From IMG/VR virus record IMGVR_UViG_3300035665_000079, positions 1-42,999 of that record: a DNA stretch of 42,999 nt. One strand, written 5' to 3'. This stretch comes from a virus. Within the stretch, counting starts at the first letter, position 1, and every line of letters starts with the position of its first letter. The position numbers and the translations under genes were made by a program. The notes under the pieces were generated by a model. It was not told where the DNA came from. It worked only from the letters and a program-made list of their open reading frames with translations, and searched no databases. This document shows, piece after piece, positions 1-42,999 of this stretch.

Positions 1-940
1 GATAGTCTTCTTCACTTACGAACTCAACACTTTCAGCCAGACTTGCGAGCTTGCTCTTCTGGGTCTCAGCGAGACCTCTTGAGACATCATAGAGAATTCC
101 ATCTGATACGGATTCGCTAAGTCTTTGGTTTAACTGAATATTTCTTTCGATTTGCTCGTTGAGTCTTGATTCCATGTCATCAAGTTTTGCGACCATGCTC
201 TCAAGCACATTGTATTTATCTTCAGGGATTGATACATAATGTTCTTCAAAAAGACCCTTGAGGTTTGTCATGAATGACTCCGCAAGTTGAGCCTTGATGC
301 CAGTCTCAACTTGAAGAGCATTCTCCTCAAGCCATTCACCAGCAACATACTCAAGGTATGAGTCTACTCTTTCGGTTAATTGTGCTTCAATAGCAGCAAC
401 ATTTTCCTCAAGAGCAGCTTCATAACGCTTCTGAATAATTTCAGCAGCTTCATCTACTTTTGATCTTAGTGCAGCTTCAAAAACAAGAGCTGCTCTTTCC
501 TTAAATTCTTCGGAGAGATCTTCGTCACCAAAAATGGCTTTCACATCCTCTTCAACGTTAAACTCAAGTTCTGCTTCTTCTTCAGCTTCTTCTTCTACAG
601 TTTCTTCCGCAGCAACTTCTTCTTGCTCAAGAGCTTCTTCTTCAGAAACAACTTCTTGATCTTCTTCAACTTCAACTTCTTCAGCTCTAGCTGCTTTAGC
701 ATTAACTACATCTCTAACGGTTTTCACGTTTTGAGTAGCTAATTTAGAAGAATCGTCAGTTGAACGATAGTTGAAAGGGGTTGGGCCACCTAAGTCGGTG
801 ATTGATTGCCCAGGAACACCAGCAACAAATTCTCCATTTGAGGGCATTGGTTCAGCAGGCTTAGCACCAGCATTAACCGCAGTCTTTGATTGCTTGGCTT
901 GTGACGTTAATTCCATTTCTTGTAAATTACCAGCAGACAT
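1..940 (-). CDS. 22: gp22 prohead core scaffold protein (partial, C-terminus off left edge)
   Basis: Translated by me from the minus strand: 313 codons from ATG at 940 run open to the left edge, so the C-terminus is missing. The start follows GGAG with about 7 nt spacing. Residues 1-80 are Gln/Ala/Pro-rich. Residues about 80-125 are a strongly acidic Glu/Ala/Val tract. From about residue 125 the chain is a charged, heptad-like helix with many Glu, Ala and Lys residues, as expected for the T4 gp22 family, which forms the internal scaffold of the prohead and is degraded by gp21 during maturation. Its place directly downstream of gp21 and next to where gp23 should lie fits T4 order. A TATAAATA late box sits 42 nt upstream, suggesting its own high-level promoter. 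The assignment rests on composition and synteny rather than on a sharp motif. Confidence 0.88.
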   Translation of the reverse strand, partial: MSAGNLQEMELTSQAKQSKTAVNAGAKPAEPMPSNGEFVAGVPGQSITDLGGPTPFNYRSTDDSSKLATQNVKTVRDVVNAKAARAEEVEVEEDQEVVSEEEALEQEEVAAEETVEEEAEEEAELEFNVEEDVKAIFGDEDLSEEFKERAALVFEAALRSKVDEAAEIIQKRYEAALEENVAAIEAQLTERVDSYLEYVAGEWLEENALQVETGIKAQLAESFMTNLKGLFEEHYVSIPEDKYNVLESMVAKLDDMESRLNEQIERNIQLNQRLSESVSDGILYDVSRGLAETQKSKLASLAESVEFVSEEDY

Positions 941-981
941 TGTACTCTCCGAATAAAATTGATTATCTTTATTCTAATATT

Positions 982-989
982 TATTTATA
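982..989 (-). promoter_or_regulatory. Late promoter box for gp22
   Basis: The minus strand reads TATAAATA, a perfect T4 late (gp55-type) -10 box, in the 51-nt gap between the gp21 stop (TAA at 992-994) and the gp22 start. Followed by an AU-rich leader and a GGAG ribosome site. Confidence 0.85.
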
Positions 990-991
990 AA

Positions 992-1636
992 TTATAGATT
1001 TCTCAAGTACTCATTGAATACTTTGAGAAGACGCTCTTCGCGGATTTTTTTATCGATTGTTGGTGTTAATGAATTAATTTGCTGTAAAGTTTTTTCAGCT
1101 AAAACTCCATTATTCCAAATCCACTCCTTACCTTCCATAATACCTTGAACAAATGCATCAGGTGCGGAAGGATCTGCTACAATATCAGCAGCAGTTGAAA
1201 GCATAAAATCATCACCAACATACTTGATACCATTACGCTCAACAAGAGATCCAATACCTCTTGAAGAAACACCAAGCTTCACTCCTTCATCAAGAAGTGA
1301 CTTAGCAATGTTACCCATTGGAGTGTCGAGGATTTTTGCTTTACCAATAAAATTATTTCCTTCTGCTTTTAGACTTGTGATCATGTGTGATGCACGATCT
1401 AAATTTACCGTTGGCCCATCGGGATGACCAAGTTCTCCAAGTGCTCTTCCTTCTTTAATATACTTTTGGGTATACTTTGCAACTTCTCTCTCAAGAATTG
1501 GGAAGGGATAGCAACGACCATTGCGGTTTGTAATTTCTGCTTGAAGAAAAGGCCCTGTAATATAAAGACTGGTTTTACCATTCTTTTCTTCGGTGAGAAC
1601 TTGAATATTCTCGATTTGCTCTGTAATTAGTTTCAT
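992..1636 (-). CDS. 21: gp21 prohead core protease
   Basis: 214 aa, about the length of the T4 maturation protease (MEROPS S80-type prohead endopeptidase). It activates inside the prohead and cleaves scaffold, core and capsid proteins, usually after (L/I)xE. Visible signatures: GELGHP with candidate catalytic His71, and LGVSSRG with candidate nucleophile Ser124 or Ser125; their spacing matches the His85/Ser140 pair known for T4 gp21. The R-N-G-R-x-Y-P segment at about residues 38-43 is typical of the family N-terminal domain. The start (MKLITEQ) lies 4 nt after the stop of the 88-aa gene. No strong Shine-Dalgarno is seen (AGGA is about 16 nt away), so translation is probably coupled. Its likely substrates in this window are gp22, gp67 and the small protein at 9959-10279. 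Confidence 0.95.
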   Translation of the reverse strand: MKLITEQIENIQVLTEEKNGKTSLYITGPFLQAEITNRNGRCYPFPILEREVAKYTQKYIKEGRALGELGHPDGPTVNLDRASHMITSLKAEGNNFIGKAKILDTPMGNIAKSLLDEGVKLGVSSRGIGSLVERNGIKYVGDDFMLSTAADIVADPSAPDAFVQGIMEGKEWIWNNGVLAEKTLQQINSLTPTIDKKIREERLLKVFNEYLRNL

Positions 1637-1640
1637 TGTT

Positions 1641-1907
1641 TTACTGGGTAAATCCTACTTTTGCAACTTGAACCGTACCACCTAAAACATGAATTAAATC
1701 ACTAGCTGTTTTTTCAATAACTTCGGAAGTGTTGTTTAGCATTGTAATAGAACCAATTCCAGAATATGTAGAATTTCTTATTACAACTACAACAGAACCA
1801 CCAGAAGCATTAACAACTCTAACGAGAGTTGCACTTCCAACAGTAGTGCTATTACCAATTCCTGTGGCTAAATTAGCCTCATTACCTTTTACCTTTAACC
1901 TATACAT
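1641..1907 (-). CDS. Conserved 88-aa protein between gp67 and gp21, function unknown
   Basis: I choose the ATG at 1907 (MYRLKVKGNE, 88 aa). The longer reading from 1952 lies almost wholly inside gp67, whereas 1907 has GAGG 6 nt upstream and overlaps the gp67 stop by only 8 nt. The product is rich in short beta-type stretches: alternating Val/Ile, Gly and Thr, with TLVRVVN, VVVVIR and GTVQVAKVGF. No Cys, no membrane segment and no catalytic motif are seen. It occupies the place of T4 gene 68 (prohead core) but does not look like gp68, which is longer and helical. A small beta-sandwich capsid- or core-associated protein is a reasonable inference from location. Confidence 0.75.
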   Translation of the reverse strand: MYRLKVKGNEANLATGIGNSTTVGSATLVRVVNASGGSVVVVIRNSTYSGIGSITMLNNTSEVIEKTASDLIHVLGGTVQVAKVGFTQ

Positions 1908-2076
1908 CTTGATCCTCGGTTTCCATAGTTGGGTCAAACATTTGAGCACCAATGACAGGCTTTAACTCATCAATCATTGAAACGCTTTTTTGATAAAGCA
2001 GTTGCTTGATTGCATCAGTAAGTTCCGCAGCTGGTGCGTCGGACATCACCATCCCAATAAAATCATTTGTTTCCAT
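1900..2076 (-). CDS. 67: gp67-like prohead core protein (58 aa)
   Basis: A 58-codon gene, found by reading the minus strand from ATG at 2076 (METNDFIGMV) to TAG at 1900. The product is small, helical and acidic, with segments AELTDAIKQLLYQK and SVSMIDELKPVIGAQMF and an acidic tail ETEDQDV. This is the layout of the T4-like gp67 prohead core peptide (T4: 80 aa). The gene lies between portal and protease, exactly where T4 has gene 67. A perfect TATAAATA box is 25 nt upstream. The ribosome site is weak (AAGTAA). It overlaps the next gene by 8 nt. Identity rests on size, synteny and the I-D-E-x-K-P-x-I/V-A-x-x-M-F-like pattern, so gp67 is likely but not certain. Confidence 0.8.
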   Translation of the reverse strand: METNDFIGMVMSDAPAAELTDAIKQLLYQKSVSMIDELKPVIGAQMFDPTMETEDQDV

Positions 2077-2100
2077 GAAATTACTTATAAAATCTTATAT

Positions 2101-2108
2101 TATTTATA
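2101..2108 (-). promoter_or_regulatory. Late promoter box for gp67-88aa-gp21
   Basis: The minus strand reads TATAAATA. The TAA stop codon of gp20 (2104-2106) is embedded in the box. It is followed by a short AU-rich leader to the gp67 ATG at 2076. Confidence 0.85.
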
Positions 2109-3846
2109 GTTTGTTGGTTTTCTTAGTATCTACTTTGTCCGCTTCTGGTGCTTTTACGTTTGCTGCTTTTTCACTAGGTTGCGGATCTTTAACAGGTTTC
2201 CCTAACCCAATCTCAAGATCTTTTGCATTTTGCTTTTGAGTTTTCTTAATAAGATCCTGACCTGTTTTTTGAACATAATCAGTTGGCATTCCAGTTTCAA
2301 GATCGGTTGGTTGAGTAGGTGGTGGAATAATACCTGTGTTAAGTTCATCCGCAATTTGGAAATCAATTTCGATCATTTCCTCTTCGGTCTGGCGTAAGAT
2401 CTTTCTTCTTACATACTCATTAGAATAATATTTTCCAACATAAGGCTCTACTTGCTGAAGAAGAGAAATTCTTTCATTCATTAATTCTGTTTCTTTTAGT
2501 TCAGCAAAATGATTGTCGTAAACATAATCATATTGAATGTGATCACTCATCCATTCCCAATCTTGTGGAGTGATGATATTTTTAAGAACTAATTGAGTCT
2601 TTAGTAGATCATGGAATACATTGCTAAATCTTTTACGCAATCTCCCTACAAATCTAGAGAACATGATTTCATCTCTAAGAATTTCAGAAGATCTTCCTAA
2701 ATTAAATCCACCGTCTGCAGCAATTCTAGATTCAGGAATACCTAAGGAACGATAAAGTTTCTTTTGGAAGTATTCAATATCTGCAAGTTCTCCAAGATTC
2801 TGTCCACCAGGAAGAGTGGTGATTTCAGTTCCACGACCACCTTCTCTACGAGGTAGCCAGAAATCTTCCATCATACTGGTAAACTTTTTATCATCACGAA
2901 CTTCACCAGTTGATGCATCATAGACAAGTTTATTTCTATAACGCGACATTACATCACGAAGATATTGTTCCGCCTTGATTTTAGGAAGATTACCTACATC
3001 GATGTAGAAAATTCTACGCTCTGGAGCACGAGACAATCTGTAAATAACCAGAGAATCTTCAATCATACGAAGTTGATTGAGAGACTTGATTGCTTTATGT
3101 AAGTATGATAAAACAGTCATCTTGTTACGATCAACAAGACCCGAAGTAATATAAGTTACGGAATCTTTCGCTAACTTAACACCTTTACCATATCCACTAG
3201 CGCCAGTTGAATATCCTTGACTCTTAGGAGTATAAACAAAATACTCTTCTATATCGGGAAAGTCTAACTTTTCAACACCAATCTCTCTAGAAAGAGTGTT
3301 GACATTTTGAATGTCAACAATATTACGGTTATCTTTTTTCTTTAATTCTCTTACAAATTTAATTTTAAGTGAATCAATATATCTAATTTCTTGAATACCA
3401 TTTTGAGGATTCTCAAGATCAATTACTTTATGGTAAAATACACGACCATCAACGTACCAATTTCTAAAAATTTCATGAGCTTTTTTATCAAAGTCCATCA
3501 ATTCTTTGATGTACTTGAACTCATCACGAATGATATTTTTAATATTATCGTCTACATTCAAGTTTGATAATTCAATTTCTACAGGAGAATCATTTAAGTC
3601 TGATACAATAGCTTCGTTTACAACATCTTCAATAGCTTTGTCTGCTTCAGGATGCAAAGCCATTTCACGATATCTTTTAATCAAATCATACTCGGTTTTA
3701 TATACACCTTCAATATCTACATATTGACCATAAAAGCCTGAAGAAATGTAGTAGTCAACCCCGTCCTCATTATTAGGAGGAACGGGGGATACTTGCTTCT
3801 TAGGCTTTTTATAACCGTCATCAATTGAAAAACCAAACAGAGCCAT
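2104..3846 (-). CDS. 20: gp20 portal vertex protein
   Basis: 580 aa (T4 gp20 is 524). It forms the dodecameric portal at one capsid vertex, nucleates prohead assembly and is the channel used by the gp16/gp17 packaging motor and the docking site for the neck. Typical T4-like portal segments are visible: the N-terminal YDLIKRYREMALHPEADKAI block, VNEAI(V)SD, FRNWYVDGRVFYHKVID at about residues 125-140, IRYIDSLKIKFVRE, SRAPERRIFYIDVGNLPK, and GRSSEILRDEIMFSRF. The C-terminal 80 residues are Pro/Lys/Asp-rich and probably disordered. Start MALFGFS lacks an obvious Shine-Dalgarno. A late-type box lies 24 nt upstream. Confidence 0.97.
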   Translation of the reverse strand: MALFGFSIDDGYKKPKKQVSPVPPNNEDGVDYYISSGFYGQYVDIEGVYKTEYDLIKRYREMALHPEADKAIEDVVNEAIVSDLNDSPVEIELSNLNVDDNIKNIIRDEFKYIKELMDFDKKAHEIFRNWYVDGRVFYHKVIDLENPQNGIQEIRYIDSLKIKFVRELKKKDNRNIVDIQNVNTLSREIGVEKLDFPDIEEYFVYTPKSQGYSTGASGYGKGVKLAKDSVTYITSGLVDRNKMTVLSYLHKAIKSLNQLRMIEDSLVIYRLSRAPERRIFYIDVGNLPKIKAEQYLRDVMSRYRNKLVYDASTGEVRDDKKFTSMMEDFWLPRREGGRGTEITTLPGGQNLGELADIEYFQKKLYRSLGIPESRIAADGGFNLGRSSEILRDEIMFSRFVGRLRKRFSNVFHDLLKTQLVLKNIITPQDWEWMSDHIQYDYVYDNHFAELKETELMNERISLLQQVEPYVGKYYSNEYVRRKILRQTEEEMIEIDFQIADELNTGIIPPPTQPTDLETGMPTDYVQKTGQDLIKKTQKQNAKDLEIGLGKPVKDPQPSEKAANVKAPEADKVDTKKTNKL

Positions 3847-3869
3847 TACGTTTTGAAGTAACTTTTAAC

Positions 3870-3877
3870 TATTTATT
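3870..3877 (-). promoter_or_regulatory. Candidate late promoter box for gp20
   Basis: The minus strand reads AATAAATA, one base from the T4 late consensus. It overlaps the TAA stop of gp19 (3876-3878) and lies 24 nt from the gp20 start. Confidence 0.6.
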
Positions 3878-4508
3878 ATCTTACTTCAACGCCGTTTGAA
3901 CCATTATATGCTTCCCACCATTGAACTTGGAAGTCAACTTGGAATTCTTCAATCTGGCTGTTTGCATCATATGACAATGCAATAGCTGAAACTGAAGATG
4001 GGAAAATGCCATGGAAATTGTAGTATCTCAGAACGGGGATATTCTGAGCACTTGCAGTAGCAGCGGTTGTAGGTGCTCTACCTAACTGATAAACTTTACC
4101 ATCAACTTGATAAGCTGAAGGATCAATTTGACCCGAGTTATCAGAAACTCTGTTGATGAAGTTCATCCAACGCTCAAAAGAATTTCTAAGAGCAAAGTCT
4201 GTGTCATTAATAACTGTTACTGACCATGGTTCAAAGGTTCTGTCTCCAGCAATTTGAAGAGTTCTACCTCTGAAAGGAACTGGGATTGGGGTAATCGTTG
4301 AAGCTGGTAATGAGGCAGCTTTTACAAGGAATCTAACCTTGTCGTTGATCTGGGACTCATTAACTCCATTAGGAAGAGCTGCTGCTGGAAAAGGAATTTC
4401 AACCTCAAATAGATTTGGGCGAACACCACCACCTGCTAGTCTTCCCTTGAAGTTATCTAGAAATCTTCCGTCAGATCCTGAATTTGGGATTTGTTGAATC
4501 GAAGGCAT
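3876..4508 (-). CDS. 19: gp19 tail tube protein
   Basis: 210 aa (T4 gp19 is 163). It polymerises as hexamers into the rigid inner tail tube through which DNA passes. Recognised by position after the sheath gene and by family blocks: GGVRPNLFEVEIPFP, the PFRGRTLQIAGDRTF loop, WSVTVINDTDF, LRNSFERWMNFINR, and the C-terminal IEEFQVDFQVQWWEA strand typical of cyanophage gp19. The start (MPSIQQIPNS) has GGAG about 10 nt upstream. The family fold is shared with the Hcp/type VI tube. Confidence 0.96.
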   Translation of the reverse strand: MPSIQQIPNSGSDGRFLDNFKGRLAGGGVRPNLFEVEIPFPAAALPNGVNESQINDKVRFLVKAASLPASTITPIPVPFRGRTLQIAGDRTFEPWSVTVINDTDFALRNSFERWMNFINRVSDNSGQIDPSAYQVDGKVYQLGRAPTTAATASAQNIPVLRYYNFHGIFPSSVSAIALSYDANSQIEEFQVDFQVQWWEAYNGSNGVEVR

Positions 4509-4535
4509 TGTTCTTTAACTCCGTTGTTGTACTAT

Positions 4536-4543
4536 TATTTAAA
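4536..4543 (-). promoter_or_regulatory. Weak late promoter-like box for gp19
   Basis: The minus strand reads TTTAAATA directly after the gp18 stop (4544-4546), 28 nt from the gp19 start. Two bases deviate from TATAAATA. It is kept because its position matches the other boxes in this window. Confidence 0.35.
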
Positions 4544-6919
4544 TCAAACTCTTCCAACTACTTCTTCAAAGCTGATACCAGTTCTGGTAGCAACGAAGGT
4601 AAGTCCGATGTAATTAATGCTACGAGCAGGTTTTACAAAAATATCAGCTCTGAACTCATTAGCATCAATAATATCAGGAGTATTGTTTGTCTCATCACAA
4701 ATCAGTCTATAATCAATGATTCCTCTCTTGGCAACTACATCACGGAGGTATGGCTCAACAATATTCACAAAGTTTGATCTTGTGATCTCATCGTTGAATT
4801 CAAAGAGTTGAGTTCTAGCAGCTCTTTCAATTGCAGCCTCAATGGTTAGGAATAGCATTCTAACGTTGATTCTATCAAATGCAGATGCATATGATAGACC
4901 AGTTTTATCTCCAAAAAGGATAATACCAGATCCAGGAGAGAAGATGACTGGATTGATTCTCTTGACATAGAGAAGATCTCTTTGTGCTTGAGTTGGGTTA
5001 TATGCAAGCTTAACAGCGTTGTTAATAACACCTCTTCTAGAACCAGCAGGTGAGAACCAAGGATAGTCGGTAATTACCGTTCTACAAAGGCAACCTGCAA
5101 CATCAGCGTTTAGAGGAATATATCTAAACTTATTTGCAAATCTGTCGTACTGATACTTGTAACCACTATCAAAAATACCATAAGACGAAGAAGTGATTGC
5201 ATCATAGAAGTTAATAATATTGTTAGTTTGAGTGCCAGAATCAGCTACATCAACAACTGCAGATCTGTGTGGAGAAATAACAGCAACACAGTCCTTTCTA
5301 AGTTCGGCAATGTTGATAAGTTGATTTGCCTTGGCTTGAGTGGTAAGCTTATCCGAGAAACCAGGACCCATGATTAGGTAGTTTACTGGATATTCCTTAA
5401 CAGTCTCAAAGATTCTATATCCATTCATTAAATCACCAAGGGTGACTGAGTATCTTGGATCTGTATAAGCAGAGGAGATACCAGAAGTACCGTAGGTGTT
5501 ACCGCCGAGGAGAGTATAGCTCTTAGCTCCAGCAGCATTGAATGTTACTCCTTGTGCCTTCTGACCCCAAGCACCACCAGTAGTGCCACCAAAACCAGTT
5601 GCAGAACCTGCAGAATCAGCACCAGCATAAATGTATCCTGAACTTAGTGCAATATAATCCTTGTAGTAGATGTTCTGGCTTGGGGAAAGCTGAGCATCAG
5701 ATGCCTTAGATAAACCAATGTGCTTCTCAAGGATATTTCCAGCAATTCCAGTTACCGAACCACTATCATCAACAACGACAACATGAATTTCGTCGTTCTT
5801 GGCGCTTCTGCTATTAGCGTAGGTTGAAGTTCCTGGCTTAGGAGCAATCGAATTCCAGTAAACAGTTGAATTTACTAATCCAAGACTTTGCTGGTTGTAC
5901 CAATCAAGAGCAGTGGCAGTACTTGTTCCAGTTGTACCAATTCCAATGAATCCATTAACGGTAGTTGCATTAAATGCATAAAGATCTGGAGTATAAGTTA
6001 CTGCAGTTTCTACTTGAGTTGTGCTGTTAACAACACTGGTAATTTTAACATCAATGTGAGTGTTGCCGATACCAGTAACAATGCCTTTTACAAAACCAGT
6101 AAATGCGGTTGTAGTTCCTACACCAGCAACTGCAAATGTACCAATTTGCGTTACAGCAGCTCCAACTGTTACCGCTGAATATAATTGAGTAGTTGTGGTG
6201 GTTCTACTAAACGTTAAATCAGTAGTAGCAGCCCCTACTGCGGAAGAAGGAACTGAAAGATATACAGTACCAACACCGATTGCAAGAATTGTGGTCCCTG
6301 CACCGATATAAGTTCCTGAAACTGCATCATTAACAAGTAATCCAGTGGTGTCAACACCAACGCTAACATCATATGCTTCGCTAAAGGTTCCTGCAGTTGT
6401 TGCAACACCAACAGTAATAGCAGTGGTTGCTGTAGAAATGCCAGTGTTTACACCGATAAGTCTTTGATCTGCAAAAGCATCAATAACACAAACTTTTAAT
6501 CCGTTTGCCCAAACACCTGGATCTTTTGCTGCCCAGTGCCAGGTTGATGGTGAAGAGTAGTTTGTGGTATAATCTTCGTAGTTCTTGATCTTAACAGTTG
6601 TAGATCCAAGACCTACAGCTGTTGGTGCGTTTGCGTTGTTTAAGTTTGCTCCGTCAGCTCTGACTACACGCAATACGCCACCATAAGTTAAATAGTTTGA
6701 TGCACTATACCAATATTCGTACTGATTATCATTTTCGCTTGGCTTACCAAACTTATTAATTAAATCTTTTTCGCTCTCAACTAATGTGGCTTCCTCCACA
6801 GGACCTCTTTCAAAAGGTCCAACAAAAGCACCAGTTAATTGACTTACGGAATCAATCCTTCCAACAGTTAGATCTACTTCTCTAACTTTAATTCCAGGTG
6901 AAACTAAACCTAAAGCCAT
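4544..6919 (-). CDS. 18: gp18 contractile tail sheath protein
   Basis: 791 aa (T4 gp18 is 659). It forms the contractile sheath that drives the tube through the host envelope. The N-terminus (MALGLVSPGIKVREVDLT) and the C-terminal region (RTQLFEFNDEITRSNF ... YIGLTFVATRTGISFEEVVG) are the conserved donor-strand and core blocks of T4-type sheath proteins. SAGSRRGVINNAVKLAYNPT-like and NPVIFSPGSGIILFGDKT are also conserved. Residues about 150-320 are an extra Gly/Thr/Ala/Val-rich insertion with repeated GVGTT/GIGTT motifs, probably a surface domain, and account for the greater length. Start supported by GAGGAATCC before the ATG and a perfect late box upstream. Confidence 0.97.
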   Translation of the reverse strand: MALGLVSPGIKVREVDLTVGRIDSVSQLTGAFVGPFERGPVEEATLVESEKDLINKFGKPSENDNQYEYWYSASNYLTYGGVLRVVRADGANLNNANAPTAVGLGSTTVKIKNYEDYTTNYSSPSTWHWAAKDPGVWANGLKVCVIDAFADQRLIGVNTGISTATTAITVGVATTAGTFSEAYDVSVGVDTTGLLVNDAVSGTYIGAGTTILAIGVGTVYLSVPSSAVGAATTDLTFSRTTTTTQLYSAVTVGAAVTQIGTFAVAGVGTTTAFTGFVKGIVTGIGNTHIDVKITSVVNSTTQVETAVTYTPDLYAFNATTVNGFIGIGTTGTSTATALDWYNQQSLGLVNSTVYWNSIAPKPGTSTYANSRSAKNDEIHVVVVDDSGSVTGIAGNILEKHIGLSKASDAQLSPSQNIYYKDYIALSSGYIYAGADSAGSATGFGGTTGGAWGQKAQGVTFNAAGAKSYTLLGGNTYGTSGISSAYTDPRYSVTLGDLMNGYRIFETVKEYPVNYLIMGPGFSDKLTTQAKANQLINIAELRKDCVAVISPHRSAVVDVADSGTQTNNIINFYDAITSSSYGIFDSGYKYQYDRFANKFRYIPLNADVAGCLCRTVITDYPWFSPAGSRRGVINNAVKLAYNPTQAQRDLLYVKRINPVIFSPGSGIILFGDKTGLSYASAFDRINVRMLFLTIEAAIERAARTQLFEFNDEITRSNFVNIVEPYLRDVVAKRGIIDYRLICDETNNTPDIIDANEFRADIFVKPARSINYIGLTFVATRTGISFEEVVGRV

Positions 6920-6957
6920 TTGGATTCCTCTAGTAGTTCTTCATTTGCTCTATGAAA

Positions 6958-6965
6958 TATTTATA
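6958..6965 (-). promoter_or_regulatory. Late promoter box for gp18
   Basis: The minus strand reads TATAAATA, 39 nt from the gp18 ATG, in the gap after the gp17 stop. Confidence 0.85.
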
Positions 6966-6977
6966 AATTCCTTCTTC

Positions 6978-8675
6978 TTACCGATAGTCCCACATGTAAG
7001 ACTTATCCCCATACTCGTCTACATGCCATTTATCATCCCAAGCCTTTTGGTCTTTTTGACTAGCAAATAACCAACGATCTCCAGTTTCCTCTTCTACAAA
7101 ACCTGTGAGGTCTTCCAAACCGTCCACAATAAATCCAAATGGAGCCATATCTTGCTCAATTTGGTTTTTCTGTTCCTCATAAATTCTTTTACGAACATCA
7201 TTGTCTGTCATCTCCTTGAAATAAGGTTGAACAACTAACCATGCAAATATAACCAAACACATTGCTAAGTCATCATTACATCCTTCTTCAGCTTCAAAAG
7301 ATTGATTTCTTTGGATAAATGTGGTAAGCTCACTGATAACATCATAATCCGAAAAGATTAGTTTATCATCTTCAATTAATGTTTTTAAATTAGAGCATCC
7401 AACTTTTTTAACAGTCTTACTCATCTTCAATCCCAACTGAGATTTTGTACCAGAAAATCCCTGACCCACAATCTGACCAGCTCTACCTCTCATAGCAACC
7501 ATAAGAAGGTTATCATACTCAAGATCAAATTGTAGGATTGAAGCAACCTGATCACCAACGTCGTTGGTTTCAATCAACACGTATGCTTTATTATATGCCA
7601 CTGCTACCTGCTCAATAATGCTTGGAAATAGCATTGGTTTGATTTCGTTATTTCGATATTTTGCTACAATCTTATATGGAAAAGTTGTTATATCAAAAAC
7701 AACAAATGCAGAATAATCGTGCGATACCCCTCTAGCAACGTCCGCAGTTAAGATATAACTATTACCTTCTATAGCTTCTTGATATACGTCCAATCCCTTA
7801 TTTGTTTTAATCGGATCTTCATATACCAAAGACTTTAACTTTGATGCTGATATTAATGTATCAACAGATCCTAAAAATTCGCACTCAAATTCTTGAGAGA
7901 ACTGTTGTTTCGATGTGTTTGCAATAGTTTGCTCTTTCCATTCAGCATCACGACCAGGGACTTCTGACCAGTGAACTTCGGTCGTTACATACTGGTTTCT
8001 ACCACGCTCAGCGTCATGCCAAAGACGGTAAAAATGATTCATACCCTTGGGGGTAGAAACAATAATTACTTTAGTTGATGTACCAGATGAAATTGTAGGA
8101 TATACTGAACTAAAGAAGTCATCAGCAATGTGATTTGGAATGAACGCAAATTCGTCCAAGAAGATAATGTTGAATGACATTCCTCGGACGGCAGAACTAG
8201 ACGTAGATGCTGCCATGATTTTGGAGCCATTTTCTAAAGTTAGGCTTCCTCGGTTCCATGCAATAATGCCTTGCTGCATCCACTTAGGAAGATTCTCATA
8301 CGCTGTTTGCAATCTTTCTAATAACTCTCTTGCAGTTGATGCTTTGTTTGCTAAAATACCAATGTTAACATTGTCGTTAAAAACTGCATAATGTAACAAA
8401 TAAGAAACCACAGTTGTAGACTTACCAGTCTGACGAGGCATCTTACAAATATTAAATCTATTATTATGGAAATTTCTAATTAACTTCTCTTGGAAAGCAT
8501 ACATATCAAAAGGTATTAAACCTTTATCAACGTTTACAATTCTGACATAATTTTGTGCAAAATATACAGGATCTTGTTTACATTTAATAAACTCTTCAAT
8601 TTGCTCAGCGGTAAACTCAATAGGTGTATTAGCCTTTTTTAAATTAGGATTACCAAGATAAATGTTATCACTCAT
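6978..8675 (-). CDS. 17: gp17 large terminase (packaging ATPase-nuclease)
   Basis: 565 aa (T4: 610). It docks on the portal, hydrolyses ATP to pump DNA and cuts concatemers at headful. ATPase domain: P-loop MPRQTGKST with Lys85, Walker B IIFLDE with Asp174 and catalytic Glu175, coupling motif STPKG at 207-211. RNase H-fold nuclease: candidate metal ligands Asp312 (TADVARG), Glu369 (LIETND) and Asp468/Asp469 (GCNDDLAM), matching D401/E458/D542 of T4 gp17. All key residues are present, so it should be active. The start has a GGTAA-type ribosome site. It follows the 424-aa gene by 5 nt and, unusually compared with T4, is separated from gp16 by three genes. Confidence 0.98.
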   Translation of the reverse strand: MSDNIYLGNPNLKKANTPIEFTAEQIEEFIKCKQDPVYFAQNYVRIVNVDKGLIPFDMYAFQEKLIRNFHNNRFNICKMPRQTGKSTTVVSYLLHYAVFNDNVNIGILANKASTARELLERLQTAYENLPKWMQQGIIAWNRGSLTLENGSKIMAASTSSSAVRGMSFNIIFLDEFAFIPNHIADDFFSSVYPTISSGTSTKVIIVSTPKGMNHFYRLWHDAERGRNQYVTTEVHWSEVPGRDAEWKEQTIANTSKQQFSQEFECEFLGSVDTLISASKLKSLVYEDPIKTNKGLDVYQEAIEGNSYILTADVARGVSHDYSAFVVFDITTFPYKIVAKYRNNEIKPMLFPSIIEQVAVAYNKAYVLIETNDVGDQVASILQFDLEYDNLLMVAMRGRAGQIVGQGFSGTKSQLGLKMSKTVKKVGCSNLKTLIEDDKLIFSDYDVISELTTFIQRNQSFEAEEGCNDDLAMCLVIFAWLVVQPYFKEMTDNDVRKRIYEEQKNQIEQDMAPFGFIVDGLEDLTGFVEEETGDRWLFASQKDQKAWDDKWHVDEYGDKSYMWDYR

Positions 8676-8680
8676 AAAAA

Positions 8681-9955
8681 TTACCTTTGTTCAATCCAGT
8701 TTAGAACCGCAAGTGCTTTTTTGTTAGTATTGGGACTTGCACAAACAAGTGTATAAGTATCACTAATTGTTCCAATGCCACTTCTACCTAACTGAAGTGC
8801 TGCTCTAACATCAAGATCAACTAACGCACCACTGCCATTAATTACAAAACCACTCAAAAGATCGTCTCCACCAGATACTGCAGTTTGAGTAATATTATAC
8901 TGCATAAAAGAGTTTGGATCGGGATGATTTACCCAAGTTCCTCCAGTCAGTGTTGCATTTTGTAGAAGTTGCCAATAAACATTCGTATTATCATCAGTTG
9001 CTGCCTGTAATGATCTCAAGAGCATTACCGCACCTAAATTACTAGACTTTAGACGAAGACTTATAATTGGATAGAATGTGTTTGCGGATTGCATCGTTGT
9101 CCCTGTGATGGGATTTGAGATGCTCAAAAGAGTTCCAAGTTTTTCTGGTTCTCCTTCCTGAATAAGAGAATTGGAACCTTGATAGATGTAATGAGTTCCT
9201 GCAACACCAGTTACATTTTCTATCTCAAGTCTAATAGGTAAGAAAGGAGTAGAACACCAAACTCCTGGATTAGTATTTGAGTTCTCAAAAGTATGAGATG
9301 CAACAGTCTCATTCTTCATCAACCAAGCAAATTGAATTATACCTGCACCATACCATTCATAATTGATGGAAATCATTTGTTGTTTTGTTGGATCTGCAGT
9401 TACTCCAGTCCACCCATTACCATCAAACTTTTCACCATTCCATTCATCTCTGTATACTCTGGTTTCTGTAACAATTCCAGTTACACTACTGCGAATTACA
9501 TAAGAATATGTTCCTCCATTATCCTCAAAGAAAATACCATTATTATCATCAAACAATCCAAATCTTCTGCGAATACCTACTTGTGGTTGTTCAAGACGAA
9601 TTGCAAATGCAAGAGTTGCACCTCTACCAGGAATGTATCTCATTACATTCTTGGTTTGACGAACGATTTTACTACCAGCAGTAGAACCAACTTGCATTAT
9701 AACATTACTGGCATTTGCATTAAATGTTGCAGTTCCTACTCCAACTACTCTTTCATCCCATACATCAGTCTCTTTGCCATACTGAAAGGTATTGAAGAAT
9801 ACTGTTTGATATGGAGATATTTTGAATCTGTTGTTATTAGAAAATTGAGGTCTCCAATCTGTCTGGTTTCCCCAGTGATCTGCAATATTAAAAACTTCAA
9901 ATAAAGATCTTTCTTGATCTAAGAAGTCCTGTGTTTTCTTATTCCACTGAGCCAT
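8681..9955 (-). CDS. Putative virion structural protein with lectin-like beta domain
   Basis: 424 aa. The N-terminal 40 residues are polar/helical (WNKKTQDFLDQERSLFEVFNIADHWG). The rest is beta-rich. A central block at about residues 95-150 (KIVRQTKNVMRYIPGRGATL, RRRFGLFDDNNGIFFED) is a pattern I know from many unrelated phage structural proteins (P-G-R plus R-x-G-x-F-D-x-x-N-G-I-F-F), suggestive of a jelly-roll or concanavalin-type fold. The C-terminal half is Asn/Thr/Ser-rich. Cyanophages commonly carry a gene of this type near the terminase genes, annotated as virion structural. A receptor-facing or capsid-decorating role is inference. Stop and start are 3 nt from the preceding gene, so it is probably coupled. 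Confidence 0.8.
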   Translation of the reverse strand: MAQWNKKTQDFLDQERSLFEVFNIADHWGNQTDWRPQFSNNNRFKISPYQTVFFNTFQYGKETDVWDERVVGVGTATFNANASNVIMQVGSTAGSKIVRQTKNVMRYIPGRGATLAFAIRLEQPQVGIRRRFGLFDDNNGIFFEDNGGTYSYVIRSSVTGIVTETRVYRDEWNGEKFDGNGWTGVTADPTKQQMISINYEWYGAGIIQFAWLMKNETVASHTFENSNTNPGVWCSTPFLPIRLEIENVTGVAGTHYIYQGSNSLIQEGEPEKLGTLLSISNPITGTTMQSANTFYPIISLRLKSSNLGAVMLLRSLQAATDDNTNVYWQLLQNATLTGGTWVNHPDPNSFMQYNITQTAVSGGDDLLSGFVINGSGALVDLDVRAALQLGRSGIGTISDTYTLVCASPNTNKKALAVLNWIEQR

Positions 9956-9958
9956 GAA

Positions 9959-10279
9959 TTAAACCCAATCTAATTTTGCGTAATGATATCTTTTAGAATC
10001 TTTAATATTGATAGAACTTTCCTGATGATGTACAGGATAAATTTGTTGTATAATAACGCCAGGATATTCAGCTTGAAGATGTTCTGCTAATTTTTCTTTT
10101 GATGGAATACCATCTTTAGATGTCATCTCCATTCTATAAAACTGCCCTCTCCAAACAAGATCGGCAATAAATTCCTCACCAACTTGTTGTGGTTCTTGTT
10201 GACCACCAATGTTTAAAGTTCCATTGAAGTCACCATTAATAGTAACGTTTTCTGAAAGAAATTGATTGAAGCTTTTCAT
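9959..10279 (-). CDS. Small protein with T4-like capsid-targeting N-terminus (probable internal/core protein)
   Basis: I choose the ATG at 10279 (MKSFNQFLSEN, 106 aa). The longer reading from 10330 overlaps the upstream gene by 50 nt, while 10279 is 1 nt after its TGA (TGATATG). The first ten residues closely resemble the capsid-targeting sequence of T4 internal proteins (MKTYQEFIAE), and L-S-E before Asn11 fits a gp21-type (L/I)xE cleavage site. The body contains EFIADLVWRGQFYRMEM and IPSKEKLAEHLQAEYPG then IYP at 58-82. This block is paralogous to residues 181-205 of the upstream gene. A small packaged or core protein processed by gp21 is the likely identity; molecular function unknown. Confidence 0.8.
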   Translation of the reverse strand: MKSFNQFLSENVTINGDFNGTLNIGGQQEPQQVGEEFIADLVWRGQFYRMEMTSKDGIPSKEKLAEHLQAEYPGVIIQQIYPVHHQESSINIKDSKRYHYAKLDWV

Positions 10280-10280
10280 A

Positions 10281-11474
10281 TCAGCAATTCCAAGCTCTAA
10301 GGGACTTATTGATTCTGCTATTAGGATCACTAGCAGTTTTTTTGCTGGTACGTTTGTTTTTCATACCTCTCATACGAGCGCAGAATGATGCTCTACGAGG
10401 ATTACCAACTTTTTTTGAAGGTGCTTTTAGATCACTATCAGGATTTTCTCTTTCATAAGACTTTCTACCTTTCTCGTTTAGACCGCCTTTTTTGTTTTGA
10501 CCTTCCTTACGAGTCCAAGCAGCACCTTCACCAATGACACCAATATTTAAAAGATAGTTCTTACGACGCTTTTCTGGAGTATCAATTGTGGTATTTTCTT
10601 GAATATCTTCACCTTCAGCTTTATAAGAATCTGCAGTTCTAACCATTCCTGAACCAGGACTTAAATTTGGAAGACCTACAGCAGCTGCTTTTTTCTTTTG
10701 AAGATCTATGGCTTTTTGTCCCAATTGTGAAGCAGCAGCGGGTGTTAATGCCCCAGCTCCTGATGATTTTCTAACTTCAAAATCAGAACTAAATGGACTT
10801 GCTTCAGCTACGTTCTCTTCGTTAGCGACTACATATCCAGAGTTCGTACTTGTCATGCATGGATAATATGCAAGAACTTTTCCACCAGGATATACTTTTT
10901 GAACGGCATCATTTACTTCATCTCTAGATGGAACTTGTGGAGATGGGAAGTACATTTTCAAAGTATATGTTTTACTTAAAAACATAATCATGATAGAATA
11001 TAACTGACCAGAGGTTTGAATTCTTTTTACAGACTCTGATACGTTTTCATCGCTTTGCATATACTCTGCAGCGGTATCAATAAAATCTGCAGCCCTGGTA
11101 ATTTTAGATTGAACCCAAGCAGGAATTTGCTGATTTGATTTTTTAATTACTTTTCTTAAAACGTTGATTGATCTCTCAATTTGATCAAATTCAACGTTTG
11201 CCATATATCCTTCTTCGTCTTTCATCTTGCCAGAGGCAACTTCCTTATGATCTTCAGTAATTTTTTTAGTTTCCATCTTTTTTAACTTTGTATAATAGTT
11301 TGGAAGTTCTTCTACGTGTTGGAGGGCAATTTTCATGGCAGTGGGCTTATTCTTAGTATGCTCTTTTTCAACACTCGTTCCCATGACTATTTGCCTTCTA
11401 ATTACAGAAGGACTTACCCCATGCTTAGCCGCTATTTGATTTATACTCTTAGCAGGTTTTAATTGCTCTTGCAT
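10281..11474 (-). CDS. DUF5661/DUF6321-like modular protein, function unknown
   Basis: 397 aa with four visible modules. Residues about 8-70: INQIAAKHGVSPSVIRRQI then EKEHTKN...AMKIALQHVEELPNYYTKLKKME, which matches my memory of DUF5661 (helical, E-H-T and YYTKL signature). Residues 108-140: IPAWVQSKITRAADFIDTAAEYM, a helical block frequent in cyanophage proteins. Residues 155-205: YSIMIMFLSKTYTLKM then VPSRDEV...QKVYPGG...YYP, shared with the next gene. Residues about 318-397: AWTRKEGQNKKGGLNEKGRKSY, RRASFCARMRGMK, TASDPNSRINKSLRAWNC, which matches DUF6321 as I know it and is very basic. Lies between small and large terminase genes. DNA or packaging association is plausible from the basic tail and location but is inference. 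Confidence 0.82.
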   Translation of the reverse strand: MQEQLKPAKSINQIAAKHGVSPSVIRRQIVMGTSVEKEHTKNKPTAMKIALQHVEELPNYYTKLKKMETKKITEDHKEVASGKMKDEEGYMANVEFDQIERSINVLRKVIKKSNQQIPAWVQSKITRAADFIDTAAEYMQSDENVSESVKRIQTSGQLYSIMIMFLSKTYTLKMYFPSPQVPSRDEVNDAVQKVYPGGKVLAYYPCMTSTNSGYVVANEENVAEASPFSSDFEVRKSSGAGALTPAAASQLGQKAIDLQKKKAAAVGLPNLSPGSGMVRTADSYKAEGEDIQENTTIDTPEKRRKNYLLNIGVIGEGAAWTRKEGQNKKGGLNEKGRKSYERENPDSDLKAPSKKVGNPRRASFCARMRGMKNKRTSKKTASDPNSRINKSLRAWNC

Positions 11475-11478
11475 TGTA

Positions 11479-11895
11479 TTATTTTTCTTCTTTACTATTT
11501 AGAAAACCTTGTTTAATTAATTTTGATAATTCTGCTGTTGATCCAACAAACAATGAATTATTAACTGTAGTTGGACCATTATATTTGGCATCAAGTTCTT
11601 TCATTTTTTTCTGAAGATCAATTAATTTATCAGTTACATCTGCAACATTTTTAATTAACTGTCCAGCAACTTCATAAGCTCTTGGGTGATCTGTGCTGGT
11701 AGCAACTTCCAATATTCCATCTACAGCTTCTTGACCTTTTTCAATTAAAGAATATAATTGTCCACGAGTATATTCATAATCTTTCTTAGGCTCATCAATT
11801 TTTTCAATTTCTGGCTTTTCCACAGAAACTATTTCTGAAGAAGAAACCTCAGATTCTACGTTTAAAACGTCACTAATTTTATCGAAGGAGTTCAT
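11479..11895 (-). CDS. 16: gp16 small terminase subunit
   Basis: 138 aa (T4 gp16 is 164). It regulates gp17 and recognises DNA for packaging. An acidic variable N-terminus (residues 1-40) is followed by the family core YTRGQLYSLIEKGQEAVDGILEVA, HPRAYEVAGQLIKNVADVTDKLIDLQKKMKEL (the long helical hairpin that makes the T4-type ring) and the short LFVGSTAELSKLIKQ tail. The position after gp15 is as in T4. The ATG at 11895 follows the gp15 stop closely, and no clear Shine-Dalgarno is visible, so it probably depends on coupling. Confidence 0.95.
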   Translation of the reverse strand: MNSFDKISDVLNVESEVSSSEIVSVEKPEIEKIDEPKKDYEYTRGQLYSLIEKGQEAVDGILEVATSTDHPRAYEVAGQLIKNVADVTDKLIDLQKKMKELDAKYNGPTTVNNSLFVGSTAELSKLIKQGFLNSKEEK

Positions 11896-11898
11896 GGT

Positions 11899-12750
11899 TT
11901 ATAAATTTAAATCTGTATGTTGTGATGGACTGTAAGTTTTGAAATCTTGGAAGAATGAATTTGTTTCATTAAAACCAAAATCATCGCCAGGTTCAATTAA
12001 TGGATCGTCGGCGGCATTAATTACGCCATCCTCGTTATAATCTTGCAGTGCTTTAGGAGTTGCTGCGTAACGAACTTCTCTCTTAGCATTTGTTGCTGTG
12101 CTGCTGTAGTAATCAACTTGAACTTTTTTGATTAACTTATCAGTAGAATCTACAAGAGGTCCTACTAATGATGTTTTTGCAACAAAGTTTAATGTATATA
12201 TGATAATCCTTGTCTCATCAAAGCCACCTTCATAATTATCATCTGGTGGATTGACTGATTCTAAGATAATGGGAACGTCTCTTTTCTCTCCAATTGTCTC
12301 AACTAAATCTATAGAAATATTAAATGCAGGTTGAAAAAATGGTAAGATTTGTTCTATAATTTGCAAGACATCTTCTTGCGTTTTGGACATAATTGATAAC
12401 TGAAAACTAATATTGTATGGAACTGGTAAATATACTTTCTGAAGTCTAGATGTATCAGTAACTGTTTTAAACGTTTGTGTTACGCTTCCCTTTCTAGATG
12501 GATCGTATTGAAGACCTTTCATTTCAAAGGACATTCTTGGGAGAGTTAATGTAGACTTTTTACTTAAGTCTGGTTGCTGTTGAATTCTTGCTAAGAATTT
12601 CTGAACAGGTCCATATGCAAGGGGAACTTCTAATACTGAAACCGCATTGCCACTAGAATCCGTTTTTCTAATTTCAATTTTATTAAAAAGAGTTCCAAAA
12701 CCAATAATGGTTTTTCTTATAATTCCGTGATAAAAATAAGTTCCTAACAT
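11899..12750 (-). CDS. 15: gp15 tail completion and sheath stabilizer protein
   Basis: 283 aa (T4: 272). It forms the terminal hexamer that caps tube and sheath and joins the tail to the neck. Family blocks: MLGTYFYHGIIRKTIIGFGTLFNKIEI, VPLAYGPVQKFLARI, LTLPRMSFEMKGLQYDPSRK, YLPVPYNISFQLSIMSKTQED, ILPFFQPAFNISIDLVE. The start codon overlaps the gp14 stop (TGATG), and its ribosome site GGAGAA is made by the last codons of gp14. The C-terminal 60 residues are polar and variable. Confidence 0.97.
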   Translation of the reverse strand: MLGTYFYHGIIRKTIIGFGTLFNKIEIRKTDSSGNAVSVLEVPLAYGPVQKFLARIQQQPDLSKKSTLTLPRMSFEMKGLQYDPSRKGSVTQTFKTVTDTSRLQKVYLPVPYNISFQLSIMSKTQEDVLQIIEQILPFFQPAFNISIDLVETIGEKRDVPIILESVNPPDDNYEGGFDETRIIIYTLNFVAKTSLVGPLVDSTDKLIKKVQVDYYSSTATNAKREVRYAATPKALQDYNEDGVINAADDPLIEPGDDFGFNETNSFFQDFKTYSPSQHTDLNL

Positions 12751-14165
12751 CAGTATTCTCCAAATGGATTATTTTCAGTAAAATCTAAAAATGTATCTGC
12801 TTCAGATTCAATTTCATCATTCTCTGCATATAAATCTTGATCGTTAAAATAATCAACTGATTTTAATATGTATCTTCCAGTTGATCCAATACCAATATGA
12901 TTGGAAGTTTTAGCAGAACCTACAATAACTTCACCGATAGTAAATCTTCCAGTTCTTCTATAAACACGTAATTTTTTATTAACAGCATCCCAATCTTTAA
13001 CAACGGCTTTTGTTCCTGAAGTAGCTCCAGTAATAAGTTCGTTCAACAGATAGTTTCCTGTCGATATGCCTGGAGATGTAAAAGTTATTGAAGGTATAGT
13101 AGTATATCCAGACCCAGCATTTGTAATATAAACTCGTGACACAACACCTTGAGAATTTATAAAGGCTTCTGCTGTTGCAGTTGTACCAGCACCAGGAGCA
13201 GATATTGTTACTATTGGTGGTTTAGCATAATTTGATCCAGCATTATTGATGACAATTCTAGATATTGTTCCATTAGTTGATATACCTGCCGTAGCTATTC
13301 CACCAGAACCTCCACCACCACTGATTGTTATTGTTGGTGGTGTTACATATCCACCACCAGGATCAGTAATGAGAATCCTATCAATAGAATATGCGGTGGT
13401 ATAACCTGCAGCAGGTCTTTGAGTTGTAATAGCTACAGCAGTGGCTCTCTTTCCTCCTGCTGGAGGAGCAGAGAATGTTACTATTGGAGTAGAAGTATAT
13501 CCCCATCCGTCGTTAACTAAATGAACTCTATTGACTCCTCCAGTAGGAGCGACAGTTGTTCCAGCTCCTGCTGTATTTGCAATACCCGTAAGCGTTAGAA
13601 TTGCATCAATTCCTCTCTCAACCATGTTGTGATCAATTTCATGAACTCCAGTATCAATGAGTTCATCCTCAAACATAAATGGCTCACACTTCAATTCATA
13701 AACATAAAGTTTGTTTAATTGATAGAACTCTACTTCATGCTCAACAAATTTAACTTCGTATAATGTATCAGTCAGTGGAAAATATATTAGATCTCCTTCT
13801 TTAGGTCTGTTTGATATTTTTAAATTTTCTTCTTGAAGTTCAGCTTCAATAAATGGAGTGATGAAATCTTCAAATTTTTCTCTTGATACAATCAAAGATA
13901 AATCATCATTTGCTTTTACACCAAACTTTGATAAAATATCTCCTCCACCACCGAAGCCACCATAAGAAGCAACATATGCTTCCATATAATAATTGTCATT
14001 AAATCTACCAAGAATATTTTCTCTTAAGACTCCATCTTCAAGAGCATATCCTCTTGGCATATAACCAATGTTAACCCCATACATCTTCAACTGTTCGTTG
14101 ATAAGATCTTGAATTAATCTTTGTTCTGAAGAGTTCCCTTGAATGAAGTATGGATTAAGAGCCAT
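12750..14165 (-). CDS. 14: gp14 neck protein with four inserted GGxGY repeats
   Basis: 471 aa, nearly twice T4 gp14 (256). gp14 forms the hexameric collar under the portal-gp13 complex. Conserved N-terminal half: LNPYFIQGNSSEQRLIQDLINEQLKMYGVN, YMPRGY, EFYQLNKLYVYELKCEPFMFEDELIDTG. Residues about 205-370 are an insertion of four roughly 40-residue beta repeats of the form (I/V)xxxxI-T-N-A-G-S-G-Y-x-x-x-P-x-I-T-I. After it the family C-terminus (YLLNELITGATSGTKAVVKDWD ... DTFLDFTENNPFGEY) resumes. Start 1 nt after the gp13 stop. Its final codons carry the ribosome site of gp15. Confidence 0.95.
   Translation of the reverse strand: MALNPYFIQGNSSEQRLIQDLINEQLKMYGVNIGYMPRGYALEDGVLRENILGRFNDNYYMEAYVASYGGFGGGGDILSKFGVKANDDLSLIVSREKFEDFITPFIEAELQEENLKISNRPKEGDLIYFPLTDTLYEVKFVEHEVEFYQLNKLYVYELKCEPFMFEDELIDTGVHEIDHNMVERGIDAILTLTGIANTAGAGTTVAPTGGVNRVHLVNDGWGYTSTPIVTFSAPPAGGKRATAVAITTQRPAAGYTTAYSIDRILITDPGGGYVTPPTITISGGGGSGGIATAGISTNGTISRIVINNAGSNYAKPPIVTISAPGAGTTATAEAFINSQGVVSRVYITNAGSGYTTIPSITFTSPGISTGNYLLNELITGATSGTKAVVKDWDAVNKKLRVYRRTGRFTIGEVIVGSAKTSNHIGIGSTGRYILKSVDYFNDQDLYAENDEIESEADTFLDFTENNPFGEY
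12756..12761 (-). promoter_or_regulatory. Shine-Dalgarno of gp15 encoded by gp14 C-terminal codons
   Basis: The minus strand reads GGAGAA TACTG ATG. GGA-GAA encode the Gly-Glu of the gp14 C-terminus, and the gp14 TGA overlaps the gp15 ATG by one base. Confidence 0.8.
13055..13535 (-). repeat. Four tandem GGxGY beta repeats inside gp14
   Basis: Protein-level tandem repeat (residues about 210-370 of gp14). Units contain NDGWGYTSTPIVTF, DPGGGYVTPPTITI, NAGSNYAKPPIVTI and NAGSGYTTIPSITF, each followed by a Gly/Ala-rich turn and a second strand. The same unit occurs in gp8, the giant gp7-position protein and, once, the DUF4815 protein. Confidence 0.85.
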
Positions 14166-14166
14166 A

Positions 14167-14970
14167 TTATCCGACCATATCTAAAGGTGGTAGTTCGTAG
14201 TCTGAAGACATTCTCGTCTTAATATCTGCTAGTTCATTAATGGCATCTTCATAAATTTGTCTACCATTAAGTTCTACACCGCCTGGAAGCTTCACACCAT
14301 TAAATTTAATCATATTTTGTCCCCATTGCTTTTTAATCAATGCAGTCAAATAAAGTTTTAAAAATGAATCATTCCATACCTTAGGAAAATCTGCAGGATC
14401 TAAAATCCTATAACAATCAATAATAATATAACTGTTTACTGCCACACTTGACCAGTTCATATCAACATATAATCTATTCTGTCTTTTTGTATATCTAATT
14501 TTTTTCTGGGGACTAATTAGCCATTGAATAGTTTCCAAATATTCTTTAACCATAGCATAATTTAAAAGCTCAATTGATGTAAAATTATATACGTCATTTA
14601 AGAAAATTTGATAAGCAATATTAAACATTCCGCTAGAGAATGTGCTATCATCAAATCTAAAAATACCTTCAACACCAATAACACTATCAGGAATTTCGAT
14701 ATAATTTTTTGATTCCAAATAATTAAACGTAGTAACACCTACAGTTTTTGAAGTTGTTGTATTTGCCTTTGCTCTATCAATATCATCTTGAGTAATCTTA
14801 TATTTTAAATACATCTTTTCAATACCATCAAAATGACGCTCTTGAAAATACTGCAACGCATCATCAACTAGATCATCAATTTGATCATCATCCACGTTGA
14901 TTTCTAAAACTGGATATCCCAGTCTTCTTAAGCAGTAATCAATGAGCTGTTGTCTACTTGCTGGTTTCAT
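14167..14970 (-). CDS. 13: gp13 neck protein
   Basis: 267 aa (T4: 309). It binds below the portal and, with gp14, closes the filled head and connects it to the tail. Conserved N-terminus SRQQLIDYCLRRLGYPVLEINVDDDQIDDLVDDALQYFQERHFDG is diagnostic of T4-type gp13. LRLY-like and WGQNMIKFNGVKLPGGVELNG near the C-terminus are also typical. The ATG overlaps the stop of the small coiled-coil gene by 4 nt (ATGA). Confidence 0.96.
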   Translation of the reverse strand: MKPASRQQLIDYCLRRLGYPVLEINVDDDQIDDLVDDALQYFQERHFDGIEKMYLKYKITQDDIDRAKANTTTSKTVGVTTFNYLESKNYIEIPDSVIGVEGIFRFDDSTFSSGMFNIAYQIFLNDVYNFTSIELLNYAMVKEYLETIQWLISPQKKIRYTKRQNRLYVDMNWSSVAVNSYIIIDCYRILDPADFPKVWNDSFLKLYLTALIKKQWGQNMIKFNGVKLPGGVELNGRQIYEDAINELADIKTRMSSDYELPPLDMVG

Positions 14971-15149
14971 TGTTCTCGTATGCTCTTGTTTATTTCTTCT
15001 TGCAATTCATTTTTAGTTTGAACTAATTCATTATAATCATTTAATAGACTTTGGTATTTTGCCTCCAATACAACATTGTCACGATATAATGCAGTTACTC
15101 GTTCAGAAAATGTTTTCACCAAAACATTAATATCGACTTCAGGATTCAT
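14967..15149 (-). CDS. Small coiled-coil protein before gp13, function unknown
   Basis: I choose the ATG at 15149 (MNPEVDINVL, 60 aa). It has a perfect GGAGGTGA ribosome site and sits 1 nt after the previous stop, while the longer reading from 15167 would start inside that ribosome site. The product is one amphipathic helix: TFSERVTALYRDNVVLEAKY and SLLNDYNELVQTKNELQEEI show heptads with Leu/Val. Similar short helical proteins lie beside fibre genes in cyanophages. A fibre- or neck-associated bundle, a chaperone, or a distant stand-in for part of fibritin (wac) are possibilities; none can be shown. Confidence 0.75.
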   Translation of the reverse strand: MNPEVDINVLVKTFSERVTALYRDNVVLEAKYQSLLNDYNELVQTKNELQEEINKSIREQ

Positions 15150-15150
15150 T

Positions 15151-16314
15151 TCAATATTCACCTCCATCTATAGTGCTAGTCCACACAGGAACATTTGTTC
15201 CTGGTTGTGTTGTAAGTATATAGTTAGAAGTTGATATCCCACTGCCAGGGGCTGATGTAGAATTCATCAATCCAGTATTATCAAAGTATACAACACCATT
15301 TGTGCTTGTGTCTGCTAGCTGATAGTAGATACCTTTAATGTCAAGATATCCTTTTGTGCCACTAACGTATCCGCGAATACCTGTTGCAGTTGCAACACCA
15401 ATGGTTGCGTCTGGGACAAATGTAAATCTTTGATTGTAATCTTGGAAACCAAAGAATCCTGTTTTATTTGCGGTTGTTCCTAAACCAACACCATTATCAT
15501 TGTAAGTAAATGAAATACCTCTATTAGTTTGTGTATCCCATCCAAAAACTACAGTAACTTGAGATGCAGATGAAATACCAGCAGTTGTTACACCAGCAAT
15601 AGTTACTGATTTTGAGCCAGCATTGTACGAAACAATTGTTCTATTTGCTTCTGTTGCTGGAAGTCCAGCAAGATTTCTTAGAACATCACCTGTATTAATT
15701 CCTGTTACAGAATCTAATGTAATTGTAGATACACCAGCAGAAATTGCTCCAATTACAGTTCTTACTGAAGATGGATCTGATAATGCTAAAATAGATTCTT
15801 CTACTGTAATTGTGGAAGAATTAATATTAGTTGTTTGTCCATCAACTTGTAAGTTACCTTTAATTACGACTGTTCCATCACTACTCAATCCATCTGGATA
15901 TGGATCAATATAAAGAACATTTCCTGATCCTGGTCTAGTGCTAATTATATTTGATGTAATTCCAATAGAACCAATTGTGACACCATTTTCAAAAGCACCA
16001 CCAGCAGTAGAAATGAAGTTACCAGATAATGTTAAATTGCCAGCAATATTTAATGATGCAATTTGATTATTAGCATCAGTTATAATCGCTTTTCCAGCGG
16101 TTACAATGCCAGGCTGTTGATCTAAAAGTTCGGCAAAATATCTACCCCCAACTACAACTGGATTTTGCGCTCCATCGCCAATCCAAAGTCTTCCTCCATT
16201 ATTATTATATGCACCACCAGTTCCGATAGAAACTGCAATTTCACCATATCTTAATGATGGTAAAGATGATATTCCACTACTTCTTTTGAGTAATATCGTT
16301 GCTCCTATAGCCAT
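15151..16314 (-). CDS. Fibre-like virion structural protein
   Basis: 387 aa, beta-rich. The N-terminus (GATILLKRSSGISSLPSLRYGEIAVS ... GGRLWIGDG) is a pattern common at the base of phage fibre proteins (S-x-L-x-x-G-E-(I/L)-A followed by W-I-G-D/N). Then come short repeats of the N-L-T-L-S-G-N-F type and a VDGQTTNINSSTITVEES block that recurs in trimeric fibres. The middle contains GVSTITLDSVTGINTGDVL. The C-terminus is TSTIDGGEY. Placed between the baseplate and neck genes, it probably belongs to a tail or neck fibre. ATG overlaps the stop of the 69-aa gene by one base and has GGGGGTGA upstream. Confidence 0.82.
   Translation of the reverse strand: MAIGATILLKRSSGISSLPSLRYGEIAVSIGTGGAYNNNGGRLWIGDGAQNPVVVGGRYFAELLDQQPGIVTAGKAIITDANNQIASLNIAGNLTLSGNFISTAGGAFENGVTIGSIGITSNIISTRPGSGNVLYIDPYPDGLSSDGTVVIKGNLQVDGQTTNINSSTITVEESILALSDPSSVRTVIGAISAGVSTITLDSVTGINTGDVLRNLAGLPATEANRTIVSYNAGSKSVTIAGVTTAGISSASQVTVVFGWDTQTNRGISFTYNDNGVGLGTTANKTGFFGFQDYNQRFTFVPDATIGVATATGIRGYVSGTKGYLDIKGIYYQLADTSTNGVVYFDNTGLMNSTSAPGSGISTSNYILTTQPGTNVPVWTSTIDGGEY
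15157..15165 (-). promoter_or_regulatory. Shine-Dalgarno of the 60-aa gene encoded by the fibre C-terminus
   Basis: The minus strand reads GGAGGTGAA then TATTGAA then ATG at 15149. These are the Gly-Gly-Glu codons of the C-terminal DGGEY of the upstream gene and an almost perfect anti-16S match; they decide the start at 15149. Confidence 0.85.
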
Positions 16315-16523
16315 CAGAATTCACCCCCATCGACAAGAATGTTTTGTCCTAAAATCCCAACAGCTTCCCACTTTCCAGTTGATGAATTATATTGAAGAAC
16401 GTCACCATTTGTTAAATTGGTTACGTCAACATTTAGCAGGGAGTTTATAGTATTAGCTCCTCTTAAATTTGTGGTGACTTTAATCCTGTTTTGATCTGAT
16501 ATCCTGGTATTAAATTCCGTCAT
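16314..16523 (-). CDS. Short fibre-tip-like protein (69 aa)
   Basis: 69 aa. Contains LTNGDVLQYNSSTGKWEAV, a motif frequent at the stalk or tip of phage fibre and neck-fibre proteins, preceded by a polar beta region. Ends in LVDGGEF. The start overlaps the stop of the 113-aa gene (ATGA). Together with the 387-aa gene it looks like a split or compact fibre: the same DVLQY-type motif usually sits inside longer fibre chains. Function inferred only. Confidence 0.75.
   Translation of the reverse strand: MTEFNTRISDQNRIKVTTNLRGANTINSLLNVDVTNLTNGDVLQYNSSTGKWEAVGILGQNILVDGGEF
16320..16328 (-). promoter_or_regulatory. Shine-Dalgarno of the 387-aa gene encoded by the 69-aa gene C-terminus
   Basis: The minus strand reads GGGGGTGAA TTCTG ATG. 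The codons are Gly-Gly-Glu of the C-terminal DGGEF, and TGA/ATG overlap by one base. Confidence 0.8.
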
Positions 16524-16861
16524 GAGGTTGAAACTCCTGCAGTAACTGTTACTGTTCCCTCAACAACTCTAGTTTTTAAACCTGTTGCAGTTTCTGTAAG
16601 CAAAACATCATACAAATATCTACCTTCTTTCAAAGATGAAGATGCGGTAGAACCAATAGATACTTTTATTTCACCATAATCAGGATTTGGGATAGTCACC
16701 GTCATTGGGTACTTTGTAGTACTTGATGGGTGTTTTTTAATGTGAGACACGCCTGTATAACCATTCAAATCAATAGGAAGATCATTATACTCTTCCAACA
16801 TGAAAGATGTTGTAAAATCTGTTCCTTGAGGTATGACTAAATTAACAACTCTTACAGACAT
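16520..16861 (-). CDS. Small beta-sandwich virion protein (BppU-N-like), tentative
   Basis: 113 aa. QGTDFTTSFMLEEYNDLPIDLNGYTGVSHIKKH, then a strand-turn region and EGRYLYDVLLTETATGLKTRVVEGTVTV. The pattern (linear input, Y-D-V-x-L, R-V-V-x-G-x-V-x-V) is that of short Ig-like baseplate or fibre adaptor domains, such as the N-terminal domain of BppU-type proteins. No enzyme motif. First gene of the unit behind the late box at 16889-16896. Its leader has no Shine-Dalgarno. Confidence 0.75.
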   Translation of the reverse strand: MSVRVVNLVIPQGTDFTTSFMLEEYNDLPIDLNGYTGVSHIKKHPSSTTKYPMTVTIPNPDYGEIKVSIGSTASSSLKEGRYLYDVLLTETATGLKTRVVEGTVTVTAGVSTS

Positions 16862-16888
16862 GCTTACATGCTAATATAATGTTTTAAA

Positions 16889-16896
16889 TATTTATA
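16889..16896 (-). promoter_or_regulatory. Late promoter box for the fibre-neck unit
   Basis: The minus strand reads TATAAATA, with the TAA stop of the 73-aa gene (16892-16894) inside the box, 28 nt from the ATG at 16861. Confidence 0.85.
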
Positions 16897-17113
16897 ACTT
16901 AGCCACTAATTGAGCTAGCAAAGTTTTCACTTCTGCCAGTTCAGATTTAATAGATTCAATTTCATTTCTTTCTTTAATTTTTTGATCACGCAATGAAATG
17001 TAATTATCAAAAGATGATTTATCAGAATTAACAATAGCTTTTGAGAAACTATCTCTTTTTAAAGAGCTATTACCCTCTACGGGTATTAGATCTCTATCAT
17101 AATCGTTGTTCAT
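16892..17113 (-). CDS. Small coiled-coil protein downstream of the DUF4815 gene
   Basis: 73 aa, highly charged. Residues about 45-73 (IKERNEIESIKSELAEVKTLLAQLVAKL) form a strong leucine heptad coiled coil. The N-terminal part is polar and probably disordered. The ATG comes 1 nt after the stop of the DUF4815 gene. Likely a trimeric or dimeric accessory of the adjacent virion proteins; no family recognised. Confidence 0.7.
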   Translation of the reverse strand: MNNDYDRDLIPVEGNSSLKRDSFSKAIVNSDKSSFDNYISLRDQKIKERNEIESIKSELAEVKTLLAQLVAKL

Positions 17114-17114
17114 G

Positions 17115-20100
17115 TTATGCTAATGCAATTGCTCTAAATTCTTTGATCTTAGGTACAAAGGCTTGATTAGTGCCAGTCATTACCACCTTAATTGTAAATC
17201 CAGTAAATTCTGGTAAATTGTTAACAGTAAATTTATAATCACGATATTCATTATTATTACTTGATGCGATGTTGGTGTCAGGTGTTCCATCACCAAGATT
17301 TGTATATCCTGGGAAAAGAACGTATGGTTGATCTACATCAGGGGAATCATTTCTATAAAGTTTGTATAGAACACGAATATCATTACTTTCATCTCTAAAT
17401 GCTGCAAATCTTACATCAAGAGACGTTGCAGGATTTTCTAAATTAACTCTTTTAGTTACATAAGTAGCTGCACTTGGATCAGTTAAATCTGAATTAACTC
17501 TATTATCTCCAACAAAATCAGTAATTGAATTGTCAATTCTGTTTGTTGTTGTAATTACATTAATTCTATCTAAATCGATTACAGGTGATACATTTCTATT
17601 TTGAGTGCTTAAAGTCATTTCCATAGTAAATGACTTATTACCAGGGAGAGATGAAAGTTTATCAAGTTCATTAACTTCAGAACAAATAATTCTAGGAGTA
17701 GTAAATTGATTTACTGCATTTAAATTAATTGGTTCATAACCATTGTCTTGGAATGAAATTTCAGTTCCATCAACACTAGTAGCACTGACTGTTCTTACTC
17801 TTGTTGCAATTTGAGTTGTAGAAGGAATCATAATCTGAACATTAGGAGTAAGAGTTTCAAACTGAATATTTTGAGTTGCTCTTACATTTCTACCACCAGC
17901 TTGCTCAGTGTCACTAAATGCAAGAATTGGTAAACCGTTTGAGCCATCTCTAGCAGTTCCCAATCCAGTTGATGTTGTATTGATTTTAACATAATAAGAA
18001 TCTAATTCAATATCATTCGATACATCAACATCAGCAAAATTATGAGTTGTATTAACTCTTCTCAATGAGACACCAGCAAGTTCATACTTCATAACTGGTG
18101 AGTTAACTGTATGTGTTTGAGCAACTGTGTTATCAATGGCTCTAGAAATACCAGTTAAAGTTTGAGGAGATGTTGATGCGTTAGTACCAGTGTAACTGAT
18201 AACTTCATTGTTAATTAAAATATAACCTGGATTTGTGCTTGAAACCCCAACATTTTCAAAGCTTGTAAATATACCTACGTTGGTTACTGGAAGACCAGTT
18301 GTTGTTGTGTTAGTATATTCTTGTGCTAAACGAACAGGAATAATATCAGAAATAGCTCCAGAAATAATTACTTTATTGTTTCTTCCATGCATACCATGAT
18401 TTCTATGAGAAATCTTCATATACAATCCAGTCTTGTCAGAAGCATTAGTGACTGTTGTAGGAACTGCTGGCAGAGTAGATGCTATACCAACGTTTGGCCC
18501 ACTACCAACAAGCCAAGCAACTTGATTAACAGTGTCAAAATTGCCCTGAACATTAGTAATTGTAAGTTGATTTAAAGCAGAAACAATTCCAACATTAAAT
18601 CTTATATTTTCACTAACTGCACCAATTCTAGCTGTTAACACATCTCCAACTGCATATCCTCTACCACCACTGGTTACAGTAATAACACCAATGTTACCAC
18701 TATTGATTGAAATTGACATTTGAGCACCAGTTCCAACTCCACTGATAGAAGATAGATTTACTCCAGTGTAAGTAAAGTTTCCTGCCGATGGTGTCAGTCC
18801 ACTACCAACATTATTGACTTGTAATGCTTGCGTATTATTAATTGCAATTGCACCAGTGGCAGACTTTAATTTACCTGTGGTGTTTGTATTATTAAGTTGA
18901 GTAATTGTAACTCCAGGTGTTAAGAAAGTGCTTGGGACAGTTGATCCAAGACCTACAACAACTTCTTTAGAAATTGTTTGAACTGGCTGAGGTCTTAGAA
19001 TTGGAACTTGACGATTACCAATTCCAAGTTTGGGGTTGTATAGTTTAAAGATTCCAGGATCAGTTACAAACTGTGCCTTATAAAGAACAAACTTAAGATC
19101 CTCTAGCTGACTTGCATCCCACGTAGAGCCATTTTGTGACTTAAATAGTGATCCTAAGTATGGTTGTTGAGAAACAATTACTCTTTGATTTTCAGAAAGA
19201 TTTGTTGTAGTGATATCAACTTCACCCATTCTTGAAATCCAAACAGTATAGTTGTTTGAATCGGAAAGGAGAACAATCGCATATTCTCTACCATTGCCTT
19301 CAAGATAAACAGGAGATGGGAAAGTAAATTTAGTAGGAACAGTTCCGTCTGTAGATGTTGTAACTTGAGTTGATTCTAATGTTACTTGGCTAAACGCAAT
19401 AATAGTTGAGGTTGGTTGACCAGTTTGCGTAGTTCTAATTTGACACGTTACTGGAATATTATCATCTTTAGTTGCAAAATAAACATCCAATGATGTCATG
19501 AATACACCACCATCATCTGTAACCAAGAATGTTTCAGCTAAAGGATCATACCAGTTTTGGTTTGTAACTGTTCTGGTTTGAGCAGATGTTGATCTTGATA
19601 AAGTAGATACTGTTTCAGAAACAGTTGTAGTATCTGAAACTTGCGTTCTTTGAATGTCTGCATTTCTTGTTGAAATGACAGTTTCCTGGGTGGTATTCAA
19701 TTCACCAGACGAAGTGAATACAACTTCTGCTTGGCTATTGTATGATCCTGGAATTGGATTGTTAGTCTCATTCGCAGTCAGTAATAAAGTTTTTCTTCCC
19801 GTTTCAAATTCGGGTTCTGTTGGACTTGCTGGATCTGGAATAAACAGTGATGCAATTAGAGTTCCGTTTCTATCAGAGATTAATCTTAAATCTCTTACAG
19901 AAGCTTGTGCTCCGCTAGTTTGACCAATAAGAACCATTCTTGGTACAATTTGACCGTAGAAATTACTTTCTGATTGAGCACCCAAGCTGAAAGTATCAAT
20001 ATTTAAAATAGTGGAAGTTGCAGAATAATCTGCAGCTAAAGTTAAAGTATCTTCGTATGGATTAACATCAAATACTTGAGTTGGGCTATCATAAGGACCA

Positions 20101-23100
20101 TACTTATGATTTGATTTTGCAACTCTAAATCTAATTAAAGTATTTTGTGTATTTCTAACGGTTGATCCTGGAACATAACCAACAACAGTTTCACCAACTC
20201 TAAATGTTCCACTTGTCATTGTTATTTCTAACAATTTAGGAACACAATAAGAAGTCATTGGAACATTGTCAAAGAATGCATAGAACTGTGTTCTAGGTCT
20301 CATTCTTCTTGCAACAAATTCAATGTTTCTAGATCTTAAGAATGGTATAATATCTCTGCTTACAACAGAAGATCCTAAAGATCTACGATCAACTCTAGGA
20401 GAGACTTGGAATTGAACACCTTGTCTAGTTAATCTAGTATCTGTTCTTGTAGTAATTAAATTAGTATTAACAGTAGTGTCAACTAATGTTTGTGTTCTTC
20501 TTTGCTCTAAGAAGGGCCAGTTACCTCTTCTAGCACCAGTATTAACCCAACCACTATCACCAGTTTGCTCAGTGTTTGTTTCTGATCTTACAACCTCGTT
20601 TCCAACTACAGTTTGACCCGACCATACTTCCTGCCAAGAACCCCAATCAACGGGAGAAATGCCTGTGTTAGGATCTGCTTGCAAAGCCCCTAATAACGCA
20701 TTATAGCTACCCTCTTCATCAACATTCCTTGCGGATAATCTATTTTCAGCAATCCAGGTATCAGATGCAGGAGCAAGTTCAATATTACCAATCCAAGTTG
20801 AAACTGCAAATGGATTGATGTTTTCTGTTCTAGTTGCAAATCTTTGCTGAGCAGCAACAGTTTCGGTATAGTTAAGAGTAATTAAAGAACCAGTTCTCTT
20901 AATATTTGGTGATTGTAAGTCTGTAACAAATCTAGAGTCTACATTTTGATTTGCCGTGGAACCAATTCCAACAAGAGATTGAGATCCAATTAATAAATCT
21001 AAAGATGTTGTATAGTGAGCTGGTCTTAACTCACCATTTAAAGAATCAATACTAGAATTGCCACTTAATAAGTGTCCAACGTGACTCTTAAAATTATCTA
21101 CAAAGAAACCAGATTTAAATCTATCTAATCCAGTAGCTGAATCTTTAATGCTTAAATTGAAAGTTTCACTTTCTAATAATGATAGTGATGTATAGGTTTC
21201 TACATTTGATAATCTATTTTCAAGTTTAGTAATATCCGCCATTGTGTAACGCTTATGGCGAATAGGTGTTACAGAAATATCTTGCTTAACGTTATAAACA
21301 TAGGGTCTTAATCTGATAGTAGCAATATCTAAAGAAGATGATAAATCAATTGGTGCAACTGGATTTAAAGATGGCTCACCTTTTCTTAGTTCAAAGAATC
21401 CCTCTTTTGTTAATAGTAACTTATCAATTCTTGGTAAGTAATAAGAATAACCAAATACTATTTGACTATCAGGATAAATTGGACTATTAGAATAAGTTCC
21501 AGAGGAGGCAAAATTTCTCTTGTTAAATTCAAAAGGAGATAATGTGTCTGTTGCTGGATCATAATTTACAACTCTAGGTCTGATATCAATTGCATCAGTG
21601 GATCTTAAAGATTGTAAAGATGGAATATCTCTAGTGTATAAATCAGATGAATAGCTAGAGAATGAAACAAAATCACCATTATCGCCCGCAGGTATGCTAT
21701 AATGATCAAATACTACAGTAATAGATTTTGTTGGTGTTTGTGCAGATGGCTTTCTAATAATTTTACCATAATCTAAAAATTCAAGTCTTTGACCATTATC
21801 TAAAGTAAAGTTTTCGGTAATATTATTGTCACCATCGGTTACGTTTGAGATCGTAGCTGTAATACCAGATCTTTTTAATGTTACAGATTCATCAATTCTA
21901 AAAGATTTTTCAGTGATATAAACAAAGTTGATAGTTGATGCTGTAGTAGAAACAACTCTAGCTGCTGCCTTACTTTCATCACCAATAATTACATCACCAA
22001 CAATTGCATTTAATAAGGAACCTGAAATTTCTACTAAAGTTAAAGATGGTAAAGTAGGAGTTGATGTATCATCTGATTCAAAAATAGCATGAACACGTAA
22101 AACATCAGGAACGTTGAGTGAAATTTCTGGATCTTGAACTCTAGTTCCATAAATTGCATTAAAAGTTAATCCATCATTTAATGATGAAGTTCCAAGACCA
22201 GATGCAGAATTTGATGATCTGCTAATTATAATAGTAGAACAACGATTTAAGATTTTTTGTTTTGATGAAGCGTTAATCTTAGATAAAGTAGCAACTAACT
22301 TGGCACTAGAATCTGTAGCTACAGATAATTGATTTAATGTAATAGTTTTGTTACCGTTTGAAAATATTACTTGTCCACTTCTCAGAGGCTCTACTGCTCC
22401 TGTAGAATAGGTTAATACATAATCTTCAACATCAAATTCTGAAAAGAATAGATTTACATCAGATTCAGTGGTGGATGCTTGACTTCCAGAAACAGATAAA
22501 GTATATGTCTTTTTAACCTTAAGTTCTGACGTTACAAGGTTTAAATTACTAATATCAGTATTTGGTAGTGGTGTAACTAAAGTTGATTTTGAACCATTGA
22601 TTAAAGATGGTTTAATAATTACCAAATCATTTGCTGTAATTGTTGAACCTGGAAGAGTTCCATCACAAACATTGGTAACACTTGTAATTCCAGCAACAGT
22701 AAATGAATTTGCTGCTGGGCTAACTGCAGTAACTCTATTAAATGTTGGATATGTATTGCCTGTTTTTGTATATCTGATAATATCGCCAGTTTTAATTCCA
22801 ACTGAAACTGCAGATGTTACTCCAATTGTAACTGCACCTGCACTAGTAATTGTAAATTGAGTTCCTTGACGTGAAATCGATTGAACGTTATTTAATTCTA
22901 AATCTGCAGTGAATGTATTAATTCCAACTCTAGAAAATACTGATTTTACATCACTAAAATCATAATCACGAACAGATACTACAGTTGGAGCAGAAGTAAT
23001 GCCGTTTACTGATATAGTTTCACCTTGAATAAACGAACCATTACTGCAATATAAAGTTAAGTTTGGAGATGCTGATACTGAAGACTGTAAATAACCAGTT

Positions 23101-24575
23101 GCTCCACTACTATTGCCTTTAACAAAAGCAGGAGTGTTTAACGTAATTGTAGTTGAAATTGATACTTTTGTGTACGTTTGTATATCATATAAGAATAATT
23201 CAAATTTTGTGGTATCATTTGCATATCTGGAATCTTGAGATTTAAAATCATAAATTCTAGCAACACCAATTTCGTTACCACCAATTAAAAGACCATTTGC
23301 ACCTACTCTGGCATCAACAAGTGATAATGTTGTAGTAGTTCCAAAACCGACAACTGGAGAACCTGTTACGTTATTAATGACAACCTTATTAGTGCTATTA
23401 AAAGTGAGAGAATATGTATCTACGCTATTAGAAGTTCTTGGCTTCTCTATATCAATAAAAGATGGCGAAATTTTCCCAATTTCATATCCTCTTACATAAG
23501 CTTTACCAGGAGACACCTGTAAAAGTGCTAAAGCTTCTGATGGAGAATTTCCTTCGGAAGTTTTTTGATTCTCAGTATAAATGCCACCGTTACCTTCATA
23601 ATCATTTAGACTTTCTTTTGCAAAAATTTCAAAAGGATCTACAATATAATTACCAGATTCATCAAAAGTTCTTCTTGCCAATTCATCTCTGATTGTTGAA
23701 CTTACGGTTTCCTGTGCAAATTGTTGAAGAACGCCATCAACAATACGCATAAGTTCAATGAAATTTTCATCATTAAAATCATCTAATGATTTTTTAACTA
23801 ATGTTGTTGAAATTTTAAATCTGTCTGCACCTGGAGCGGAGTAGTTAGAATATCCCTGAGCATTATCATATAATGATTCATCATCAAATGCAGTTACAAG
23901 CTCTTCATTAATTAGCAAACCAATTCTGTAACTTGGAGTATTGCCATATTGATCTAATACAATAGATTCACTTAATACTTTAACAAAATGACCTCTAATA
24001 AAATAGATACCTTCAGATATTGAAGCAGAAGAAGCTACTAAAGTTGCATTTTGATCAATACATGTAGCAAAAGCATTTCCAGCTTCAATAGTTAAAGTTC
24101 CAGTGTCAACAGCAGTTTCGGTGAGCAGTTGTTCACCATCAACAAATTTAGATCCTGTAAAATCTGAACTATTTGATTTTACATAGCGAACGTATAAAGT
24201 ATTAATATTTCTATCAGATTCTGAATCTGTAATTGCATTAATTACGGTAGCAGTTACACCTGAAGTTGCCCCAACAATTGTATTACCAATCAACAGTTTA
24301 ACATATTCCCTTAAATTAGCACCAAAAAATGAAGAATTTAACTGAACGCATTCATATTGATTGTCATATGAAGTTTGTCCAGGGATTACTTTTGCCCCTT
24401 CTTTGAAAAAATGCTTTCCAAAACTTTCAATTTGATTCTGAAGAATGGATTGTAAAGTTGTTAATTCCCTGGACTGAATTGCTGTTCCAGGTTTAAACAA
24501 AACACGCTTAAAATTTTTATCCTCATTAAAATCGTCAAAATATGGAGCTGTGTTGAGGTTGGTATTTTGTGGCAT
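17115..24575 (-). CDS. Giant DUF4815 virion structural protein (2486 aa)
   Basis: 2486 aa. The N-terminal 600 residues carry the DUF4815 signature (NTAPYFDDFNEDKNFKRVLFKPG, AIQSRELTTLQSILQNQIESFG, SPGKAYVRGYEI). The middle repeats short beta modules with SGATG/GIGTT-type turns. Around residue 1680 lies DPLAETFLVTDDGGVFMTSLDVYFATKD ... IRTTQTGQP ... VYLEGNGREYAIVLLSDSNNYTVWIS, a block conserved in cyanophage proteins of this kind. One GGRGY unit lies near residue 1970. An INNEVISYTGTN module lies near 2115. The C-terminus has DVRFAAFRDESNDIRVLYKLY and YRDYKFTVNNLPEFTGFTIKVVM. It replaces T4 genes 9-12 by position, so a baseplate-periphery or long-fibre-attachment role is likely. Very long for the family in my memory. 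Confidence 0.85.
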   Translation of the reverse strand: MPQNTNLNTAPYFDDFNEDKNFKRVLFKPGTAIQSRELTTLQSILQNQIESFGKHFFKEGAKVIPGQTSYDNQYECVQLNSSFFGANLREYVKLLIGNTIVGATSGVTATVINAITDSESDRNINTLYVRYVKSNSSDFTGSKFVDGEQLLTETAVDTGTLTIEAGNAFATCIDQNATLVASSASISEGIYFIRGHFVKVLSESIVLDQYGNTPSYRIGLLINEELVTAFDDESLYDNAQGYSNYSAPGADRFKISTTLVKKSLDDFNDENFIELMRIVDGVLQQFAQETVSSTIRDELARRTFDESGNYIVDPFEIFAKESLNDYEGNGGIYTENQKTSEGNSPSEALALLQVSPGKAYVRGYEIGKISPSFIDIEKPRTSNSVDTYSLTFNSTNKVVINNVTGSPVVGFGTTTTLSLVDARVGANGLLIGGNEIGVARIYDFKSQDSRYANDTTKFELFLYDIQTYTKVSISTTITLNTPAFVKGNSSGATGYLQSSVSASPNLTLYCSNGSFIQGETISVNGITSAPTVVSVRDYDFSDVKSVFSRVGINTFTADLELNNVQSISRQGTQFTITSAGAVTIGVTSAVSVGIKTGDIIRYTKTGNTYPTFNRVTAVSPAANSFTVAGITSVTNVCDGTLPGSTITANDLVIIKPSLINGSKSTLVTPLPNTDISNLNLVTSELKVKKTYTLSVSGSQASTTESDVNLFFSEFDVEDYVLTYSTGAVEPLRSGQVIFSNGNKTITLNQLSVATDSSAKLVATLSKINASSKQKILNRCSTIIISRSSNSASGLGTSSLNDGLTFNAIYGTRVQDPEISLNVPDVLRVHAIFESDDTSTPTLPSLTLVEISGSLLNAIVGDVIIGDESKAAARVVSTTASTINFVYITEKSFRIDESVTLKRSGITATISNVTDGDNNITENFTLDNGQRLEFLDYGKIIRKPSAQTPTKSITVVFDHYSIPAGDNGDFVSFSSYSSDLYTRDIPSLQSLRSTDAIDIRPRVVNYDPATDTLSPFEFNKRNFASSGTYSNSPIYPDSQIVFGYSYYLPRIDKLLLTKEGFFELRKGEPSLNPVAPIDLSSSLDIATIRLRPYVYNVKQDISVTPIRHKRYTMADITKLENRLSNVETYTSLSLLESETFNLSIKDSATGLDRFKSGFFVDNFKSHVGHLLSGNSSIDSLNGELRPAHYTTSLDLLIGSQSLVGIGSTANQNVDSRFVTDLQSPNIKRTGSLITLNYTETVAAQQRFATRTENINPFAVSTWIGNIELAPASDTWIAENRLSARNVDEEGSYNALLGALQADPNTGISPVDWGSWQEVWSGQTVVGNEVVRSETNTEQTGDSGWVNTGARRGNWPFLEQRRTQTLVDTTVNTNLITTRTDTRLTRQGVQFQVSPRVDRRSLGSSVVSRDIIPFLRSRNIEFVARRMRPRTQFYAFFDNVPMTSYCVPKLLEITMTSGTFRVGETVVGYVPGSTVRNTQNTLIRFRVAKSNHKYGPYDSPTQVFDVNPYEDTLTLAADYSATSTILNIDTFSLGAQSESNFYGQIVPRMVLIGQTSGAQASVRDLRLISDRNGTLIASLFIPDPASPTEPEFETGRKTLLLTANETNNPIPGSYNSQAEVVFTSSGELNTTQETVISTRNADIQRTQVSDTTTVSETVSTLSRSTSAQTRTVTNQNWYDPLAETFLVTDDGGVFMTSLDVYFATKDDNIPVTCQIRTTQTGQPTSTIIAFSQVTLESTQVTTSTDGTVPTKFTFPSPVYLEGNGREYAIVLLSDSNNYTVWISRMGEVDITTTNLSENQRVIVSQQPYLGSLFKSQNGSTWDASQLEDLKFVLYKAQFVTDPGIFKLYNPKLGIGNRQVPILRPQPVQTISKEVVVGLGSTVPSTFLTPGVTITQLNNTNTTGKLKSATGAIAINNTQALQVNNVGSGLTPSAGNFTYTGVNLSSISGVGTGAQMSISINSGNIGVITVTSGGRGYAVGDVLTARIGAVSENIRFNVGIVSALNQLTITNVQGNFDTVNQVAWLVGSGPNVGIASTLPAVPTTVTNASDKTGLYMKISHRNHGMHGRNNKVIISGAISDIIPVRLAQEYTNTTTTGLPVTNVGIFTSFENVGVSSTNPGYILINNEVISYTGTNASTSPQTLTGISRAIDNTVAQTHTVNSPVMKYELAGVSLRRVNTTHNFADVDVSNDIELDSYYVKINTTSTGLGTARDGSNGLPILAFSDTEQAGGRNVRATQNIQFETLTPNVQIMIPSTTQIATRVRTVSATSVDGTEISFQDNGYEPINLNAVNQFTTPRIICSEVNELDKLSSLPGNKSFTMEMTLSTQNRNVSPVIDLDRINVITTTNRIDNSITDFVGDNRVNSDLTDPSAATYVTKRVNLENPATSLDVRFAAFRDESNDIRVLYKLYRNDSPDVDQPYVLFPGYTNLGDGTPDTNIASSNNNEYRDYKFTVNNLPEFTGFTIKVVMTGTNQAFVPKIKEFRAIALA

Positions 24576-24579
24576 CTTC

Positions 24580-26211
24580 TTAGAATTCTAATACAATTTT
24601 AATGTCTTCTTTTTGGGTAGAAGATCTTGGAATAGCTGCTCTGTTATCTATATAGATCACTTCTCCAGAGTATTTTTCAACTTCTGGTGGAGCGACACCA
24701 TCAATAAATCTCAATCCAAGAGGAACCAATCTAGTATTTGCACCAGAACCAACTGTAGTTGCTGTTCCTGGATTTGCAGAGCTACCGAAACTAGTATCAA
24801 TACCTAAATTGGATCCTACACTAGCACCACTTACAATATAAGTTCCACCATAACCAATGGCGCTTGTAAAATCTGGTGTTCTAAAACCATATGCTGATAA
24901 ACCTAATCCAACTGGTTGGTAATACTTAAGAACACCAGTAGAGTTATCCCAAGACGCTACAAGACCAGCAGCTGTGGAACCAATACCTGTAACTTGACTA
25001 ATAACTGAATCAACTGAATATGTGGTGTCACTAATATTTCCACCAGTTAAGCTCTTTAGTTTTAATCCACCAATCGCACTAACTTCTGATGTAGTTAGAA
25101 GTTGTGTTTTGCTTCCATACACTGTTGGATTTTTAACAACACCAACTCTAGCAAAATCATTACCAACAATAAAGTCTGGGTTTGTTGATGTTGTTTCAAA
25201 ACGAGAATAAACTAATACTCGATAAGCTCCCAGCTCTTTATAAACATCATATCCATGACCTCCTGTTGGCGGAATAACAACTTCAAAAGCTGCAACCGAA
25301 GTTGTTCCAGTTCCAACAGCACTTAATCCTGAAATGGATCCTCCAATCTCAGATCCAGGTGCTCCAGGATAAAATTCAATTCTACCTCTAGTATATCCCG
25401 TTCCACCATTAGTTACTTCTACATTAGATACTTTTCCAGAGTTATCAACTGTAACAGTTACCTTTGCTCCAGTGCCATCACCTAAAATAGGTACATTTTT
25501 AAATGATGTTCCGATAGGTTGATATCCTGCACCAGCATTACTGATGATTACAGTTTTAATTTCTCCGTCTATTGCGTTACTTTTAATTTCTGCAGTTGTA
25601 CCTGATCCCCAATCTGATGGAACTGGAATATAATCAATTGAATCAAATTTTACAATATCACTTGGAGAAATAGTGTACATATATTTCCAAATATAACCAT
25701 CTCCACTAGTTCCAGCAGCTCTTGGTTCCAAATCTGTAAAATCAGGTTCATCAATTGATGGTTTTCCTGAAGGAAAATCAGGAGAAGAACCATTGTTCAA
25801 ACATACATAAACTTTAAAATTGCTATTGACAATATAATAGTTTGCATCATATAATGAAGTAGCATTCGTAACTGGTGCTGGATTTGAATAATTATAATTA
25901 TTTCTATACATGTCATAGGTTGTGCCAGCAACCCATTCTACCTTTCTAACCATTCTTCTCAAATCTGAAGAAGTAATCCTCTTCATAGCAATCATAGTAT
26001 CATAATAATCATTTTGTTCCCTAAACATATCTTTAGGATTTGGAACATTTGTATTCCAATCAGTAGTGCCAGATCCAGTTGTTGTATCTGTTGAATTTGG
26101 CAATCCTATAAAAGTATAGTAGACATTAGTAGTTGTACCAATGCCCGTAAAACTTTTTACAAAAGTATCAGCATTCAATATTCTAAATTGATCAGTAATA
26201 ATAGCTGCCAT
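24580..26211 (-). CDS. 8: gp8 baseplate wedge protein with GGxGY insertion
   Basis: 543 aa (T4: 334). gp8 dimers are part of the baseplate wedge. Conserved blocks: the N-terminal ITDQFRILNADTFVKSF, NPKDMFREQNDYYDTMIAMKRITSSDLRRMVRKVEW, YDMYRNNY, NSNFKVYVCLNNG, EPRAAGTSGDGYIWKYMYTISPSD and the C-terminal EVIYIDNRAAIPRSSTQKEDIKIVLEF. Residues about 215-280 contain two GGxGY-type beta repeats (ISNAGAGYQP and VTNGGTGYTRG), which largely explain the greater length. The start has no Shine-Dalgarno; a late-type box lies only 20 nt upstream. Confidence 0.96.
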   Translation of the reverse strand: MAAIITDQFRILNADTFVKSFTGIGTTTNVYYTFIGLPNSTDTTTGSGTTDWNTNVPNPKDMFREQNDYYDTMIAMKRITSSDLRRMVRKVEWVAGTTYDMYRNNYNYSNPAPVTNATSLYDANYYIVNSNFKVYVCLNNGSSPDFPSGKPSIDEPDFTDLEPRAAGTSGDGYIWKYMYTISPSDIVKFDSIDYIPVPSDWGSGTTAEIKSNAIDGEIKTVIISNAGAGYQPIGTSFKNVPILGDGTGAKVTVTVDNSGKVSNVEVTNGGTGYTRGRIEFYPGAPGSEIGGSISGLSAVGTGTTSVAAFEVVIPPTGGHGYDVYKELGAYRVLVYSRFETTSTNPDFIVGNDFARVGVVKNPTVYGSKTQLLTTSEVSAIGGLKLKSLTGGNISDTTYSVDSVISQVTGIGSTAAGLVASWDNSTGVLKYYQPVGLGLSAYGFRTPDFTSAIGYGGTYIVSGASVGSNLGIDTSFGSSANPGTATTVGSGANTRLVPLGLRFIDGVAPPEVEKYSGEVIYIDNRAAIPRSSTQKEDIKIVLEF

Positions 26212-26230
26212 ATTTTTATAGTTTTTTAGT

Positions 26231-26238
26231 TATTTATC
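26231..26238 (-). promoter_or_regulatory. Candidate late promoter box for gp8
   Basis: The minus strand reads GATAAATA (7/8 to TATAAATA), just after the stop of the giant gene (26242-26244) and 20 nt from the gp8 ATG. Confidence 0.65.
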
Positions 26239-26241
26239 TCG

Positions 26242-29200
26242 TTATGTAAACTCTTCTTTTAAAGCGTTTATTCTTGTAATAACTGGAGCGGTTGATACTC
26301 CTGTTACTCCGCGACTTAAGTTTACTTTAAATTCTTCTGGATTAGTTCTAGTATTAAAGTTGTATAGTTTACCCCAAGAATATTCGGCACAATTTGCAAA
26401 AGATGTAGAACCTATTCCTGAAATTGATTGAACATTTGAAAATACAGTGACAATGCCAGAAACACCATCATTAATAATACCATCTGCACGATAAACATTA
26501 TCTACAAAGGTAGATCCAATACCTAAAGTAGCTCCATTGTCTAATGAAGTAACTCCATTTCCAACACATGAATTTTTAATAATGAAGTAATCGCCAGTTG
26601 ATATTCCACTTCTAGCAATAAATCCATATTTGGTAACATTTAATCTATCGTCACAATCAAAATTAAATTTGAGCATTGGCGATGTTGTGCTTACACCTGT
26701 AGCACTAGTTCCAATTCCAGTAATAACACCAAAATCACCAACAGCATCTACATTAGAAACAATTTCATATTTTGCAGATGGTGGTGAAATTAAAACCTGA
26801 ACAGGAGCTGATGGGTTATAACCAAATCCACCATCAACAATTGTTAAAGCTGAAATTGTTCCAGCAGCAGAAACAGTCGAGGTAAATTGTGCCCTATTTT
26901 TTTCTGGAGCAGAATATGCATAACTTGCTCCAGTTCCAACACCAATAATTCCAGATGGATAAGAAATAATTTTATTAATATTTGTAGTAATCGCAGCAAG
27001 ACGCTTATTCCAGTTTATTCCATCGATTGAATTTAATACTAATCCATTTTCTCCTGTTATGACATAAACACCATCAGTGTGAATTATTGAATATAGTTCA
27101 ACACTTGTGTTAGAAGTTGCAGTAAACCAAATATCTGCATTATAAGAATAAATGATAGTTCCATTCATACCAACAGCAATATACTTATCATTTACATAAG
27201 AAACTGCCATTAAGTTTTGTGTTGTAACTGAAGCTGAAGATGGAACTTCATTCCAAGTATAACCGTCAACTGTGGTGACTATTCTACCACCATTACCAAC
27301 AGCAACAAATCCATTATTTGCATATGTAATTGAGTTTAATGTATTTGTAATTGGAGTACTTCTAACAACCCAAGCAGTACCGATACCACTAGAACCATAT
27401 GCAGAAACAATAGATGTGCCACCAGTTCCTACGGCAATAAAGACATCATTACCATATGCGACATCCTTTAAATCTCTAGTAAACGATGGAACCAAAATAT
27501 ACGAGAAATTAATACCATTATAAGTTCTACTATAAAATACTGGAGAATCAAACCAAGACCCTTGAGATCCTAATGAAGAAACTACTGCTTCTGCATTATC
27601 ACCGACGATAGCAAATTTATCACTACCAAAACCAATTGCGGTAAAATTAGATGGCTCTTCATTATATGTTGACCATGAAATTAAGTTTGTTGATGTTGAG
27701 ATATATCCAGCATCACTAACTGCCACAAATAATCCTTTTCCATACGCCAGATCTTTATATGAAAGTCCTGTGGATGTTATAATACCAACTGTCCAAGTTT
27801 TTCCTATTTCTCTTATTTGCGGAATTGTTGATGCCACACTAACAAGAGGAGCTGCAGAAGTTGTATAACCATATCCAGCAAATGTCAAGGCTACATTTTC
27901 AACAGTGCTTGCAGCAGATACAGTTGCAGATCCAGTTGCCGCAGCAACATCTACCTCATCGACAATTAAAATCTCATTATCTTCTTGTAAATAATTGTCT
28001 AATTGTCTGAAGAATGGGAATGCATTTTCAATATAAATTGTTGAATCACTTGCAAGGATGTTTTTAATAATTCTAGAAGTTGGTTTAATTCTAGAAACAT
28101 AATTTGTTCTAGCTTTAGACACAACTTCATTATTAATAACTAAATCAGATGTTTGTTTAGTCCAATCAATAATTCTTCTAATTTCGGGTGATGTTGAGAT
28201 ACCAATATCAAAATAATTATTAGTTTGAACCTGATCTCTCTTAGTAATTTCCTCAACAATTCTATTAAATTGATCTGGATATGGAAGGTTTTTATTTAAC
28301 TTAATAAAATCTCCAACTTTAATAGTTTCACTGATGTCTACATCAATTACATCTGCATCAGAACCTTTATAGAATAATATCTGGAATTTGCTTCCTGATG
28401 GAGGAGCTTCTGTAAATGTAATTTGTGTTCCACCAGTAAAGATGTAATCTCTTCCAGGCTGTTGAAGAATATCATTAATGAAGATTAAAAGATTGTTAGC
28501 TACATCAATTCCAGAGCCAGCACCAGCATCAATACTATATGGGTTTGCAGTAATTACAGTTTTAGTTAATCGGAAGGTTTTTCTTACTCCATTAAAAGAT
28601 TGTGAAATATCATCAAGTCTGTCTAATAATCCAAAACTCCATCCAGAAAATTCGTTTGTAATAACATCAGATACTCTAAGGGTAAATGCACTGGTTCCAA
28701 TTCCAGTTACTACTGGAACACCAGTAATTGTTAGAACATCATTTGGTTTGTAGCCATAACCTCTATTAATGATATCAAATAGTATTACACTTCTTCCTAC
28801 ACCAACCTGCACATTAACTTTAGCGCCACTTCCAGAACCTCCAACGAGATTTAAATTTGCATATGCTGTAGGAACACCCACAGTTATAATTGGAGGGCTT
28901 GCTTGACTATACCCAGAACCACCATTAGCAATGGTTAACCCACTAATAACACCATTTGTAACTGTGGCAGTAATAGATCCACCACTTCCACCAACAGTGC
29001 TTGCGATACTAACAACTGGAGCACTTCTATATCCAGAACCTGAAGTAGTAATTGCAACAGATTGAATTGTTCCACCAGCTGATACTGAACAAACTGCAAA
29101 AGCTTGCTCTAATGGTTGATAACCAGATCCAAAACCAGCTACAACTCTATCAATAACTCCACCTCTAGGAATAGATTCAACATCAGTTCCAGTAAATGTA

Positions 29201-32200
29201 ATCGATGCCCCAATACCAGGAGAAACTCTTTGAGCTATTGTGTAATCAATTGTTGGTTGTTGATTGATATTATTAATAAGAACTATTCCATAATTTGAAT
29301 TTCCACCAGTAATAATACCAGTTACATCTTGATTATTTTGTTGTAATGTGAATACTTTCTTAGAACCATTAAAATCGTTAGAAATATCATCAAAAATAAA
29401 GTTTTCTTTATAGTTGAGTCTATAGAATATTCTACCTGTAAACGAAGAATTTGTAGAAATGCCAGGTTGTAAAGTGCTAACACCGACTGGTCCGTATGGT
29501 GGAGCAACAAAGTAAATAGTGCCATCATTGATGCTATAATCACCACCTAATACAGTTACAGCAGCCCCTACAGTATGTGTTGTCTGTGGAGTACCAAAAA
29601 CACCTCTAGAAACTGTAACAACGTTTGTAGAACCAAATCCAACTACACTGGCTTGTAGTATTTCAGAATCAACTTGAAGTAAAGTATTTGTTGCGATTGA
29701 AGTAATACCAGTTAATGTGATCGTTGTTGCTGCAGCGCCAATGTTACTAGCTAATGCGGTTGAGACTTTCTTTCTATACAAAGGACTCTGAATTATATTA
29801 TCAATTGTAATCACTGCACGAGTATTGGCTACGTTAAAGTTAGTTGCTAATCTATGTGTTTGACCAGCACCAACCGTAGAACCTACACCAGAGAAAGCTG
29901 CAAAAGTGAAGAAAATATTATTGGTTGTGGCATCTGTCTTAATTCCAGAAAGCTTAATAATATTTGAATTTACCTTATAGGCAAATACTGTAGTTGGAAG
30001 TTTTGTTGTAGTGACACCAGTAACTGTTCTATTTGTAGATGCAATTGAGATGAAAGATCCTCCTGGACCTGGGTTATATACTAATTCTTCTCCTGTGCTA
30101 AAATCGTGCCCTGGAATAAACAAGGTGCTACTACCAGCTGAAACTACAGATAAGTTAGTAGAATCAAAAGTTTTCTTAAGTAATGCATTTCCTTGGCTTG
30201 TTAGGGAGAATGATGTTACTCCAACAGTAGTTCCAAAACTACCAATACCAGTAAATTGAGAACTAATATCATCAATTTTTAAAACTTTATTGGTATTACA
30301 AATAGAGTAATCAGTAAGTTTATTGTTTGCAAAATTTACAAATTTAGAGACTCCAAGAAAAGTTGCTTCTTCTGTGCCAAAATCAAATCCAAATCTTGTG
30401 TACATTGATGCAACGTTATCAATGGCAACAATAGTAGTAATTTCAGAAGATCCAATGGATACTTTTAAGTTATCACTTCTGGCAATTCCCGCCAAAGATT
30501 TGCTATTCAATACTAAATCACTAAAGTTTTTAAATCCAACTGAATGCACTAAACTATTAACTGGCTCTTCCCAAGTTGATTTTGGAACTGTACTCTTAAT
30601 TGAATATGAGAAGTTTTGATAATAATCACTATCTTGAATTTTTTGTAATGAATTATTTAAAATACCAGAATCACTTAGCCATGTTGAAGCGGCATTTAAA
30701 GTAATTGTAGAGTTTGTGCTATAATTAGAATCATTTGTAATGATTTCTTCAATTTCTCCAACAGAACCAGATACAGCACCAGAAACAATGTCACCCAATG
30801 AAGGATTAATGCCTCTACCTGAAATTTTTAAAATTCTTCTAGTTCTATCCCAGCCATTTAATCCAATTTTAGAAGAACTTTGATTAACTAGTACTTTTTC
30901 TTCACTATAAAAATCTGTAGGTTCTACAATTGCATCAAATATTGCTAAATCTGAAGTCTTAATAACTCTACCAGCACTATTAGTAACATCAAATGTTCCA
31001 GCAGTTGTACCAATTCCAGCAATTGAATAAGTAATACTTTCAGAGCCTAAAGTAGTAACTCTTTGAGTAACAGTAAAGTTTCTGTAACCATAATCTTCCG
31101 AATTATATCCACTACCAATAGTTCCTGTGCTACCAAGACCTACAATACCTTCAACAAACACATTATCACCAATTTGGAATGGGAATGATGTAAAACCATT
31201 TGTAGGGGCTTTTAAAAGAAGAGTTACATCAGTTCCACTACTATAACCATCTATTACAGCAACGCCATTGCTATTAAAAATAGGAATAATTTCAGGTCCA
31301 ATTTCTGTTAGTCCTCCAGAATTATTTAAAATAGTCACAGACGTTACTGAATTGCCAGTAACCTTTGATTCTAAAATAATGGTATCATTTCCAATAACTT
31401 TCAGTTTGGGTGGAGTAGTATAATTTCTTCCACCACTTAAAACTTGTACTGAAGCTAATCTGTTATTATTTTTAATTCTTAATACAATAGGTGTATCTGC
31501 CTTTGGAGAAATAGTTTTGTCAGTAGGATAATCATACCCAGGAAGCGACAAGCTAATAGTTTTAATTTTACCAATTGTGTCAGAATATGCTCTAACTAAC
31601 CCACCTGTACCAGAATCTGTGGTAATTGTGCTAATTCCAGGAATAAATTTGTAACCAACTCCAGCAAAATTAACCTTAACATCAGATATACCGCCAGTTG
31701 CTGTTGCTGATGTTGTTACATATGAAGTCGTAGTAACGCCGCTTGGAGTATATGAATTTGCTTCTGGCAATTCATTCAAATTAAAGAAAATAGTGCTGTT
31801 TCCAACCGAAACAATGTCAAATGCTCCTTTATACGCACTATTACGAATTGTAATTTTTCCTGCGTTTGGATTATCTTTGTCTACAGTTAATCCTAAGGCA
31901 TTATTATTGATACTAGATATTCCAACAGGAATTGCACGATAATAAATTGTGTCTGGAATAGTATCATCAATAATTAAAGTAACTTTTGTATTTGCAGATC
32001 CATCACCAGGAGAACCAGCTCTAATTACATTTTGTTCATAATTTGGATTAGTAAAATCTTCACTGTCGTAGAATACAACTTTTAAATTTTGTAAAGATGC
32101 ATCAGAAATTGCAAACCCAACTGTGCTATTTCTAATAAAGTTTAACTTTGGATTGATTGGTGATAAAGTTTGTGTTGCAGAACCAGAAGAATTAAGTGGT

Positions 32201-35200
32201 AATTCAATATAATTTGTTCTTGTGGCATTATGATACGATTCTGCTAATTTGATATTATTATCATCTAATTTAATTACAAAATATTCTCTTTGATTTACTA
32301 AAGAGGTAATAGGAGTAGATGCTTCGTAGATAACTTTATCACCTGTATTTAATTTGTGCGCTGGTATATTAATATATGATAATGTTGATCCAACACCAAC
32401 CTGAGTAGAACCAAAACTTACAGGATTTACAACTAATTTTGCGTTAGTATCATTGTACTTTAAAATTACCGATTCAGACTTATTAGCAACAAGATCTAGT
32501 TCTATTTGATCATTAATTTGCAATCCATGATTTACATTTGTAATGATCTGGGCTCTATTTCTAGTAATACTTCCAATTAAATCATTTTTTAAAGCAGTGA
32601 ACCCATGTACATTACCTCTGAAAGTTGAAATTCCAGTAAAATATAATCTAGTTGATGTACTACCTATTCCTGCTAACGTGGTTACAATACCAATGTTATC
32701 ATTATCAACTTTAACTGCATAAACAATTTGATTATTTTGTAATGTAATTGTTGGTGTTAAAGATGAATTTGATGAGCATGTTAAGCCAGCACCAGCAATA
32801 AAGGTGTACTTTAATTTTTGTCCATTCTCATACCCGTGCCCAGGTAAGAATATGTTTCTTGCATCAATATTGTATAGTTTTCTAAGTCTAACGATGCCAG
32901 TGGTAGCAACACCGACCACAGATGTGCTATTATGATTAAGTAAAATTGATGTAGATGATGCGGATACAACTGCAGCTTCAGTAATGCTTAAGGATCCACC
33001 AGATACTTGAACATAATCTCCAACTTTAAAAGGATTTGCTGCAAAATTGATACGTGTGTAAGAACCTTGTCCAGTTTGAACACCAACATAAATTGCAGAT
33101 ATACCATATCCAACTAATGTTCTTGTGGTTGTAGTTCCAACACCAACTGATGTTTGTGGATCAAAATATTCGGTTTTATTTTCTCTTAAAGGAGCATTTG
33201 TAGTAAAACCAGATACATTATATGTGAAATAACGTTGATCTAAAGAAACTTCTCTACCAGTTGTGTGTGCAGTGCCTAAAGTTGAATTATACTGCCTTAA
33301 TACTTTATAAGCACCAGTGTTTCTATTTGCATCTAGAATTAAAAATCTTTCACTATTGATGCCAATAATGTCATTAATTTTAATTCTACCAGTAAATGAT
33401 TTTTCCAGTAATGAAACATCTGTTGTCATGCCAGTAACGCCAGTAGTTCCAATACCAACTTCTAAAATAGTGGTAATTGAAGAAACTCCAACTCTGTATG
33501 TTCCCTCAAAAGATTTAAATGCATAAGTACTGATACCAGAAACGTTAACTACATCTCCATCTGATAATTTGTGAGGAATTGATGTAATACCAGTTACCAA
33601 ATCATTATTGTAAATAAATTCAACTCCACTAAAAGTAGTAGATGCATAGCTAACTGAATTAATGGTTTTTCCTAAAATTTCAGAAACTTCTGCGTCAGCT
33701 CCTCTACCAAAACTATCAGTATTGTTGAATACAATATTATCTCCAACTCTATATCCATCTCCAGAGAGTAATACACGTACAGATGAAATTCCAGCAGCAT
33801 ATACTGCAACTACTTCTGATTTTTCTCTTTCAGATTTAACTTGAGGGGCTGCAAAATAATTTGTTTCTGGAGTTGTTAATTTATAAGGAGTTGTATTTCT
33901 TAAAATATCTGTCTCTAAGATCTCCAAATAATTCTGTAATTTTGAAAAATCATAGTTAAATTTATCAACATCGCTTCTAAAATTATTTAAAATATATGGG
34001 AAGTTATTACGTGTTGCAAAATATGCATATGTTCCAGTTGGAAATTCTGGTGTAATGCAATATCTTCCATTATACTCATCCAAATCGCCATCACCACTAT
34101 ATTCATAATCTTCAACAAAAAATCCTGCTGGGAAGTTTGGTCTATTTGACTTTGAAACTAAGATATAGCTAGATTCTATTTCTGTTAAATTGGAAATAGA
34201 TTTTGGATTTTTAGACCCATAAGGACCATAAATTGGGTTACCATCATATGCCCATCCGATAATTGGTGAATGTGTAGTATTAATACCAACTTCTACCAAA
34301 GAGGAATTGATATTGTCATTTAATAAGTATCTTAATGATCTTGGAGCAGTAACAGATACAGCTTGATTAAAGTTATTGTTTTTATTAAATGGCTCAACAA
34401 TAATTAAATCATCTGTATTATTTGGATTTGTTAATTGAGCTTCATGCTTTTTGTAAGTATTAACTGTCCATCTTTGAATATTGGGCGATAAAATGCAACC
34501 ACTGCCACTAGTGACTACAGTTAGTTCAGTGTTGTTTGAATTATATCCAGAACCAGAATCTATAACATCAACAGAAACTAAAACACCATTTTCAATTCTT
34601 GGGAAAAGTTTAGCGTATTTGCCATCTCCACTAATTGTAATTGATGGTGTGGAGACATATCCAGAACCACCATTTAATACATAAACTTCATCAATACCGC
34701 CATTATTAATGATTGGTGCAATTACTGCACCAGAACCACTGGAAGCCGTGCAAGTTGGTTTTCTATCGAAGTTTAAAATATCTTCAGAACCATAAGAAAT
34801 ACCACCTTCAGATACAAAAATGCCATCAACAAAACCAGTTACAACAGGAACTGCAGTAGCTTGTGTCGTATTAATATTTGAAGATTGAGTTGTTGAAATA
34901 CCGCTAACATTAGAATTATTTGGAAGACCTGCTACATAAATTGTAATATCGGGGTATTTAAAAGTATGAGTTCCTGAGCCAAAGTTATCAAGTCTTACAT
35001 AATTATTTGTTTTATAATTTTCTGAAGTAAACGTAGTTCCAATGCCAGCAGAAGCTAATCTAAACTTGTCAGAATCAATTTTTATAGCTTGGTATTGAAT
35101 TGCCGAAGATAAGCCAGAAATATTAACGGATGAGCTAAAATATTCAATTACATCACCAGATTCAAATCCGTGATTTTTTGCAAAAATATAATTATCTAAG

Positions 35201-38019
35201 GTATTAATTCCAACGATAGCGGTTTTAATATCTTTGTAGTCTTGTGGTGGATATTGTTGTGAAGGAATTAATACTTTTTTATTTCTATAATTACTGCCAG
35301 GATTAGTAACAACAATTTTATCAATTACATTTCTCACAGTGCTGGATACTAGTTGATGACTTCCAGATCCTACACGAGTTAAATTGATAGTGTTAATTCC
35401 TGCTAAAGCATCTGATTTTCTTGTTGTGAGTGAAAGATCTGTCTCTGTTTTGACAATTACATAATATTTTGAATTATTAATTAAAAATTCTGTTGTATTA
35501 TTATTGCCTGTAGTACCAATTCCAATAGCAGTATTGCCTAATGTTTTATAAACAACTTCTTCACCATTAGAAAATTTGTGATATGTACCAAAACCAATAA
35601 TATCCGTGCTAGTATTGACTCCTGCGATTGAATTAAATTTGATTGAATTTAATACAGATCTCAGTCTAGCCTCAGCAGTTGCTCCAGAACCATTTCCACC
35701 TAAAATTGTAACAACTGGTGCTGTTTTATAATCATATCCTGGATTTGTAACAATTACATTAGTTAATGAACCAGAAACATGGGCAACACCAGTAGCTCCA
35801 AAACCTACAGAATCTGATATTAGTAATTGCGGTGGATTGATAACATCATAATTTCTTCCCGAATTTAAAACATCAACTGATTCAATTTGACCATAATACG
35901 CAGTATCTGAAAATTTGTTGGATATAATTTCTACACCATTAACCAAAATACCAATAGGACCTGTTTTTACTACTTCTTCAGGATTTTTATTCTTGGGTGT
36001 TATAGGTATCCTTTTTAAAATATTTTGATTGCCTAAAAGTTTTTTGCTTTGAGATGCCTCACAAATAGTGTAACCATTAACTCCATTTCCATTAATTAAT
36101 TGAATATAATCATTAATGAAAATTCTCGACTGGCTAAAAGCTAATTTTATATTATTATTATCTATTTTTTTAACAAAAAATATACCAGTATTGATTCCTG
36201 ATATTGAGTTACCGTTTGAATCAAAAACTACCTTATCACCAGAATAATACCCATGATTAATAATATTAATAACATCAGTAGTTCCAGTTCCAACACTAAA
36301 ATATTTTAATTTTGATAGTGCTGGTATTCCAGCAGTAATATCATATGATGGCAATCCAGAAGATGTAACATAAAGATTTTTCTTTTCTCTGTCAATATAA
36401 GTATTTTGAATATCTGATACTAAAGAAGTTACTTCATCAAATGATGTACCAACTCCAGAAGAATACTTAATATTTCTTCTGGCAACATATGATGATGTTT
36501 GTGATAATGAACCAGAAAAACTAAACGTAAATGAATCCGATGTATTCGTTTGAATTACAGTACCATCAATCTCTTGTAAACTTTGAGTATCAATTAAAGT
36601 TACACTATCATTAATTCTAAAGCCATGAGCTTGCTTTGTATTGATAGTAGATGGTGACGATGGCGATACAACACCAAATTGTCTTGGTTGAACTTCTACT
36701 TCATAAACTAAATTATATAACCAATGATCAAATTTACCATTATACGTGTTAGGAATAACTTCTTCACCTAAAGTTTTTACCTTAATTTCATCACCAACTG
36801 ACAAATACTTAGTGTTTTCTGCTAAGGTTACGTTTTTATCGAGTTGCGCTGTTACACGCATGATAACAGGAAGAGTTTCATCACCATTTTCATAAGAATA
36901 AATGAAACTATTTTGAGCAATGTCAGAATATAAAGCCAAGCTAGTAGTTAACCCGACACAGTTGAAGAATTGTGTGCTAGACTTTGTTGTATAAGTTACA
37001 ATCCCGCTGTTAATATACAATTCACCAGATTCTGCAAAACCAATTGTAGAATCTACCGTAATTGTGCTAGAATTGGAAGCAGTATCAACAGTACATTTTG
37101 TATTTGGGCAAACTGCAAACTCACCAACTGTAGAGTCTAAACTTAATTTAATCTGATAAAATCCACTACCAGCAATATTAATAAGTTGAGAATCATACAC
37201 ATAGCTTGATGCTTGTGGTGAATCTTGGAATATTCCTTGTCCTCTAATATTTTCTACATTACCACTAATTCTTTGAACAATAAGATTTTTAGTAACTAGC
37301 CATTCTGCATTAGAAGGTTTAATTAAATAATCTTGTGGTTTAATAATATCAGCTTTTGTTTCACCGTATAAAACTTTAAAAAGAATTTTAATAGATTCAT
37401 CTGTACCCTTTGATCTATAAAAATCTTTTGCAAAAGTTAAAAATTTGCCCTTATTTAGCCCATCGGCTAATTCTCTATCTTCAAATCCTGGTAAAAACTG
37501 TGCTCTTAGCTTCTTCCAGAATTCTACAGAAAACAGATTACTTAAATTATAAACTGTATCAGTATTAATATGTGCTTCAGCAGCAGTTTCTGAAAATACA
37601 AGATATTCAGGATAATTTGTTTTGTGTAAAGACTCTACACCACTGAATCCACGAACACACCCATAAAAATTAGTTTCATCTTTACTAGTGTATGTAATAA
37701 TTTCTGTGCCAATTTTAAGCAAACCATATGACTGGGGCCATGCAGCCGTAGATTCAACGGCAATGGTTTCATCGTAAGTTTCAATATCAGCAGTTAAAGT
37801 TGTAGAACCATCAAGATATAGTGTTTCCTGGAAATTCTCAAAGTTTAAATATTGATCAATATTTTCACTTAAATCAATAGCGCCTCCTTGGCGATCCATT
37901 GAAATATAATATTGCTTTAAAAATTCTACAAACAGAGGATTTTCTTCGGCAATAAACTGTGGGAGTTGAGTCCCAATAATTTGGTTGGTCTTTATTCTTT
38001 GAATCTGCTTATCAATCAT
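26242..38019 (-). CDS. 7: Giant baseplate wedge protein in the gp7 position (3925 aa)
   Basis: 3925 aa, against 1032 for T4 gp7; lies between gp6 and gp8. The N-terminus (FIAEENPLFVEFLKQYY ... FAKDFYRSKGTDESIKILFKVLYG ... DYLIKPS, residues 20-230) is the conserved head of the large baseplate proteins of cyanophages. Modules seen: an E-I-I-T-Y-T module with RGFSG (70-145; other copies near 310 and 2760); adhesin-like TGDxVxY...YFVIKxDxxxIKLA units near 595, 815, 950, 1730, 1890 and 2640; a YHYH-like domain 1248-1341; GGSGY-P repeats near 740, 1110-1180, 2190, 2970-3050, 3380 and 3727; two DDIS-FNG...FIND-QQPG-DY units near 2875 and 3130; and a seven-bladed Asp-box propeller 3416-3703. The C-terminus (YSWGKLYNF, VITRINALKE) is also cyanophage-typical. 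The gp7 name is by position, not by similarity to T4 gp7. Confidence 0.85.
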   Translation of the reverse strand: MIDKQIQRIKTNQIIGTQLPQFIAEENPLFVEFLKQYYISMDRQGGAIDLSENIDQYLNFENFQETLYLDGSTTLTADIETYDETIAVESTAAWPQSYGLLKIGTEIITYTSKDETNFYGCVRGFSGVESLHKTNYPEYLVFSETAAEAHINTDTVYNLSNLFSVEFWKKLRAQFLPGFEDRELADGLNKGKFLTFAKDFYRSKGTDESIKILFKVLYGETKADIIKPQDYLIKPSNAEWLVTKNLIVQRISGNVENIRGQGIFQDSPQASSYVYDSQLINIAGSGFYQIKLSLDSTVGEFAVCPNTKCTVDTASNSSTITVDSTIGFAESGELYINSGIVTYTTKSSTQFFNCVGLTTSLALYSDIAQNSFIYSYENGDETLPVIMRVTAQLDKNVTLAENTKYLSVGDEIKVKTLGEEVIPNTYNGKFDHWLYNLVYEVEVQPRQFGVVSPSSPSTINTKQAHGFRINDSVTLIDTQSLQEIDGTVIQTNTSDSFTFSFSGSLSQTSSYVARRNIKYSSGVGTSFDEVTSLVSDIQNTYIDREKKNLYVTSSGLPSYDITAGIPALSKLKYFSVGTGTTDVINIINHGYYSGDKVVFDSNGNSISGINTGIFFVKKIDNNNIKLAFSQSRIFINDYIQLINGNGVNGYTICEASQSKKLLGNQNILKRIPITPKNKNPEEVVKTGPIGILVNGVEIISNKFSDTAYYGQIESVDVLNSGRNYDVINPPQLLISDSVGFGATGVAHVSGSLTNVIVTNPGYDYKTAPVVTILGGNGSGATAEARLRSVLNSIKFNSIAGVNTSTDIIGFGTYHKFSNGEEVVYKTLGNTAIGIGTTGNNNTTEFLINNSKYYVIVKTETDLSLTTRKSDALAGINTINLTRVGSGSHQLVSSTVRNVIDKIVVTNPGSNYRNKKVLIPSQQYPPQDYKDIKTAIVGINTLDNYIFAKNHGFESGDVIEYFSSSVNISGLSSAIQYQAIKIDSDKFRLASAGIGTTFTSENYKTNNYVRLDNFGSGTHTFKYPDITIYVAGLPNNSNVSGISTTQSSNINTTQATAVPVVTGFVDGIFVSEGGISYGSEDILNFDRKPTCTASSGSGAVIAPIINNGGIDEVYVLNGGSGYVSTPSITISGDGKYAKLFPRIENGVLVSVDVIDSGSGYNSNNTELTVVTSGSGCILSPNIQRWTVNTYKKHEAQLTNPNNTDDLIIVEPFNKNNNFNQAVSVTAPRSLRYLLNDNINSSLVEVGINTTHSPIIGWAYDGNPIYGPYGSKNPKSISNLTEIESSYILVSKSNRPNFPAGFFVEDYEYSGDGDLDEYNGRYCITPEFPTGTYAYFATRNNFPYILNNFRSDVDKFNYDFSKLQNYLEILETDILRNTTPYKLTTPETNYFAAPQVKSEREKSEVVAVYAAGISSVRVLLSGDGYRVGDNIVFNNTDSFGRGADAEVSEILGKTINSVSYASTTFSGVEFIYNNDLVTGITSIPHKLSDGDVVNVSGISTYAFKSFEGTYRVGVSSITTILEVGIGTTGVTGMTTDVSLLEKSFTGRIKINDIIGINSERFLILDANRNTGAYKVLRQYNSTLGTAHTTGREVSLDQRYFTYNVSGFTTNAPLRENKTEYFDPQTSVGVGTTTTRTLVGYGISAIYVGVQTGQGSYTRINFAANPFKVGDYVQVSGGSLSITEAAVVSASSTSILLNHNSTSVVGVATTGIVRLRKLYNIDARNIFLPGHGYENGQKLKYTFIAGAGLTCSSNSSLTPTITLQNNQIVYAVKVDNDNIGIVTTLAGIGSTSTRLYFTGISTFRGNVHGFTALKNDLIGSITRNRAQIITNVNHGLQINDQIELDLVANKSESVILKYNDTNAKLVVNPVSFGSTQVGVGSTLSYINIPAHKLNTGDKVIYEASTPITSLVNQREYFVIKLDDNNIKLAESYHNATRTNYIELPLNSSGSATQTLSPINPKLNFIRNSTVGFAISDASLQNLKVVFYDSEDFTNPNYEQNVIRAGSPGDGSANTKVTLIIDDTIPDTIYYRAIPVGISSINNNALGLTVDKDNPNAGKITIRNSAYKGAFDIVSVGNSTIFFNLNELPEANSYTPSGVTTTSYVTTSATATGGISDVKVNFAGVGYKFIPGISTITTDSGTGGLVRAYSDTIGKIKTISLSLPGYDYPTDKTISPKADTPIVLRIKNNNRLASVQVLSGGRNYTTPPKLKVIGNDTIILESKVTGNSVTSVTILNNSGGLTEIGPEIIPIFNSNGVAVIDGYSSGTDVTLLLKAPTNGFTSFPFQIGDNVFVEGIVGLGSTGTIGSGYNSEDYGYRNFTVTQRVTTLGSESITYSIAGIGTTAGTFDVTNSAGRVIKTSDLAIFDAIVEPTDFYSEEKVLVNQSSSKIGLNGWDRTRRILKISGRGINPSLGDIVSGAVSGSVGEIEEIITNDSNYSTNSTITLNAASTWLSDSGILNNSLQKIQDSDYYQNFSYSIKSTVPKSTWEEPVNSLVHSVGFKNFSDLVLNSKSLAGIARSDNLKVSIGSSEITTIVAIDNVASMYTRFGFDFGTEEATFLGVSKFVNFANNKLTDYSICNTNKVLKIDDISSQFTGIGSFGTTVGVTSFSLTSQGNALLKKTFDSTNLSVVSAGSSTLFIPGHDFSTGEELVYNPGPGGSFISIASTNRTVTGVTTTKLPTTVFAYKVNSNIIKLSGIKTDATTNNIFFTFAAFSGVGSTVGAGQTHRLATNFNVANTRAVITIDNIIQSPLYRKKVSTALASNIGAAATTITLTGITSIATNTLLQVDSEILQASVVGFGSTNVVTVSRGVFGTPQTTHTVGAAVTVLGGDYSINDGTIYFVAPPYGPVGVSTLQPGISTNSSFTGRIFYRLNYKENFIFDDISNDFNGSKKVFTLQQNNQDVTGIITGGNSNYGIVLINNINQQPTIDYTIAQRVSPGIGASITFTGTDVESIPRGGVIDRVVAGFGSGYQPLEQAFAVCSVSAGGTIQSVAITTSGSGYRSAPVVSIASTVGGSGGSITATVTNGVISGLTIANGGSGYSQASPPIITVGVPTAYANLNLVGGSGSGAKVNVQVGVGRSVILFDIINRGYGYKPNDVLTITGVPVVTGIGTSAFTLRVSDVITNEFSGWSFGLLDRLDDISQSFNGVRKTFRLTKTVITANPYSIDAGAGSGIDVANNLLIFINDILQQPGRDYIFTGGTQITFTEAPPSGSKFQILFYKGSDADVIDVDISETIKVGDFIKLNKNLPYPDQFNRIVEEITKRDQVQTNNYFDIGISTSPEIRRIIDWTKQTSDLVINNEVVSKARTNYVSRIKPTSRIIKNILASDSTIYIENAFPFFRQLDNYLQEDNEILIVDEVDVAAATGSATVSAASTVENVALTFAGYGYTTSAAPLVSVASTIPQIREIGKTWTVGIITSTGLSYKDLAYGKGLFVAVSDAGYISTSTNLISWSTYNEEPSNFTAIGFGSDKFAIVGDNAEAVVSSLGSQGSWFDSPVFYSRTYNGINFSYILVPSFTRDLKDVAYGNDVFIAVGTGGTSIVSAYGSSGIGTAWVVRSTPITNTLNSITYANNGFVAVGNGGRIVTTVDGYTWNEVPSSASVTTQNLMAVSYVNDKYIAVGMNGTIIYSYNADIWFTATSNTSVELYSIIHTDGVYVITGENGLVLNSIDGINWNKRLAAITTNINKIISYPSGIIGVGTGASYAYSAPEKNRAQFTSTVSAAGTISALTIVDGGFGYNPSAPVQVLISPPSAKYEIVSNVDAVGDFGVITGIGTSATGVSTTSPMLKFNFDCDDRLNVTKYGFIARSGISTGDYFIIKNSCVGNGVTSLDNGATLGIGSTFVDNVYRADGIINDGVSGIVTVFSNVQSISGIGSTSFANCAEYSWGKLYNFNTRTNPEEFKVNLSRGVTGVSTAPVITRINALKEEFT
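26910..27770 (-). other. Domain: seven-bladed Asp-box beta-propeller in the giant baseplate protein
   Basis: Seven successive units of about 40 residues with pattern L-x-x-(I/V)-x-Y-x-x-x-x-F-V-A-V-G-x-x-G-x-I-x-x-S-x-D-G-x-x-W. Clear units: KDLAYGKGLFVAVSDAG, TAIGFGSDKFAIVGDNA, KDVAYGNDVFIAVGTGG, NSITYANNGFVAVGNGG, MAVSYVNDKYIAVGMNG, YSIIHTDGVYVITGENG, NKIISYPSGIIGVGTGA. Asp-box turns TTVDGYTW and NSIDGINW are well preserved. Resembles sialidase- or Ycf48-type propellers, which often bind ligands or protein partners. Confidence 0.85.
33995..34275 (-). other. Domain: YHYH-like domain in the giant baseplate protein
   Basis: Contains SPIIGWAYDGNPIYGPYG and, about 70 residues later, TGTYAYFATRNNFPY. 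This is the signature pair of the YHYH domain family (G-x-A-x-D-G-x-P-I-Y-G-P-Y) found in secreted bacterial proteins and in cyanophage baseplate proteins. Function of the domain unknown. Confidence 0.75.
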
Positions 38020-38025
38020 TCTTCG

Positions 38026-39918
38026 TTATCTTGTGTAATTTCCGTTGACAAAACTTGAAGTGGTGGTAAATCTAGTTCCAGCTACATTATCACCAGAAGA
38101 CATAATATCTTTAATCATGGTAAATTTGCTAGATGAAACATCTAGATTTATGTATAAGTCTTTTAAACCGATAACATCGTTAGATTCAGGAATAGCCTGA
38201 ATTTCAACGATATTATTTGGCTTACTAGTTGATGTAATATTGACACTGTTTAATAAAATTTCACCTTTTTCATAATTAACAGTTCCAGCATTATTATTAA
38301 TGATAACAGGCTCGCCAACAGAATCCAAATAGAAGAAAAATATCTTACCAGATGTGGCTGTAATTGGTTGATCAGCAAGATATAACGTGTTAGGATTATT
38401 CAAAATCTTAAATCCACTCGATTTAATAGAATATCCAGAACTACGAACATGGAACTGATTGCCATAACAGATTTCATATTGTGCATTCGTGTTTAGAACA
38501 ACATTCAAATTCCTTCTTAATTTAATTTTAGTAATATTAGATGTAATTGCATTACTTGTACTATCAATTAAACTTACAACTTTACTATATTTTACTCTTC
38601 CGCCAAATTGATTAGTTTCTTTTGCAGCAGCATATTCAGTCAAAGATGCAACAACTTGACTTTGTAAATTATTAATGTCACTGACCATATTAGGATTATA
38701 GTACACACTTGAGTCTAACTCAACATAAAGATACTTGAGATCAATAATCTCTGGTACAATACCAGCAATGCTATACTTTTTAAGATCCCTTAAAATTTCT
38801 CTTTTTGAAAACAGAGATATGCTAGACCCACTCTTAGGTTTAATAACAATAAAAACTTTACCATATTGAGGTGGATCTAATTCTTCGCCGCCATATGCAG
38901 ATACTGATGCAGCATTTGGATAAATTGCAGGAATGATGGCTTCATAATCATTTGCTGATACTGCCCTATATTGTGAAGCATAAAGTCTTGGGGCATAATT
39001 CTTGATTGACTTAATTGATTCAATCTCTGCACCATCAGCAGCAGATTCTACTGTTGTGATACTGAGGTTTGTTTGAGGTATGAAAGTGTTAGTATTGTCA
39101 AGGATAACTCCATTAAAAGATAAATTAGTAACACCGTTAGCTTCTTTTCCATTGGTTACAATGTAAGTGGCTTCGATGAAATTATTATTATCAAGTTTCT
39201 TTCCGATAATACCATCACCAAAAACTAATTCATATTTCTCACCAGAAACTTCTTGAACGAGGTATTTCTTAGATACTGTTGTTAAACCTACAATATTATC
39301 AATCTTTTCATATTCTTCTGATACTTCATCTCCTTCAGATGGTCTTACCTTAACAACTAATGTTGAAAGATCGACACCTGGGTTAGGAAGAATAAACTTT
39401 TGATCTGGTTGTGAATTGTCAACTGTGAATGTAGATTTTACAAATGAACCTTCATAAATGCTGATATTTCTAAAATTAGCATAACCATCACTGACTGAAG
39501 TTGTAATGTCCTCAGGAACACAGAATGAGTAGTTTAAGTCGTTAGCAGTGCCTGTAGCAACGACACCAGCCTTTAGTGTAAGCGTCGGGGTGCTGCTTGA
39601 AATTCCAGTGGCAGGTACACCAGCCAAAACGGTAACAACAGCCCTGGCAGCCTTTTTAGACTGGGGTACATAACCAATATTTCTTGCAAGTGAGACAACA
39701 TTTTGTCTTAGAACTGCACTATCAAGAAAAACTTCATTAACAACTGCATTAGTATTGTATGCAGTAATATAAGTATTATACGCAAGGGTATCAATCAGAA
39801 TCGAAAGGTTTGATCCTTCAAAATCGTAATCAGTGAATTCACTGTTAGATCTGATATAATCCTTAATGGATGTTTTAATTTGATCGAAATCTAGATTCGT
39901 AAATTGAGTAAACGCCAT
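38026..39918 (-). CDS. 6: gp6 baseplate wedge protein
   Basis: 630 aa (T4: 660). It dimerises into the ring that encircles the baseplate hub and is the core of every wedge. Conserved N-terminus FTNLDFDQIKTSIKDYIRSNSEFTDYDFEGSNLSILIDTLAYNTY and NAVVNEVFLDSAVLRQNVVSLARNIGYVPQS is diagnostic. The J-like core contains YELVFGDGIIGKKLDNNNFIEATYIVTNG, RAVSANDYEAIIPAIYPN and YGKVFIVIKPK. The ATG overlaps the gp25 stop (TAATG), with AAGGG close upstream. Contractile-tail homologues are the J proteins of P2 and TssF/TssG. Confidence 0.97.
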   Translation of the reverse strand: MAFTQFTNLDFDQIKTSIKDYIRSNSEFTDYDFEGSNLSILIDTLAYNTYITAYNTNAVVNEVFLDSAVLRQNVVSLARNIGYVPQSKKAARAVVTVLAGVPATGISSSTPTLTLKAGVVATGTANDLNYSFCVPEDITTSVSDGYANFRNISIYEGSFVKSTFTVDNSQPDQKFILPNPGVDLSTLVVKVRPSEGDEVSEEYEKIDNIVGLTTVSKKYLVQEVSGEKYELVFGDGIIGKKLDNNNFIEATYIVTNGKEANGVTNLSFNGVILDNTNTFIPQTNLSITTVESAADGAEIESIKSIKNYAPRLYASQYRAVSANDYEAIIPAIYPNAASVSAYGGEELDPPQYGKVFIVIKPKSGSSISLFSKREILRDLKKYSIAGIVPEIIDLKYLYVELDSSVYYNPNMVSDINNLQSQVVASLTEYAAAKETNQFGGRVKYSKVVSLIDSTSNAITSNITKIKLRRNLNVVLNTNAQYEICYGNQFHVRSSGYSIKSSGFKILNNPNTLYLADQPITATSGKIFFFYLDSVGEPVIINNNAGTVNYEKGEILLNSVNITSTSKPNNIVEIQAIPESNDVIGLKDLYINLDVSSSKFTMIKDIMSSGDNVAGTRFTTTSSFVNGNYTR

Positions 39919-40319
39919 TATACCCTTGTTGGTTGTAGGATAAACGTGATATCCTGTACAGGAAGTGATAGTCCAATAATATCGTAAACCACACCAACTT
40001 CTAATTCATTACTATCAGTAGGAAAAGACACAGTAACATTTCTGAGTCTTATTCTTGGTTCATTATTGTTTAGAGTTGATGTAATCTCGTTTTCAAGTTG
40101 AATACGAAGTTCAGGTGTCTGTAGCTCAAAGTATGAGGACTCAACTTCCGTACCAATACGATTATTAAAGAACCTCTCACCAATCGAAGTCCTAACAAGA
40201 TTCATAACAGCGTTTTTAATTGCATTCTCATTTCTGAGTAGAACTAAATCTCTTGTAATAGGATGCTTTTTAAAGGATAAACTAATATCCCTAAAAGCCC
40301 TGGAGATGGTTACTGACAT
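39918..40319 (-). CDS. 25: gp25 baseplate wedge protein
   Basis: 133 aa (T4: 132). Member of the gpW/gp25 family: it links the sheath base to the inner wedge (gp6-gp53) and starts sheath assembly; homologous to TssE. Family blocks seen: AFRDISLSFKKHPITRDLVLLRNENAIKNAVMNLVRTSIGERFFN, then GTEVESSYFE and PRIRLRNVTVSFPTDSNELEV. The E-R-F/P-x-x-x-x-x-G core of the family is present as GERFFNNRIGTEV. A late box lies 22 nt upstream, and no Shine-Dalgarno is visible. Confidence 0.97.
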   Translation of the reverse strand: MSVTISRAFRDISLSFKKHPITRDLVLLRNENAIKNAVMNLVRTSIGERFFNNRIGTEVESSYFELQTPELRIQLENEITSTLNNNEPRIRLRNVTVSFPTDSNELEVGVVYDIIGLSLPVQDITFILQPTRV

Positions 40320-40340
40320 TGATATAGACAGACTTTTGAT

Positions 40341-40348
40341 TATTTATA
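40341..40348 (-). promoter_or_regulatory. Late promoter box for the gp25-gp6-gp7 unit
   Basis: The minus strand reads TATAAATA in the 31-nt gap between the 73-aa gene stop (40351-40353) and the gp25 ATG. Confidence 0.85.
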
Positions 40349-40350
40349 GC

Positions 40351-40572
40351 CTATTCTGCCCACCATTCTACAAAATCATCAAAACCACCAGATCCGCCAC
40401 ATTGACGGCTAAGTCTATCTTCGGGAATTGAGTATAATTCTTCTTTTTGCTTGATGGTTCTTGCCTTATTGAGCCATTTTTCGGATTCAACCTCAGTGAT
40501 GAGTGTCATTCCACTCTTAACGAAGTCTTCGCTCTTATCAACAGAGCCATCTAAGTGATTTGGGTGTCCCAT
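40351..40572 (-). CDS. Conserved small phage protein (73 aa), function unknown
   Basis: 73 aa, soluble. GMTLITEVESEKWLNKARTIKQKEELYSIPEDRLSRQCGGSGGFDDFVEWWAE: a helical middle, then a flexible CGGSGG linker before an acidic aromatic tail (DDFVEWWAE) that looks like a docking peptide. Strong ribosome site GGAGGTAAC before the ATG. Same strand and spacing as the structural unit that follows. No family that I can name. Confidence 0.78.
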   Translation of the reverse strand: MGHPNHLDGSVDKSEDFVKSGMTLITEVESEKWLNKARTIKQKEELYSIPEDRLSRQCGGSGGFDDFVEWWAE

Positions 40573-40613
40573 GTTACCTCCATAAAAGTCTTTTAGAACT
40601 TTTAGCGGGGTTT

Positions 40614-41072
40614 CTATCCCGAGTTTTTCACCATTTCATAGTCATCACCGAGGATTTCTTGCAAATATGCATCATCCCAGTGATCATAATACTCAGTTTG
40701 GGCTAATTTTTCTCTAAATATCTTTAATTTTTCATTTGGTTGAGCCAAAATGAGGTTATAAAGCCCATTATTGGTCTGAATACCACTAATATAGGTGCTA
40801 TAAGAGCCACAATCCTTGAAAAAATCCCAAGTCTTGTAGACTTTATTGTATATATCGACCCATTGATCGATGTCTTTTTCTGTTAGATCGTCTTCAACAA
40901 TAAAAATAACGACATCGAACCCATCAAGGGGCTCGATATCGTCAATACTACACTCTACAATCTTAAAATTTGCGGTGGAAGCAAAGGGACAGATCGCAAA
41001 ATTAGACAATTCAGGTCTAAGCTTAGAGACTTCTTTGATCCAGTTCCTTATATGCGCTTCCTTTTGATTCAT
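40614..41072 (-). CDS. Conserved phage protein (152 aa), function unknown
   Basis: 152 aa, acidic and soluble. Begins IRNWIKEVSKLRPELSNFAICPFAST: a W-x-x-x-(V/S) helix followed by a C-P-F-A motif, loosely like the start of DUF1415 proteins, though I cannot confirm kinship. Then GFDVVIFIVEDDLTEKDIDQWVDIYN (alpha/beta) and a C-terminal region rich in Tyr and Asp (YYDHWDDAYLQEILGDDYEM). Two Cys residues (CPFA and KDCGSY) could form a metal or redox site, which is inference. The start overlaps the stop of the 46-aa gene (ATGA). Confidence 0.78.
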   Translation of the reverse strand: MNQKEAHIRNWIKEVSKLRPELSNFAICPFASTANFKIVECSIDDIEPLDGFDVVIFIVEDDLTEKDIDQWVDIYNKVYKTWDFFKDCGSYSTYISGIQTNNGLYNLILAQPNEKLKIFREKLAQTEYYDHWDDAYLQEILGDDYEMVKNSG

Positions 41073-41209
41073 CCTTGTCCTCTATAACGCTTTCTAGCGC
41101 CGTTTCGTGAACTTGCTGCATACTTCGTATGCTTTCCAGCCCCCTGACGGGACTTCTTGGGCTTACTTTCAATAAGAACTTTATTGGTTAGTGATGGGCG
41201 CTTCGCCAT
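41069..41209 (-). CDS. Small basic protein, 46 aa, conserved-type cyanophage gene
   Basis: Found by direct reading: ATG at 41209 (MAKRPSLTNKVLIESKPKKS) to TGA at 41069, ending SSRNGARKRYRGQG. It has the best ribosome site of the region (AGGAG, 7-8 nt before ATG) and an ATGA overlap with the next gene, so it is very likely real despite its size. About a third of the residues are Lys or Arg and there is no hydrophobic core, so it is probably disordered and nucleic-acid- or ribosome-binding. Overlaps the end of the 68-aa gene by 29 nt. I recall short basic proteins beginning MAKRPSL in other T4-like cyanophages. Confidence 0.85.
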   Translation of the reverse strand: MAKRPSLTNKVLIESKPKKSRQGAGKHTKYAASSRNGARKRYRGQG

Positions 41210-41387
41210 AAGTATCTCCTAATTTAAGTTTCACATGTACGTCTTTAGGATCTGGCTCTCCATTCTCATAGTAATCTTGAGCCAGATCGAGTAGCATATT
41301 GCCCATGTCTTCATAATGAAGATCATCGGCATGTAATTCATCTTTGATAAAAATCGCAAAGCGATCAGATGACTCGGGTTTTTTCAT
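41181..41387 (-). CDS. Small acidic protein (68 aa), function unknown
   Basis: 68 aa, acidic (many Asp/Glu: DELHADDLHYEDMGNMLLDLAQDYYENGEPDPKDV). Overlaps the glycosyltransferase C-terminus by 23 nt and the 46-aa gene by 29 nt, so three genes are chained by overlaps. The ribosome site is poor (AGGA too near the ATG), which suggests translational coupling to the upstream gene. No domain recognised. Confidence 0.68.
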   Translation of the reverse strand: MKKPESSDRFAIFIKDELHADDLHYEDMGNMLLDLAQDYYENGEPDPKDVHVKLKLGDTYGEAPITNQ

Positions 41388-42111
41388 GTCCTACGCGAAT
41401 GAGGGGGTTGCACCAAATCTCAAAGCCAGCTTTGATGGCATCAAGACAGAATGAAACGTCTTCACCACACATATCTTGAACCTCACCAGATTCAAAGACT
41501 TGCATTTGAGGAGCAAACCAAGGATAGGTGAGCGATTCAAACACACCTTTCTTGATCAAAACCCAACCAAAACCAGTATAGTCAACGGTGAAAGGCTTCT
41601 TACGCTTGCTCATAGATTCCACGGTCTCATGGTTCATGACACCGCGATTCTTCTTAAATTCCTCTTCAGACAGCCAATGAGCAACGGAGGTTGTGTGACC
41701 ATCTTCCGTGGCATACCAACCTGCAGCAATGTCCTTATCCATTGCAAACAGACGCAGCAGACCTTCAGTGTTGAATACGATGTCGTTATCGATCCAAAGC
41801 TGATAATCATACTGCAGTTTACCATCCCAAGGAACCTGCTTAGGCCCACGAAGAACGTTTGCGCCGAGACACTTGCAACGGGCAAAGTTTACCATGGAGC
41901 TATAATCTTGTGAGATCTGGATGCTAACACCCATCTGCACCAGATCAAAGCACATCTGTACAAAGTTCTTCAGAAAGGTATATGAACATCCGCGACCAGG
42001 CAAGCAGAAAACCAGAGACTTACCTTTAATCATTTCTTTTGTTGCTTCAAGATCAAATTCATCTTGAGACTTAGGCGGTTCCGCCGCCGTTACACTAAAT
42101 CCTTTTGCCAT
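41365..42111 (-). CDS. GT-A fold glycosyltransferase-like protein
   Basis: 248 aa. After a 30-residue polar lead, SLVFCLPGRGCSYTFLKNFVQM starts a Rossmann-like nucleotide-sugar region. LQYDYQLWIDNDIVFN carries a D-N-D motif (108-110) in the place of the metal-binding DxD of GT-A enzymes. AAGWYATED follows. YTGFGWVLIKKGVFE and CGEDVSFCLDAIKAGFEIWCNPLIRVGHEK (GED about 216-218, His242) form the usual acceptor and second metal site. Similar genes are common in cyanophages, where the target is unknown (virion protein, LPS or DNA). First gene of its unit, with a late-type box upstream, so a virion or late-stage target is plausible. Confidence 0.82.
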   Translation of the reverse strand: MAKGFSVTAAEPPKSQDEFDLEATKEMIKGKSLVFCLPGRGCSYTFLKNFVQMCFDLVQMGVSIQISQDYSSMVNFARCKCLGANVLRGPKQVPWDGKLQYDYQLWIDNDIVFNTEGLLRLFAMDKDIAAGWYATEDGHTTSVAHWLSEEEFKKNRGVMNHETVESMSKRKKPFTVDYTGFGWVLIKKGVFESLTYPWFAPQMQVFESGEVQDMCGEDVSFCLDAIKAGFEIWCNPLIRVGHEKTRVI

Positions 42112-42149
42112 AAATTAGTCAAGGGTTTACGAATTGATTCTAACAGAGT

Positions 42150-42157
42150 TATTTATC
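42150..42157 (-). promoter_or_regulatory. Candidate late promoter box for the glycosyltransferase unit
   Basis: The minus strand reads GATAAATA, the same variant as upstream of gp8, 39 nt from the ATG at 42111, in the divergent 110-nt gap 42112-42221. Confidence 0.6.
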
Positions 42158-42187
42158 CGTGTCAAGAATGAGCTTAACGACGGATTT

Positions 42188-42196
42188 CCCTAAATA
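42188..42196 (+). promoter_or_regulatory. Candidate late promoter-like box for the plus-strand gene
   Basis: CCCTAAATA on the plus strand, 25 nt before the ATG at 42222. It shares TAAATA with the late boxes. Position matches, sequence is weaker. Confidence 0.4.
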
Positions 42197-42221
42197 ATTT
42201 TATAAGAACTATAAGATACGC

Positions 42222-42827
42222 ATGGACGATCCAACACTCAGAACGTTATTAGACACGTACTCTAAGATGTACGCTGTAGATGAGAAAGAGGCTGCGGAAG
42301 AAACTGTTGAAGAAAATACAGAAGAGCTGGACGAGAAGAGAGGCTTATGGGATAACATCCATGCTAAGAGAAAGCGTGGTGAAGCTCCCGCAAAGCCTGG
42401 TGAAGAAGGATATCCAAAGACTCTGAAAGTAGAAGGCGTTGAGCTGCAAGAAGGTCTTAAGCAGGCTCGCAAGAACGTCGGCGCAAGTAAGTGTTGGCCC
42501 GGCAAAGTTGCTAAGGGTACAAAAATGAAGAATGGTCGTGAAGTACCTGACTGCAAAACTGAGGCTTATGACATTGTTCTTGATTATCTTATCTCAGAAG
42601 GTTTAGCAAGTGATGTCGAAACAGCTGACAAGATCATGCTAGTCATGTCTGATGATAAGATCAAAGAGATTGTCGAACAGTCCGCTCTTGCACAAAGAGC
42701 TGCCGCCGCCGTTGATGACCAGAGAAGAGGTTCTTATGGTATGGCAGATGATCTCAATAAGACTAGAAAAGCCTTAGATAAGCTGAAGCCTTATCCAAAC
42801 GGCTTCCCTGGTGTCAAGCCAATCTGA
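42222..42827 (+). CDS. Modular phage protein (201 aa), the only plus-strand gene, function unknown
   Basis: 201 aa. Residues 1-45: short helix and acidic tract EKEAAEETVEENTEELDEKRG. 46-70: RGLWDNIHAKRKRGEAPAKPG followed by YPKTL, a basic motif frequent in marine phage proteins. 88-108: CWPGKVAKGTKMKNGREVPDC, a two-Cys module also widespread in such phages. 110-146: AYDIVLDYLISEGLASDVETADKIMLVMSDDKIKEIVE, a helical module often repeated in cyanophage proteins. C-terminus: helix and PYPNGFPGVKPI. The mix suggests a virion- or core-associated protein, but no function is demonstrated. Read in the direction opposite to all neighbours, with its own terminator. Confidence 0.85.
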   Translation: MDDPTLRTLLDTYSKMYAVDEKEAAEETVEENTEELDEKRGLWDNIHAKRKRGEAPAKPGEEGYPKTLKVEGVELQEGLKQARKNVGASKCWPGKVAKGTKMKNGREVPDCKTEAYDIVLDYLISEGLASDVETADKIMLVMSDDKIKEIVEQSALAQRAAAAVDDQRRGSYGMADDLNKTRKALDKLKPYPNGFPGVKPI

Positions 42828-42844
42828 TAAAACCTCCAATACAA

Positions 42845-42967
42845 TCAAATCCCTGGGAATTTTTTTCCTGGGGATTTTTTTGTAACAATAAAAATTTTTA
42901 GCAGTTCGATAAGAGTAATCAGAATATAAGAGAGTTCCTGATAACGAATTTCAATATAAGATCTCAT
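42845..42967 (-). CDS. Possible 40-aa hydrophobic micro-protein (weak)
   Basis: ATG at 42967 (MRSYIEIRYQEL) to TGA at 42845. SYILITLIELLKIFIV could be a membrane segment, followed by a Lys/Pro-rich tail. The ATG overlaps the stop of the gene entering from the right (ATGA), as at other real junctions here. Against it: the last third is simply the terminator hairpin of the opposite gene read backwards, and no ribosome site is clear. Confidence 0.3.
   Translation of the reverse strand: MRSYIEIRYQELSYILITLIELLKIFIVTKKSPGKKFPGI
42848..42881 (+). terminator. Intrinsic terminator of the 201-aa gene
   Basis: A 12-bp hairpin (AATCCCTGGGAA / TTCCTGGGGATT, two G-U pairs) with a TTTTT loop, followed by a T-run (42877-42881, continuous with the end of the stem). 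It starts 20 nt after the gene stop. Confidence 0.88.
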
Positions 42968-42999
42968 GCAATCTGGGGTTTCTTTGTCGATGCTTGTTT
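42964..42999 (-). CDS. Possible C-terminus of a gene entering from the right edge
   Basis: The minus-strand frame reads KQASTKKPQIA-stop from the right edge to TGA at 42964. Only 11 codons are visible. The basic, polar ending and the ATGA junction with the 40-aa reading fit a real minus-strand gene end, but this is too short to identify. Confidence 0.3.
   Translation of the reverse strand, partial: KQASTKKPQIA

Follow-up and report, generated by a model that had tools for sequence, protein, structure and literature searches.

A T4-type capsid-targeting-like decapeptide at the N-terminus of a small cyanophage protein and of many unrelated proteins of aquatic T4-like viruses

A small protein of a T4-like cyanophage begins with the decapeptide MKSFNQFLSE, which resembles the capsid targeting sequence (CTS) of the T4 internal proteins and recurs in front of many unrelated proteins of aquatic T4-like phages. 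Its gene lies in the window, a virus fragment of 42,999 bases from a phage near Synechococcus phage DSL-LC03. With a probability of roughly 0.7, we read the decapeptide as a T4-type CTS that would dock the protein during head assembly, be cut off by gp21 and release the domain behind it in the head. As far as sequence comparison reaches, the CTS reading is well supported, owing to the position-specific conservation of the tag, the recovery of the T4 internal proteins, the unrelated nature of its carriers, its association with gp21 and the detection of tagged proteins in virions. Against it stand the acidic pI (5.5) of the protein, its undetected orthologues and the genomes of S-PM2 and HTVC008M, which have no motif gene. 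That the tag targets the prohead is quite likely; that this particular protein, a member of PHROG 1742, also stays in the mature virion is rather doubtful.

The gene occupies positions 9959 to 10279 on the minus strand, stop codon included, and clearly belongs to PHROG 1742 (phrog_1742, E = 2.7e-36, residues 1-100), a family with no assigned function whose matches comprise 140 phage records, every one a cyanophage. The product of 106 residues (first residues MKSFNQFLSENVTING) matches 62 viral loci, and a Pfam search with it and 31 relatives gave no credible family. Its frame, MKSFNQFLSEN..., opens with the ATG at 10279-10277 on the minus strand. The sequence-only reading had moved the start to this codon and predicted the N-terminus MKSFNQFLSE followed by Asn; re-reading of the minus-strand frame reproduced that N-terminus, and the same ATG opens the frame in all 43 listed relatives and is the start used in the annotations of DSL-LC03 and S-SCSM1. 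Among the listed relatives, the ATG and the preceding gene's stop codon often overlap (TGATG or TAATG), and in several of them just zero to five open codons precede it; the GTG at 10330 thus lacks conservation as a start. This GTG, which also overlaps the upstream gene, was rejected as a start codon; judging from the frames of the relatives, its call is an artefact of mechanical ORF calling.

The decapeptide (10250-10279, minus strand), recognised by its exact motif and its conservation, is the most conserved part of the PHROG 1742 protein. In an alignment of 32 relatives, mean pairwise identity was 0.88 for residues 1-10, 0.73 for residues 11-20, 0.40 for residues 21-32 and 0.55 for the folded domain. 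M1, K2, F4, F7 and E10 (32/32) were invariant, and position 8 was leucine or isoleucine in 31 of the 32 sequences and methionine in the remaining one. Both AGY and TCN codons are used for Ser3, showing that conservation acts at the level of the peptide. The motif pattern matches the window exactly once, and shuffled windows gave 0.32 matches on average with up to three mismatches allowed.

The first ten residues of T4 IPIII are enough to direct incorporation into the head; targeting depends on residues 4 and 7 and processing on residues 8 and 10, and gp21 cleaves after (L/I)xE (PMC9026906). The conserved positions of the PHROG 1742 tag coincide with these determinants: the tag is a true protein N-terminus of about ten residues with aromatic residues at positions 4 and 7, leucine or isoleucine at position 8 and glutamate at position 10, and a gp21-type protease is encoded in the same genome. 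The claim of the sequence-only reading that T4 internal proteins start with MKTYQEFIAE holds for IPII and IPIII in the T4 record and fails for IPI, which starts with MKTFKEFTST and comes closer still to the cyanophage tag at positions 4-7; the proposed common pattern MK(S/T)(F/Y)x(Q/E)F with (L/I)xE was found in IPII and IPIII as well. When the pattern derived from the cyanophage sequences, MK[S/T..][F/Y]x[Q/E]F, was run against the whole T4 genome, it hit four sites, namely IPI, IPII, IPIII and gp61.1, and the reversed pattern had no match there. T4 gp61.1 (L201, T4 18966-19130), a protein of 54 residues and unknown function, begins with MKTFKEF like IPI and may, on this resemblance, be a candidate for an unrecognised head-targeted protein.

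Both predicted partners of the tag are encoded in the window, together with portal, tail and neck genes and both terminase subunits. The gp21-type prohead protease, the predicted processing enzyme, lies at 992-1636 (minus strand), just where it had been placed from the letters; it was confirmed by Pfam (PF03420, Peptidase_S77, E = 3.7e-35) and phrog_207, and has LGEL-H-P and GVSSRG-GSL blocks in common with T4 gp21. Adjoining it at 1-940 (minus strand) is a partial gp22-like prohead core scaffold, the predicted CTS receptor or core partner, with 12 (L/I)xE sites, whereas shuffled sequences have 6.8 and reach 12 in 2.7% of cases. During head assembly, the tag would dock the protein onto the gp22 scaffold core via Phe4 and Phe7, and gp21 would then cut after Glu10 (L8-S9-E10/N11), so that Asn11 (10247-10249, minus strand) would become the new N-terminus under the (L/I)xE rule. 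Inside the head, the cut would free a small beta-beta-alpha-beta domain preceded by a flexible leader; the protein may then either remain there in few copies and be ejected, or disappear together with other core proteins.

The gene is flanked by that of a DUF5661/DUF6321 protein and that of a virion structural protein and stands immediately ahead of the large terminase. The upstream neighbour (10281-11474, minus strand), in which Pfam recognises DUF5661, a shared domain and DUF6321, is without the tag; its S-SCSM1 counterpart SSCSM1_29 is labelled virion protein, and its S-SZBM1 counterpart SSZBM1_192 is tagged. The downstream neighbour (8681-9955, minus strand) is the virion structural protein PHROG 1645 (phrog_1645, E = 4e-181), whose counterpart SSZBM1_190 was detected by mass spectrometry (MS). 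Tagged DUF6321/DUF5661 relatives were seen in S-SZBM1 (L289/L290, MKTFKQYITE) and in L081 (MKSFKEFIKE); as the protein is untagged in the window and tagged in these relatives, whole proteins appear to gain or lose the tag. Elsewhere in the window, a plus-strand gene at 42222-42827 faces the minus-strand structural genes and is a mosaic of short segments that recur in a number of uncharacterised phage families, phrog_28131 and phrog_22379 among them; some of these families have DUF6321 at their end. In DSL-LC03, the annotated start of the gene at 130424-131107 (L203) is probably wrong; its internal ATG at 130541, directly after the major capsid gene, starts MKSFNQFCKD, a motif variant with Asp10.

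In the AlphaFold2 model, a short helix at residues 4-9 is followed by a linker of residues 11-33 (10181-10249, minus strand), predicted to be mostly disordered (pLDDT < 50 for residues 8-31), and by a folded domain of the order beta-beta-alpha-beta comprising residues ~34-106 (9962-10180, minus strand; pLDDT mostly above 90). The domain is related to DUF6321 proteins: phrog_1742 has a second match in the upstream DUF6321 protein (residues 145-210, E = 3e-4), and DUF6321 proteins, including an S-SCSM1 virion protein, appear among its fold matches in BFVD. A sequence profile search of the PDB with the protein of 106 residues gave no significant match. The best PDB matches in Foldseek were T7 Gp2 in 4lk0 (probability 0.91, 0.84) and YkzG in 4njc (0.72, 0.82), with E values of 0.2-0.5 for the full model and the domain alone, which are not significant, and with ribosomal L18a/LX proteins scoring similarly. 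It is therefore very unlikely that the released domain acts after injection as an effector binding the host RNA polymerase, like T7 Gp2 or YkzG and in parallel to T4 Alt. A phage RNA polymerase inhibitor among the BFVD matches and the RNA polymerase epsilon subunit YkzG beside T7 Gp2 would fit such an effector, but similarity to T7 Gp2 or epsilon is significant neither in fold nor in sequence, and the occurrence of the related domain in DUF6321 virion proteins suggests a structural role.

The tag is by no means restricted to PHROG 1742. Its codon pattern occurs in at least 120 stretches of viral contigs against one with scrambled codon order, 257 Gb of prokaryote genomes yielded six matches, and 16 of 2828 ORF starts in eight marine phages carry the motif vs one of 7497 internal Met positions; chance similarity was rejected by these three controls. 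Two scans, the counts of both being lower bounds, listed 258 matches. At most 30 open codons precede 252 of them, the median closed ORF is 153 aa long, and the motif proteins of 40 aa or more among the matches listed (251) fall into 82 unrelated tail clusters. Other cyanophage genes with the same type of tag, to which the sequence-only reading had pointed, were indeed found and include cytidylyltransferases and a SAM hydrolase. Above the curated Pfam cut-offs, the cargo comprises an ADP-ribosyltransferase in polyvalent proteins, cytidylyltransferase, glucosaminidase, a lytic transglycosylase fold, DUF5661 and DUF6267; a methyltransferase and an ADP-ribosyltransferase exoenzyme were seen below them. 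Peptidase_S77 is encoded by 18 of the 33 larger motif-bearing contigs sampled, and the other 15 are also without the gp23 capsid gene, indicating that the head module is missing from these fragments. For gp21, a control with random contigs carries no weight because of its small size: scrambled patterns gave just one and four loci, one of which came from a phage with a gp23 gene. No motif gene was found in the genomes of S-PM2 and HTVC008M, so the tag is not required by every phage of the group, nor in S-CBWM1 and S-TIM5, which are outgroups and not Kyanoviridae.

Some carriers deserve separate mention. Four different tagged genes (MKTFKQFITE/ISE/ILE/ITE) stand in a row at 6505-9422 of contig L112, possibly a cassette of head-targeted proteins. 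The ADP-ribosyltransferase-like tagged protein of L118 (ART-PolyVal, E = 9.7e-24) is reminiscent of T4 Alt, and tagged proteins of L148, L333, L082, L317 and L112 show a weak or by-eye resemblance to ADP-ribosyltransferases. SSCSM1_93 (S-SCSM1 91626-91835; L003/L066), a virion protein of 69 aa, has a C-terminus, ...RTFKEFLEYIE, that resembles the tag.

Usable published virion MS data were available for four T4-like cyanophages, S-CREM2, S-SCSM1, S-SZBM1 and S-SM1. All three motif genes of S-CREM2 are represented among its 52 detected virion proteins (SAM hydrolase, MKDFDSFLEE; gp136, MQTFSMFFSE; cytidylyltransferase, MKNFSSFLTE). The NMNAT of S-SCSM1 (MKSFLQFLKE) is a virion protein, the sole motif gene of S-SM1, a cytidylyltransferase (MKKFSAFLNE), was reported in the virion as T4-GC190, and the cytidylyltransferase SSZBM1_140, carrying the nine-residue variant MRFRQFIIE, was detected in the virion of S-SZBM1, whose MS list does not contain SSZBM1_192 (DUF6321, MKTFKQYITE). 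In total, six of nine motif genes were detected where 1.6 would be expected (P = 0.0015). One cytidylyltransferase family accounts for four of them, and without it two of five remain (P = 0.22); both P values are descriptive, since the motif definition was relaxed stepwise while the genomes were read, admitting K/R/Q/N at position 2 and the nine-residue variant. The GenBank record of S-SCSM1 labels 48 genes as virion protein vs 45 in the paper, so these labels follow the experiment closely, not exactly. Overall, the virion data speak for the tag as such, though a single enzyme carries much of their weight.

The detected tagged proteins may also be abundant contaminants carried over, a possibility raised by the S-SCSM1 authors, and the decapeptide could then have a role outside the head, for instance as a binding site for a component of the tail or neck, or just belong to the family fold. 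We regard this as unlikely, given that the tag lies outside the AlphaFold2 fold with a disordered stretch behind it, is common to the 82 unrelated tail clusters among the matches listed and agrees with the T4 determinants position by position.

Within the CTS reading, the fate of the PHROG 1742 protein is the point that calls for most caution. The sequence-only reading had predicted a protein packaged in the mature head and possibly injected, which current data do not support: the orthologues SSCSM1_30 and SSZBM1_191 are missing from the two MS virion lists, a non-detection that is not proof of absence. SSCSM1_30 is annotated as hypothetical only, between two genes labelled virion protein, and SSZBM1_191 went undetected while its neighbour SSZBM1_190 was found. 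Both orthologues would yield tryptic peptides suited to detection, and the two studies did detect other proteins as small as 61-93 aa (61 aa in S-SCSM1). These negatives in two virions are the main weakness of the packaged-protein prediction and reflect either a low copy number or a prohead-core component lost at maturation.

The second of these, a transient core protein which the tag recruits to the scaffold core, where it helps assembly before being cut and lost on maturation, is a real possibility, if somewhat short of even odds. It would account for the absence of the orthologues from two virion proteomes in which neighbouring head or tail products are present, and it has a precedent in T4 gp68, of which the prohead contains 240 copies and the head none (PMC9026906). 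The gene also lies in a head-assembly block and is widely conserved, with its 140 phage records, unlike the poorly conserved T4 internal proteins. The protein has, however, only two (L/I)xE sites, LSE at residues 8-10 and LAE at residues 64-66, far fewer than a degraded scaffold, and its folded domain looks stable. A low-copy head protein, trimmed at Glu10, kept alongside the DNA and delivered into the cyanobacterial cell, is doubtful in view of the two proteomes, even though T4 IPI-III, which bear the same tag, are packaged and largely ejected, and tagged enzymes do occur in cyanophage virions.

Beyond the single protein, the wider and more interesting outcome would be a head address common to dozens of unrelated proteins from aquatic T4-like phages. 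On what we judge to be an even balance, the decapeptide may be a general head-loading address across aquatic T4-like viruses, used by at least 80 unrelated protein families, among them ADP-ribosyltransferases, cytidylyltransferases, a SAM hydrolase, a methyltransferase, cell-wall enzymes and many of unknown function. If so, much of the injected protein cargo could be read directly from genome sequence. If the tag works as in T4, it would explain the puzzling repeated presence of metabolic enzymes in cyanophage virions and offer an easy way to recognise, from sequence, the early, injected proteins of some highly abundant marine viruses, covering genes that are mostly of unknown function. In the open-access literature, which leaves most subscription journals outside its scope, none of six exact seven-residue forms of the motif led to a paper, and searches on broader topics found no description of a T4-type targeting peptide in cyanophages.

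Among known systems, T4 IPI-III share with the PHROG 1742 protein the N-terminal MK[ST][FY]x[QE]F, the small size and a gp21 in the same genome, and IPII and IPIII also the (L/I)xE at residues 8-10, whereas IPI has the F4/F7 motif with (L/I)xE only later (ITE, residues 17-19). In contrast to the internal proteins, the tail behind the cyanophage tag is unrelated, acidic and widely conserved in cyanophages, and the protein has so far gone undetected in virion proteomes. CTS-bearing substitutes in T4 relatives are described as basic in a review, but the cyanophage protein has a pI of 5.5 before and after the predicted trimming. T4 gp67 and gp68 are likewise head-assembly genes near gp21/gp22 with a proposed prohead-core location, and the absence of gp68 from the mature head would fit the PHROG 1742 protein; neither of them starts with the motif, however. 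The cyanophage cytidylyltransferase/NMNAT T4-GC190, finally, carries the tag as MKSFSQFLTE in P-SSM2 and MKSFLQFLKE in S-SCSM1 and is present in several virions, with an unrelated enzyme domain behind it.
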